A stretch of DNA of 46,091 nt, taken from NCBI GenBank assembly GCA_026709505.1, contig JAPOSW010000087.1, forward strand, positions 1 to 46,091. The letters run 5' to 3'. This DNA is from Gammaproteobacteria bacterium. GTDB lineage: Bacteria; Pseudomonadota; Gammaproteobacteria; Arenicellales; Poriferihabitantaceae. The position numbers and the translations under genes were made by a program. The notes under the pieces are model-generated. The model saw nothing but the letters and a program-made list of their open reading frames with translations. It was not told where the DNA came from and made no database searches. Shown here piece after piece: positions 1 to 46,091 of this stretch. How positions within the stretch are numbered: position 1 is the stretch's first letter; the number at the start of each line of letters is the position of its first letter.

Positions 1-230
1 GTGACCTCTGGTACTGTAACTGTGACGCTGGATGTGGACAGGGCAGTGATGGGCATATTTGCCGCATCAACCTCAGCCACGCCCACACAAGCTGTCTGCC
101 CTTCTCTTCCGTTGCTGGTTACTGTCGTTTGAGACCATGCCGGAAGTGCCGTCACTGCAAGCAGCAGGAGGGCTGCAAGCTGGGCTGTTAATTTACGAGG
201 GGGGGGGGTGAATCTAGTAAATCGTTTCAT
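1..230 (-). CDS. Secreted cysteine-containing family protein, 5' end only (runs off the window)
   Basis: The start codon is the reverse complement of cat at 228-230 and the frame stays open to base 1, giving about 76 residues. The product starts MKRFTRFTPPPRKLTAQ and continues into a hydrophobic stretch rich in A and L that ends in ALPAWSQ, a typical Sec signal peptide with a cleavage site near residues 32-34. The first 16 residues and the underlying DNA closely match the intact paralogue at 33771-34451, including a run of ten C residues on the coding strand. Past the signal peptide the two proteins diverge quickly but share a Cys soon after it (QTACVG here, QAACNG there). The function of the family is unknown. 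The rest of the gene lies left of the window. Confidence 0.7.
   Translation of the reverse strand, partial: MKRFTRFTPPPRKLTAQLAALLLLAVTALPAWSQTTVTSNGREGQTACVGVAEVDAANMPITALSTSSVTVTVPEV
199..208 (-). repeat. C10 homopolymer in signal-peptide coding region (candidate phase-variation tract)
   Basis: Ten consecutive G on the plus strand read as C10 on the coding strand and encode the TPPP of MKRFTRFTPPPR. Gain or loss of one base would shift the frame within the first dozen codons. The same ten-base tract at the same codons occurs in the paralogue at 34420-34429. Both copies are in the frame that allows translation. Confidence 0.7.
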
Positions 231-267
231 TGCTCCATCCAAAATAAAGATTAGTAGATGTTCGGGC

Positions 268-297
268 ATTATACTGGAAAAACAGGCTGATTTTCAA
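268..297 (-). promoter_or_regulatory. Sigma70-like promoter upstream of the secreted protein
   Basis: On the minus strand TTGAAA (292-297) and a perfect TATAAT (268-273) are separated by 18 bp, and the -10 box lies about 38 bp upstream of the start codon. The same sequence block (AATCAGCCTGTTTT and AATGCCCG) is conserved upstream of the paralogue at 34451. There the -35-like TTGACA and the TACAAT are 30 bp apart, so that copy may have lost the canonical spacing. Confidence 0.5.
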
Positions 298-696
298 GTT
301 GACCCACTACCCAAATTTTACATGGAGCAGATGATTTCCTTTTGCGTGATGAATAACTCCAAGTACCCTGTTTCATCCACGCACCTCAACCCATAGCTGA
401 CCGTGATGACCGTCACTCTCTACCACCTGCTGTCATCCTACTCGGCAACGGACGCAAGAAATCGAAAGCACGTACCCTGTTCCGGGACTTCATCAAGGCA
501 ATCGCCGATGTTGTCATCTAGGAAAAGTCCACCAACCAGCGGTTCGGATGCAGGACCAACAACCCCTTCCTCCTTCATGCCGGCCATCAGGCTACCGATA
601 TCCCCATCTTCTGGCTCCGCAACCGCTGCTTCCAGCTGCCCGCCGAACCTATTCCAGTCTGGGTAATTCGAGCATTCCGCAGCAATTGCCGAGGTT
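298..696. other. About 400 bp without a recognisable gene
   Basis: Several short open frames overlap on both strands. One is a minus-strand frame of more than 70 codons ending near 452 with no convincing start; another is a plus-strand frame ending near 522. Neither resembles a family I recognise. It may be degenerate DNA between the secreted-protein gene and the HupE/UreJ-like gene. Confidence 0.3.
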
Positions 697-1959
697 TCAA
701 TTGGATGACAGAATGCCGAATAAAAGAATGAATCTTTCTACAGTCCAGTATGATGCTATACCGATGCAGGGAAGTGCAATGATCCAGTACAAGGGGGCGA
801 GGGCGCGACGATTTATTCGGGCAATCAGCCACAACAGGAACCAGACACCGGCAACAATCATGACTTGTCCTATCTCTACTCCGACATTGAAAGCGATCAG
901 GGACTTCCAGAGATGGGCCCCGCCAGGTACCAGCAATTCATTCAGCACGAATGAAAAACCAAGTCCATGGATCAGTCCGATGCCGGAAGTTACTGCATAG
1001 GAAGCGAATGAATCCGATAACTTGCGTATAGAGAGAAGGATTAAGCTGGCTGCGTAGATTATCGTCAATGCAATGGCAGTCTCTACTGCAGGCACAAACC
1101 ACGCTCCACTCGGAACATATCCGAAAAAACCAAGGATCAGGGTAACCGTATGGCCCAGGGTAAAACCGGTTATTCGCCACAAGAGCCCCATGAACCCTGT
1201 AGCACCAATAGTCAGGCACAAAATGAACAGAACATGGTCGAGCCCTTCAAGGATATGGATTATTCCCTGTCCGATAAAAGTGGAAACAGCCGCCCATTCC
1301 GAATTTCTGATTTCAACGGGCTCATTTAAAAGACCGGTTAGTCTGTGGACTCGGACATTACCCGGAAAATGATCAAGTATCAGGTTCGCTGTTTTTTCCT
1401 GACCCTCTAATCCTGGATTGAACAGACTGTGAAATGAGTATGTGTTGACCGGATTCTGATGTCGATAACGAAGCAGCAGATCGGTAACTGTGGCTCCAAC
1501 GTATATTTCCGGGTATTCATACGGAAATACCTCTCCTTCGAAAGCACGACTCGCTTCTTCCAGTGTTGAAAATGGGGGTTGCTCGAAACCGGGATGCAAT
1601 CCGACATCAATAATTTCCGCGTTTAGCTTCTCCCCATCGACAGAAAAAAACTGACCGCTTGCGGCGATTGCGGCAAAATCGAAAGGGGAATATCGAATGG
1701 ATTCCAAATCGAGGTAGTGCATCAGCGTACCCGACTCCATTCGGTTATAGGTGAAAGGCGGAGGTTCTAGAATTCCGAATTCATCCTCCAGCACAAGTCC
1801 GGCAAGAAACAAGGGGGTTGGCAGTCGCAGGTATACGTCAAGTCCCTGGCTGGTATGAACAACGTGAATCGTGCGAATGTTCAGGTCCAGATTGAAATGC
1901 GCCGAGGCAGATGGTGAAGCAAGAAGGGCGAGAAAACCCAGAAGCAACCGGATGAACAT
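697..1959 (-). CDS. HupE/UreJ-family membrane protein
   Basis: The protein is 420 aa if read from the ATG at 1959, which places a clean signal peptide (MFIRLLLGFLALLASPSASA) at the N-terminus; an in-frame start 14 codons upstream is less likely. Residues up to about 210 form a soluble, presumably periplasmic domain. The C-terminal half is a six-to-seven-helix membrane domain with the HupE/UreJ hallmarks: a His in HILEGLDHVLFIL, FTLGHTVTL, a VETAIALT helix, GLIHGLGF and FNVGVEIGQ. The HupE/UreJ superfamily is linked to nickel or other metal handling, but this two-domain subtype (HupE_UreJ_2-like) occurs widely without hydrogenase or urease genes, and none are seen here. Substrate unknown. It is monocistronic. 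Confidence 0.75.
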   Translation of the reverse strand: MFIRLLLGFLALLASPSASAHFNLDLNIRTIHVVHTSQGLDVYLRLPTPLFLAGLVLEDEFGILEPPPFTYNRMESGTLMHYLDLESIRYSPFDFAAIAASGQFFSVDGEKLNAEIIDVGLHPGFEQPPFSTLEEASRAFEGEVFPYEYPEIYVGATVTDLLLRYRHQNPVNTYSFHSLFNPGLEGQEKTANLILDHFPGNVRVHRLTGLLNEPVEIRNSEWAAVSTFIGQGIIHILEGLDHVLFILCLTIGATGFMGLLWRITGFTLGHTVTLILGFFGYVPSGAWFVPAVETAIALTIIYAASLILLSIRKLSDSFASYAVTSGIGLIHGLGFSFVLNELLVPGGAHLWKSLIAFNVGVEIGQVMIVAGVWFLLWLIARINRRALAPLYWIIALPCIGIASYWTVERFILLFGILSSN

Positions 1960-2118
1960 GGACCTGGATGCTATCCTGTGAGAGACTTCATAGCCACTCA
2001 TGCTTACTGCAGCGATGGATAGTGAGTATACTCCGCTACCAAACGCGAATTGGTGATTCCCAGAACAGAATCATGCAGTAAAGAAGCCGGGTAACCCCAT
2101 GCCCATTCCCTGCAATTG

Positions 2119-2146
2119 AAAAGTCGGGAAGTCTTTCCCGACTTTT
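2119..2146 (-). terminator. Intrinsic terminator, possibly bidirectional
   Basis: A perfect 12-bp stem, AAAAGTCGGGAA / TTCCCGACTTTT, closes on a 4-nt loop, with A and T runs at its two feet so that it could act in either direction. It lies 27 bp past the stop codon of the MBL gene transcribed leftwards from 3114. Confidence 0.8.
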
Positions 2147-2172
2147 CTGGTGGCACGGCCCTTTTCGGCTAT

Positions 2173-3114
2173 CTAGCCAGAATCACCGGCGGCACTAACC
2201 ATATTATGTGAACCAAAGTACATCACATGGCCTTTCATGTCGGCGATACTGGCGGCACTCAGTTGTACGGTTGGTTCATCCAGTATCGTGTTGGGGTGTC
2301 TCTCTGTCCATTCAAGAGCCGGCATTAGCGTTGAAGTTACAAAAGTTGTCTCGGGCACCAGATAATGGTGCGGTATAGCCACTTTTGCGCCGGTCATTGC
2401 GACAACGCTGTCTGCCTGCTGGTAGTCGAGGATATGTTCTGAACCGTCTACCGGCACAAATACAACGTCAACCTCTCCGATTTTTTCCATCACTTCGGTT
2501 GGCGGGTTGGCTCGATTGTCTCCCCACATAAGCAGGCGTAGACCCCCCGTCTCAATGAGGTAGAGATTATTATCCAGGTGCCTGAAGTTGGTAGGTGGAC
2601 AGGGGTCGTCTCGTCCTTCAAATTGCTTGACAGCATCAGTCCAGGGTATGATTCCTGGTGCGACACAGACATGCTTGTCAGCAATTCCGGTGATTTTTAC
2701 GTCGCCGAGTTCAAATGTGCCGCCCATGCGGTCCAGCAGCATATTGGCATCCAGCCTGTCAAGGGCATCATGGTCAAAATGGGCATGGGTGGAAAGGCCA
2801 ATATCCACCTCGGTCATTGGGAATTCCATGCGATACCATAGGCCCCATGCTCCGGAAGGGTCGTTTCGCCAAGGGTCCACAATCATGGTTACTCCCTTGG
2901 GCGAGGTTATCTTGAACGATGAGTTGCTGTAGTAGGCGATTTCAACCATTCCGGTAGAATCCCGAACCCCGCCTTCGTTCTGTATTTCGACGATTCGGTT
3001 GTGATTATTGCTGGACATCCATGCGTTCATTTGGCTGATTGCCTGATCACTGACGGTTGCGATTCCTCCGATGGCGATCGCCGCAGCGACCGCAAGCAGT
3101 TTTATTCTCTTCAT
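2173..3114 (-). CDS. Exported MBL-fold metallo-hydrolase, UlaG-like
   Basis: The likely start is the ATG at 3114, which gives MKRIKLLAVAAAIAIGGIAT, a signal peptide or N-terminal anchor, and a 313-aa protein. An upstream in-frame start would add about 49 unlikely residues. The MBL metal-binding motif THAHFDHD is at about residues 109-116 (H110, H112, D114, H115). Further conserved points are MIVDPWR near residues 77-83, KITGIADKHVC, a GDN motif (MWGDNRANPP) and IPHHYLVP. The overall pattern resembles the UlaG/YycJ-type lactonase or hydrolase branch of the fold. Substrate unknown. A strong hairpin follows the stop codon, so it is probably transcribed alone. Confidence 0.7.
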   Translation of the reverse strand: MKRIKLLAVAAAIAIGGIATVSDQAISQMNAWMSSNNHNRIVEIQNEGGVRDSTGMVEIAYYSNSSFKITSPKGVTMIVDPWRNDPSGAWGLWYRMEFPMTEVDIGLSTHAHFDHDALDRLDANMLLDRMGGTFELGDVKITGIADKHVCVAPGIIPWTDAVKQFEGRDDPCPPTNFRHLDNNLYLIETGGLRLLMWGDNRANPPTEVMEKIGEVDVVFVPVDGSEHILDYQQADSVVAMTGAKVAIPHHYLVPETTFVTSTLMPALEWTERHPNTILDEPTVQLSAASIADMKGHVMYFGSHNMVSAAGDSG

Positions 3115-3212
3115 GATGACGTGGCTCCAAGTGCGCGGATATGCTAGAACTGTTCCCAAAAGGCTCAAGGCCGTTGAAATCTTCGAGTCATTACTCGTCA
3201 AATTTTCAACGT

Positions 3213-3234
3213 ATTGGATTATATTATATCCAAT
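3213..3234. promoter_or_regulatory. AT-rich near-palindrome upstream of the MBL gene
   Basis: ATTGGAT and ATCCAAT (7 bp) flank an 8-bp AT core, about 100 bp upstream of the MBL start at 3114. On the minus strand a TTGACA abuts it and TATAAT-like hexamers lie inside, so it could be a promoter with an overlapping operator. Nothing else was recognised in 3115-3524 between the divergent MBL and UMF1 genes. Confidence 0.3.
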
Positions 3235-3524
3235 GTCAACTGCATTTGGAAAAACCTTCACTCACTCGCTTATGCATCGTTTGACTTAAAATCCCGAAAA
3301 TAGTCGGGTAAGATAGTTCAGGCAGTAGAAGGTTCTTATCATGAAGGGCATGCAGATACCTTGCAAAACAATACTGATCGGGCAGGACAGATCCAATTGT
3401 CAGTGGACGGACGGCTTTGTTCCGGTGACTGCGGTACCTGTTATCAGCATCCGTAAATTCATGCTGGACTTGACCTCAGTGCTCTCAAGCCGGGATATCC
3501 AATCCCCCAGAGCATCGCAATAAA

Positions 3525-4838
3525 ATGGCTTCCTCCCTGTTTTTTGATCGCAAGGTTCTCTCATGGGCCCTCTATGATTGGGCAAATTCGGCTTTTGCGA
3601 CAACCGTGGTGGCTGGTTTTTTTCCAGTCCTCTATAGCCACATGACTCGTGACCTGACGACTCAGGATGCCCAGATCTGGCTCAATATCACGATTGCCGT
3701 GGCCAGCATCGTCGCTGGCATCAGTTCGCCCATTCTGGGTGCAATTGCGGATTCCGGCAATCGGCGCAAGACTTTCCTCGCCGGATTCACCTTGCTGGGC
3801 ATCATAATGTGCCTGGGTCTCGGCTGGGCTGCATCCGGCCTGTGGTGGATGGCGCTGATCCTGTATGGAATCGGACTGATTGGATTCAATGGGGCGATTA
3901 CCTTTTACAACTCCCTTCTGGTCTTGATATCGTCTATTGATCAAGTCGATGTAGTCTCCGGTTACGGGTATGCGCTCGGGTATATTGGCGGCGGCCTTTT
4001 GTTTCTGATCAATGTATTGATGGTCACCAATCCGGGCTGGTTTGGATTTGAAACAACCTCGTTTGCTCTCGCCGTATCATTTGCGTCCGTCGGGATTTGG
4101 TGGCTGGTTTTTAGCCTGCCTCTTTTTCTGTTCGTCAAGGAGCCTCATACCGAGCGAAACCTTGGCATTGGTTCAACAGTCGGCGAGGGCTGGCATCGGT
4201 TCAAGTCAACGCTCCGGGAAATCCGCATGCTCCGCGCGGCATCTTTCTTTCTCATCGGTTATTGGCTGTATATCGACGGTGTCGCAACCATCTTCAAGAT
4301 GGCGGTCTTTTTCGCAGACCGTATTCTGGGGCTGCCTTCGGATAGTCTGATCAAGGCACTGCTGCTAACCCAATTCGTGTCGTTTCCAGCCGCGCTGTTC
4401 TTCGGGTGGCTCGGTAAGAAGACAGGTCCAAAGCTTGGAATCTATGCCTGCATTGCCGTGTATGCGACAGCCATCGCTTACGCATGGCAATGGCTGCGTT
4501 CTGCGCAGGATTTCTATTTTCTGGCAGTGAGTATCGGCCTGGTTCAGGGAGGAATTCAGGGTCTCAGCCGATCACTCTTCGCAAGGCTGATCCCGAAATC
4601 CAAAACTGCGGAGTTTTTCGGGTTTTTCAATCTTGTTGGCAGGTTCTCGAGTATTTTGGGTCCGCTGATGATGATTATGGTTCCAATTCTGATCGCTGGG
4701 GCTGATGAGCGAGACAGCATTCTCGTGTTGCTGATACTGTTCGCCGGTGGTGCATTCTTCCTATCAAGGGTGGACATCAATTCGGGTATTGATCAGGCCA
4801 GGCGTCTGGATGACTCCATTGACCTGCCAAAATCCTGA
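3525..4838 (+). CDS. MFS transporter, UMF1 (Atg22-like) family
   Basis: The protein is 437 aa and very hydrophobic, with about twelve predicted membrane helices. The N-terminal WALYDWANSAFATTVVAGFFP is the UMF1/Atg22 family signature, followed by an MFS loop in GAIADSGNRRKTFL. A central cytoplasmic loop (KEPHTERNLGIG) and a second-half loop FGWLGKKTGPK fit the two six-helix halves. Family members are inner-membrane transporters, often of unknown substrate; eukaryotic Atg22 exports amino acids from the vacuole. The gene stands alone, divergent from the MBL gene. Family call secure, substrate unknown. Confidence 0.85.
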   Translation: MASSLFFDRKVLSWALYDWANSAFATTVVAGFFPVLYSHMTRDLTTQDAQIWLNITIAVASIVAGISSPILGAIADSGNRRKTFLAGFTLLGIIMCLGLGWAASGLWWMALILYGIGLIGFNGAITFYNSLLVLISSIDQVDVVSGYGYALGYIGGGLLFLINVLMVTNPGWFGFETTSFALAVSFASVGIWWLVFSLPLFLFVKEPHTERNLGIGSTVGEGWHRFKSTLREIRMLRAASFFLIGYWLYIDGVATIFKMAVFFADRILGLPSDSLIKALLLTQFVSFPAALFFGWLGKKTGPKLGIYACIAVYATAIAYAWQWLRSAQDFYFLAVSIGLVQGGIQGLSRSLFARLIPKSKTAEFFGFFNLVGRFSSILGPLMMIMVPILIAGADERDSILVLLILFAGGAFFLSRVDINSGIDQARRLDDSIDLPKS

Positions 4839-4998
4839 AAATAACAAGGAATCAGATCCTCGTTTTCGCTCACTTCAACCCGGTAATCCATTACACTCAC
4901 GGCAGGCGATTATTTAACTTCAGCGAACATCCGGTGGATCCTGACAAGGTTTCCTTGACATCATTGGATCAAGTTGCACAGGCGAATTTTCTTCACCC

Positions 4999-5739
4999 TT
5001 GGATATCTACCACAAACAACTCAACTGCTCCAGGGAATCCATTGACCTGGATTTCTGGAAAAACCCCCAGGGTGCATCGGTTCCTGATGATGAACTGAGC
5101 TTTCTGTTGATTCCGGATGCGGTGGAGTCTGCTGCTTGTCTGGATCTTGCCAGGCAAGTGCACCGCTGGCAGTCTGAACAGGAGAATGGTGCAAAGCGAA
5201 TCACCCGGGCATTGATGGTCACCATGGGCGGCTTGTTGCCGAGCGTGCTCCTTTATGATCATCTGGTGGAGGGGCGTCTGGATGGTATGCCCAAGATCCA
5301 GTTTGGAACGCTTGGTGTCTCCTTGTACAAGGGACCCGGTCAGCGCTACGAGAACCCAAGGGTTCAGCACGGCATCTCGATCCCGGTAAGTGGCCAGACA
5401 GTCTTGCTGCTGGATGACATGGGTGATGGAGGGGGGACGTTGCAGTTCCTGAATCAATACGTGCGCGACAGTGGTGCTCGAAGAGTATTGACTCTGGTTA
5501 TGTACATGAAGCCAAAGGCGAAGACGGTCTGTGATGCAGACTTCTCGTTCGGCGAAACACCACAGGATACGTGGATCATCACGCCACGCGAGAGAATTGA
5601 AACCCTAGTTAAACGGGTGCCAGTCTGGAAGCAGCGAGGTGCTTCCATTGAGGAATGCCGTCGTCGATTGATTGACCTGATTGGCTATACAAAATCAGAA
5701 GTGGACTATTATCTTGGACAAGCCTATAGTCGATCGTGA
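4999..5739 (+). CDS. Phosphoribosyltransferase-family protein
   Basis: About 246 aa if read from a TTG at 4999; no ATG lies nearby and no good Shine-Dalgarno was found, so the start is uncertain. The PRPP-binding loop VLLLDDMGDGGGTL is at about residues 135-148. It is a variant of the usual hydrophobic-DD-x-x-x-TGxT loop, with G in place of the usual T. TMGGLLPSVLLYDHL near residues 75-90 fits the 'hood' and first loop of xanthine/hypoxanthine-type enzymes. It is longer than Gpt/Hpt (about 150-180 aa), with a C-terminal extension (ECRRRLIDLIGYTKSEVDYYL). A salvage enzyme or a PRT-fold regulator are both possible. It converges with the GNAT gene. Confidence 0.6.
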   Translation: MDIYHKQLNCSRESIDLDFWKNPQGASVPDDELSFLLIPDAVESAACLDLARQVHRWQSEQENGAKRITRALMVTMGGLLPSVLLYDHLVEGRLDGMPKIQFGTLGVSLYKGPGQRYENPRVQHGISIPVSGQTVLLLDDMGDGGGTLQFLNQYVRDSGARRVLTLVMYMKPKAKTVCDADFSFGETPQDTWIITPRERIETLVKRVPVWKQRGASIEECRRRLIDLIGYTKSEVDYYLGQAYSRS

Positions 5740-5753
5740 GAGGTTGCCAGGGT

Positions 5754-6242
5754 TCAGATAAGCAGTTTCTGCAGGGTCACAATTTTTCCCGGTTTAGGAC
5801 TTCGCGTCCCGATCTCCACAAACCCCCTCATTTTGTGAAACCACAGTGAAGCTTCATTTCTCGGTTTCACGTTTATCTCCGCAACAACCGATAATAATGA
5901 CTGCTCACGCGCCCAGGCCACTGCCTGGTCATAAAACTGCTTGCCGATGCCCAGGCCCCGGCAGGTAGAGTGGACCGCGATGCGGTCAATGTACAGGAAC
6001 TGCTTTTCGTGTTCGTCGAACCACTGGTAGTTGGTACTGTCATAGTCGGCACCGCTTTCGAAACCAAGCAGGAAACCACCGATGCCTTGCGGTGTCTGGC
6101 AAACCAGAAGCAGGCTGGACAGCTCCCTCAGCAGGCGAAGTCGCTCCTCGTTCAGGGGGCTTAGCATGTTGACCGATTCCTGATTTATTTCAAGAATCTC
6201 CTGAGTGTCGGCATTTGCGAAATGGCGGATCAACGTTTTCAT
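5754..6242 (-). CDS. GNAT-family N-acetyltransferase
   Basis: The 162-aa protein starts MKTLIRHFANADTQEILEIN. It shows the GNAT acetyl-CoA motif A region LYIDRIAVHSTCRGLGIGKQFYDQAV (R-G-L-G-I-G at about residues 98-103), followed by EINVKPRNEASLWFHKMRGFVE, the motif B region with the usual N-x-x-S-x-x-F-x-x-x-G-F. Acceptor substrate unknown. It lies 31 bp downstream of, and on the same strand as, the MnmC start region's opposite end, so the two genes read leftwards in series (mnmC starts at 8211 and ends at 6274). Confidence 0.8.
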   Translation of the reverse strand: MKTLIRHFANADTQEILEINQESVNMLSPLNEERLRLLRELSSLLLVCQTPQGIGGFLLGFESGADYDSTNYQWFDEHEKQFLYIDRIAVHSTCRGLGIGKQFYDQAVAWAREQSLLSVVAEINVKPRNEASLWFHKMRGFVEIGTRSPKPGKIVTLQKLLI

Positions 6243-6273
6243 GCTTTAGTATGGCTGATTGGGTGAATCGTGA

Positions 6274-8211
6274 TTATAGTTTCTTGCGTTTCAGGCTTCG
6301 AACTAGACTTCGTGCAGGATGGATGGCACGAACCAGCGAGGCCTGAAGTGGCAGCGGTTCATTTGCAATCCATGATGCAAGCAGTTCGCCACCCAGTGCG
6401 GCCCCTGTCATGCCGTGCGAACCCCAGGCTCCCGATAGATACAATCCCGGATGATAGGCGAGTGCAATGTCTGATGACGGGTAGCTCCGTTTTTGCATGG
6501 ATCGGAATTGATGGGAAAAACTTTCCTGCTTCGGAACTGCGCCAACCGTGGGAAGTCGGTTTTCACTGACCATGCGCACTCCATTATGTGCACTTTCGAT
6601 GCTGTGATCGAGCTTGTGGTTCGGCTTGACAAGGCGAGGCAGGGCTGTTTCAAGATCATGGAGATTTTGCTTGTCTGCTTCATGGGCTGGACTGACTGAA
6701 ATCGTGCCACTTGCAAAAGTGGAGCCAATCAAATGACGGCCGTCAGAGGCCGGCAGCAGATAGCCCCCATAGCGAAGGATGCACTTTGGGGACTGCAGCA
6801 GCAGTTTGGCGTCAATAAAGGTGCTTTGGCCCGAGACCCGTGTGAAGGGCATCCAGTTGACTTCAGGCCATGCCATGGCATGGCCTGCTGCGAGAATCAC
6901 GACACCGGCATCCGAAAGGATTTGCCGATTTGGGTCGACTATGCTCACACCCTCTTTGCCAGGCAGGAAGTCGAAAGCCTGTTTCCCCAGCCGAAGTTCG
7001 ATATTTTCATGAGCGAGCAAATGCTTGATCCACTTGCCCGGAATTACGGATCCTGCTTTTGGATAAAGCAGCCCTGCAAAGGGATATTCAACACCGCTTG
7101 CCGATTCTGCTTGATCTCGGGTGGTCGGTTGTACCAGCCACCCGGGAAGAGATCGGGCAGATATTTTTTCCTGGCGCAATCTTTGGGCTTCATCCATAGC
7201 GAACGCAAGGAGGCCACATGAGTCGTGGAATATTTTCTCAGGATCCGATTCATTGAGATGATTCAACAGAAACATGAAGCTTTGCAGGGAAAGCTGCTCT
7301 TCAAGCGAGGGTTTGGCAGTCAAGTATGGAGAATAAACCGCAGCTGGACTGCCGCTTGCCTGCATTGCTACGTGTGATTCCTGTTCCAGAACGGTAACTT
7401 GCCATCCGCGCCTTGCCAGATGGTAGGCACTTTGGGCACCTGCAATACCCGCCCCAACCACAGTTGCTGTTTTTGATGGAGGGTCGGTTCGCTCCGGAAA
7501 ATACCATGGCTCCTGGACTCGAATATTCGGTCGCGATTCCATAACCCCGGTCAGCATTTCCCGCTTTTTGCCAAACCCCGGAACTTTGCGGATGTGAAAC
7601 CCGTTATTGAGTAATGATTGTCGGACCAGAGAGGCCACGGTGAATGTTGCAATCGTTGTACCGGTGCTGCTCAGCCTGGCGATTTCGCGAAATACCGGCC
7701 TGCTCCACATATCGGGATTCCTGGTCGGTGAGAACCCATCCAGATACCAGCAGTCGACTTTTGCGATCAGTTCACCTAATACATGACGGGCCTCGCCATG
7801 GCACAAGGTCAGGGTTACGCGGCCGGCATCCAGAACAAAGCGGTAAAAGCCTGTAAGGGTGCTCAGCCACTGCTGGCAGAGCTGCCTGGAGAGTGGTTCC
7901 AGTTCGGGAAAGAGCGCATGGCAGAGTCTGAGTGTCCTGACGTCAAGGGGGTGTTTTTCCAGCGAGATGTAATGCAGTCTCGAGTTGTCATCTGAATGGC
8001 GACGCCACAATTGCCATGTCGCAAGGAAGTTGAGCCCCGTCCCGAATCCGGTTTCAGCAACCGTAAAGACTGGCTTATCCATCCAACGAGCTGGCAGGTC
8101 ATTTCCCTTGAGGAACACATGCCTTGATTCTTCAAGTCCATTTTCCCGGGAGAAATAGATATCCCGGTAGATGCCTGAGTAGGGCGTATGATCAATTATT
8201 TCAAGAATCAC
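6274..8211 (-). CDS. mnmC: Bifunctional tRNA (mnm5s2U34) methyltransferase/oxidoreductase MnmC
   Basis: At 645 aa it has the usual two-domain length. The N-terminal domain (about residues 1-240, DUF752-type methyltransferase) carries the SAM motif AETGFGTGLNFLATWQLW at residues 52-69 and the DCWYLDGFSP motif. The C-terminal FAD domain opens with the dinucleotide-binding motif VVGAGIAGAQSAYHLARRGW at about 250-270 and ends with the LSGAWGSHGMTGAALGGELL FAD-closing motif. MnmC removes the carboxymethyl group from cmnm5(s2)U34 and then methylates it in tRNAs for Lys, Glu and others. It acts after MnmE/MnmG, which are not in this window. Confidence 0.95.
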   Translation of the reverse strand: MILEIIDHTPYSGIYRDIYFSRENGLEESRHVFLKGNDLPARWMDKPVFTVAETGFGTGLNFLATWQLWRRHSDDNSRLHYISLEKHPLDVRTLRLCHALFPELEPLSRQLCQQWLSTLTGFYRFVLDAGRVTLTLCHGEARHVLGELIAKVDCWYLDGFSPTRNPDMWSRPVFREIARLSSTGTTIATFTVASLVRQSLLNNGFHIRKVPGFGKKREMLTGVMESRPNIRVQEPWYFPERTDPPSKTATVVGAGIAGAQSAYHLARRGWQVTVLEQESHVAMQASGSPAAVYSPYLTAKPSLEEQLSLQSFMFLLNHLNESDPEKIFHDSCGLLAFAMDEAQRLRQEKISARSLPGWLVQPTTRDQAESASGVEYPFAGLLYPKAGSVIPGKWIKHLLAHENIELRLGKQAFDFLPGKEGVSIVDPNRQILSDAGVVILAAGHAMAWPEVNWMPFTRVSGQSTFIDAKLLLQSPKCILRYGGYLLPASDGRHLIGSTFASGTISVSPAHEADKQNLHDLETALPRLVKPNHKLDHSIESAHNGVRMVSENRLPTVGAVPKQESFSHQFRSMQKRSYPSSDIALAYHPGLYLSGAWGSHGMTGAALGGELLASWIANEPLPLQASLVRAIHPARSLVRSLKRKKL

Positions 8212-8464
8212 TCAGGAGGGCCGGCTATGTGTCAAATAGGGTGACTGCTTGCAGAAGTGGCGACCGGGTTTGCCGATAATGCATCATGCTTCGGTCTTAT
8301 CGATATCTTATTTTGCATGTCTGTTCGTATAGAATCGGCAGCACGGTTTCCGTTGCCTTGGGAACCGGGATGTTAGCCATTTCGTCAAGAATCAAGACCT
8401 TGCTCATCTGGCATCCTACAATAGCAGTTTACTTGAATCCCAATCACCATACTCTGAAAACAAT

Positions 8465-8788
8465 ATGCAAAGACACTTTAAACTTATCTCTGTAGAAGAT
8501 GCGAAGTCTCTGATGGCCAAAGAGGCAGTGCAGCTTGTGGATATCCGAGATCCGGATTCTCACACACAAAACCATGTTCGGGGATCAATACGGGTTGACA
8601 ACCAGAATCTCAAGGAATTTCTTGACCAAGCGGACCGCAAGGTTCCCTTAATCGTTTACTGTTATCATGGAAATGCGAGTCAGAGTGCCGCTGAATTCAT
8701 GGGGCAGCAGGGGTTTGAACAGGCTTACAGTCTCGACGGCGGATTCAAGCGCTGGCATGATTTATCCCAGATGGATAAATCAGGGTAG
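8465..8788 (+). CDS. glpE: GlpE-type single-domain rhodanese (thiosulfate sulfurtransferase)
   Basis: The 107-aa protein has the length and layout of GlpE: the N-terminal FKLISVEDAKSLM, VQLVDIRDPDSHTQNHVRGS, and the active-site loop YCYHGNASQSAAEF with the catalytic Cys in CYHGNAS, then the C-terminal GGFKRWH. It transfers sulfane sulfur from thiosulfate to cyanide or thioredoxin in vitro. It is a cytoplasmic single-gene unit upstream of the MscS gene. About 250 bp separate it from the divergent mnmC, and I recognised nothing there. Confidence 0.85.
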   Translation: MQRHFKLISVEDAKSLMAKEAVQLVDIRDPDSHTQNHVRGSIRVDNQNLKEFLDQADRKVPLIVYCYHGNASQSAAEFMGQQGFEQAYSLDGGFKRWHDLSQMDKSG

Positions 8789-8869
8789 GATATTACCCAA
8801 AACTCCCTGCACGATGCTCAAGCGTAAAATGGCTAAACTGCATTGACAATATCTCTGGCTGCATAACAC

Positions 8870-9961
8870 ATGATCGAAACATTGACTTCTGCGATTTCCG
8901 CACACGGACCCATTGCCAAAATGGTCTGGGTACTTCTGGTCGTGGTGATTCTGGATATTGCGAGTCGGCTGCTGATCAGGAAAATGGCTGTACTCACCCA
9001 AAAAAGCAAGACGGCCTGGGACGACGCGCTGATCGAGTCAATGGGTGCACCAATCCACTGGCTGATCTGGGTTGTTGGCTTGACTGTTGCTTTAGATGTC
9101 TCGGGGATATTGCCGGCAAACGTTGCCGGGATGTTGCAGGTCGCACGCCTCCTGATTGTGGTTGCTCTTTTTTCATGGTTTCTGTTTCGCCTGATTGAAT
9201 CATTCGGCAATAATCTAGTGGGCAAAACCACCTTGAGCGGCGGGACTATCGATCAATCGCTGGTCGACATAGTGAGCAAGCTGATCAAGCTCATCGTGGT
9301 GATTCTTGCGGTGCTGATTGCCATGCAGAGTCTGGGTTTCAGCCTTACCGGCCTGCTTGCATTCGGCGGCATCGGCGGCCTTGCGGTAGGATTTGCCGCC
9401 AAGGACATGCTGGCCAACTTTTTTGGCGGATTCATGATTTACTTTGATCGCCCCTTCAAGGTCGGGGACTGGGTGCGTTCGCCGGACCGCGAGATTGAGG
9501 GCATTGTCGAGAAAATCGGATGGCGAGTCACGCTGATTCGCAATTTCGACAGCCGCCCCCTTTACGTGCCAAATTCAAGCTTTTCCTGTATAACCATTGA
9601 AAACGTCACAAGAATGAGCAATCGCAGAATCTATGAACTTGTCGGAATTCGCTATCAGGACGCTGGCATGATGAATCAGATAGTCGATGATGTGCGCTCC
9701 TATCTTGAATCTCATCAGGATGTTGATCAGGAGAAAACGCTAATGGTCGGTTTTACTGCATTCTCGGCATCATCCCTGGATTTTTTCATTTACTGCTTTA
9801 CCCGAACCCAGTCCGGACCGGAATACTATCGAGTCAAGCAGGATATTCTGCTTAGGATTTTAGACATTGTCGAAGGTCATGGCGCGTCCTGTGCCTTCCC
9901 GACCACCACGCTCGACATTCCCGATCCGGTGCTGGTTACCTCACCCAAGAATGCTACCTGA
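8870..9961 (+). CDS. MscS-type mechanosensitive ion channel
   Basis: The 363-aa protein has four predicted N-terminal membrane helices. These are followed by the MscS pore-lining helix region GLLAFGGIGGLAVGFAAKDM (about residues 158-177) and by LANFFGGFMIYFDRPFKVGDWV, the start of the beta-domain. It then has a typical MscS cytosolic vestibule domain (VEKIGWRVTLIRNFDSRPLYVPNSSF, with NVTRMSNRRI). It is longer than E. coli MscS (286 aa), with an extra helix pair at the N-terminus as in YnaI/YbdG-type members. It acts as an osmotic safety valve in the inner membrane. Confidence 0.9.
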   Translation: MIETLTSAISAHGPIAKMVWVLLVVVILDIASRLLIRKMAVLTQKSKTAWDDALIESMGAPIHWLIWVVGLTVALDVSGILPANVAGMLQVARLLIVVALFSWFLFRLIESFGNNLVGKTTLSGGTIDQSLVDIVSKLIKLIVVILAVLIAMQSLGFSLTGLLAFGGIGGLAVGFAAKDMLANFFGGFMIYFDRPFKVGDWVRSPDREIEGIVEKIGWRVTLIRNFDSRPLYVPNSSFSCITIENVTRMSNRRIYELVGIRYQDAGMMNQIVDDVRSYLESHQDVDQEKTLMVGFTAFSASSLDFFIYCFTRTQSGPEYYRVKQDILLRILDIVEGHGASCAFPTTTLDIPDPVLVTSPKNAT

Positions 9962-10039
9962 TCGACATTTAAGTGCTGACAAGCCAAAAGTCTTTCCCAG
10001 ACTCCAGAATTTGGCCTTTACAGCCTTTGCATATTGAAT

Positions 10040-10261
10040 CTAGCTTGAAGATTTTTTCAAGTTGCAATTCTTGCAAAGCATTTGCAGATTCTTGTCGACA
10101 GTCAAGCCTCCCTCTCTCCAAGGTATGATGTGATCTCCCTCCATCTTGTTGAACGTAAATTTGTTGTCGCAGATCTTGCATATGCCTTTCTGTCTTTCGT
10201 AGGCTCTGGTCTTTTGGTTTTTTGTGAAAGTGAGCAGATTGATAGTGATTCCTATTGTCAT
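10040..10261 (-). pseudogene. C-terminal HNH fragment of a DUF262/GmrSD-like nuclease
   Basis: The frame encodes about 73 aa ending KKSSS. It holds a complete HNH/zinc module: KGICKICDNKFTF with C28 and C31, MEGDHIIPWREGG with the catalytic D-H at 43-44, and LQMLCKNCN with C63 and C66. This is the form found at the C-terminus of DUF262-HNH (GmrSD/GmrS-D-like) restriction proteins, where it is preceded by several hundred residues. Here the same frame runs only a few codons upstream before a stop, and no N-terminal DUF262 part can be found, so I read it as a truncated remnant. It lies at the left edge of the sulfur-modification operon. Confidence 0.65.
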
Positions 10262-10728
10262 GACCCATGCTATAATTTTGCGGCATCATTAATATACGCG
10301 ACTGCTTAGGAGGCTGACCTGAATTAATTTTCCATCTGACTGGGACTGTGTTTCAAAATCCGGATGGAAAGTGCGCCTGAACCTGAAGTGCTGACTGTCA
10401 AGATGTCTGCGGCGGTCGAGGCCTGTCTTGACTAAAACTCGGGAGGTCTATCTGAGCGGCATGAGAATCGTTTGCCATCGGAAAGCTGGGAAATTAAATT
10501 AGACTTGGATACTTAGAATGAACAGCTATGAGTAATTATAAATTGTTGAGGTCATGAACTCTTTTATATTCAACTATAGCCTGCTTCAGGGGGGTAATTT
10601 TAAAAATTTTGGTTGGGCTTATATGCCCATGGCTTCTGCATGTTCAATTAAGCATTTTCTTTCTGTACGATAATTCTGCTGTAATGGTGGAGATCGTAAA
10701 AAAACAAAATATAGGGGGATTAAATAGT
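10262..10728. other. AT-rich leader region before the sulfur-modification operon
   Basis: No convincing gene was found. An inverted repeat TTTCCATC (10329-10336) / GATGGAAA (10363-10370) lies beside the HNH remnant and may be debris of a past insertion. Closer to the operon the sequence becomes very AT-rich. A weak promoter-like pair TTCAAT / TACGAT with 17 bp spacing lies near 10649-10677. I see no Shine-Dalgarno for the ATG at 10684. Confidence 0.3.
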
Positions 10729-11997
10729 TTGAATCGAGCTGGATGTGTCGAAAATATCAGGGATGAGGCACATATCACCGTCTATCTTGACTATGCTGCA
10801 ACGACGCCTGTTGATGCTCGTGTTATCTCGACAATGTCTAAATACTTGGGGGTTGATGGGATTTTCGGTAACCCAGCATCGCAATCGCACGGTTTCGGAC
10901 GTGAGGCCGAGAAAGCCGTTGAAAAAGCACGGAAGCAAGTAGCAAATCTTATTGGTGCTGATCCATCTGAAGTCATATGGACTTCTGGAGCTACTGAATC
11001 TATCAATTTAGCGATCAAGGGTGTAGCTCATGGCAATAAAAATCTCGGAAAACATCTGGTTACATCAAGTCTTGAGCACAAAGCGGTTCTTGATACATGC
11101 AAGCAACTTGAGCAACAGGGTTTTGAGGTCACCTACCTCCACCCTGACATGCAAGGATTAATATCCCTTAAGAGTGTGAAGGAAGCACTAAGGGACGATA
11201 CAATTCTTGTGTCTCTGATGCATGTAAATAACGAGGTCGGGACTATAACAGATATCAGGGCGATCGGAGAGATAACTCAACCCCGCGGCATTATATTTCA
11301 TGTGGACGCTGCACAGAGCGTAGCACGTCTGCCGATTGATGTGAAATCAATCAAAGCGGATCTAATTTCACTTAGCAGTCATAAGATGTATGGACCGAAG
11401 GGCGTTGGGGCGCTATATGTACGCCGATCTTCCCATATTCATATAGAGCCGCAAATACATGGTGGTAGTCAGGAGCATGGATTGCGCCCTGGTACACTGG
11501 CCACACATCAGGTGGCAGGGATGGGCGAAGCTTCGGATTTGATTCTTGAGTATCGTGCACGGGATACGATAAGATATGAAACACTTGATTCTCGTTTGCT
11601 TAACCATCTCAGGGCTATTGAATGTATCACTATAAACGGTAGCCAAGCGAACCGTGTTGCAGGAATTCTGAATATCGGATTCGCCTGCGTAGAGAGTGAG
11701 TCACTTATGATGTTGTTAAAAGATTTGGCTATTTCTTCAGGGTCAGCGTGTACATCTTCTGACATAGAACCCTCTCACGTTTTGCTGTCTCTAGGTTTGT
11801 CTGAAGACATGGCAAACTGTTCCGTCCGCTTTAGCCTCGGTAGGTTTACAACTATAGAAGAAATTGATTTTGTGGCAGACCGTGTTTACCATACCGTCGA
11901 TGCATTACGTCAACTGTCCTCACAGTGGCAAAGTCTTCGTGGAGATATTCATACAACGGATTCCTTTTCTCAAGATAGGGATGCATTGACATCATGA
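10729..11997 (+). CDS. Cysteine desulfurase, DndA/IscS-type; first gene of the sulfur-modification operon
   Basis: It is a class V PLP enzyme. The fold starts at VYLDYAATTPVD, then has FGNPASQSHGFGREAE, WTSGATESINLAIKG, the PLP-Lys motif SLSSHKMYGPKGVGALYV, QIHGGSQEHGLRPGT, and the active-site loop SSGSACTSSDIEPSHVLLSL with the persulfide Cys. This is the IscS/NifS/DndA layout, in which the loop Cys passes sulfur to an acceptor. I chose the TTG at 10729 because AGGGGGA (10713-10719) lies 9 bp upstream and it leaves a natural N-terminus (422 aa); ATG 10684 would add 15 residues but lacks an SD. It overlaps the next gene by 4 bp (ATGA), so the likely sulfur acceptor is the DndC-like protein. 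A housekeeping class V enzyme lies at 24.8 kb, so this copy looks dedicated. Confidence 0.85.
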   Translation: MNRAGCVENIRDEAHITVYLDYAATTPVDARVISTMSKYLGVDGIFGNPASQSHGFGREAEKAVEKARKQVANLIGADPSEVIWTSGATESINLAIKGVAHGNKNLGKHLVTSSLEHKAVLDTCKQLEQQGFEVTYLHPDMQGLISLKSVKEALRDDTILVSLMHVNNEVGTITDIRAIGEITQPRGIIFHVDAAQSVARLPIDVKSIKADLISLSSHKMYGPKGVGALYVRRSSHIHIEPQIHGGSQEHGLRPGTLATHQVAGMGEASDLILEYRARDTIRYETLDSRLLNHLRAIECITINGSQANRVAGILNIGFACVESESLMMLLKDLAISSGSACTSSDIEPSHVLLSLGLSEDMANCSVRFSLGRFTTIEEIDFVADRVYHTVDALRQLSSQWQSLRGDIHTTDSFSQDRDALTS

Positions 11998-13196
11998 ACA
12001 AGGCTACCCTGGTGAAGATAGCACCAGTCGAACAGCAAAATAAAATATTGCGAGCTATTGAGCGATTCGACTTCGCAATGAAGGTTATTCGGAAAGAATA
12101 TCTGCGCAAGCATAGTGATCCCTGGGTCGTAGCATATTCCGGTGGCAAGGACTCAACCCTTTTACTCCAGCTCATTTGGGAAATGCTGTTGTCTCTTCCT
12201 GAGCATAACCGTCAACGCAAGGTATATGTTATAGGCAATGACACGCTTGTTGAATCTCCACTGGTTATACGGCATCTCAGAGATACAATTAGTACAATTG
12301 CTTATGCCGCCGCGGCCGCAGGATTGCCGATTAAAACACAGATTACGAAACCACATATTGATCAGACATTTTGGGTAAACGTTATCGGCCGCGGCTATAT
12401 ACCCCCGACACGTAATTTTCGGTGGTGTACTGATCGGATGAAAATCGTCCCAACCAGTCAATTGCTCAAAAGGCTTATCAGTATACATAAGCGTACTATA
12501 CTGCTGGTGGGTACACGTAAGAGTGAGTCCGTGAATCGCCGTCGTAACATGTCTAAGCATGGTGTGTCGGGAGTCAAGATGAATCCGCATAGTTCCGTTG
12601 ACGGCTGTCGCATGTTTGCTCCACTTGCAGAGTTTGAAGATGATGATGTTTGGGTGCTTCTGTTGCAACGGAAGCCACCATGGGGGGGGGCACATCGCAA
12701 CCTGATCACGCTCTATCGAAATGCCGGTGGAGGAGAATGCCCACTGGTATTGACCAAGGATGATGCACCATCCTGTGGAACCACATCTCCAAGATTCGGC
12801 TGCTGGACATGCACTGTCATAAGTAAGGATCGAAGCTTACGGGGGTTGATCGATTCTGGACACGAGGATGCAAAGAACTTCTCTCGCCTATTCAACTTCC
12901 GAGAATGGCTAATCGAATTGCGGGAAGAAAATTCCAATCGTGAAAATGTGCGTAGAGACGGAAATTCGCGATATCGTACCGATGGTACTCTGATCATGGG
13001 ACCCTTCAAGCTTGAGGTTCGCAGAAAAATCCTTAAACGGTTGCAGGAATTAGAACAAGAGATCGGACAGAGACTCATTTCCACATCGGAACTCGATGTC
13101 ATCAAGGACATTTGGCACCGTGATCGGGTTCGTGAAGATTGCCGAGATGCCTTGTCTGCCACAGTTACTCGGGAAACTGATGAGATTCTAACTTGA
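11994..13196 (+). CDS. DndC/SspD-type PP-loop sulfurtransferase (PAPS-reductase fold)
   Basis: The 400-aa protein has the ATP-pyrophosphatase loop SGGKDST at residues 49-55. It also has NFRWCTDRMK (C145), which is typical of the PAPS-reductase/DndC family, and a cysteine set C249, C261, C270 and C273 (GECPL, APSCG, RFGCWTCTVI). That set matches the [4Fe-4S] ligand region of DndC. LVGTRKSES lies between them. In Dnd and Ssp systems this protein activates the DNA backbone phosphate with ATP and installs sulfur supplied by the cysteine desulfurase. The ATG overlaps the stop of the desulfurase gene by 4 bp and the stop overlaps the next gene by 4 bp. DndC assignment firm; the chemistry in this operon is inferred. 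Confidence 0.88.
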   Translation: MNKATLVKIAPVEQQNKILRAIERFDFAMKVIRKEYLRKHSDPWVVAYSGGKDSTLLLQLIWEMLLSLPEHNRQRKVYVIGNDTLVESPLVIRHLRDTISTIAYAAAAAGLPIKTQITKPHIDQTFWVNVIGRGYIPPTRNFRWCTDRMKIVPTSQLLKRLISIHKRTILLVGTRKSESVNRRRNMSKHGVSGVKMNPHSSVDGCRMFAPLAEFEDDDVWVLLLQRKPPWGGAHRNLITLYRNAGGGECPLVLTKDDAPSCGTTSPRFGCWTCTVISKDRSLRGLIDSGHEDAKNFSRLFNFREWLIELREENSNRENVRRDGNSRYRTDGTLIMGPFKLEVRRKILKRLQELEQEIGQRLISTSELDVIKDIWHRDRVREDCRDALSATVTRETDEILT

Positions 13197-14986
13197 TTAC
13201 TCAACAAAATACGGTAATTCAAGCGGGGGCCATGGTGTTTTCTGAATTGTTTCGTCAAGGGCGATTTGAAGTGCCGTGGCACCAGCGTTATTACGATTGG
13301 AGTGCTGACCATGTTCGAGCACTACTGCAGGATATTGATGATGCGATCAAGGAGGGCCGTGATTGTTATTTTCTAGGAGCTATTATGCTGGTGGAAAATG
13401 GGGAGAATCAGTGGAAGATAAATGATGGTCAGCAACGTATGATAACGATATCATTGATTTGTTCTGTTTTGTGTCGTCGATTCATTGAAGAATCATACAG
13501 TTCTCAGCGTGTGGGGCTTGCATTGCAAATGTTGTTTGATTTGAGTGGCAATCAATGCTGCACCCCGGATAGTGCGGAAGAATATGTTCCCCGGATAACA
13601 CCACCAAAGAACGACATGATGCGTTACAAACAGATGATCCGAGGTAATACTATTGGTTCGAACGGTTTACTTACGACCGCATGGTTTGAGATTGAAAAAT
13701 TTTTTTCCCCCATGAGTTTGGAAAAAGTAGAGTTGTATTTCGACTTTCTGCTTCAAAAACTTGAGATTGCATATTTAAGGATTCCTTATCATGTAGACCC
13801 CAACGCCATCTATGAGACTATCAATTGCAGAGGCAAACCACTTGAAGACTTGGACTTGATTCGTAACTATTTCTACTCCCACTTCAGCGAAACAGATGAT
13901 TCAGAAAAGATGAATTCCGTACATGATGGATTGGAAAGAGTTCGCATAACAATTCCCCATACTAGGAAGGCATCTGACTATCTACGATGTCACTTGCAGT
14001 GTAAATATGGTTTTCTGCCAAAAGACGACTTCTACCGCAAAGTTAGGGAAGTGATAAGGAATCAGAAAGATAAATCTCATGACAAGAAAGAATCTTCAAC
14101 AAACTATGTATTTAATCTCATTCAACAACTCGCCACTCCAGAAAATCTGCAACTCTTCAAAGTCATAACGGCTTCAAGTCCTGATCCAGAATTCATCAGA
14201 GCATTCGAAGTTGCATCTGGTACAACCAATTCGCTAAGAAACCTGACGGTTTTCCTTCGAGAGCTGAACAGTTATAAAGTCAGTCTTCCCCTAGTTTTTG
14301 CAATTTTGATTTGCTACATGCGTGAGACGGATGGCCGAAAGAAAAAACGAATTGCTAGAATTGCAAATAGAAACCTTCATCGGCTGGCAACTTTTATTCT
14401 CAGAACAGCGTTTGCCGCACCAAAATTTGAACCGTCGCATTTTGAGACGGAGTTTTCGAACTACGCCCAGAATATTACGTGCTCCCATAACCTCCCGGAT
14501 GAAAATTTTGCCCAGTTCTTGCAAAATTGTGATCGTACAGCATTTGGAATTTTGAATGATTCCAGATTCAAGTCAGCAATGCTTGAAAAGGGTCAGATGA
14601 CCGGAGCCGTAAGAGTCAGGCATTTTCTAGTCGGAGTAAACAGCAAGCTACAACCCGATGCAAAATTAATAAATGAGCGACAGTGTAGTATTGAGCACAT
14701 ATTTCCAAAGTCGCCGAAGCATTGGGTTGGTTGGCCGGAATTTAAGGATGTCGATCAATCCGACTGGATTCAGAGAATCGGCAACCTGACGCTCATGGGA
14801 GTGGCGGACAACAAACCCGGAGAGAAATACAACGGAAGCTTTACTAAGAAATGTCAGAGTTACCTTGATAGCAGTATTAAACTTACACGTAAATTAGGCG
14901 AGCATGATTACTGGAGCCCGGATAAGATCATAGAAAGAGAAGAGGAGATGGTGGAATATGCTACTGATGTCTGGACGTTCAAGTGA
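13193..14986 (+). CDS. DUF262-DUF1524 (SspE/GmrSD-like) modification-linked nuclease
   Basis: At 597 aa it begins at a TTG whose TTGA overlaps the upstream stop; a start at ATG 13232 would cut off part of the domain. The N-terminal DUF262 domain shows VPWHQRYYDW at 27-36 and the catalytic DGQQR at 78-82, the motif used for NTP hydrolysis by SspE and GmrS. The C-terminal DUF1524 His-Me-finger region has IEHIFPKS (E501-H502), then IGNLTLMG with N531 and a later N/K-rich KYNGSF. SspE is the known restriction partner of Ssp phosphorothioation, sensing PT DNA through DUF262. Here the gene lies inside the modification operon, immediately after the DndC gene. Confidence 0.82.
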   Translation: MITQQNTVIQAGAMVFSELFRQGRFEVPWHQRYYDWSADHVRALLQDIDDAIKEGRDCYFLGAIMLVENGENQWKINDGQQRMITISLICSVLCRRFIEESYSSQRVGLALQMLFDLSGNQCCTPDSAEEYVPRITPPKNDMMRYKQMIRGNTIGSNGLLTTAWFEIEKFFSPMSLEKVELYFDFLLQKLEIAYLRIPYHVDPNAIYETINCRGKPLEDLDLIRNYFYSHFSETDDSEKMNSVHDGLERVRITIPHTRKASDYLRCHLQCKYGFLPKDDFYRKVREVIRNQKDKSHDKKESSTNYVFNLIQQLATPENLQLFKVITASSPDPEFIRAFEVASGTTNSLRNLTVFLRELNSYKVSLPLVFAILICYMRETDGRKKKRIARIANRNLHRLATFILRTAFAAPKFEPSHFETEFSNYAQNITCSHNLPDENFAQFLQNCDRTAFGILNDSRFKSAMLEKGQMTGAVRVRHFLVGVNSKLQPDAKLINERQCSIEHIFPKSPKHWVGWPEFKDVDQSDWIQRIGNLTLMGVADNKPGEKYNGSFTKKCQSYLDSSIKLTRKLGEHDYWSPDKIIEREEEMVEYATDVWTFK

Positions 14987-16359
14987 TTTCGGACGATATC
15001 AATCGACTTCGGAATCTTGCCGAAACTGAACTATTAGTACCCGCACCACTTCATGAATATCAGTGGGAAGGAGTTTCCTTTCTATTCAGATCCCACGCGG
15101 CGTTGCTGGCTGATGAAATGGGGCTTGGCAAGACGGTCCAAACTGCTGTTGCATTAGCTCTTCTCATGAATGGACGAAGCGATGTTAATCGGGTATTGAT
15201 CGTCGCACCTGCATCACTGACAATGAATTGGGTTTCAGAGCTCTCAATCTGGGCTCCTTCTTTGGCAGTCAGGCTCATACATGGGTCTGCGAGCAATAGG
15301 GAAGCTTTCTATCTGTTACCAATACCTGTTCTTGTGGGTTCTTATGAGCAGATCCGACAAGATGGTTTGGAACTTATTCCATTGAATACATTCGACCTTA
15401 TTATTCTTGATGAGGCTCAACGCATAAAAAACAAGAATTCCACAACAGCATTGGCCTGTCGAATATTGCAGGGAAAGCGTGCTTGGGCTCTTTCAGCCAC
15501 GCCTCTTGAGAACAAAGATGATGATGTTAAATCTATTCTCGGTTTTCTTGATCCGTCGATCTGTGAGGACCTTTCGGATACACATCTTATTGAGAAACTA
15601 AGATCAATGATGCTGAGAAGGCGGAAATCGGATGTCAGAACCGAACTCCCTCCTGTTATTTATCAGGATCTTGTACTTGCTCTTTCAAAACCGCAGAGAA
15701 AGGTGTATGACGAGCTATGGCTAAATCGTATAGCCGCCATCAGTACAGGCAACACTGAAACAGATAGTAGTGTTGCCCTGCTTGGATTGATCACCAAATT
15801 GAAAATTGTCTGTAATCTGGATGAAGAAGCGAATGTTTCATCGAAGTTGGACGCTCTTAAGGAAGTCATCGAAAGCGCTGGAGAATCTGCTAGGATTCTT
15901 GTGTTCTCGCAGTTTGTCAAGACGATCAAGTGGATTTCCGAGAGAATTGAACTACCTCATGGTCTCCTGATAGGTTCAATGTCTCTTGAGGATAGGCAAA
16001 AGAACGTAGATGAATTTAGGAACAACAAGTCTCCGCGTTTGCTCCTGATATCTCTTCGGGCTGGGGGAGTGGGTCTGAACTTGGGTGAGGCCACTCATGT
16101 AGTTGTATTCGACAGATGGTGGAATCCCGCTGTTGAAGCTCAAGCTATATATCGTGCACATCGCTTTGATCGTGCTGGTCCTTTGCATGTTGTACGCTTC
16201 CTGATCGCTGATTCAATTGAGGAACAGATTGCTGATATACTTGATCAGAAAAGTGCTCTGTTTGACTGTGTCATTGAGTCTGTTGAGACTAGTTCCTATT
16301 CTTTTACGAAGAAAGAGCTTATGCAGATTCTGAAAATTTCGGACAGAGATCTGTCTTAA
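14983..16359 (+). CDS. Minimal SNF2-family helicase/translocase
   Basis: The 458-aa protein starts at a GTG in a GTGA overlap with the upstream stop. It consists of little more than the two RecA-like lobes: HEYQWEGVSFL (Q-motif), LADEMGLGKTVQT (motif I, residues 42-54), APASLTMNW (Ia), ILDEAQRIKN (II, DEAQ at 143-146) and ALSATPLEN (III). The second lobe has ILVFSQF, LRAGGVGLNL (V) and WWNPAVEAQAIYRAHRFDR (VI). No HIRAN, RING or extra N-terminal domain is visible. SNF2 proteins move along dsDNA and are recurrent in restriction systems, including Dpd-type ones. Here it may scan or remodel DNA for the nuclease parts encoded beside it. Confidence 0.88.
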   Translation: MISDDINRLRNLAETELLVPAPLHEYQWEGVSFLFRSHAALLADEMGLGKTVQTAVALALLMNGRSDVNRVLIVAPASLTMNWVSELSIWAPSLAVRLIHGSASNREAFYLLPIPVLVGSYEQIRQDGLELIPLNTFDLIILDEAQRIKNKNSTTALACRILQGKRAWALSATPLENKDDDVKSILGFLDPSICEDLSDTHLIEKLRSMMLRRRKSDVRTELPPVIYQDLVLALSKPQRKVYDELWLNRIAAISTGNTETDSSVALLGLITKLKIVCNLDEEANVSSKLDALKEVIESAGESARILVFSQFVKTIKWISERIELPHGLLIGSMSLEDRQKNVDEFRNNKSPRLLLISLRAGGVGLNLGEATHVVVFDRWWNPAVEAQAIYRAHRFDRAGPLHVVRFLIADSIEEQIADILDQKSALFDCVIESVETSSYSFTKKELMQILKISDRDLS

Positions 16360-16391
16360 ATCGAAAACCAAACCTAAACGGAAAAATTTAC

Positions 16392-17216
16392 ATGGCAAAA
16401 ATTATTGAATATCGTGATATACCACTTGATCAATTGACAATTGGGAAAGGTCAGGCACGTACGCAGGATATTGGCAAGGGTATTGATGAGCTGGCTACAA
16501 GTATTGATGTCCAAGGATTACTTCAACCAATTATCGTCTGTCCTGCACAGGAATCCGGTAAATGGGAAATTCTTACTGGTCAGAGACGATTTTTGGCGCA
16601 TAGGAAATTGGGAAAACAAACTATCTCGGCAGCTGTACTTGATCAACGCGCCCCCGAGGGCGAAGCCAAGGCAATTTCGATCACAGAAAACCTGATGCGT
16701 CGAAAGTTGTCTGGAAAGGAACTGACGGATGGAATTTTGTATTTGTACAATATTTATGGAACCATTAGGGCTGTCGTACAAACTACCGGTTTACCGTACA
16801 AGGATGTAAAGGATCATATTAAATATCCACGACTGTTGCCAGAATTGAAACGTATGGTGGATAATCATGAAATCGATATTAATGCTGCTGTAAAAGCACA
16901 AGATGCAGCGGTTGGCTACGATGTTGAGCCGGACCCGGAAATTGCAATCACACTTGCCAAGGAGATGGCTTCGATGACTGGTGTTCAGAGAAAAAAACTT
17001 GCTAAAACCCGCAAAGAAAATCCTGAGAAACCCATTGACGACATAATTGAGGAATCGAAAACTGGGTCAAGAGTAACCCAGATAATAGCGACGGTTACTC
17101 AAGATACACACGATGCCCTTCAACAGTTTGCAAATAGTGAGGAAACAACACAAGACGAGGCTGCAACTATGCTTATTGAAGAGGCATTGGTAGAGCGCGG
17201 ATTTTTGGAAGGATGA
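16392..17216 (+). CDS. ParB-N-domain protein
   Basis: The 274-aa protein starts 32 bp after the SNF2 stop, the only real gap in the operon. The N-terminal ParB/Srx domain has IPLDQLTIGKGQARTQ and GIDELATSIDVQGLLQPIIV, and then the nucleotide-binding box TGQRRFLAHRKLG at residues 62-74 (ParB GERRxxA). ENLMRRKLSGKE at 99-110 follows. A helical middle part is ParB-HTH-like. The C-terminus (VTQDTHDALQQFANSEE...AATMLIEEALV) resembles a ribbon-helix-helix or DNA-binding tail. DndB and the Dpd protein DpdB are other modification-linked proteins of this general fold, but I do not see the DndB DGQHR motif. Possible roles: CTP-dependent DNA clamp, regulator, or nuclease. Confidence 0.75.
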   Translation: MAKIIEYRDIPLDQLTIGKGQARTQDIGKGIDELATSIDVQGLLQPIIVCPAQESGKWEILTGQRRFLAHRKLGKQTISAAVLDQRAPEGEAKAISITENLMRRKLSGKELTDGILYLYNIYGTIRAVVQTTGLPYKDVKDHIKYPRLLPELKRMVDNHEIDINAAVKAQDAAVGYDVEPDPEIAITLAKEMASMTGVQRKKLAKTRKENPEKPIDDIIEESKTGSRVTQIIATVTQDTHDALQQFANSEETTQDEAATMLIEEALVERGFLEG

Positions 17217-17947
17217 CCCCAGTGATGCGGGGCTTAAGTCCGTTGGAACTCGGACGCCTTCGCATTTCTGTGGGATATGGAACAAATAAGAAAGGGCGTC
17301 CACTTTCCCCTATCGAGGTGGGGCTCTATCTTCGCCGTGCACTGGATGCCGGGGAAACGCTTAGAGATTGTTCGAGGGCAATACAGCTTAATGGAACAGG
17401 ACATATTGGACGTTTCCTGCGTATTCTGGCATTGCCTAGTGATCTTCAGCATCTGATCAACTGGGGATCTGGTAGGGACTTCATTAGCTTTTCTTCTGCA
17501 GTTGAGTTGGTCAATCTGGAAACGGCTGACGATCAACGCGCAGTTGCTGAATCGATTATGGAAACTCATCTGAATAAAACCGAAGTCAGACAAATAGTGC
17601 AGTTGAGAAATCGGGCAGGACATCCAATTTCAGATTGTATTTCGGAAATATTAGGCATGCGGACAATAATTGAAAAGCGTTATGTCTTTATCGGTTCGAT
17701 CAAGGATAAGAATGTCCAGGATTTCCTCATAAAATTAACGCAAATGGAGCGGGATTCGATTCTCGACTCATCTCTCCAACGTCTTGGCTTTAGCGAGGTT
17801 TCGGGCCGACTGGGAAAACAGTTTTTCACTTTGGTGGGAAGGGAGCATTTTAATGAGTCAATGAGATGCGTTGGCAAACAAAATATTGAGCAAAGACTTC
17901 GATCTCATATCAGCAAGGAGATAGAAAATGTCAGCCCAGATAGTTGA
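17213..17947 (+). CDS. KorB/ParB-HTH-like protein
   Basis: The 244-aa product is not matched to a named family. Its first half reads like the central HTH domain of ParB/KorB proteins: PLSPIEVGLYLRRALDAG, RDCSRAIQLNGTGHIGRFLR, ILALPSDLQHLINWGSG, FISFSSAVELVNLE, and LNKTEVRQIVQLR. It lacks a ParB N-terminal domain, which the preceding gene supplies, so the two look like a split ParB. ATG 17213 overlaps the upstream stop, but GGAAGG (17207-17212) sits better with GTG 17222 or ATG 17225. The second half (residues about 140-240) has no recognisable motif. It overlaps the MBL gene by 20 bp. Confidence 0.55.
   Translation: MTPVMRGLSPLELGRLRISVGYGTNKKGRPLSPIEVGLYLRRALDAGETLRDCSRAIQLNGTGHIGRFLRILALPSDLQHLINWGSGRDFISFSSAVELVNLETADDQRAVAESIMETHLNKTEVRQIVQLRNRAGHPISDCISEILGMRTIIEKRYVFIGSIKDKNVQDFLIKLTQMERDSILDSSLQRLGFSEVSGRLGKQFFTLVGREHFNESMRCVGKQNIEQRLRSHISKEIENVSPDS
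17915..17920 (+). promoter_or_regulatory. Strong Shine-Dalgarno for the MBL nuclease gene
   Basis: AAGGAG lies 7 bp before ATG 17928, inside the end of the upstream coding sequence. It fixes the start of the MBL gene and is the best SD in the operon, so this product may be made independently of translational coupling. Confidence 0.7.
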
Positions 17948-18956
17948 TGTGCTTGCAAACGGGACCGTTTGCCTAGGCCCAGAAGTGGTATGTGATGGAT
18001 TTGCCAGCGGTTATCCATATAGAGTCCAAACACATATACATGATGATCATATGAGGGGATTCGATACAAGCAAGGGATTACAAGACTTGTTGATGAGTCA
18101 TGAAACCTATGACCTTCTGGTAGCGGAGCTCAACGCAGATCTTGAATATCGCGATAATCTTCATCCGATTCATCGAGGTGCTGAACATACTCTCAAAAGC
18201 GGTTCAAAGCTATTTCTTTTACCTTCCAACCACATGCTTGGTTCGTGCCAAGTCATGCTAACAAAACCGGATGGACTAAAGATCGGTTATTCAGGGGATT
18301 TCGGCTGGCCTCTTGATCAAGTGATAAAGGTTGACGAACTTGTTGTGGATAGCACTTATGGAGGGCCTAATAGTGTGCGAAATTATACGCAGGAGGAGGC
18401 TGAAGAGTGCCTGTTGAGTACCGTTTGTGAACGATTGCCTCACGGTTCCGTACATATACGTGCTTACCGGGGAACAATTGAACGGGTATTACAGGTGCTT
18501 TACGGTAGCGTAAATGTGCCTATTCTGGCAAGCACACGACTTATTAGGGAAGTAGGAGTTTATCAAAAGTACGGCTTTGCTATAGGAGAACTGTATACCC
18601 TTGATTCTGATGTTGGACGCTCTGCCATAAAAGAACGATCTTATATCCGGCTTTACTCAAAGGGAGATGGGTTCGGCAATGAACTGATTGAAGGCACTAC
18701 TATCACATGCAGTGCATTCATGGTTGATAGCAATCGCCCCCGCAAAGCTTATTCAGAGCGAGCATATAGTGTTGCATTATCCAATCATGCGGATTTTGAT
18801 GGAACGTTAGCTTATATCGAATCTACAGGGGCCCGAAGAGTGATAACCAATAATACGCAGAACCACGGATGGGAGTTGGCTATTGCTATTAATAATCACC
18901 TTTCAGGTGTTCATGCCCAACCTTCTACGAACAATCTTGGGCCGCGCTGGGGTTAA
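17928..18956 (+). CDS. Beta-CASP-like MBL-fold nuclease (ligase-associated exonuclease-like)
   Basis: The 342-aa protein carries the MBL core HIHDDH at residues 36-41 (H-x-H-x-D-H), then LPSNHMLGSCQVM (H102), IGYSGDFGWP (D124), and LVVDSTYGG (D141). Further on are TCSAFMVDS and the C-terminal LSNHADFDGTLAYI with ARRVITNN. This order fits the beta-CASP/SNM1 nuclease branch, in particular the bacterial DNA-ligase-associated exonuclease type, which starts in the same way. Such enzymes cut DNA or RNA from an end. As last gene of the operon it could supply the DNA-processing step for which Dnd and Ssp use other proteins. The family call is good; the role is inferred. Confidence 0.75.
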   Translation: MSAQIVDVLANGTVCLGPEVVCDGFASGYPYRVQTHIHDDHMRGFDTSKGLQDLLMSHETYDLLVAELNADLEYRDNLHPIHRGAEHTLKSGSKLFLLPSNHMLGSCQVMLTKPDGLKIGYSGDFGWPLDQVIKVDELVVDSTYGGPNSVRNYTQEEAEECLLSTVCERLPHGSVHIRAYRGTIERVLQVLYGSVNVPILASTRLIREVGVYQKYGFAIGELYTLDSDVGRSAIKERSYIRLYSKGDGFGNELIEGTTITCSAFMVDSNRPRKAYSERAYSVALSNHADFDGTLAYIESTGARRVITNNTQNHGWELAIAINNHLSGVHAQPSTNNLGPRWG

Positions 18957-19361
18957 CTCAAACACGATTTCTTCACCTGTTTGGCTTAGCAACCGAATTT
19001 TGATCTAGGAAAGTTCATAAAACTTTTCGACTCCATGGGAAACATCCCAAGACCTAATACTATGCGGGCACAGTGTGCTTGGAACTTGCGCCTCCCACAA
19101 GAATCACTGAGTAATTCGTAATGTATATACTGTTCTGGATTGGAAAACGCTCGCCTGATCACTGAGATTGGGATTTGCATTTGGTAATTCCTTGGCAAAT
19201 TACCTATCAGTCAAGTAAACAATCTCGGCAACATTCACTTGTCTATTTTTTATCGTTGCGCGAATTGTGATATTGATGTAATTTTCGTCTGCGAATTTAT
19301 GCTATCTGGTGCGCCGCCTTAGGTTTGGCATGGTTAGAACTAAGCCCTTATACGATGATGT
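18957..19361. other. About 400 bp without a recognisable gene, right edge of the defence insertion
   Basis: AT-rich sequence follows the MBL gene. A 70-codon minus-strand frame near 18986-19198 resembles no family I know. The segment probably holds remains of an R-M locus, as the methyltransferase stub immediately to the right suggests. Confidence 0.3.
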
Positions 19362-19511
19362 TCATAAAACGATCCAAAACAACCTGCTGAAGATAGAAGA
19401 TAGGACGGATTTCAGTTTCCACTGCGACTTGTTTTCAATATCTAACAACTGGGTATAGAAGTTGTCGTTCTTGCCGCGCTTGACCGCCTGAAGATTCTTG
19501 TTCAGAGACAT
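19362..19511 (-). pseudogene. N-terminal stub of an EcoRI-family adenine DNA methyltransferase
   Basis: From ATG 19511 the minus strand encodes 49 aa starting MSLNKNLQAVKRGKNDNFYT and continuing QLLDIENK. EcoRI-family adenine methyltransferases begin with a very similar N-K-x-L-Q-x-A-K-x-x-K-x-D-E-F-Y-T-Q-L-x-D-I-E-x-E block. After DIENK the similarity is lost and the frame stops at 19362, so the remaining roughly 300 residues with the catalytic motif are missing. The neighbourhood is about 100-150 bp from pyk. This is a broken restriction-modification gene at the right edge of the operon. Confidence 0.65.
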
Positions 19512-19581
19512 GCTTGTGACTTTCCATCGGTTTGCGAATCAAGATTATAAGCCAGATATTCAGGGTTGTTTGGCCTAACGT

Positions 19582-19646
19582 GAGTTTGCCGAGTTGGAAC
19601 TGATTCAGGGATCAACAGCTTCTTGTTTGCCGAACTCGGTAAACTC
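19582..19646. terminator. Inverted repeat past pyk, possible terminator or recombination debris
   Basis: GAGTTTGCCGAGTT (19582-19595) pairs with AACTCGGTAAACTC (19633-19646) with one mismatch across a 37-nt loop. The right arm can also fold alone as GTTTGCCGA-AC-TCGGTAAAC. It lies just past the pyk stop on the minus strand, but no T-run follows, so a terminator role is uncertain. Confidence 0.45.
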
Positions 19647-19649
19647 ATG

Positions 19650-21110
19650 TTAAGGAACAGTGATAACTCGTATCAGGTTCGTGCTTCCGGCCTGGTTTGA
19701 ACTGCCGGCGATCAGGATTGCCTGGTCTCCCGACTGCACAAGCCCGATCTCCTTGCCACGCTCGGTAGCAAACAGTAGGCGCTCTTCATCGGATCCTCCT
19801 CCCAAATACAGCATTCCCAATACTCCCCAGTTCATCGCTAGCCGATTGACCACTTTTGGTGATGAGGTAATGGCCAGTATCGGGCAAGTGGGTCGATATT
19901 TTGATACCTGGCGTGCAGTCATGCCGGTCTCGGTAAGAGCGATGATTGCGCTGGCATTGAGTTGATTGGATATGGCAATCGCCGCAAGCCCAACGGCATC
20001 GGTTACTTGACGGGATGGGCTAGGATCGATTCTTTGCAAGTGACCAAACTTGCTCAGGGAAGACTCGGCCGCCTTGGCCAAATCGTCCATCATGGCTACC
20101 GCTTCAACAGGACGTCGTCCAACCGCCGTTTCTCCTGATAGCATCACCGCCGAACTCCCGTCGAATATGGCATTTGCCACATCACTGACCTCGGCTCGGG
20201 TCGGGCGGGGATTGCGTTCCATTGAGTCGAGCATTTGAGTAGCGGTGATTACAGGTTTGCCCTGCGAAACGGTGGCCCGGATGATGTGCTTTTGCACGAT
20301 CGGCCCCTCGCCGGGTTCGAGTTCAACGCCAAGGTCGCCGCGGGCAACCATGACCCCATTCGCGGCATGGATGATTTCGTCAATGTTATTGACTCCTTCT
20401 CGAGTTTCAATCTTGGCAATAATCGGTATGGTTCCGCTACGATCCTTGATCATCTTGCGCAGCCGATTCACGTCTCCTGCGTTGCGGATGAATGAAGCAG
20501 CCAGATATTCGACATCATTGCCGATCGCAAAATTAATCTCGTAATCGGAGTTGTCGGAGACTGCTTCAAATGCTTCGGGACTGTCCGGTAAATTCACGCC
20601 CTTGCCGCCACGAAGGACTCCTCCGCAAATCACCCGGGTCTGGATTTGCCGGCCCTTGACACCCTCTGCAACCAATTCAATCTGACCATCGTCAATCAGG
20701 ATGCGATGTCCCTTTCCGACGGTTTGGTAAAGTGTTCCATGCGTAGTCGACACGCCATCTTGATCACCAGCTCGATTGTCACAATAGATCGAAAAAGGCT
20801 GATGCCGTTCCAGCAGAATACTGTCTTCCTTGAGTGGGCCGGAGCGGATTTCCCGACCGCGAGTATCGACCATACTGGCAATTGTCAGCCCGGTTTGGCG
20901 ACTGGCTTCACGGATCAGGCCAAGGATGCGGCGATGCTCGGCTTCATCGCTGTGTGACATATTCAATCTGGCTACGTTCATGCCAGCCTTAGCTAGCGCT
21001 TTTAGCCCTTCCAGCGAATCACAGGCCGGTCCAATCGTGGCAATGACCTTGGTTTTTCTGAATTTGGGTTGCGGGTTCAGGGTTTTTGTCCTAGTGTGAA
21101 GCATCTGCAA
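19650..21110 (-). CDS. pyk: Pyruvate kinase
   Basis: The 486-aa protein starts near MLHTRTKTLNPQPKFRKTKVIATIGPACDSLEGL. It shows NVARLNMSHSD and VDTRGREIRSG (barrel and substrate region), then FIAKIETREGVNNIDEI-type IIAKIETREG with the catalytic Lys. GVMVARGDLGVELEP and VITATQMLDSMERNPRPTRAEVSDVANAIFDGSSAVMLSGETAVG, the pyruvate kinase signature, follow. The C-terminal allosteric domain (ALTETGMTARQVSKYRP) is present. It converts PEP and ADP to pyruvate and ATP. It diverges from the small membrane protein at 21177. Confidence 0.95.
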   Translation of the reverse strand: MQMLHTRTKTLNPQPKFRKTKVIATIGPACDSLEGLKALAKAGMNVARLNMSHSDEAEHRRILGLIREASRQTGLTIASMVDTRGREIRSGPLKEDSILLERHQPFSIYCDNRAGDQDGVSTTHGTLYQTVGKGHRILIDDGQIELVAEGVKGRQIQTRVICGGVLRGGKGVNLPDSPEAFEAVSDNSDYEINFAIGNDVEYLAASFIRNAGDVNRLRKMIKDRSGTIPIIAKIETREGVNNIDEIIHAANGVMVARGDLGVELEPGEGPIVQKHIIRATVSQGKPVITATQMLDSMERNPRPTRAEVSDVANAIFDGSSAVMLSGETAVGRRPVEAVAMMDDLAKAAESSLSKFGHLQRIDPSPSRQVTDAVGLAAIAISNQLNASAIIALTETGMTARQVSKYRPTCPILAITSSPKVVNRLAMNWGVLGMLYLGGGSDEERLLFATERGKEIGLVQSGDQAILIAGSSNQAGSTNLIRVITVP

Positions 21111-21176
21111 TTATAATTGGAATTCACCATCCTTTTTTATGCAGACCCGCATCATCAACACATCGATACCGCCTTT

Positions 21177-21710
21177 ATGAACGCTGCTATCAAGTATTTC
21201 ACAACTTCCCAGCCAGTAGAACTTTGCATATTGATGGTTACCCCTTATGCAGTCTATAAACTGACGGCATTCGGCAGCAATCATCCGATCCAGTGGGCGA
21301 TTCTTGTGTTTGTTTTTCTCTGTGCCATGCTTGGCTGGATTTACAGTATCTGCCATGCATCAAATTCTCGACTTGATCCCGAGTATCAGATCTCGCCGTT
21401 CAGAATCCATTTGATGAAGTTTTCATTCATCATGCCATTTGCCGGACTGGCAATTTATGTCTACGCAGTCCTGATTCCTCTCCACAACGGGGTACTCCAT
21501 GCACTTCCCGGGTGGATGATCTACGTCCATTTTACTGTGCTGTGCTGCATCGCATATTCCATCTGGACAGCGGCAACGCAGCTGATGACCTTGAAACACG
21601 GTCGTAAAACCATCTTTCTTGATATATATGGCCCGGTCTTTGCAATGTGGTTTTGCTTTGTCGGAGTCTGGTTTCTTCAGAAAACCGTGATCCGGGAACT
21701 TTCCGATTGA
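21177..21710 (+). CDS. Small integral membrane protein, unknown
   Basis: From ATG 21177 the product is about 177 aa with four predicted hydrophobic helices: ELCILMVTPYAVYKL, WAILVFVFLCAMLGWIYSI, FIMPFAGLAIYVYAVLIPL and MIYVHFTVLCCIAYSIW. Another, VFAMWFCFVGVWFLQ, lies near the end. An alternative in-frame start lies 20 codons upstream. I do not recognise the family. It is followed after 57 bp by the metallophosphoesterase on the same strand, so the two may be cotranscribed. Confidence 0.6.
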   Translation: MNAAIKYFTTSQPVELCILMVTPYAVYKLTAFGSNHPIQWAILVFVFLCAMLGWIYSICHASNSRLDPEYQISPFRIHLMKFSFIMPFAGLAIYVYAVLIPLHNGVLHALPGWMIYVHFTVLCCIAYSIWTAATQLMTLKHGRKTIFLDIYGPVFAMWFCFVGVWFLQKTVIRELSD

Positions 21711-21767
21711 TCGGAGAGGTGAACCGGTAAAACAGCTGTTTGAATCTGCATTAGTTTCAGAAAATCC

Positions 21768-22802
21768 ATGGGCAGAGTGTTTTTCACATTGGCAGCCTAT
21801 CTGGTTTTTGCCTATCCATGGCTTCGCTATGTTGACTGGACGACCGGCAATACAGGCTTTGCGATTGGAGTTTCTGCAGTGCTCTGGATACTGGGCATGG
21901 CAGGCATGCATTATTCTTTTGTTGGCCCGAACCTGAAAGTCCGGTATCCTGTTGTGCACTGGCTTGGTGCCGGATTTATTCTTGCGGTGGCTACAATCAT
22001 TGCAGAATTCTTCCGACTGGTTACTGCATATCCGGATCCAGTGGTCGCGAACGGGACTCTAATCGGTGCTGGACTTGTAATGATTGCTGCAAACCTCTTG
22101 TCGCACCACATTGCGGTACGCAAGATGGACATACCGAATCACAAGGTATCCCGTACTTGGCGTGTGATCCAGTTATCGGATGTGCATGTCGGTTCTCGAC
22201 AGGCCGGTTATTTTGGCCGGGTAATCCGGAAGGTTCAAAAACTGAGCCCCGACTTTGTGGTGATTACCGGTGACTTGATTGACAGCAGTGCTGTCGAAAT
22301 CGAGTCCTTGCAGCCTTTAACCTGGCTGGACATGCCGGTGTATTTTTCGATCGGAAATCACGAGCTGTATGCCGACATGGGCAAGGTCATGGATATGTCA
22401 GGTAAGCTGGGGCTGAGGACACTGCGGCAGCAGTCCGATGAGTTTGGGGAGTTTTGCATCACCGGCATTGACGATGCTCCCGACCCGGGTCAGGTTGCCA
22501 GGCAACTGCCCAGCATCAGCCGCGATCAGGAAAAATTCAATATTCTTCTTTACCATCGTCCACAAGGGTGGGAGTCTGCAATCGATCAAGGCATTGACCT
22601 TATGCTTAGTGGACATACCCACAGAGGACAGATTTTCCCATTTAACTTCGTAGTCAGAAAATACTTCAAGCGCATTCATGGGTTGCACCGTCATGATGAC
22701 CGCTATTTCTATATCTCATCGGGAACAGGCACATGGGGGCCTCTGATGCGCTTGGGTTCGTTCAATGAAATCAGCATGTTCACCATCATGCCGAAACGTT
22801 AG
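21768..22802 (+). CDS. Membrane-anchored metallophosphoesterase (YkoQ/YaeI-like)
   Basis: The 344-aa protein has about four N-terminal membrane helices (residues 1-115). They are followed by a calcineurin-like phosphoesterase domain: QLSDVHVGSRQ (D-x-H), VVITGDLIDS (G-D), YFSIGNHELY (G-N-H-E), LLYHRP and LSGHTHRGQIFPF (G-H-T-H), and near the end YISSGTGTWGPLMR. These are the complete dimetal-binding motifs of the family. YaeI/YkoQ-like enzymes with a membrane anchor include UDP-2,3-diacylglucosamine- or lipid-directed hydrolases, but the substrate here cannot be told. Confidence 0.85.
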   Translation: MGRVFFTLAAYLVFAYPWLRYVDWTTGNTGFAIGVSAVLWILGMAGMHYSFVGPNLKVRYPVVHWLGAGFILAVATIIAEFFRLVTAYPDPVVANGTLIGAGLVMIAANLLSHHIAVRKMDIPNHKVSRTWRVIQLSDVHVGSRQAGYFGRVIRKVQKLSPDFVVITGDLIDSSAVEIESLQPLTWLDMPVYFSIGNHELYADMGKVMDMSGKLGLRTLRQQSDEFGEFCITGIDDAPDPGQVARQLPSISRDQEKFNILLYHRPQGWESAIDQGIDLMLSGHTHRGQIFPFNFVVRKYFKRIHGLHRHDDRYFYISSGTGTWGPLMRLGSFNEISMFTIMPKR

Positions 22803-23096
22803 CATGAGCGCATAGCGAGTTTCCTGATCGGTACTGGGATTCGATGAAGATCAATTGCACGGTAGTGGATCAGTTTGAAAACTTTCATCTTTACGAACTC
22901 CGATAGGCACCCGGTCCCGCTGTGGCGGTTTCCGGGCATTTCTCCCGCGACGAAATGCCATGCGGGAAGTCCTCATCCGGACAATTCCGGACTCAAAAGT
23001 GTCGGGGTAAAGGGTCTCGAAACTGCAAGGTCTGATTGCAGAAAAGGCGACCCGGAATCGCCTCCTGTCCGTCAGGGGCAATTGCCATTCAGGTCG
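22803..23096. other. About 290 bp without a recognisable gene
   Basis: Only short overlapping frames are present. A weak hairpin (GGCGA / TCGCC) lies near 23043-23061 and a short TCCGG-loop-CCGGA type repeat near 22977. I assign nothing. Confidence 0.3.
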
Positions 23097-23535
23097 TCAG
23101 CGACATCCCTGGTTGCTGCGTATTGAGGCATAGTCGTAGCTGCTGCCGCCAACGGTTCCAGTATAGCCCCTGCCGCACAGGCAGTTGCGGACATCCAGAG
23201 GGGATCGGGGGCTGATGGCGAAACACCCGCTCGTCCAACTGCCACTGTCGGGGGGTTACATTCATGGCATGCATTCCGCCTGTCATGAAGCAGTATCCTG
23301 CAAAAATTTGGAGTTGTATTGTCGAGTGATCTGCATAAATTTCGGCATAACAGGGAGCTCTTGCAGATAAACCAGAGAAGGCACTGCTTCCGCCGGCATG
23401 GTTGCCCACTACTTTGCAGGCGTAAAAGCGCAGCGGGGGGCGGTTGCGAAGTACCTCTAAAAGCCGGGGCTTTGCTTTCTCCGGCGTGAATCTTTGAGGG
23501 GTACCCCTATCCAGTAGCCAAAGATTCAATCTGGA
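23097..23535 (-). pseudogene. Degenerate copy of the Cys-containing secreted family
   Basis: The conserved C-terminal part is recognisable only after a frameshift. One frame carries the family motif GYCFMTGG, and a second frame then gives CFAISPRSPLDVRNCLCGR followed by GYTG and SYDYASIRSNQGCR and a stop at 23097. The neighbouring copy at 23583 ends almost identically (YDYTSIRSNWGCDPAG). The intact copy at 33771 has CFSISPLTRLDVRNCLCGR. No signal peptide or family-like start is found. Confidence 0.6.
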
Positions 23536-23536
23536 G

Positions 23537-23572
23537 AATGAAACAGGGCGGCATTGGCCGCCCTGTTTCATT
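23537..23572. terminator. Strong 16-bp perfect hairpin
   Basis: AATGAAACAGGGCGGC (23537-23552) and its exact complement GCCGCCCTGTTTCATT (23557-23572) enclose a 4-nt ATTG loop. It lies 11 bp past the minus-strand stop of the gene at 23583. No clean T-run follows, but the stem is unusually long and GC-rich. It probably ends leftward transcription of that copy. Confidence 0.6.
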
Positions 23573-23582
23573 GCAGGATCAG

Positions 23583-24299
23583 TCAACCCGCCGGATCGCA
23601 CCCCCAGTTGCTCCGTATTGAGGTGTAATCGTAAGCAACGGGCACTTCATTAATCGTGACGCTTCCGGTTGCGCCCCGCCCGCACAGGCAGTTGCGGGCA
23701 TCAAGAGGGGTTAGCAGGCTGATCGAGAAGCAGCCGTTGCTTCCGTTCTCAATGCTGAGATTGGTGATGGTGTAGGTTCCGCCCGTCATGAAGCACCATG
23801 TCGCAATCGGATTGTCGAGTCCCCATTCCGTTACATCCGCGTGGTAAATCGCGACATAGGGCGTTTTTTCGGTTACAGTGAAGCTGTGGCTTGCCCTGGG
23901 TGCGGACGTGTCGGTTGAAGTGACCGTACCCGCATCGGCAGTACCGACATCACTACCTGTGCGCGTGTTTACAACTTTCAGCTTCATGGGAAACTCAACG
24001 GTGGGACTGCCGTCTCCCACACCCCCGCGCAAGAGGGAGTATGTAACCCGAAAGAAATTGTTTGCAAAAAGTGCTTGAGTGCCGCCCATATTGATTACTG
24101 AAGCTGTGCTGGTACCTATATCAATGTTTGTATTTTGATTGACATATCCCCCGGCCAACCCGCTTGTGCAGGGGGATATACCTTGCCGAAAACCTGAAGG
24201 ATGCTCCAGCGGAAAATTCAGAAATCCGATGTCAGCGTTCTCAAGGATAACCCAACCAGGATCAGATGGCACAACTGTAGTGCATGGCTTGGTGTACAA
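23583..24299 (-). pseudogene. 5'-truncated copy of the Cys-containing secreted family
   Basis: About 238 aa from a TTG at 24299. The frame runs further upstream to a stop near 24459 but contains no ATG and no signal peptide, unlike the copies at 1-230 and 33771-34451. The family core is intact: VVNTRTGSDVG, WCFMTGGTYT, then CFSISLLTPLDARNCLCGR and the YDYTSIRSN tail. The upstream part of the open frame overlaps the divergent thiamine-binding gene at 24402, so the natural 5' end was probably lost. It may be a non-secreted or silent copy. Confidence 0.55.
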
Positions 24300-24401
24300 T
24301 GGAATTATCCAGACAGCGAAGTCTGCACATGTTGTTTTGCATGACCATGCGTATTCAGGGCCTGTCTTTCTGATAACAAGCTTTATTCCGGGGTATGCGT
24401 T

Positions 24402-24701
24402 ATGAAAGTGCTTGCAGATGTATGTGTCATTCCCATGGGTGTCGGTCTTTCCGTGTCAGAGCATGTGGCGACCTGCCAGAAAATCTTCAAGGCTGCCGGC
24501 CTGAATTATTCGATGCATTCCTATGGCACCAATGTGGAGGGTGAGTGGGACCAGGTGATGGATGCAATCAAGTCCTGCCATGAGGCTGTGCATGTCGCCG
24601 GAGCTCCAAGAATCAGTACCACGATTCGCCTGGGAACGAGGACCGATCGCGACCAGTCCATGCAGGACAAGATCGACAGCGTCAACGAAAAACTCGGCTA
24701 G
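24402..24701 (+). CDS. MTH1187/YqgV-family thiamine-binding protein
   Basis: The 99-aa protein reads MKVLADVCVIPMGVGLSVSE, then YSMHSYGTNVEGEWDQVMDAIKSCHEAVH and RISTTIRLGTRTD. This matches the small ferredoxin-like MTH1187/YkoF-type family (DUF77), in which members bind thiamine or its pyrimidine part. It is a lone gene between the truncated secreted-family copy and the aminotransferase; no thiamine-biosynthesis gene lies nearby. Confidence 0.8.
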   Translation: MKVLADVCVIPMGVGLSVSEHVATCQKIFKAAGLNYSMHSYGTNVEGEWDQVMDAIKSCHEAVHVAGAPRISTTIRLGTRTDRDQSMQDKIDSVNEKLG

Positions 24702-24809
24702 TCCGCCAGACCGCGAACAAGTCCATTTGCAATCTGGTCCATTTCAGGCCGGTCAGAAAGCAGGCATGCCAGATTCTGGAAGCAGGGCAGGGCTCGGCTC
24801 TCGGACTAT

Positions 24810-26297
24810 TCAGTGCTGCAGCCAGTTGTCGACTGCATCAGTGGTCGAGAACAGAGTAGTACTGTCAAACTCAAATGACTCGTGAATGTAGTCCCCACAA
24901 TGATTCTTGCGGTATTGGGACATGTAGTGATGCTTGTTCCGAACAATCTCTTCCAGGGCATCAGCCAGAATATCGATATCCTCGCTCGTGTTGTAGATTC
25001 CGAAACTGCATCTCACCATGCCTCGATGCAGCTCGGCTAGAGCCTCGAGTTCCTCGTTGGTAAGTCCCTCCATCTGTTCACCCAGATCTTCCGAAATCAT
25101 CTCACGGACGTAGGGGTGCGCACAAAAACAGGCATTGCGCACGGCGATATTGAAGTAGTCATTCAGTATTGCAGCAGTCAATGAGTGATGAAGATCCCGA
25201 ATATTGATGGAGATAGCCCCGGCCCGGCGATATTTTTCTGTATCATGGTGACCGTAAATCACTACGTCATCGATTCTTTTCAAGCGATCAATTGCATAAT
25301 TGATGATCTCCGTTTCATGGTCGCTGATCTTGTCCATGCCAATTGACTGAAGCGCATAGAGTGAAGTGGCAAGTGCGATTGCCCCGACAATGTTTGGCGT
25401 GCCTGCCTCTTCCCGATCAGGGAAATTGCCAGTGTACAGATAATCTTCGGTGTACACATCGTCAACCATCCCGCCGCCTACCTCGTCCGGCTCGACATCG
25501 CTGAACAATGCCTTTTTGGTGATGACAACACCGGGTGAGGAAGGAGCATAAATCTTGTGTCCGGACATGGCCAACAGGTCGATATCACGCATTGGGTTTG
25601 CATGACCGGACATCCGGATAGGCAGATGGGCTGCCATCTGCGCGGCATCAACCAGAATCAGGGCGCCGTATTCATGCGCCATCTCGGCGATGTCATGAAT
25701 CGGGTTCACAATCCCGGTCACATTGGATACGCCGGTCACCGCTAGATAATTCACCCGGTTGCCGTATTGAGCCAGCGCCCGTTTCAGGGCATCCAAATCA
25801 ACCGCACCCATCCCCTCTTCCGTGCCCACGACAGGGATGTGAACCACCTTGCCGAAGTGTTTTCGATGGGGCAGATCATTGGAATGATGCTCCATGATCG
25901 AGGTGATTACAATATCCCGTTCAGGGCGTTTAATGCATAGGGTTCTGGCAATGCGATTGATGCCGCCAGTCGTGCCGCTGCCAACAAAAAAGCAGCCATA
26001 TGTCTCAGGATCGGCATGGGCAAACCTGAGACATTCCTTGTGCGCCCACTCATATTCACGGGTCGATAGTTTTGCGTTGAAATGGACAGTGGTGTGGGTG
26101 TTCGCATAATACGGGGTGTATTGTGCAATGATATCCCTGACCACACCCAGCTGAAGGGTGCTGGCTGTGCTATCGAGATAGATTCGCCGGGATTTCTCGC
26201 CGGTTGCGAGTAGATGTTCCATATCAATGCCAACGGTGCTAAGCCGGATTTTCTCAATCCGGTCTCTGGATTGGCATGAACCTGTTTCCGACATCAT
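24810..26297 (-). CDS. Class V aminotransferase, cysteine-desulfurase/selenocysteine-lyase-like
   Basis: The protein is 495 aa. RRIYLDSTASTLQLGVVRD, GSGTTGGINRIARTL, SIMEHHSNDLPHRK, ILVDAAQMAAHLPI and LLAMSGHKIYAPSSPGVVI, whose Lys should bind PLP, are the class V fold landmarks. VRNACFCAHPYV carries Cys residues in the region of the SufS/CsdA loop. The protein is longer than SufS (about 400 aa) because of a C-terminal extension (DILADALEEIVRNKHHYMSQYRKN). Read from the first ATG; M26 (MEHLLATGEK) is also possible. Which substrate it uses is unknown. It is separate from the dedicated desulfurase at 10.7 kb. Confidence 0.75.
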   Translation of the reverse strand: MMSETGSCQSRDRIEKIRLSTVGIDMEHLLATGEKSRRIYLDSTASTLQLGVVRDIIAQYTPYYANTHTTVHFNAKLSTREYEWAHKECLRFAHADPETYGCFFVGSGTTGGINRIARTLCIKRPERDIVITSIMEHHSNDLPHRKHFGKVVHIPVVGTEEGMGAVDLDALKRALAQYGNRVNYLAVTGVSNVTGIVNPIHDIAEMAHEYGALILVDAAQMAAHLPIRMSGHANPMRDIDLLAMSGHKIYAPSSPGVVITKKALFSDVEPDEVGGGMVDDVYTEDYLYTGNFPDREEAGTPNIVGAIALATSLYALQSIGMDKISDHETEIINYAIDRLKRIDDVVIYGHHDTEKYRRAGAISINIRDLHHSLTAAILNDYFNIAVRNACFCAHPYVREMISEDLGEQMEGLTNEELEALAELHRGMVRCSFGIYNTSEDIDILADALEEIVRNKHHYMSQYRKNHCGDYIHESFEFDSTTLFSTTDAVDNWLQH

Positions 26298-26411
26298 TTG
26301 AAAACCTGCTGGGCTTGATAACGTGTTGATGGATTCGGCGAACCTGACTTATTATTACACGATTTTAGCGAAGCAGGAGATGCATTTCAGCCAGTTTGTT
26401 CATTTCAGAGT

Positions 26412-27587
26412 TCAGCAAAAAGCCTGTAATCCGGTTTGTGCACGACCAAGAATCAGGGCATGGATATCGTGGGTGCCTTCGTAGGTGTTGACCGATTCGA
26501 GATTACACATATGCCGCATTACATGGTATTCGTCCGAAACACCGTTGCCACCGTGGATATCCCGGGCGATGCGGGCAATCTCAAGGGATTTTCCACAGTT
26601 ATTGCGCTTCATCATGGAGACACATTCAACCGGGCACACGCCTTCGTCCATCAGGCGACCGAGTCGTAACGCACCCTGGAGACCGAGCGTGATTTCGGTT
26701 TGCATATCCACCAGTTTTTTCTGGATCAACTGGTTCTGTGCAATCGGTCTTCCAAACTGCATCCTCTCCATTGCATAGCGGCGTGCAGCATGCCAACAGA
26801 ATTCAGCTGCCCCCATCGTGCCCCAGGCAATCCCGTAACGAGCCTTGTTCAAGCACCCGAATGGTCCCTTGAGCCCAGCTACACCGGGTAACAGGTTCTC
26901 CTCGGGGACCAGCAGGTTGGTCATCACGATCTCACCGGTTGCGGATGCTCGCAGGCTCAGCTTGCCTTCAATTTTCGGGGTCTCAAATCCATCCATGCCA
27001 CGTTCAAGAATAAAACCGCGGATGACCCCCTCCAGTTTTGCCCACACCACAGCCATATCGGCAACCGGAGCATTGCTGATCCATGCCTTGGAGCCATTTA
27101 ACAGATAACCATCCGCAGTCCGTTCTGCCCGGGATTGCATGCTTCCCGGGTCTGATCCGTGGTCGGGTTCGGTGAGTCCAAAACATCCGATTGAGGAACC
27201 TTCCGCCAACGCCGGTAGATACTTCTGTTTCTGTGCATCGGATCCGTAGCTGTAAATCGGATACATGACCAGTGAGGACTGCACGCTCATGGCTGAGCGG
27301 TATCCACTGTCTACCCGTTCCACCTCACGTGCAATCAGGCCATAACTCACGTGATTCAGGTCACTGCCCCCATATTCGCTCGGGAGCGTCGACCCGAGCA
27401 TGCCCAGTTCCCCAAAGCGGCGCATGATTCCAGTATCAAAATGTTCATTGCGGTTGGCTTCGGTAATGCCGGGCATCAGCACGTCAGAACAGAACTTGCG
27501 CACACTGTTGCGGACTAGACGTTCCTCTTCAGTTAGCTGGGTATCCAGATCAAAGGGATCATCCCATTGAAATACAGATGTTGGCAT
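26412..27587 (-). CDS. gcdH: Glutaryl-CoA dehydrogenase-like acyl-CoA dehydrogenase
   Basis: The 391-aa protein has the acyl-CoA dehydrogenase motifs [62 protein letters not shown] and [40 protein letters not shown] ends it, with the catalytic Glu in YEGT. That combination is typical of GcdH, which oxidatively decarboxylates glutaryl-CoA to crotonyl-CoA in lysine and tryptophan breakdown. It reads leftward towards the class V aminotransferase, 114 bp away. Confidence 0.88.
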
Positions 27588-27612
27588 GGGTGGTTTTCGG
27601 GTTAAGGGTGAA

Positions 27613-29277
27613 TCATTCTCGCGGTCGTTTCAGGCTGATTGCCAGGAATGTAATTACGATACCCAGAAACAATGCAATCCCTCCCCATCTCGTGTTCACG
27701 ATGGTCGTGAAGGTATCCGGATACAATGACAGGAAAGCGAGAATAAACAAGCCAAAGGCGATCATGATGATCACGCGATATACCTGTTGTACCGATCGGT
27801 TCAGGTTTCGAATTTCCCTGTCCCGGGTAGTGATCGTCATCTGCTCGTTTTTCAAGTTGTAGAGCAGCTGATGGAAAAGTCCCGGGATTTCAGGAGCATG
27901 ATTGATCAGGTAGGGCAATTCACGACGTACGGTTTTAAGCAGTGACCTGGGGCCGAATTGTTCAGCTGTCCACTTTTCAAGAAACGGCTTGGCTGTCGTC
28001 CACAGGTTGAGACCCGGATACAGTTGTCTACCCAGGCCTTCAATATTGAAGATGGTTTTTTGCAGCAGGACCAGTTGCGGCTGAAGCGGCATGTCGAAGC
28101 GCCGGGCCACGCGTAGCAGATCAAGAAAAAAAGCACCAAACGAAATCTCGCTAATCGGCTTGGCAAATATAGGTTCGCAAACAGTACGGATAGCCGACTC
28201 GAAATGTTCCACATTCGTGTCAGGGGGAACCCAGCCTGCCAGGATATGCGCTTCGGCAACCCGGCGATAGTCGCGATTGAAGAAGGCCAGCAGGTTCTCC
28301 GCAAGATAGCGCTTGTCCGGGGTACTCAGGGTACCCATAATCCCGAAGTCAACCGCACAGTATCTGCCATCCTCCAGCACGAATATATTGCCGGGATGCA
28401 TGTCCGCATGAAAAAACCCGTGATCAAGTGCCTGGGTGAAGAAGATTTTAACCCCCCGTTCTGCAAGCTCCTGCAGGCTGATTCCGGCTTCAGTGAGCAG
28501 TTCGACATCGCGAATCGGAATGCCGTAAATTCGTTCCATGACCATGACTTCATGAGAAGTCAAGTCCCAGAAGATTTTGGGAACGTATAACTCGTTGGAG
28601 TCCTTGAAGTTGATGCTGAACTGACTGGTGCTGGCCGCCTCTCTCATCAGGTCCAGTTCATCATAAATGGTCTGCTGATAGTCTGCGACAAGTTCCATGG
28701 GCTTGAAGCGTTTTGCCTGGGGCCAGTACACTTCTGCGATTTTGGCTACAATCCACATCAACGCCAGGTCCCTGTCAATGGTTTTCCTGATGTCGGGACG
28801 AATCAGCTTGACCACCACATCGGTGTCATCATGCAGAGTTGCGTAGTGAACCTGGGCGACGGATGCCGCAGCCGCTGATTCTCGCTCGAGCTTCTTGAAG
28901 TGCGTGTCTACGGACGTACCGAGAGCCGACTCGATTATGGATATCGCCTGTTCCGCAGGGAAGGGCTCGACCCGGTCCTGAAGCTCTGCCAAATGCTCCG
29001 ATATGTCTTGAGGGATGAGATCCGGCCGGGTCGAGAGCACTTGGCCAAACTTGATGAAAATCGGTCCGAGCTCCTTGAGCGCCCGAGTCAGTCGTTCTCC
29101 CCGGGATAGATCAAGACCGCTTTTTCTGGGCAGAAACCGGAACAGGAACACATACGGTCGTAAGGGCTGCAGGGCGCGCACGAATTCGTCGAGACCGTGT
29201 CTTGTGCAAATCCGCACAATGCGCAATGCACGGTACAGATCCTTGATGGTAATTCTAGTTCGCATGCCGGCCTTCAC
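27613..29277 (-). CDS. ubiB: UbiB, ubiquinone biosynthesis kinase-like protein
   Basis: The 554-aa protein has [16 protein letters not shown] (KxGQ motif), [16 protein letters not shown] (the A-rich loop), [21 protein letters not shown] and VDFGIMGTL (the DFG-like motif). These are ABC1/UbiB features. Two membrane helices close the protein ([18 protein letters not shown] and [16 protein letters not shown]). UbiB is a membrane ATPase-like helper of ubiquinone synthesis. It is the last gene of the ubiE-ubiJ-ubiB run, 3 bp after ubiJ. Confidence 0.95.
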
Positions 29278-29280
29278 CGT

Positions 29281-29895
29281 TTAGCCTGGATTGGCAGCAG
29301 TTTTCTGTTTGAGAGCAGCAACGCGAAGTTCGGCCCGGTCAAGACGGGACCTCAGTGCATCGACTTCCTGGGCATGTCGTCGCATAGAGGCTTGACTGAC
29401 CAGTAGCTGCTTTTCCTCCTGCAAGTACTCGCTCAGGTTTTTTTGTGCTAGACGGGCGGAATTGCCAAACATCCGGATCGTCGAGGTCATTAGGACATTC
29501 AGTTTGCGGGCAGGAGTATCGCCAATTATGCTGGCAAGCAGCTCTTCCCGGTCCAGATCCATTTTGGCAAGAATCTGCTGGAGAGACTGCGCCAGTTCAA
29601 GGTCACCTTGAATGGAAACCGGCTTCCTTGACTCAATTTGAAAACCAAGACCGCCAAAACCATATACGGCGAAAGCCTCGAACGAACCGATCAGCGTAAC
29701 ATCCGCATCGCGGTCGCACCGGGGCTGGAACACCAGTCCCTCAGGGATCGGCAAGACAAATAGATCGATATCCGGGGCATGGATAATCAAGTGAAAAACC
29801 TTGCCTTCCAGTTTTCCGAGCCGCTCTCTCGTGCCCGGGTCTGCTGCGGCAAGCCTGTGGCTGGCAAGGGTCAGTAGTTTACACAGGGAATTCAT
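29281..29895 (-). CDS. ubiJ: UbiJ, SCP2-domain ubiquinone biosynthesis accessory factor
   Basis: The 204-aa protein has an SCP2-like lipid-binding domain (FHLIIHAPDIDLFVLPIPEG, RCDRDADVTLIGSFEAF, ESRKPVSIQGDLELAQSLQQILAKMDLDREELLASIIGD). A C-terminal coiled-coil tail (SQASMRRHAQEVDALRSRLDRAELRVAALKQ) ends it. UbiJ, with UbiK, organises the soluble Ubi complex. It sits between ubiE and ubiB with 6 bp and 3 bp gaps, the usual gammaproteobacterial order. Confidence 0.9.
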   Translation of the reverse strand: MNSLCKLLTLASHRLAAADPGTRERLGKLEGKVFHLIIHAPDIDLFVLPIPEGLVFQPRCDRDADVTLIGSFEAFAVYGFGGLGFQIESRKPVSIQGDLELAQSLQQILAKMDLDREELLASIIGDTPARKLNVLMTSTIRMFGNSARLAQKNLSEYLQEEKQLLVSQASMRRHAQEVDALRSRLDRAELRVAALKQKTAANPG

Positions 29896-29901
29896 TCGAT
29901 T

Positions 29902-30660
29902 TCAGCTGTATCGGGTTGCAGTGTGAAGAGCCACGATGCCTCCGGCAAGGTTGTGGATGCGCACCGAGTCCATGCCTGCATTCTCCATCATGGATTTCAG
30001 CGATAACTGGTCGGGGTGGCGGCGGATTGACTCTACCAGATAGCGATAACTCGATGCATCGTTCGCGACCCATTGTCCGATCCTGGGGATGACCTTGAAT
30101 GAGTACTGATCATAGATGCGCTTCAATTGCAGGCTGGTGGGTTCGGAAAACTCCAGCACCATCAACTTGCCGCCCGGCTTCAACACCCGTCGCATGGATT
30201 TCAGGGCCAGTTCTTTCCGGGTAATGTTTCTCAGGCCAAACGAAATGGAAACACAATCGAAACTGTGGTCTTCGAAAGGCAGGTTTTCGGCATCGGCAAG
30301 GACATAGCGGACATTCCGAAGATGCCCATGATCGACCATATTCTGACGGCCAAGTTCAAGCATGTCAGGGTTGATATCGGTCAACACGACTTCACCTGGT
30401 TCGCCAACCCGTCTTGCAAACTGGATTGCCAGATCGCCACTGCCGGCTGCAACATCCAGCGCATGATCGCCTTTGCGAAGGCCGCTTTGCATGACTGCGA
30501 AACTTTTCCAGATTCGATGCAGTCCGAATGACATCAGGTCATTCATCAAGTCATAGCGTCCGGCGACAGAGGAGAAAACTTCGCTGACCAGACGGGTTTT
30601 TTCAGATTCACTGACCGATCTGTATCCAAAATGGGCCGGATTGTTGCATTCTCCTTGCAT
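29902..30660 (-). CDS. ubiE: UbiE, demethylmenaquinone/ubiquinone C-methyltransferase
   Basis: From ATG 30660 it is 252 aa. An upstream in-frame start would add 53 low-complexity residues and is unlikely. FGYRSVSESEKTRLVSEVFSSVAGRYDLMNDLMSFGLHRIWK matches the UbiE N-terminus. DVAAGSGDLAIQFARRVG is the SAM motif I, followed by DINPDMLELG, ADAENLPFEDHSFD and SFGLRNI. The C-terminal EFSEPTS and YRYLVESIRRHPDQ complete it. It methylates the quinone ring. The ubiJ stop-start gap is 6 bp. Confidence 0.93.
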   Translation of the reverse strand: MQGECNNPAHFGYRSVSESEKTRLVSEVFSSVAGRYDLMNDLMSFGLHRIWKSFAVMQSGLRKGDHALDVAAGSGDLAIQFARRVGEPGEVVLTDINPDMLELGRQNMVDHGHLRNVRYVLADAENLPFEDHSFDCVSISFGLRNITRKELALKSMRRVLKPGGKLMVLEFSEPTSLQLKRIYDQYSFKVIPRIGQWVANDASSYRYLVESIRRHPDQLSLKSMMENAGMDSVRIHNLAGGIVALHTATRYS

Positions 30661-30688
30661 TGGGTTAGCGTTCAAGCGGTGTCCTTGA

Positions 30689-31051
30689 TCAAGAGTCCAG
30701 CTTGCGCTCGTGTCCAGCCTCGGCCAGTCTGGACAGGTAGTGTTGCCAGTTCTCCTTTTGATATTTGCCCAGCTGATACAGGGTATCCCATGAATAAATG
30801 CCGGTATCGTGCCCATCATCGAAAACTGGCTTGATGGCGTAGTTTCCCATCGGCTGGATCGAACTGATGTTGACGTTCTCCTTGTTGAGCTGAAGCACTT
30901 CCTGGCCCGGTCCGTGGCCTTGAACTTCTGCCGAAGGCGAGAAGACTCTGAGATATTCGCAGCTCATCTCGAATTTCTCGTCGCCGAATGAGACAGTGAG
31001 AATTCGGGTGCGCTGGTTGAGGTGAATTTCGGTTGGCGTATACTTGCTCAT
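30689..31051 (-). CDS. DUF971 (GBBH-like N-terminal domain) protein
   Basis: The 120-aa protein starts MSKYTPTEIHLNQRTRILTV and has the DUF971 landmarks: FEMSCEYLRVFSPSAEVQGHGPGQ, VNISSIQPMGNYAIKPVFDDGHDTGIYSWDTL and YQLGKYQKENWQHYL. This is the N-terminal domain found in gamma-butyrobetaine hydroxylase, here free-standing, as often encoded next to ubi genes. Its role is unclear. It lies 28 bp upstream of ubiE on the same strand and may be cotranscribed. Confidence 0.85.
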   Translation of the reverse strand: MSKYTPTEIHLNQRTRILTVSFGDEKFEMSCEYLRVFSPSAEVQGHGPGQEVLQLNKENVNISSIQPMGNYAIKPVFDDGHDTGIYSWDTLYQLGKYQKENWQHYLSRLAEAGHERKLDS

Positions 31052-31284
31052 TGCAAGACCGCAGTGGCGGATTGAACTGGCGGATATTGTACTCGAAATT
31101 GAGCGGTCAATTGACCGGGATCAAGTGCTGGCAATCGGGTTGATCGCTGCCTCTGGTCAGATTTTGCGGATTGCATGTCTTCATCAGGCATTTGAGAATC
31201 GGTGCAAATGACGGGAACTTCTCGCTATACTTGCTTCTATTCAATGCTGGCCAGTGCCTCTCCAGAGAACCAGACAGAATATTC

Positions 31285-32097
31285 ATGAAGAAAAGATCCA
31301 GAACACGAAAGGATGGCGTCATGCGGGAAGGTGTCTACCTGGCGGAATTAAACCGGCTGCAGGTGGAGCTGGTGAAACTGCAGGAATGGATTGTCGAGAC
31401 AGGCGTCAAGGTAGCGGTCATTTTCGAAGGGCGTGACGCAGCCGGGAAGGGGGGCGTAATCAAACGCATCACTGAGGTCATGAACCCTCGGGTTTGCGGC
31501 GTGGTTGCCTTGCCGGCACCAACGGACCGTGAGCGAACACAATGGTATTTTCAACGCTATGCGGAGCATCTGCCCGCAGCTGGAGAGATCAGGCTATTTG
31601 ATCGAAGCTGGTACAACCGTGCGGGCGTGGAGCGCGTGATGGGATTTTGCTCGGATGAGGAATACATGGAGTTCCTGCGTTCCTGTCCTGAATTTGAGCA
31701 GCTGCTGATACGCGGCGGCATTCGCCTCATCAAGTACTGGTTTTCGGTCAGCGATGACGAACAGGAAAAGCGATTTCAGGCCAGGCTGAAGAACCCGCTC
31801 AAGCGCTGGAAGTTGAGCCCCATGGATATTGCTGCAAGAGACCGATGGGTCGAATATTCCAAGGCCAAGGACACGATGTTTGCCCACACTGATACTTCCT
31901 ATTCTCCCTGGTATGTTGTCGACTCGGACATCAAGAAGCATGGGCGGCTGAATTGCATTCACCACTTGCTGAGCTGTTTCGACTATGGAAAAACACTGGA
32001 CCCGCCGCTTGAACTTCCGCCTCGCCGATTGGTAACGGACATGTATGAACGCTCAGATTGGGAATCACAGACATTTATTCCAACGGTTTATCCCTGA
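31285..32097 (+). CDS. ppk2: PPK2-family polyphosphate kinase
   Basis: From ATG 31285 it is 270 aa. EGRDAAGKGGVIKRITEVMNPR is Walker A, and LFDRSWYNRAGVERVMGF is Walker B. GFCSDEEYMEFLRSCPEFE and FQARLKNPLKRWKLSPMD (lid) follow. These are the complete PPK2 motifs. PPK2 enzymes phosphorylate nucleotides with polyphosphate. The subclass (I, II or III) cannot be assigned with certainty. It starts 66 bp upstream of pncA on the same strand. Confidence 0.9.
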   Translation: MKKRSRTRKDGVMREGVYLAELNRLQVELVKLQEWIVETGVKVAVIFEGRDAAGKGGVIKRITEVMNPRVCGVVALPAPTDRERTQWYFQRYAEHLPAAGEIRLFDRSWYNRAGVERVMGFCSDEEYMEFLRSCPEFEQLLIRGGIRLIKYWFSVSDDEQEKRFQARLKNPLKRWKLSPMDIAARDRWVEYSKAKDTMFAHTDTSYSPWYVVDSDIKKHGRLNCIHHLLSCFDYGKTLDPPLELPPRRLVTDMYERSDWESQTFIPTVYP

Positions 32098-32163
32098 ATC
32101 GATGATGAGAGCCTGCTTGATTTTGTACAGCCTGATCATCCGGCGCCAGCGGCCGGAGACAGC

Positions 32164-32787
32164 ATGATCAACAACACCGCTGACTGTCTGATTGTTATTG
32201 ATGTACAGAACGATTTCTGTTCGGGTGGAGCTCTTGAAGTGCCGTCCGGGGAGGAGGTCGTACCCGTTATCAACCAGCTCGCGAATGAATTTGCTCATTG
32301 GGTTCTGACTCAGGACTGGCATCCGGCCGGCCATCATTCATTTGCCTCTGTACATGACGGCAAGTCACCATTTGAAACGGCTGAGCTAGATTACGGGACC
32401 CAGGTATTGTGGCCGGATCACTGTATTCAGGGCACTTTCGGGGCCGAGTTCCATGCCGGTCTGGATACAACTGGCGCTGAGCTCATTATTCGCAAGGGGT
32501 TCAGGCCCTCTATAGACTCTTATTCCGCATTTGCCGAAAATGATCGAACCACTCCCACCGGATTGTCGGGCTATCTTGCCCATCGGGGGTTTCGTCGTCT
32601 CTTTCTTGCCGGTTTGGCTACCGATTACTGTGTTGCCTGGTCAGCGCTTGATGCAAGACGCGAAGGCTTTGAAGTGGTATTGATTGAAGATGCCTGTCGG
32701 GCCATTGACATGAATGGCTCGAAGCGGGCTGCGATCGACCGGATGGATGATGCGGGCGTCGTTCGAATTAGCACGGCAGACCTGTAG
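32164..32787 (+). CDS. pncA: Nicotinamidase/pyrazinamidase
   Basis: The 207-aa protein has the isochorismatase-fold motifs VIDVQNDFCSGGALEV (catalytic Asp), LTQDWHPAGHHSFAS (metal-binding D-x-H and H), LWPDHCIQGTFGAEFH, IIRKGFRPSIDSYSAF (catalytic Lys) and LAGLATDYCVAWSA (nucleophilic Cys). It hydrolyses nicotinamide to nicotinate in the NAD salvage cycle. The 2OG-oxygenase gene starts 7 bp after its stop. Confidence 0.92.
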   Translation: MINNTADCLIVIDVQNDFCSGGALEVPSGEEVVPVINQLANEFAHWVLTQDWHPAGHHSFASVHDGKSPFETAELDYGTQVLWPDHCIQGTFGAEFHAGLDTTGAELIIRKGFRPSIDSYSAFAENDRTTPTGLSGYLAHRGFRRLFLAGLATDYCVAWSALDARREGFEVVLIEDACRAIDMNGSKRAAIDRMDDAGVVRISTADL

Positions 32788-32794
32788 CAAAAAA

Positions 32795-33412
32795 ATGTCC
32801 GGTCCCGATTCGGCAACAGAGTCAGAGGATTCAGGGACATTTCGAGAGGTCAAGCCGGGTTCATTCATTTACGAGTACAAGCAGGCATTGGATTCCTGGA
32901 TTTGCCGGGAGATGATTCGCCGCTTTGAAGCCAACCCTGGTCAGCAGGTTCAGGGGCGTATTGGACAAGACGCAAGCCTGGAAGAGAGCATCAAGCGATC
33001 AACGGATTTACGGATCAGTGGCAGGGAAGACTGGAGGGATATCGATGAGGTACTCAAGCATTCCCTGACGCAAGGGCTGTCTGCTGTTTCGGGACTGCAT
33101 CCTTTTTTTGGGGCGAATCGCTTTCACGATATCGGATACAACCTGCAAAAAACCGAAATCGGCGATTTTTACCATTGGCATATTGATGCCGGACCGGGTC
33201 AATTTGCAAAGCGCCAACTGGTTGCAATCTGGTATTTGAATGATTGCTCAGGACCGGGTGGCGAAACAGAATTTTATTTTCAGAACGTTTCCGTGCGTCC
33301 GGAGGAAGGCACCCTTGTCTTGTTTCCTCCATTCTGGACGCACCTGCATCGAGGCAGGACACTTGAGTCGGGCATCAAGTACATTGCCACCACCTGGATT
33401 TGCTGTGAGTAG
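32795..33412 (+). CDS. 2OG-Fe(II) oxygenase-family protein
   Basis: From ATG 32795 it is 205 aa; longer upstream reading would overlap pncA. The 2OG-Fe(II) facial triad is visible: FYHWHIDAGPG gives H and D, and THLHRGRTLESGIKYIATTWI gives the second His and the 2OG-binding Arg. LVAIWYLNDCSGPGGETEF and YFQNVSVRPEEGTLVLFPPFW complete the double-stranded beta-helix. It resembles the PKHD/prolyl-4-hydroxylase-like group. Substrate unknown. Only 7 bp after pncA, so cotranscribed. Confidence 0.8.
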   Translation: MSGPDSATESEDSGTFREVKPGSFIYEYKQALDSWICREMIRRFEANPGQQVQGRIGQDASLEESIKRSTDLRISGREDWRDIDEVLKHSLTQGLSAVSGLHPFFGANRFHDIGYNLQKTEIGDFYHWHIDAGPGQFAKRQLVAIWYLNDCSGPGGETEFYFQNVSVRPEEGTLVLFPPFWTHLHRGRTLESGIKYIATTWICCE

Positions 33413-33705
33413 AATACTGAGGTTCACATTTGGACATGAACTTAACGCTTCCATGCAGGTTTGGCAATAGAGTGCTTGTCCCGGCTCATGGCATGAGGGA
33501 TTTTGATCATGAAGACCTAGTTGACTGAGGAAAGGCAGGTCAGCTGGGTAGATTAGGAAATGTTAATCCGACCTTTCTCCTGTCGGAGCATTTCTAAATC
33601 GGGCATGCATGATCAAGAAATCAACCATCAGCATCTGATTCCGAATTAGGCAAGCTGTTTTATCCGTAGTGGGTCATTCTGGTAACTACAGGGCCTATGC
33701 AGGAA
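33413..33705. other. About 300 bp without a recognisable gene
   Basis: Only short frames are present. The left part contains the tail of the 2OG-oxygenase transcript. No hairpin with a T-run and no repeat was noticed before the stem at 33706. Confidence 0.3.
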
Positions 33706-33729
33706 GGGGGCATCCTGGAGACTGCCCCC
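33706..33729 (-). terminator. Hairpin past the secreted-family gene
   Basis: GGGGGCA (33706-33712) pairs with TGCCCCC (33723-33729) over a 10-nt loop. It lies about 40 bp past the minus-strand stop at 33771. No T-run follows on the minus strand, so the termination role is provisional. Confidence 0.4.
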
Positions 33730-33770
33730 ACCGACAAGATCAGCATCCCGTAGCGTTTTCGGCCCGGCCG

Positions 33771-34451
33771 TCAGTTGGCGTTGGCACAGCCTAGGCTGCG
33801 CCGTTGTGCAGTGTTCTGGTCATTGTCATTCCAGAGCCTGGACCGGCCGCACAGGCAGTTGCGGACATCGAGACGGGTGAGGGGGCTGATCGAGAAGCAT
33901 CCGCTTGTAGTGTTGGCCACGAAGCCGGGCTGCCCGCTCTCGTTGCTCGGCGTGTAGGTGCCGCCCGTCATGAAGCAGCGCCTGAGAAAGGGGCGTGCCT
34001 CGCCAAACCCGGTGGCCGTTGTGTAGACCACGGCAGTATAGGGGGTGTTTACGGTCAAGCCATTAGCAAGCTGGTTGGATCCACTAATGAGGGCCGTAAA
34101 TCCTGAATTTATGGAGGCCAAAGTCACGGTACTACCCACCTGTGAATCTGTCCGAGTATTGTAGACCTTGGCCAAAATTGGAAATGAGTTCGGACCGCCA
34201 TCCCCTGACCGGGATCTCAGCGTGCTGTACAGGTTTATAATTTCAGTGCGGTCAAAAGACACACTCATAGTGTTAACCGATATATCTCCCAAATCGATAT
34301 CGGTAACTTCTCCCGGCCCGTTACAAGCGGCTTGGCCGACCAGCCCCGGCGCGGTTATGGTCTGCGCCCCCGCCGGAACGGCCAGTACCGCAAGCAATAG
34401 AAGGGCTGTTAATTTACGAGGGGGGGGGGTGAGTTTCGTCAGTTGTTTCAT
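33771..34451 (-). CDS. Intact Cys-containing secreted family protein with C10 tract
   Basis: From ATG 34451 it is 226 aa. MKQLTKLTPPPRKLTALLLL, then AVLAVPAGAQ, is a signal peptide, and cleavage at AGA-Q is likely. The mature part is about 200 aa with Cys in AACNG, RCFMTGGTYT and CFSISPLTRLDVRNCLCGR. The T/S/N-rich middle holds VYNTRTDSQVG. The last motif ends in a C-x-C pair, suggesting disulfides or metal binding after export. The function is unknown. The DNA around its start matches that at 183-230 almost exactly over about 30 bp, including the C10 run, so the two were copied or converted. Confidence 0.65.
   Translation of the reverse strand: MKQLTKLTPPPRKLTALLLLAVLAVPAGAQTITAPGLVGQAACNGPGEVTDIDLGDISVNTMSVSFDRTEIINLYSTLRSRSGDGGPNSFPILAKVYNTRTDSQVGSTVTLASINSGFTALISGSNQLANGLTVNTPYTAVVYTTATGFGEARPFLRRCFMTGGTYTPSNESGQPGFVANTTSGCFSISPLTRLDVRNCLCGRSRLWNDNDQNTAQRRSLGCANAN
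34420..34429 (-). repeat. C10 homopolymer, paralogous to 199-208
   Basis: The coding strand has ten C within codons for TPPP of MKQLTKLTPPPR, the same tract and frame as at 199-208. Here too the frame is on. A one-base slip would abolish translation of the mature part. Confidence 0.7.
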
Positions 34452-34645
34452 TTCCTTCTCCGGATCGCTTGACGCGAGTTGCTGCAATTGCGGGCATTGT
34501 AACAGTTTCGTCTTCCAGAAAACAGGCTGATTGTCAAACTGAGCCGCTACCGCTTTATCGGTCGGACTGCCTTGTCCGAGAATCTCGAACAGGTTGCCTT
34601 CAAGCAATGCCTCTGGATAATGACCGTGAAATATATAACATGCAT

Positions 34646-35473
34646 TTATGCCTCGATCGGCGTGGATGGGGAATTTCCCCATTCGGACCAGGAACCCTGA
34701 TAGGCCCGAACACGAGGATATCCCAGCCATTTGAGAATATAGAACATGTGAGCAGAGCGACGGTTAGATTGACAATAGGGAATAATCTCGAGACTCGGGT
34801 CGACTCCGGCTTCAAGCAACTCTGACCGAAGCTCATCCGGATCCCGCAGTTGTTGATGCGTATCCAGTACATTCTTCCATTCATAGTGGACTGCTGATGG
34901 TATATGGCCTCCCCGCCCCGCCCGAATGTCAATGCCGTCATATTCCTCTCGGCTTCGAACATCAAGAATACATCGATCACTATTGCGAAGTGAGTCCATA
35001 AGGTAGTCCATTTCTGCAGCAGTTGATTCATCAACAGTGCAGGAGCAGGGATTTGGAGTCGGTGTGGCGGGTGCTGGTTCAACCGGCAGTCCCTCCGCCT
35101 TCCATGCTTGAATGCCGCCATCGAGCAATGCCACATGATGATGCGAGCAGGTCAGCAGTGTCCACAACAGTCGGGTGGCGCGAATACCGGAATGCTCATC
35201 ATAGGCAACGACCCGGGTGCTGGCATCAATGCCGAGACCGCTAATGAGCGTCGCCAATGCCCCAAGGTCAGGTAGCATGCCTTCGGCATGTCCGATTTCC
35301 CTGATGAGTTTTCCATAGCCCAGCCTGATGGCACCAGGTATGAAGTCGTGACTGATTGCAGAATCAGGCCTCAAGTCGACAATTCGAATATAATCGCCAA
35401 GGATGCCGCTCAGCTGCTCAGCACGGACTACCAGTTCAGGTCGGGAGGCGGTTTGTTGAAAAGATTGGTTCAT
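34646..35473 (-). CDS. sseA: Two-domain sulfurtransferase (thiosulfate/3-mercaptopyruvate)
   Basis: The 275-aa protein contains two rhodanese domains. The inactive first domain has IVDLRPDSAISHDFIPGAIRL and VVAYDEHSG. The second has CILDVRSREEYDGIDIRAGRGGHIPSAVHYEWKN and the active-site loop IPYCQSNRRSAHMFY with the nucleophilic Cys in CQSNRRS. This is the SseA/TST layout. A loop of type CG(S/T)GVT would mark mercaptopyruvate preference; here it is CQSNRR, so the donor is uncertain. The gene reads leftward, divergent from the GFA gene. Confidence 0.85.
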   Translation of the reverse strand: MNQSFQQTASRPELVVRAEQLSGILGDYIRIVDLRPDSAISHDFIPGAIRLGYGKLIREIGHAEGMLPDLGALATLISGLGIDASTRVVAYDEHSGIRATRLLWTLLTCSHHHVALLDGGIQAWKAEGLPVEPAPATPTPNPCSCTVDESTAAEMDYLMDSLRNSDRCILDVRSREEYDGIDIRAGRGGHIPSAVHYEWKNVLDTHQQLRDPDELRSELLEAGVDPSLEIIPYCQSNRRSAHMFYILKWLGYPRVRAYQGSWSEWGNSPSTPIEA

Positions 35474-35543
35474 GTCCGGGTATCCAGTAAACGAGGAGGG
35501 TTGAAACGTCAGTTACAATACCCCAAATAGACGGGAATAAATC

Positions 35544-36389
35544 ATGTATAGGGGTAGCTGTCTTTGCGAGAACATATCCTGGGAAGTGGATCCGGTCGAA
35601 GTTCCGGTCTACCACTGCCATTGCTCCATGTGTCGGAAGATGCATGGAGCGGCTTTTGGTACTTATGCCTACACCCCCTCTGAACATTTTCGATGGACTG
35701 GCAAACTTGACACGTTGACAAACTACCGATCCTCGCCCATGCTGGTGCGTTCATTCTGCAGTAAGTGCGGGTCAGTCGTGCCAAATCAAGATGAGAATGG
35801 GTCTCATTATTATATTCCGATTGGTTCCCAGGACGATGGCCCGGAAGTGGATTGCCATATCTTTACCGCATCCAGGGCACCATGGCTGAACATCACGGAC
35901 AAACTGCCGAAACATGATGAATTTCCGCCTGATGTGGACTCCCCAATCGCTTCAGACCGGGTTGAAGAGTCGATTGAATCCGTCGGGCTACAAGGGAGTT
36001 GCCTGTGTAGGCGGGTCCGATTCGAGGTCACGGCGCCATTTAGGAAAATATACAATTGCCATTGTCGGCGATGTCGTCGAGCCCGTTCCGCACCGTTTAC
36101 CACCAATGGCTTTACAGCACACAGTGAAGTGGTCTTTACCTGCGGCGAGAAGCACCTTAAATCCTACAGGCTGCCCGAGGCGAAATACTTCACGCAAGTC
36201 TTCTGTGAAATTTGTGGATCCGGCATGCCCCGAATCAGTCTTGAGCGGAAAATCGCCGTTACTCCACTGGGTGCGCTCGATACTGATCCAGAACAACATC
36301 CGGACTGCAACATCTGGTTTGATTCCATCGCAAACTGGTATGCCCCCGTCAATGACCTGACCGCTTACCCCAAGGAGCCGCCACTATGA
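35544..36389 (+). CDS. Tandem-GFA (glutathione-dependent formaldehyde-activating enzyme-like) protein
   Basis: The 281-aa protein has two full GFA zinc domains in tandem. Domain 1: [37 protein letters not shown] (residues about 3-75). Domain 2: [35 protein letters not shown] (about 150-245). Each domain keeps the Cys sets for two zinc ions. Most GFA-like proteins have one domain. Formaldehyde activation is not proven for this family in general; the known point is the Zn-binding fold. The stop overlaps the start of the DAHP synthase by 4 bp (ATGA). Confidence 0.85.
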
Positions 36390-37741
36390 ACAGCGAATTG
36401 AAATGGAGTCCCGGAACTTGGCGAAATTTTCCGGTATGCCAGATTCCAGAATATCCGGATCCAGAGCAGCTTGAAAAGGTCGAGAAACAGATAGCGGGAT
36501 GGCCGGCACTGGTGTTTGCCGGCGAGGCAAGATCACTCAAAAAGCGCTTGAGTGAAGTCTGTGCAGGGAGGGCATTTCTACTGCAGGGCGGAGACTGCTC
36601 GGAGAGTTTTGCAGAGCACAGCAGTACCAATATCCGTGACTACTTCCGGGTCATGCTGCAGATGGCCATTCTGCTGATCTATGGATCTTCCTGCCCGGTA
36701 GTCAAGGTTGGCCGGGTCAGCGGTCAGTTCGCCAAGCCCAGATCTTCCGACACGGAAACCCGGGATGGGGTGACCCTGCCGTCCTATAGAGGCGATATTA
36801 TCAATGGTATTGACTTTGATGCCGAGGCCCGGGTGCCAGATCCCGAAAGGCAGAAGATGGCCTACCGTCAGTCGGCTGCTACCCTGAATCTGATCAGGGC
36901 GTTCTCGTATGGAGGGTTCTCGACACTCGAGAACGTTCACAACTGGATGCTTGCCTTTGTGGCTGATTCACCGCAAGGCAGGCATTATGAAGAAGTGGCA
37001 GAACGCATCAGCGAATCCATGGCGTTTATGAAGGCAATCGGAATTACCACGGAGGCTAACCACCAGCTTCGACAAACCAGTTTCTATACCAGTCACGAAG
37101 CCCTGCTGCTGGGCTATGAAGAAGCACTGACACGAACTGATTCGATCAGCGGAGAGTGGTATTCGACGTCAGGACACATGCTCTGGATTGGAGACCGCAC
37201 CCGGCAACCCGACCATGCCCATGTGGAGTATTGCCGGGGCATTAAAAATCCGATTGGAATCAAGTGCGGTCCGAGCCTGGATCCCATCGAATTGGTTCGC
37301 TTGACTGAAATACTGAATGCCGATAATGAGCCGGGGCGACTGACCCTGATTACGCGTTTCGGCCATCAGCAGATTGCAGACGGCTTGCCGCCCCTGATTC
37401 GGGCAATTGAAGAGCATGGCAGAAAGGTTGTCTGGTCATGCGATCCGATGCACGGTAACAACATTGTCAGCAACGGATACAAGACTCGGCCTTTCGGGAA
37501 TATCCTGTCCGAGGTTCAGGGTTTTTTTGAAATTCACAAAGCGGAAGGCACGCATCCTGGCGGTATCCATGTCGAGATGACCGGACAGAATGTGACGGAA
37601 TGTACCGGTGGTGCGCGAGCTATTTCCGCTGAGGACCTTTCAGACCGGTACCATACGCATTGTGACCCAAGATTAAATGCAGAGCAGTCTGTAGAACTTG
37701 CGTTTCTGGTGAGCGACTTGCTCAAGAAAACCCGAAAATAG
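36386..37741 (+). CDS. Class II 3-deoxy-7-phosphoheptulonate (DAHP) synthase
   Basis: The 451-aa protein has the class II motifs [83 protein letters not shown] and [33 protein letters not shown] ends the catalytic set, with the metal-binding Cys in KCGPS or DCSES, His in WSCDPMH and Glu in VEMTGQ. It condenses PEP and erythrose-4-phosphate, the first step of the shikimate pathway. Class II enzymes are the plant and actinobacterial type and are patchy in gammaproteobacteria. It is translationally coupled to the double-GFA gene and its stop is 1 bp from the converging RND gene. Confidence 0.93.
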
Positions 37742-37742
37742 T

Positions 37743-40700
37743 TCAGGCGCTGGCCTTTTGCGACTCGTCCTGACTTGCAATTTGTTTTGAGCCCGTATCA
37801 AAGTATGCAAGCGCATTCTCGTAGACGAGCAGTAGCGAGGGAACCAGAAACAGCACCAATAGTGTTGCGAAGGCGAGTCCAAATGCCAGCGTGATTGCCA
37901 TTGGTATGAGAAACTGCGCCTGTATGGAGGTCTCGAAAAGCAATGGCGTCAAGCCGCCGATCGTAGTCAGTGAAGTCAGCAATACAGCCCTTAATCGGCT
38001 GCAGGCCGCCTCAACGATAGCGTCATGGGCGGACATTCCGCTTTTCCGGAGTCGTTGGTAGAACACGAGGAGGATGATCGAATTGTTGACTACTATCCCG
38101 GATAATCCAAAAAAACCGAACAGCGACAGGACAGTTATGTCCTTGTTCATTAGAACATGGCCCCAAAACCCGCCTATAAACCCGAAAGGGATGATGAGCA
38201 TGACCACCAATGGCCAGCCATAGGAACCAAAGACCCAGGACAGTACAAGATAGATCATGACCAGGGCGAGAATGCCGCCTAGCTGCATATCGCCCAGAGT
38301 TTCTTGTTGCGTGCTCTGCCTTCCTTCAAAGGAGTGTGTGATCCCATGCTTGGTAACCAGTGAAGGCAGGATGTCGGACTCGAGTTTTTCAACGATCGAG
38401 TTGGCATTGCTGATATCATGATCGACATCCGCCTTTATGGTTATCGCCAGGCGTCCCATAGAGTGCCGAATGTTGTCAAATCCCCTCTTGGCTGAAATAT
38501 TGACTAGGGAGGATATCGATTCGGTGTGACCATTTGGCAAGACAATATCCATGCTTGAAATACTTGCCAACGAGTTTCGCTCTGGTTCAGCAATAAGCAA
38601 AACCACATCCAGATCCTCGTACCCGTCAGACAATTCTTGCACCAGAAAGCCGTCATATGCTGCTCGCAGCTGCCGGGATACGGAGTCGATGCTCAAGCCC
38701 AGGGCTTCTGCAGAAGGATTGAGCGACAGCACGAGTTGTTCTTTGCCATAAGGGATGTCGTCAGCAATCCCGCTTACTCCGGGTATGTCCGACAAGACGT
38801 TCTTGATTGACTCGGAGACCTGCTTGATCTGGCTGATGTCTGTTCCGAAGATCTTGAGATCAATGTCTGTTGACGGCGGACCGGCACGTTGGTCAATCAA
38901 GGCCAGTGTTTCAATTCCCGGATCTCGATTGAGCCTGCTACGCCAGGCTTGAATGATGCTGCTGTTTCGTACTTGTCTCTGGTCGGGAGGAATCAGCTCA
39001 ACCCTGATTGCACCTAAATGATCGCCCTTTTGAGAGGTTGTTTCCGTGCTTTCGGTCGTTCCATACCGTGTTATCAGTAACTTGATGAAGTCTTCGCCTG
39101 ATTCTCGTTCGATTTCGTACAGCATTTCTTCGGCATTGGCAAGATAGTCCTTGACCCGGTCAGGGGCTGTTCCCGAAAGAAACCCCACGTTCAGGTAAAT
39201 CCTGTCACCCTCGGTAGTTGGAAAGAATGCGAAGCCAACTCGACCGCTTTGTGCCCAGGCAATCGTTATGAGCATGATCGACAAGGCGAGCGCCAGAGTG
39301 CTCCAGCGGTTTGAGACAACGAAACCTATGAATGGCCTGAAAAAATTTTCTCTGCAACGAACGTAGCCCGTGTCAATCGCTCTGCGAAAATGCCCTGGAT
39401 CGTATTTTCCCATGCTTCGGAAGGAGTGGGTCAAATGTCCAGGCAGGATAAGAAAGCACTCGATCAGTGAAGCGATGATCACGCAGACCACAACCAGTGG
39501 TATGGCGCTCATCAAGGCACCAATGACTCCGCCAACCAAAAACAACGGCATGAAGGCGGAGATAGTGGTCAGTGATGAGCAAAGGATTGGCGCCAGCATT
39601 CTTATGGCAGCCGAGAGAGGGGCGATGCTTGACTGGACTCCACCCACATAACGAGACATGGCATCTTCTCCGACCACGATTGAATCGTCAACGATGATGC
39701 CGAGTGCCATGATCAGGGCAAATATGCTGATCATGTTTAGGCTGCCTCCCCATAAGTAGAGGATAAAAAGCGCAGCCAGAAATGAGACCGGAATTCCCAC
39801 GGCTGTCCAGAATGCGACACGGGGCGCCATGAAAAAGTAGAGAATCATCACAACCAATGCCAGTCCGCTCAGGCCATTCTTGACCAGGATGTTGATACGG
39901 TCTTGAATCAGCTCCCAGTCCTGACTGAACATCACCAGATCAACTCCTTCAGGCAGCAGGGGCCGGGTCTCGCTCACCCATGTTGACAATATGCCGGCAG
40001 ACTCGAGGCTGTCCGCCTTTTCCGTGCGCTGTATGATCATCTCTATGGCTGGACGGCCTTTATAACGAATGGTCTCTTGGTCTGGTTTTTTCTTCCGGGA
40101 TATCTCCGAGATATCTCCAAGCTTTAACAGCCGACCTTGCTGGTCAGCAATGATGGAAATTTCCTCAAACGAAGCCACAGTTTCCCGTCGTTCCTGAAAA
40201 CGCAGTTGTCGGGATGTCTGTTCTCGACCGATAATTCCCAACGGGACATCTCTGGACCATGCCGCTACTCTCTGACCGAGTTGATCAAGTGACAGGCCCA
40301 GGCGTCTCGATTCATAAGTGGGGACTTCAATGGTAATCCGCTCCTCGGGCAGACCGTTGATTTCAATTTTTGCAATGCCCCTATCCAGCAATTCGCTTTC
40401 GAATCGATAAGCCAGACTGCGCAATTCATCCACACTTCTGGAATCTGTGCCTGTCAAAAGCAGGCGGCCGACCTGTTCATATGGGATGATATTGGAAACT
40501 TCTGGGAGATCGGTCTCCAGGGGCAAGCCGCTTGCGGCATTTACCCGTTCCTTGATTTTGTCCACGGCTTCTGCCATGTCAGCCCCTTCGCTGAATTCCA
40601 GGATTATTAAGGATACTCCTTCAGACGAAGTAGAGCGCATGTCCTCGAGCAGGTCGATGTCCCGAAGCTCTTGCTCAAGCGGTATGGTAACCAATTCCCG

Positions 40701-40910
40701 CACATCATCGGCGCTTGCGCCACTCCACAAGACTCGAATCTGAGCGAAATTGACTTCATAAGCAGGAAAAAATTGAGTGTTGAGTTGCTGGATCGACCAT
40801 ATTCCCGACATCAGCATCATTACCATCAGCAGGTTGGCGGCTACAGGGTGGTTACAGAATATGCCTATCAGTCCGCCTCGGCCGGCTGGATCAGGGGTGT
40901 TATCAGTCAT
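37743..40910 (-). CDS. RND efflux permease (inner membrane)
   Basis: The 1055-aa protein has the RND layout of 12 helices and two large periplasmic loops. A Pro-rich amphipathic start precedes TM1 (NHPVAANLLMVMMLMSGIW). The HAE-type motifs are VRELVTIPLEQELR, LALVVMILYFFMAPRVAFWTAVGIPVSF and IFALIMALGIIVDDSIVVGEDAM, with the proton-relay Asp pair in IIVDDS. Near the C-terminus are FFGLSGIVVNNSIILL and RLRAVLLTSLTTIGGLTPLL. It acts as proton antiporter of a tripartite pump with the upstream MFP (8 bp overlap). No outer-membrane channel gene is adjacent. Confidence 0.93.
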   Translation of the reverse strand: MTDNTPDPAGRGGLIGIFCNHPVAANLLMVMMLMSGIWSIQQLNTQFFPAYEVNFAQIRVLWSGASADDVRELVTIPLEQELRDIDLLEDMRSTSSEGVSLIILEFSEGADMAEAVDKIKERVNAASGLPLETDLPEVSNIIPYEQVGRLLLTGTDSRSVDELRSLAYRFESELLDRGIAKIEINGLPEERITIEVPTYESRRLGLSLDQLGQRVAAWSRDVPLGIIGREQTSRQLRFQERRETVASFEEISIIADQQGRLLKLGDISEISRKKKPDQETIRYKGRPAIEMIIQRTEKADSLESAGILSTWVSETRPLLPEGVDLVMFSQDWELIQDRINILVKNGLSGLALVVMILYFFMAPRVAFWTAVGIPVSFLAALFILYLWGGSLNMISIFALIMALGIIVDDSIVVGEDAMSRYVGGVQSSIAPLSAAIRMLAPILCSSLTTISAFMPLFLVGGVIGALMSAIPLVVVCVIIASLIECFLILPGHLTHSFRSMGKYDPGHFRRAIDTGYVRCRENFFRPFIGFVVSNRWSTLALALSIMLITIAWAQSGRVGFAFFPTTEGDRIYLNVGFLSGTAPDRVKDYLANAEEMLYEIERESGEDFIKLLITRYGTTESTETTSQKGDHLGAIRVELIPPDQRQVRNSSIIQAWRSRLNRDPGIETLALIDQRAGPPSTDIDLKIFGTDISQIKQVSESIKNVLSDIPGVSGIADDIPYGKEQLVLSLNPSAEALGLSIDSVSRQLRAAYDGFLVQELSDGYEDLDVVLLIAEPERNSLASISSMDIVLPNGHTESISSLVNISAKRGFDNIRHSMGRLAITIKADVDHDISNANSIVEKLESDILPSLVTKHGITHSFEGRQSTQQETLGDMQLGGILALVMIYLVLSWVFGSYGWPLVVMLIIPFGFIGGFWGHVLMNKDITVLSLFGFFGLSGIVVNNSIILLVFYQRLRKSGMSAHDAIVEAACSRLRAVLLTSLTTIGGLTPLLFETSIQAQFLIPMAITLAFGLAFATLLVLFLVPSLLLVYENALAYFDTGSKQIASQDESQKASA

Positions 40911-42153
40911 TCTGGTCTTGCTCTAGTATCTGAACATGCAGGCCACTGACTGCCTGAGGCAACCGGGAAGTGAGGATATCCTCATCAGGATAAAAGTCGG
41001 AACCATCGAGGATGATGGCCTGAGATCCGTCGGCTTCAATACGCATGCCGATCTGATTGACCTCTCTCGGCTCCAGGGTTCCATTAATCACCACATATAC
41101 CCGATTGCCACTGTAGATGGCATCCGGGGGAACCACAACAACATTCTCAAGCAGGGGCATGTACACCAAAATGTCGAGAGTCGATCCGAGTGCGGGCAAT
41201 TGACTTGATGAAGAACGAAAAAAGGCATCGATTCCGGCTTGGCCTTGTTCAATCAAGGCCGTTAACCGGTGCAGAGTCAGACTGATGCGATGGTTTTCAT
41301 AGATGGCCTGGGCCATGACTTGCTGATTGTTGCTTATAGCCTTTTGCAATGATGGAACGAAAGAGAATGGAACTTGTGCCCGAACTTCCAGTTCGGATTC
41401 GTTATAGAGGCTCAATAGCTTTCCACCACGAGGGATGCGGTCTCCCATCGTGACCATGACTTCAGTTATTCTGCCGTCGAAAGGTGCTTTGATGTTTGTG
41501 CGCTCCAGATCTCGCTTCGCTCTCTCGAGAGCGGCTCTTGTCTTGTTGAGAAGCGCCTCAAGTTGTTGCTGGCGTAACGGAAAATCATTGATTGCCTGTT
41601 CTCTCTGAATGATCTTCAATTGCTGACGGGCTTCATTCTGCAACGTTTCGTCGAGCGTGGATTGGCTGCCGGCATTGTTTTCGACGAGCCGCTTGGCCCG
41701 TTCGACAGAATTGCGAGTGAGGTCCAACAGATCCTTTTCAATTTCCAAGGCGCGTTTGTCGGCAGCATGTCTCACGCGATCGCTTGAAATTAACGCTTCT
41801 ATTTCCTTCAATTCAGCCTGGCGTTGTTGCACGTCAAGCTCGATATCCTCTTGGTTCAGGGAGATCAGCAAATCCTGTTTTTGAACGCTGTCGCCTTCCA
41901 GGACAGTCACATCTGCTATATCCGCTTCGACCGCGGCAGTTAGGGATGCAAAAAGTGGCGTTTCGACCGTGCCAAAGAGACGAATAGTGGGTGCTTCGTT
42001 TTTGATTTGAGCCTTTTGAACGAAAACAAATTGTTCGGAGGCCTTCTGCGTCAGCTTTGGTGCTTCCTCCCGATTGCTGGTAATGAACTGAAATCCTGCA
42101 TATCCCATCATCAGGAAGACAAAAGGGAATAGAAATTTAACGAATTTCTTCAT
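40903..42153 (-). CDS. RND periplasmic adaptor (membrane fusion protein)
   Basis: The 416-aa protein starts MKKFVKFLFPFVFLMMGYAG, an uncleaved or lipid-free N-terminal anchor. A HlyD-type lipoyl half (ADIADVTVLEGDSVQKQDLLISLN) precedes a long alpha-helical hairpin (ELKEIEALISSDRVRHAADKRALEIEK... to RAALERAKRDLERTNIKAPFDG). The second lipoyl half and a beta-barrel with RGGKLLSLY follow, then a C-terminal membrane-proximal domain. It links the permease to an outer-membrane channel. Its stop overlaps the permease start by 8 bp. Confidence 0.9.
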   Translation of the reverse strand: MKKFVKFLFPFVFLMMGYAGFQFITSNREEAPKLTQKASEQFVFVQKAQIKNEAPTIRLFGTVETPLFASLTAAVEADIADVTVLEGDSVQKQDLLISLNQEDIELDVQQRQAELKEIEALISSDRVRHAADKRALEIEKDLLDLTRNSVERAKRLVENNAGSQSTLDETLQNEARQQLKIIQREQAINDFPLRQQQLEALLNKTRAALERAKRDLERTNIKAPFDGRITEVMVTMGDRIPRGGKLLSLYNESELEVRAQVPFSFVPSLQKAISNNQQVMAQAIYENHRISLTLHRLTALIEQGQAGIDAFFRSSSSQLPALGSTLDILVYMPLLENVVVVPPDAIYSGNRVYVVINGTLEPREVNQIGMRIEADGSQAIILDGSDFYPDEDILTSRLPQAVSGLHVQILEQDQND

Positions 42154-42569
42154 GTATTGTCATGCCCAGCTTTGAGTCAAGAACGCTATATGAATTTGAC
42201 GAGATTAAGCATCACTTTCTGACAGACATGCATTTTACCGCTTGGTTGATTCATTACTGTGCAGGTTCGCCGCATATGAGGCCCCCACCCTACGGTGCGG
42301 AGACGCCGTCATCAAGGAAACCTGTGTCATGAGTAGATTTTCACGATGACTTGTAAGAGTGCTGCACGATACACGATCTGGTTTTCCGGTGAGTTTGAGG
42401 GAGTTTTTCCAAACCGGGATCAAATTTGAAATATCGATTAAATTCAAATGGCTATGATTTTTTTCCAAAAAGACTTGAGGGTTCGGCTGTGCACATTAAC
42501 GCAGGGGTGTCAGTGTTTCGTGCTGCGATGTCCCCGAATCAGATAGTTCTACATTGACGTTGGGAATGC
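42154..42569. other. About 415 bp spacer before the att remnant
   Basis: No gene or conserved motif was recognised. A 77-codon minus-strand frame near 42235-42468 resembles no known family. Chromosomal DNA left of the element appears to end at 42569. Confidence 0.3.
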
Positions 42570-42616
42570 TGGTGGGCCCGGCAGGACTTGAACCTGCGAC
42601 CAATGGATTATGAGTC
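42570..42616 (-). tRNA. 3' half of a CAU-anticodon tRNA (Ile2- or Met-type), attachment-site remnant
   Basis: On the minus strand these 47 bases read GACTCATAATC (anticodon loop with CAT), then the variable and T arm (GGTTCAAGTCC) and an acceptor end finishing CCGGGCCCACCA with CCA encoded. That matches gammaproteobacterial tRNA-Ile2(CAU) closely; elongator Met is an alternative. The 5' half is absent: bases to the right (42617 on) do not form D arm or acceptor 5' strand. This is the classic product of integration at a tRNA 3' end. In tRNA direction, element then fragment then chromosome, so the element lies to the right. Confidence 0.7.
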
Positions 42617-42730
42617 CCGAAAAATTATCTAGTTCGGGTTGACTATCCGATCCAAGGGTATTTTAGCATGAAAAATGATATTTGTTCATTCCGTGATATG
42701 CACAACATAGAGGCATGTGCATTATCTGAA

Positions 42731-42762
42731 AGTGCTTGACATGGCGATCATTTTCAAGCACT
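42731..42762. repeat. Inverted repeat in the element's left margin
   Basis: AGTGCTTGA (42731-42739) and TCAAGCACT (42754-42762) are exact complements with a 14-bp spacer. It lies between the att remnant and the recombinase gene and could be a recombinase or excisionase site. Nothing else was recognised in 42617-43066. Confidence 0.4.
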
Positions 42763-43066
42763 GAAACCTTCCCCTGTCCCAGAACAAGACTGGAGAAAGC
42801 CGGTTACAGCTACTTTTCGGGCATTTTTGAGCGTTATAGCAAGTTCTTTGCCCATTTCAAAAAGACCTGGAAAATGCACCGCAAGCCACGATTAGCCCTG
42901 TGCGTTTATTCGATAATGCATAGATTGAATCTCTACGCTCTCATCTTGCGATTCCGTTCGCTGCAGTTTTGGCGCAAGAGAATACTGCAGTCAAAACCAG
43001 TCAGCAGCTCCGGCATCGGAAAAATTTGCGCTAACGCAAAAGCTTCTGCACAACATATCACTTCGT

Positions 43067-43102
43067 ATAATCCAGTGTTCAGCCATAATCCAGAGTCCAG
43101 CC
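43067..43102. repeat. 18-bp imperfect tandem repeat next to the recombinase gene
   Basis: ATAATCCAGTGTTCAGCC is followed directly by ATAATCCAGAGTCCAGCC (2 mismatches in 18). It ends 18 bp before the recombinase start. Arm-type integrase sites are often short direct repeats in this position, but no protein binding is shown. Confidence 0.4.
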
Positions 43103-43120
43103 AGAGCACGGATAAACTTG

Positions 43121-44092
43121 ATGACCGCAGAATCATCCAATAGTGAATATGACCTGGTCAATGTTGTAGAACAATACTGTCGGCAGCGCCCGCTCCGCCC
43201 GGCCACTCAGCAGACCTACCGGTCGCATGCGGAACGCTTCGTCAGGGACACGTCGGTGCGGCGCGTTGACTATATTACCCAGGAAGTGCTTCTTGAATGG
43301 CGCGAACTGATCGCCGAGCGCGCATCAAGGACGACCTACAACACTTACCACCGGCACCTGCGCGCCCTCCTCAACTTCTGCGTGGAGATCGAATTGATCG
43401 ACCGGAACCCGATATTGAAAATCAGGCAGTTCAGGCGTGTCAACGTCCGCGGCAAGGGATGTACCATGGAGGAATTACAGGAGGTCTGTGATTTTCTTGC
43501 CCGGGACAGCCGGGAACTCTCGCCCCTGATTCTCAACATGGTGCTGACTCTTTTCTATACCGGCATGCGCCGCTCCCAGCTGTGCGGCCTGGACTGGAAG
43601 GACATCGACTTTCAGGAAAACACCATCATGCTTCGCAAGCAGCACTCGAAAACTGGCAGGGAATGGGCAATCCCCTTGCATGACGAGTTGCGGCCCAGGC
43701 TTCTCGAAATGAAGGAGGACGTCATGCAGCACTTCCCGTCATTCAGCGAGAGCGATCAGGTATTCATGATTCAGAGATACAGTTCCTACTACCGGGGAGC
43801 AAGGATGGCGCCCGAACAGCTCGGGCAAATCCTGAGACGCACGGCCGACCGGAGCGGCATCAGGATATCTGCCCACCGAATCCGGCACCTTGTTGCGACG
43901 ACCCTCGCGAACAAGGACACGGAGGACTTTCATGAAAAGGGAACCATTCCCTACACGCTGAACAGCATAAAGGACTTTCTGGGCCACGAGGACATCACGA
44001 CGACCATCGGCTACATTGAGTCAAATGTCTCTTCCCAGCGAACCATCATCAAGGGGCTCAAAATGATCAAGGAGCCTGGAAAAGGGGAGTAG
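43121..44092 (+). CDS. Tyrosine recombinase (integrase)
   Basis: From ATG 43121 it is 323 aa; an adjacent TTG at 43118 would add one residue. An N-terminal SAM-like core-binding domain (residues about 1-105: RPATQQTYRSHAERFV...HLRALLNFC) precedes the catalytic domain. FYTGMRRSQLCGLDW has the first Arg near 150, SKTGR the Lys at 178, AHRIRHLVAT the H252-x-x-R255, LGHEDITTTIGYIE the H289 and the nucleophile Y298. All catalytic residues are present. It lies about 500 bp inside the att remnant, as expected for the integrase of the element it integrated. Confidence 0.92.
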   Translation: MTAESSNSEYDLVNVVEQYCRQRPLRPATQQTYRSHAERFVRDTSVRRVDYITQEVLLEWRELIAERASRTTYNTYHRHLRALLNFCVEIELIDRNPILKIRQFRRVNVRGKGCTMEELQEVCDFLARDSRELSPLILNMVLTLFYTGMRRSQLCGLDWKDIDFQENTIMLRKQHSKTGREWAIPLHDELRPRLLEMKEDVMQHFPSFSESDQVFMIQRYSSYYRGARMAPEQLGQILRRTADRSGIRISAHRIRHLVATTLANKDTEDFHEKGTIPYTLNSIKDFLGHEDITTTIGYIESNVSSQRTIIKGLKMIKEPGKGE

Positions 44093-44161
44093 GGAAAAGC
44101 CCACGGCTTTGCCTGTCAGCCTGGTCAGGCACGCATCCGGCTGCAGGCTGCGGGTCCTTGC

Positions 44162-44215
44162 GGACCCGGAATCAAGGGTGCAGCCCCTCCTGCGAGGGGC
44201 TGCGAAGTTGGACAG
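44162..44215 (+). repeat. 54-bp direct repeat with hairpin, copy 1
   Basis: It starts GGACCCGGAATCAAGGGT and contains the perfect stem GCAGCCCCTC / GAGGGGCTGC with a 4-nt loop CTGC, ending GAAGTTGGACAG. The copy at 46037-46090 matches 50 of 54; three of the four differences are in the loop (GTAG). The conserved stem with a free loop suggests a structure under selection. It also overlaps a second hairpin (CGGGTCC/GGACCCG) at 44151-44168. Confidence 0.7.
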
Positions 44216-44223
44216 CGAACTAC

Positions 44224-44568
44224 TTACTTGTCGACAAGTCCCGGGAACAGCCAGGTCAGAAAGCCGACCTGTCCGAAGAACATCACCGTGGTCCAGCCGA
44301 TAACCGACCAGGTCTGGATGACCAGGCGGCTTCCCACCCGGTCCCTGACGCTGGCTACTTCGGCGGCCAGGCCGTCAACCTTCCGGTTCACGGCACTGAT
44401 CTCCGATTTCAGATCGGATCTGAGTTCGCGGATGGCCGCAATCACGCGGCTTTCGCTTTTCTCGACCTTGCGGTCAATCAGCCTGTCGGTCATGATTCTC
44501 ATCTTCAGGCGCTGCTGCTCCAGTTCGCTTTTGGAGACCAAGTCTCCGCCTTTGTCTGCTTCTTTCAT
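44224..44568 (-). CDS. Coiled-coil protein with C-terminal membrane helix
   Basis: Start chosen at ATG 44568 because AGGA lies 8 bp upstream; the product is then 114 aa. It starts MKEADKGGDLVSKSELEQQR, goes through a long helical stretch with Glu/Arg heptads (RLIDRKVEKSESRVIAAIRELRSDLKSEISAVNRKVDGLAAEV), and ends with a membrane helix (VIQTWSVIGWTTVMFFGQVGFLTWLF). Such DUF1640-like coiled-coil membrane proteins occur in mobile elements, but no function is known. It lies directly beside repeat copy 1. Confidence 0.55.
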   Translation of the reverse strand: MKEADKGGDLVSKSELEQQRLKMRIMTDRLIDRKVEKSESRVIAAIRELRSDLKSEISAVNRKVDGLAAEVASVRDRVGSRLVIQTWSVIGWTTVMFFGQVGFLTWLFPGLVDK

Positions 44569-45071
44569 AATTTGGTTCCTCATGTAAACGGTTGAAGGAA
44601 AACACGGGGAGACGAAAGAAGCCCCACGCAGGGGAAAATCTCCCCATGCGCGGGCTGTGTGCCTGTCAAGGCACGGCATTTAGAGTGACACCGGGCCCCT
44701 CCGCAAGGAAGGGCTGCATCCGCGAGGGTGCCGCATGCCGCCTTTCGGCGGTTTTCGGATGCCGGCAGTTCGGGATGCCAGCCACTGTTGAAATGGACTC
44801 TACCACAATCAAAACGCGAAATGCAAGCGTTTTTGTTTTCCCTAATCCATAGATAGAAATTTTCTTGTCCGCTCCAGGCCGGGATTCGGTCGGACGCGGT
44901 GCCGGGGTGTTCCGGACCTGTCCGGAAGGCCGGATTCGGGGCATGGCGGCGCCGGTTTCCATGCCGGAACGCAGTGGCGGGTCGTGTTTCCTGGCCTGAT
45001 GGCGAATTCCGGGCGAGCGAATCCGTGGCCGTTTCCGGCAGGCCCCTGGCGGGTCCGGAAGGAACGGGAGA
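44569..45071. other. GC-rich spacer with several hairpins
   Basis: A third, weaker relative of the 54-bp repeat lies near 44690-44715 (GGCCCCTCCgcaaGGAAGGGCTGC). A CGCCTTTCGGCG hairpin is close to 44740. From 44860 the sequence is very GC-rich with repeated GGATTCGG-type pieces. No gene was supported here. Confidence 0.3.
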
Positions 45072-45312
45072 TCAGGGCAGCCGGCAGGTGCGCATCTGCC
45101 AGAGGGTTTCCTCGAGCAGGCCCAGGCTGGACGGGACGGCCTTCAGGACCCGTTGCCGGGCATGGCGGACCACCTGCCCGGCCATCGCGTACAGGCGGTG
45201 CCGGAAGGTGCCGGCCCGTCTCGTGCGCCATTCGGGAGGCAGCGACAGCCGCATCAGGACCGGCAGGCTGCAGGCAATGACGGTCAGGCACAGGCATCCC
45301 GCACTGGCCCGT
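45072..45312 (-). mobile_element. C-terminal remnant of an IS1380-like transposase
   Basis: On the minus strand about 80 residues read RASAGCLCLTVIACSLPVLM, then RLSLPPEWRTRR, GTFRHRLYAMAGQVVRHARQ and RVLKAVPSSLGLLEETLWQM. This resembles the C-terminal end of IS1380-type DDE transposases, where a Leu-rich helix is followed by R-L-x-x-x-A-x-x-V-V-R-H-A-R. The rest of the transposase (DDE core) is missing: the match ends at about 45312, where the next gene starts. Assigned on motif resemblance only. Confidence 0.5.
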
Positions 45313-45969
45313 ATGGAAAAAAGCGATCTCCTCAAGCTGTACAGAGGTCGAACCAAAGCAATTGACTCCCTGCAAAAACTACACGAAGAATCCCTGCATG
45401 TACGAAAGGGAGAAGGATATGAAAATGAGCTGCATGCTCTCCTTAAAGACTCTCCCTGGCTTGTGAATCCCGAATGCGCCAACCATCTGACTAGCAACAG
45501 CACTATCAAGACAGTATGTTCTTAGCTGAATAAAGTTCTGAACATTGACGATCATGCTGACCCAGCCAAGAAATACGATAGTAGCCGGCCCGACCTGGTA
45601 TTTCTTGCGGTGAACCAGCCAAAACCGGATGACATTCTGGTCGTTGAGTTGAAGTCTCCCAGCATTGAGCTGGAAATCGAGCATCTAAATCAACTTGAAA
45701 AGTACATTTTCATGATCGAAGAAGAACTCGAATCGAAACTTGAAAAAAAAGTCAGGGTAAAAGGATGTCTAATAGGAACCAAGCCCACGGAAGCAACACG
45801 CTCTATCGATAAGAGACGTCTTCTGAAGAAGATTTCCGAGTTCGGTACCAATTCGAAAATCAGGGTCATGGACACTCTTGAACTTATCACGATTTCGAAC
45901 ACCATTCATCAGCATGGAATCGAGGTGTTCGAGGCCGAGGAGAGCAGGTTGAATAAGGAACTGGGCTGA
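45313..45969 (+). pseudogene. PD-(D/E)XK-like (Shedu-like) protein split by an in-frame amber stop
   Basis: One reading frame of 219 codons from ATG 45313 to TGA 45967 is interrupted by a single TAG at 45523-45525. Part 1 (70 aa) has EGYENELHALLKDSPWLVNP. Part 2 resumes in the same frame and has SRPDLVFLAV, then ILVVELKSPSIELEIEHLNQ with LEKYIF and VKGCLIGTKP. D...E-x-K with a Q-L-x-x-Y helix is the pattern of PD-(D/E)XK domains at the C-terminus of Shedu/GHKL-type defence proteins. The N-terminal part of the original protein seems lost at the IS remnant. Downstream ATG 45610 could restart translation. Confidence 0.6.
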
Positions 45970-46036
45970 CGCGGACAGTCTATTCTTCTGCCTCCTGCCG
46001 AAACAAGTCCATGACTGAATAAGCGACTGCACTCAG

Positions 46037-46090
46037 GGACCCGGAATTAAGGGTGCAGCCCCTCGTAGGAGGGGCTGCGAAGTTGGACAG
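46037..46090 (+). repeat. 54-bp direct repeat with hairpin, copy 2
   Basis: It matches copy 1 (44162-44215) at 50 of 54 bases in the same orientation. The GCAGCCCCTC / GAGGGGCTGC stem is identical and the loop is GTAG. Together the copies bracket 1.8 kb that holds the coiled-coil gene, the IS remnant and the split nuclease gene. The window ends one base past this copy. Confidence 0.7.
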
Positions 46091-46091
46091 G

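What the first reader, a model, noticed from the sequence alone, without database searches (positions are those of the whole stretch)
10729..18956. Candidate unrecognised sulfur-based DNA modification-restriction system
One operon has seven genes with overlaps of 4, 4, 4, 4 and 20 bp and a single 32-bp gap. Gene order is cysteine desulfurase (DndA/SspA-type), DndC/SspD-type sulfurtransferase, DUF262-DUF1524 (SspE-like), SNF2 helicase, ParB-N protein, KorB-HTH protein, beta-CASP-like MBL nuclease. Known Dnd systems need DndB-E and use DndFGH; known Ssp systems use SspBCD with SspE or SspFGH. Here only the sulfur donor and sulfurtransferase and an SspE-like effector match. The remaining four genes replace DndB/D/E and SspB/C. 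This gene set does not match any Dnd or Ssp architecture I know.
Basis: partly seen in the sequence, partly recalled or inferred. Interest (0 to 1): 0.95.

Follow-up and report, generated by a model that had tools for sequence, protein, structure and literature searches.

The report
Two-module sulfur-marking DNA defence operon
A seven-gene operon, found in the same order in bacteria of several phyla, joins enzymes predicted to mark DNA with sulfur to a separately inherited four-gene set of predicted DNA-binding, DNA-moving and DNA-cutting proteins that likely attacks unmarked DNA, a combination that our searches did not find described.

Summary
The operon is widespread: DndC, GmrSD and the SNF2-ParB-ParB'-MBL genes stand together in 19 loci of several phyla, colinear in 18, with the desulfurase in 15. 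It has two parts. Desulfurase-DndC-GmrSD is inherited together, and SNF2-ParB-ParB'-MBL is inherited together, but with different histories (Mantel within-block p<=0.0008; AU test rejects a shared tree both ways). In one locus the parts are divergently transcribed. In eight further loci the second part (SNF2 seen in five) goes with canonical dnd genes and no GmrSD in the fetched stretch. Eleven of 18 searched window-type genomes show no DndD, DndE or SspB over cut-off, so the sulfur part probably works without them. I read it as a new variant of phosphorothioate-based defence. Sulfur in DNA and phage defence are untested. No description turned up in the libraries and papers searched.

The parts
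10729..11997 (+). Cysteine desulfurase (IscS/DndA/SspA type), predicted sulfur donor; sulfur block
   Evidence: Aminotran_5, IscS equivalog above cut-off, PADLOC SspA 526 / DndA 523 bits. PLP-lysine motif SSHK and catalytic-cysteine motif SSGSAC (motif roles recalled). Found in 15 of the 19 window-type loci; absent from L013, L023, L031; L021's fetched stretch starts inside dndC. TTG start uncertain.
11994..13196 (+). DndC-family sulfurtransferase (PP-loop ATPase, predicted Fe-S), short form of 400 aa; sulfur block
   Evidence: TIGR03183 above cut-off. C145, C249, C261, C270, C273 kept in 27 of 27 aligned DndCs; GGKDS in 27 of 27, the Ser before it in 26 of 27 (one gap). Window-type DndCs are split from the other DndCs tested by a branch of 0.70 with support 100.
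13193..14986 (+). GmrSD (DUF262-DUF1524), DndI/SspE-like NTPase with HNH nuclease; sulfur block
   Evidence: PF03235+PF07510. Profile matches DndI crystal structure 9jfl E 4.7e-28 and SspE 6jiv E 1.4e-15. DGQQR in 18 of 19 rows (one gap), H502/N531/N547 in 19 of 19.
14983..16359 (+). SWI2/SNF2 ATPase core without extra Pfam domains; four-gene block
   Evidence: PF00176+PF00271. Walker A stretch DEMGLGKTV identical in 24 of 24 rows.
16392..17216 (+). ParB-like protein: ParB/Noc CTPase domain, HTH, predicted C-terminal ribbon-helix-helix; four-gene block
17213..17947 (+). ParB/Noc-type HTH DNA-binding protein lacking the CTPase domain; four-gene block
   Evidence: HTH_ParB. AF2 model pLDDT 92.6. 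Noc DNA-binding domain 6y93 TMt 0.84, although no Foldseek hit reached E 0.001.
17928..18956 (+). Metallo-beta-lactamase / beta-CASP nuclease-like protein; four-gene block
   Evidence: HxHxDH (H36, H38, D40, H41), H102, D124, H287 in 28 of 28 rows. Profile matches aCPSF1/FttA, SNM1A and CPSF73 structures.

Best explanation
This is a two-module operon: a sulfur block (desulfurase, DndC, GmrSD) predicted to mark host DNA with phosphorothioate and check it, joined to a separately inherited SNF2-ParB-ParB'-MBL block that likely attacks unmarked invading DNA and that elsewhere goes with canonical dnd genes. Predicted steps: (1) the desulfurase passes sulfur from cysteine to DndC, which inserts it into the DNA backbone. 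(2) GmrSD, the only DNA-acting protein co-inherited with DndC, works at the same sites, most likely as a phosphorothioate-gated nickase like DndI or SspE; whether its nick also serves sulfur insertion is open. (3) The ParB clamp, loaded through its own HTH and RHH domains and the HTH-only partner, closes on DNA with CTP and hydrolyses it poorly (GQRR for GERR). (4) It holds the SNF2 translocase and the MBL nuclease on DNA that lacks the mark. Shown: gene content, motifs, order, recurrence, the two inheritance blocks, and the pairing of the second block with dnd genes. Inferred: all biochemistry, target, order of events and the defence role.
For: DndC, GmrSD and the four-gene block together in 19 loci, colinear in 18, desulfurase in 15. 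Two co-inheritance blocks over 14 complete loci: within-block rho 0.53-0.77, between -0.01 to 0.35. Of all 35 splits into three and four genes the observed one scores best (0.475, next 0.245). Mantel within-block p<=0.0008, and the AU test rejects the other block's tree for both data sets (p 2.7e-5 and 7e-57). L024 has the blocks divergently transcribed and each with a different sister locus. Eight loci carry ParB-ParB'-MBL (SNF2 seen in five) with dnd genes and no GmrSD in the fetched stretch. 11 of 18 genomes have no DndD, DndE or SspB over cut-off. Catalytic residues intact. GmrSD resembles DndI and SspE, and DndI is an experimentally shown phosphorothioate-sensing nickase (PMC11662687, passages). 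The GQRR residue matches the E of GERR in Noc; in B. subtilis ParB the E78Q mutant closes as a clamp but fails to hydrolyse CTP (PMC8494293, passages).
Against: To my knowledge no characterised DndC or SspD works without an ATPase and a nicking or DNA-binding partner (DndD/DndE, SspB/SspC), and none of these is in the operon. Co-inheritance of GmrSD with DndC fits a writer subunit as well as a reader. Seven of 18 genomes, the host included, do hold SspB, and two hold DndD and DndE, so help in trans is possible there. Two of the eight between-block Mantel values for desulfurase and DndC are under 0.05 (MBL with desulfurase 0.007, with DndC 0.021), so the blocks are not wholly independent. No phage or plasmid carrier was found, nor a shared perfect palindrome in the gaps as a loading site for the clamp. 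The DNA preference of the MBL protein is not settled: its nearest structures include RNA nucleases. Monophyly of the dnd-linked blocks is not rejected (AU p 0.17), so the pairing with dnd may have arisen only once. Most loci are metagenome bins (25 of 26).
Confidence: 0.58

Rival explanations
1. One reading: GmrSD alone is the restriction enzyme, and SNF2 (ATPase), ParB-RHH and HTH protein (DNA binding) and MBL (nick) stand in for DndD, DndE and SspB/SspC in sulfur insertion.
For: Characterised phosphorothioate writers use an ATPase and a nicking or binding partner (partly recalled; DndE and SspB nicking in PMC9239217, passages). The ParB protein has a predicted RHH domain, and DndE is described as two RHH domains (PMC10853773, abstract). 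The DUF262-DUF1524 relatives met in the papers read are restriction effectors.
Against: ParB-ParB'-MBL co-occurs with a full dndC-dndD-dndE set in seven loci, where no replacement is needed. SNF2, ParB, ParB' and MBL correlate weakly with DndC (rho 0.17-0.27) while GmrSD correlates strongly (0.77).
Confidence: 0.15
2. Not a DNA backbone mark: DndC and the desulfurase carry out another sulfur chemistry (for example on a base, an RNA or a signal molecule) that controls the two nucleases.
For: PP-loop sulfurtransferases act on many substrates (established knowledge). No DndD, DndE, SspB or SspC match is listed for the operon proteins, and 11 of 18 genomes show none of DndD, DndE and SspB over cut-off.
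Against: DndC is above the DndC equivalog cut-off and keeps all five cysteines. The four-gene block is shared with canonical dnd loci, which points to the same mark.
Confidence: 0.15
3. The window-type sulfur block uses DndD/DndE or SspB/SspC encoded elsewhere in the genome.
For: The host itself holds canonical dndBCDE with a DndA-like desulfurase (C99), a PbeA/PbeC pair (C89) and two SspB loci.
Against: 11 of 18 searched genomes show none of DndD, DndE and SspB over cut-off, among them two whose record title says chromosome (L011, L016). SspC was not searched.
Confidence: 0.06
4. A DNA repair, segregation or regulatory operon rather than defence.
For: ParB/Noc folds and SNM1-like MBL proteins also serve segregation and repair.
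Against: Patchy distribution (1 of 369 genomes in the class, the own one; 6 of 84 in the phylum of G022), low G+C island, block exchange and linkage to DndC/DndI-type proteins are typical of defence systems.
Confidence: 0.06

Closest known systems
IscS-DndBCDE-DndI (PMC11662687, passages)
   Same: Desulfurase, DndC and a DUF262-DUF1524 NTPase/nickase of about 596 aa; profile match to DndI E 4.7e-28.
   Different: No DndB, DndD or DndE match among the operon proteins; extra SNF2-ParB-ParB'-MBL block.
SspABCD-SspE
   Same: Sulfur donor plus PP-loop enzyme plus DUF262-DUF1524 protein.
   Different: DndC not SspD (384 against 28 bits); no SspB or SspC among the listed hits; GmrSD is closer to DndI than to SspE.
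Canonical DndABCDE, with DndFGH or PbeABCD
   Same: DndA-type desulfurase and DndC; ParB-ParB'-MBL occurs beside dndCDE elsewhere.
   Different: DndD and DndE missing in the window type; no DndF/G/H or Pbe model among the PADLOC hits listed.
Short DndC with DndD-like ABC ATPase and FtsK/HerA (plasmid and phylum loci)
   Same: Nearest DndC relatives outside the window type in the tree, also short (355-447 aa).
   Different: They keep a DndD-like ABC ATPase (280 bits over the DndD cut-off in L089) and an FtsK-like protein; no GmrSD, SNF2 or MBL gene seen in the stretches shown.
Sponge thaumarchaeal dndA/C-like genes with DUF262-DUF1524 'dndB-like' genes (PMC6790972, section 13)
   Same: Possibly an earlier sighting of a desulfurase-DndC-GmrSD set.
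   Different: The four-gene block is not mentioned in that section; whether it is present was not tested here.

Membership tests
Dnd modification system | DndC sulfurtransferase | tested here: met
   TIGR03183 345.2 bits over cut-off 290.4.
Dnd modification system | DndD and DndE at the locus | tested here: not met
   None of the seven window proteins matches DndD or DndE; none seen in the 13 of 19 window-type loci scanned with DndD/DndE queries.
Dnd restriction (DndFGH) | DndF, DndG, DndH | tested here: not met
   No DndF/G/H model among the PADLOC hits listed for the seven proteins; for SNF2 only the best 25 of 43 and for GmrSD the best 25 of 30 families were shown.
Ssp system | SspD, SspB and SspC | tested here: not met
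   Gene 2 scores 384 bits as DndC and 28 as SspD; no SspB or SspC among the listed hits (same caps).
DndI/SspE effector family | DUF262 with DGQQR plus DUF1524 HNH | tested here: met
   PF03235+PF07510; motif counts; 9jfl and 6jiv profile matches.
DndI/SspE effector family | Phosphorothioate-responsive NTPase and nickase activity | not testable with these tools
   Needs purified protein.
Dpd (7-deazaguanine) system | DpdA transglycosylase-like protein | tested here: not met
   No such domain among the seven proteins' hits; the DpdE hit is the SNF2 helicase region.
PbeABCD | CxC ABC ATPase (PbeC) and HKD nuclease-helicase (PbeA) | tested here: not met
   Neither among the listed hits of the operon proteins; both are elsewhere in the host at C89.
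BREX type 4 | PglZ, BrxC and DUF4007 | tested here: not met
   No such domain among the listed hits; BrxP only 49 bits for gene 2.
ParB/Noc/KorB CTP-clamp family | ParB_N fold with CTP-binding motifs | tested here: met
   PF02195 over cut-off; GxRR and ENxxR kept, E to Q in GERR.
ParB/Noc/KorB CTP-clamp family | CTP binding and clamp closure | not testable with these tools
   Biochemical.
Ligase-associated MBL exonuclease (TIGR04122) | Score over the equivalog cut-off | tested here: not met
   66.2 bits, cut-off 325.
Any phosphorothioate system | Sulfur in DNA | not testable with these tools
   LC-MS/MS needed.

The most novel reading that the evidence does not exclude
GmrSD has taken over the DNA-opening job of DndD-DndE and SspB-SspC, giving a minimal three-protein phosphorothioate writer that nicks with its own restriction-type nuclease; and SNF2-ParB-ParB'-MBL is a portable executioner, a ParB clamp trapped on DNA that delivers a beta-CASP nuclease to DNA without the sulfur mark, exchangeable between this writer and DndCDE.
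Probability: 0.25. Interest if true: 0.9.

Novelty: new variant of a known kind. Interest (0 to 1): 0.8.

Why it matters
If it writes phosphorothioate, it does so without the ABC ATPase and RHH core held to be central to Dnd and without the SspB nickase, which would be the smallest set for sulfur insertion that I know of. The four-gene block would be a new kind of partner for sulfur-marked DNA, to my knowledge the first in which a ParB-type CTP clamp guides a nuclease, and one that goes with more than one writer. Both claims can be tested by expressing the two blocks apart.

Tried and rejected
Rejected: 'the four genes replace DndB/D/E'. Rejected: 'the short DndC is a mark of loci without DndD'; short DndCs of 355-447 aa also stand with DndD-like ATPases and FtsK. 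Rejected for most searched genomes: dependence on DndD/DndE/SspB in trans.

Led nowhere: viral contigs with MBL, DndC and ParB profiles (pattern matches but no relatives); plasmids with MBL (21, none), SNF2 (103, none), GmrSD (102, one weak hit at 27.9% over 46%) and ParB (49, weak matches under 60% identity, most annotated as partition proteins); plasmid DndCs (48) all under 60% identity; phages with MBL (104, none); E. coli genomes (22, none); search for shared perfect inverted repeats in core-gene gaps and operon edges (82; recurrences only between the similar loci L015 and L017); Pfam scan of ParB C-termini (106: RHH or ParG hints below cut-off in 3 of 10), later supported by structure (111); solved structures for DndC (41, 100, none). 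One origin of the dnd-linked blocks was not rejected (98). Not tested: an empty site in close relatives; SspC in the genomes.

Rows dropped: L020's genome is not held, so 18 of the 19 window-type genomes were searched. L027 is cut and untyped, and its genome (G016) is left out of the counts. L021 is decayed (broken gmrSD and SNF2) and left out of the distance tests. The distance and AU tests use the 14 loci with all seven genes full length. In one search 13 of 19 window-type loci were scanned for DndD/DndE. In one search the regions of 13 of the 15 other genomes with DndC hits were fetched.
Full report
Observation. Seven ORFs on the + strand fill 10729-18956 with junctions of 4, 4, 4 bp overlap, 32 bp gap, 4 and 20 bp overlap. 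Families: desulfurase, DndC, GmrSD (DUF262-DUF1524), SNF2, ParB_N, ParB-type HTH and MBL. The last three have no good match in PADLOC 2023 (one at 13.8 bits, none, none). The island has 44.4% G+C against 50.8 and 52.2% around it, and lies between a mechanosensitive channel gene and pyruvate kinase.

Distribution. A profile of the MBL protein (21 rows) found 26 loci in genome contigs by pattern scan; with the window and one more from a phylum search (L109) there are 28. By content: 19 have DndC, GmrSD and the four-gene block (window type: window, L011-L018, L020-L026, L028, L029, L031), colinear in 18; 8 have dnd genes and no GmrSD in the fetched stretch (dnd type: L019, L030, L032-L036, L109); 1 is cut and untyped (L027). 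Record titles of window-type loci name Gammaproteobacteria, Pseudomonadales, Rhodobacteraceae, Dehalococcoidia, Binatia, Thermoanaerobaculia, Acidobacteria, Gemmatimonadota, Dadabacteria, Rhodothermales and Bacteroidota; 25 of the 26 records are metagenome bins, the other being Mycobacterium sp. MFM001 (L035, dnd type). Fourteen of the 19 have all seven genes full length. The desulfurase is found in 15 (cut in L012), missing in L013, L023 and L031, and unknown in L021, whose stretch starts inside dndC. The system is rare: 1 of 369 genomes of the class (the own one); among 398 of the phylum 16 have a DndC match at E 1e-40, but only the own reaches the window level (740 bits, next 353); 6 of 84 in the phylum of G022 by MBL; 1 of 148 in the phylum of G006 by DndC (G006 itself).

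Two blocks. Pairwise protein distances over the 14 complete loci correlate within desulfurase-DndC-GmrSD (0.59-0.77) and within SNF2-ParB-ParB'-MBL (0.53-0.76) but little between them (-0.01 to 0.35). Of all 35 possible splits into three and four genes this one scores best, 0.475 against 0.245 for the next. Mantel p within blocks is at most 0.0008. Between blocks it is 0.007 to 0.54, with the only values under 0.05 for MBL with desulfurase (0.0068) and with DndC (0.0208). Removing L017, the nearest relative of L015 (77-95% identity by gene), keeps the pattern. Trees of the concatenated blocks conflict: the sulfur-block data reject the other tree (delta lnL 470, AU p 2.7e-5) and the reverse (delta lnL 209, AU p 7e-57). 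L024 has the two blocks divergently transcribed, and its sulfur block is sister to L029 while its other block is sister to L028, both at support 100.

The four-gene block belongs with sulfur systems, not with one writer. In seven dnd-type loci ParB-ParB'-MBL goes with dndC-dndD-dndE: in one direction in L032, L034 and L035 (in L035 with about 4.7 kb of other genes between), in opposite directions in L030, L033, L036 and L109. The eighth, L019, shows a DndE reading frame directly upstream of SNF2 at the contig start (the DndE model rings at the matching coordinates of G009). DndD and DndE are over their cut-offs in the six dnd-type genomes other than G009 that were searched, and DndC, DndD and DndE in L109. 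SNF2 is seen in five of the eight; L030's contig starts just before ParB, and L033 and L035 show none. The seven DndCs seen in these loci fall with canonical Dnd lineages, L035 with the host's own canonical DndC (91), while a branch of 0.70 with support 100 splits the window-type DndCs from all others in the tree, the nearest being short DndCs. A single origin of the dnd-linked blocks is not rejected (AU p 0.17).

Self-sufficiency. Over curated cut-offs, DndD is found in 2 of 18 searched window-type genomes (G000, G008), DndE in 2 of 18 (the same), SspB/DUF4007 in 7 of 18 (G000, G003, G008, G010-G013); 11 of 18 have none. Two of the eleven carry 'chromosome' in the record title (L011, L016). 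Under the cut-off, the DndD profile touches two of the eleven, G001 (62.5 bits) and G015 (21.6 bits). The DndD cut-off is reached even by the ABC ATPase of a short-DndC/FtsK locus (L089, 280 bits), so such a partner would probably have been seen. SspC was not searched, and incomplete bins can hide genes.

Reading. The parsimonious view is that the four-gene block does one job in both kinds of locus. Where dndCDE is complete it is not needed as writer, so I take it as the executing part, with the ParB clamp as platform, SNF2 as motor and MBL as nuclease. That leaves desulfurase-DndC-GmrSD as the marking and checking unit of the window type. Whether GmrSD is only a reader, as DndI is, or also gives DndC the nick that DndE or SspB would give (archaeal DndE nicks DNA, PMC9239217, passages) is open; I give the second, together with the executioner role, 25%. 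All biochemistry is inferred.

Literature. Ten full-text searches listed no paper whose title or abstract start describes the combination; two searches listed 15 of 77 and 12 of 199. In the main text of the 2024 reappraisal of Dnd (PMC10853773; abstract, sections 16 and 17 and passages) MBL, lactamase and beta-CASP do not occur. The 2026 BREX survey (PMC12839542, passages) also has neither MBL nor lactamase. PMC6790972 (section 13) reports low-similarity dndA and dndC with DUF262-DUF1524 'dndB-like' genes in sponge thaumarchaea, possibly an earlier sighting of the sulfur block. PMC7848895 (passages) reports phosphorothioation as more prevalent in sponge-associated thaumarchaea. NCBI already names some close homologues DndC, so the gene is known even if the system is not. 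Subscription papers and preprints are mostly not in the library, so priority is not settled.

Noticed in passing
window 9969-10290 (-): A reading frame of some 80 residues resembling an HNH endonuclease (NKMEGDHIIPWREGGLTVDKNLQMLCKNCN) just upstream of the operon, bounded by stop codons, perhaps a remnant (the likeness is by eye).
   Followed up: partly
L037 (G000:C99), L070 (G000:C89), G000:C94 and C127: The host also holds canonical dndBCDE with a DndA-like desulfurase, a PbeA/PbeC pair and two DUF4007 (SspB) loci, each next to a class V aminotransferase gene: a heavy load of sulfur systems.
   Followed up: partly
L021 1064-9881: Decayed copy: broken gmrSD and SNF2, and what looks like an IS21-type istA/istB pair inserted between the HTH gene and mbl.
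   Followed up: no
L026 10673-12601 (-): A second GmrSD-like gene downstream of the operon on the other strand.
   Followed up: no
L036 5667-6920 (+): A DndB gene (PF14072 over cut-off) directly upstream of the SNF2-ParB-ParB'-MBL block.
   Followed up: partly
L028 9703-10965 (-): A weak DndB-like protein (33 bits) just downstream of a window-type operon.
   Followed up: no
L069 5060-7870: Plasmid copy of a short DndC split in two, with transposase-like genes between the pieces (by eye).
   Followed up: no
L030 4200-5927 (+): A 576-aa gene between MBL and dndE with a DpdB-like (ParB superfamily) match of 33.5 bits.
   Followed up: no
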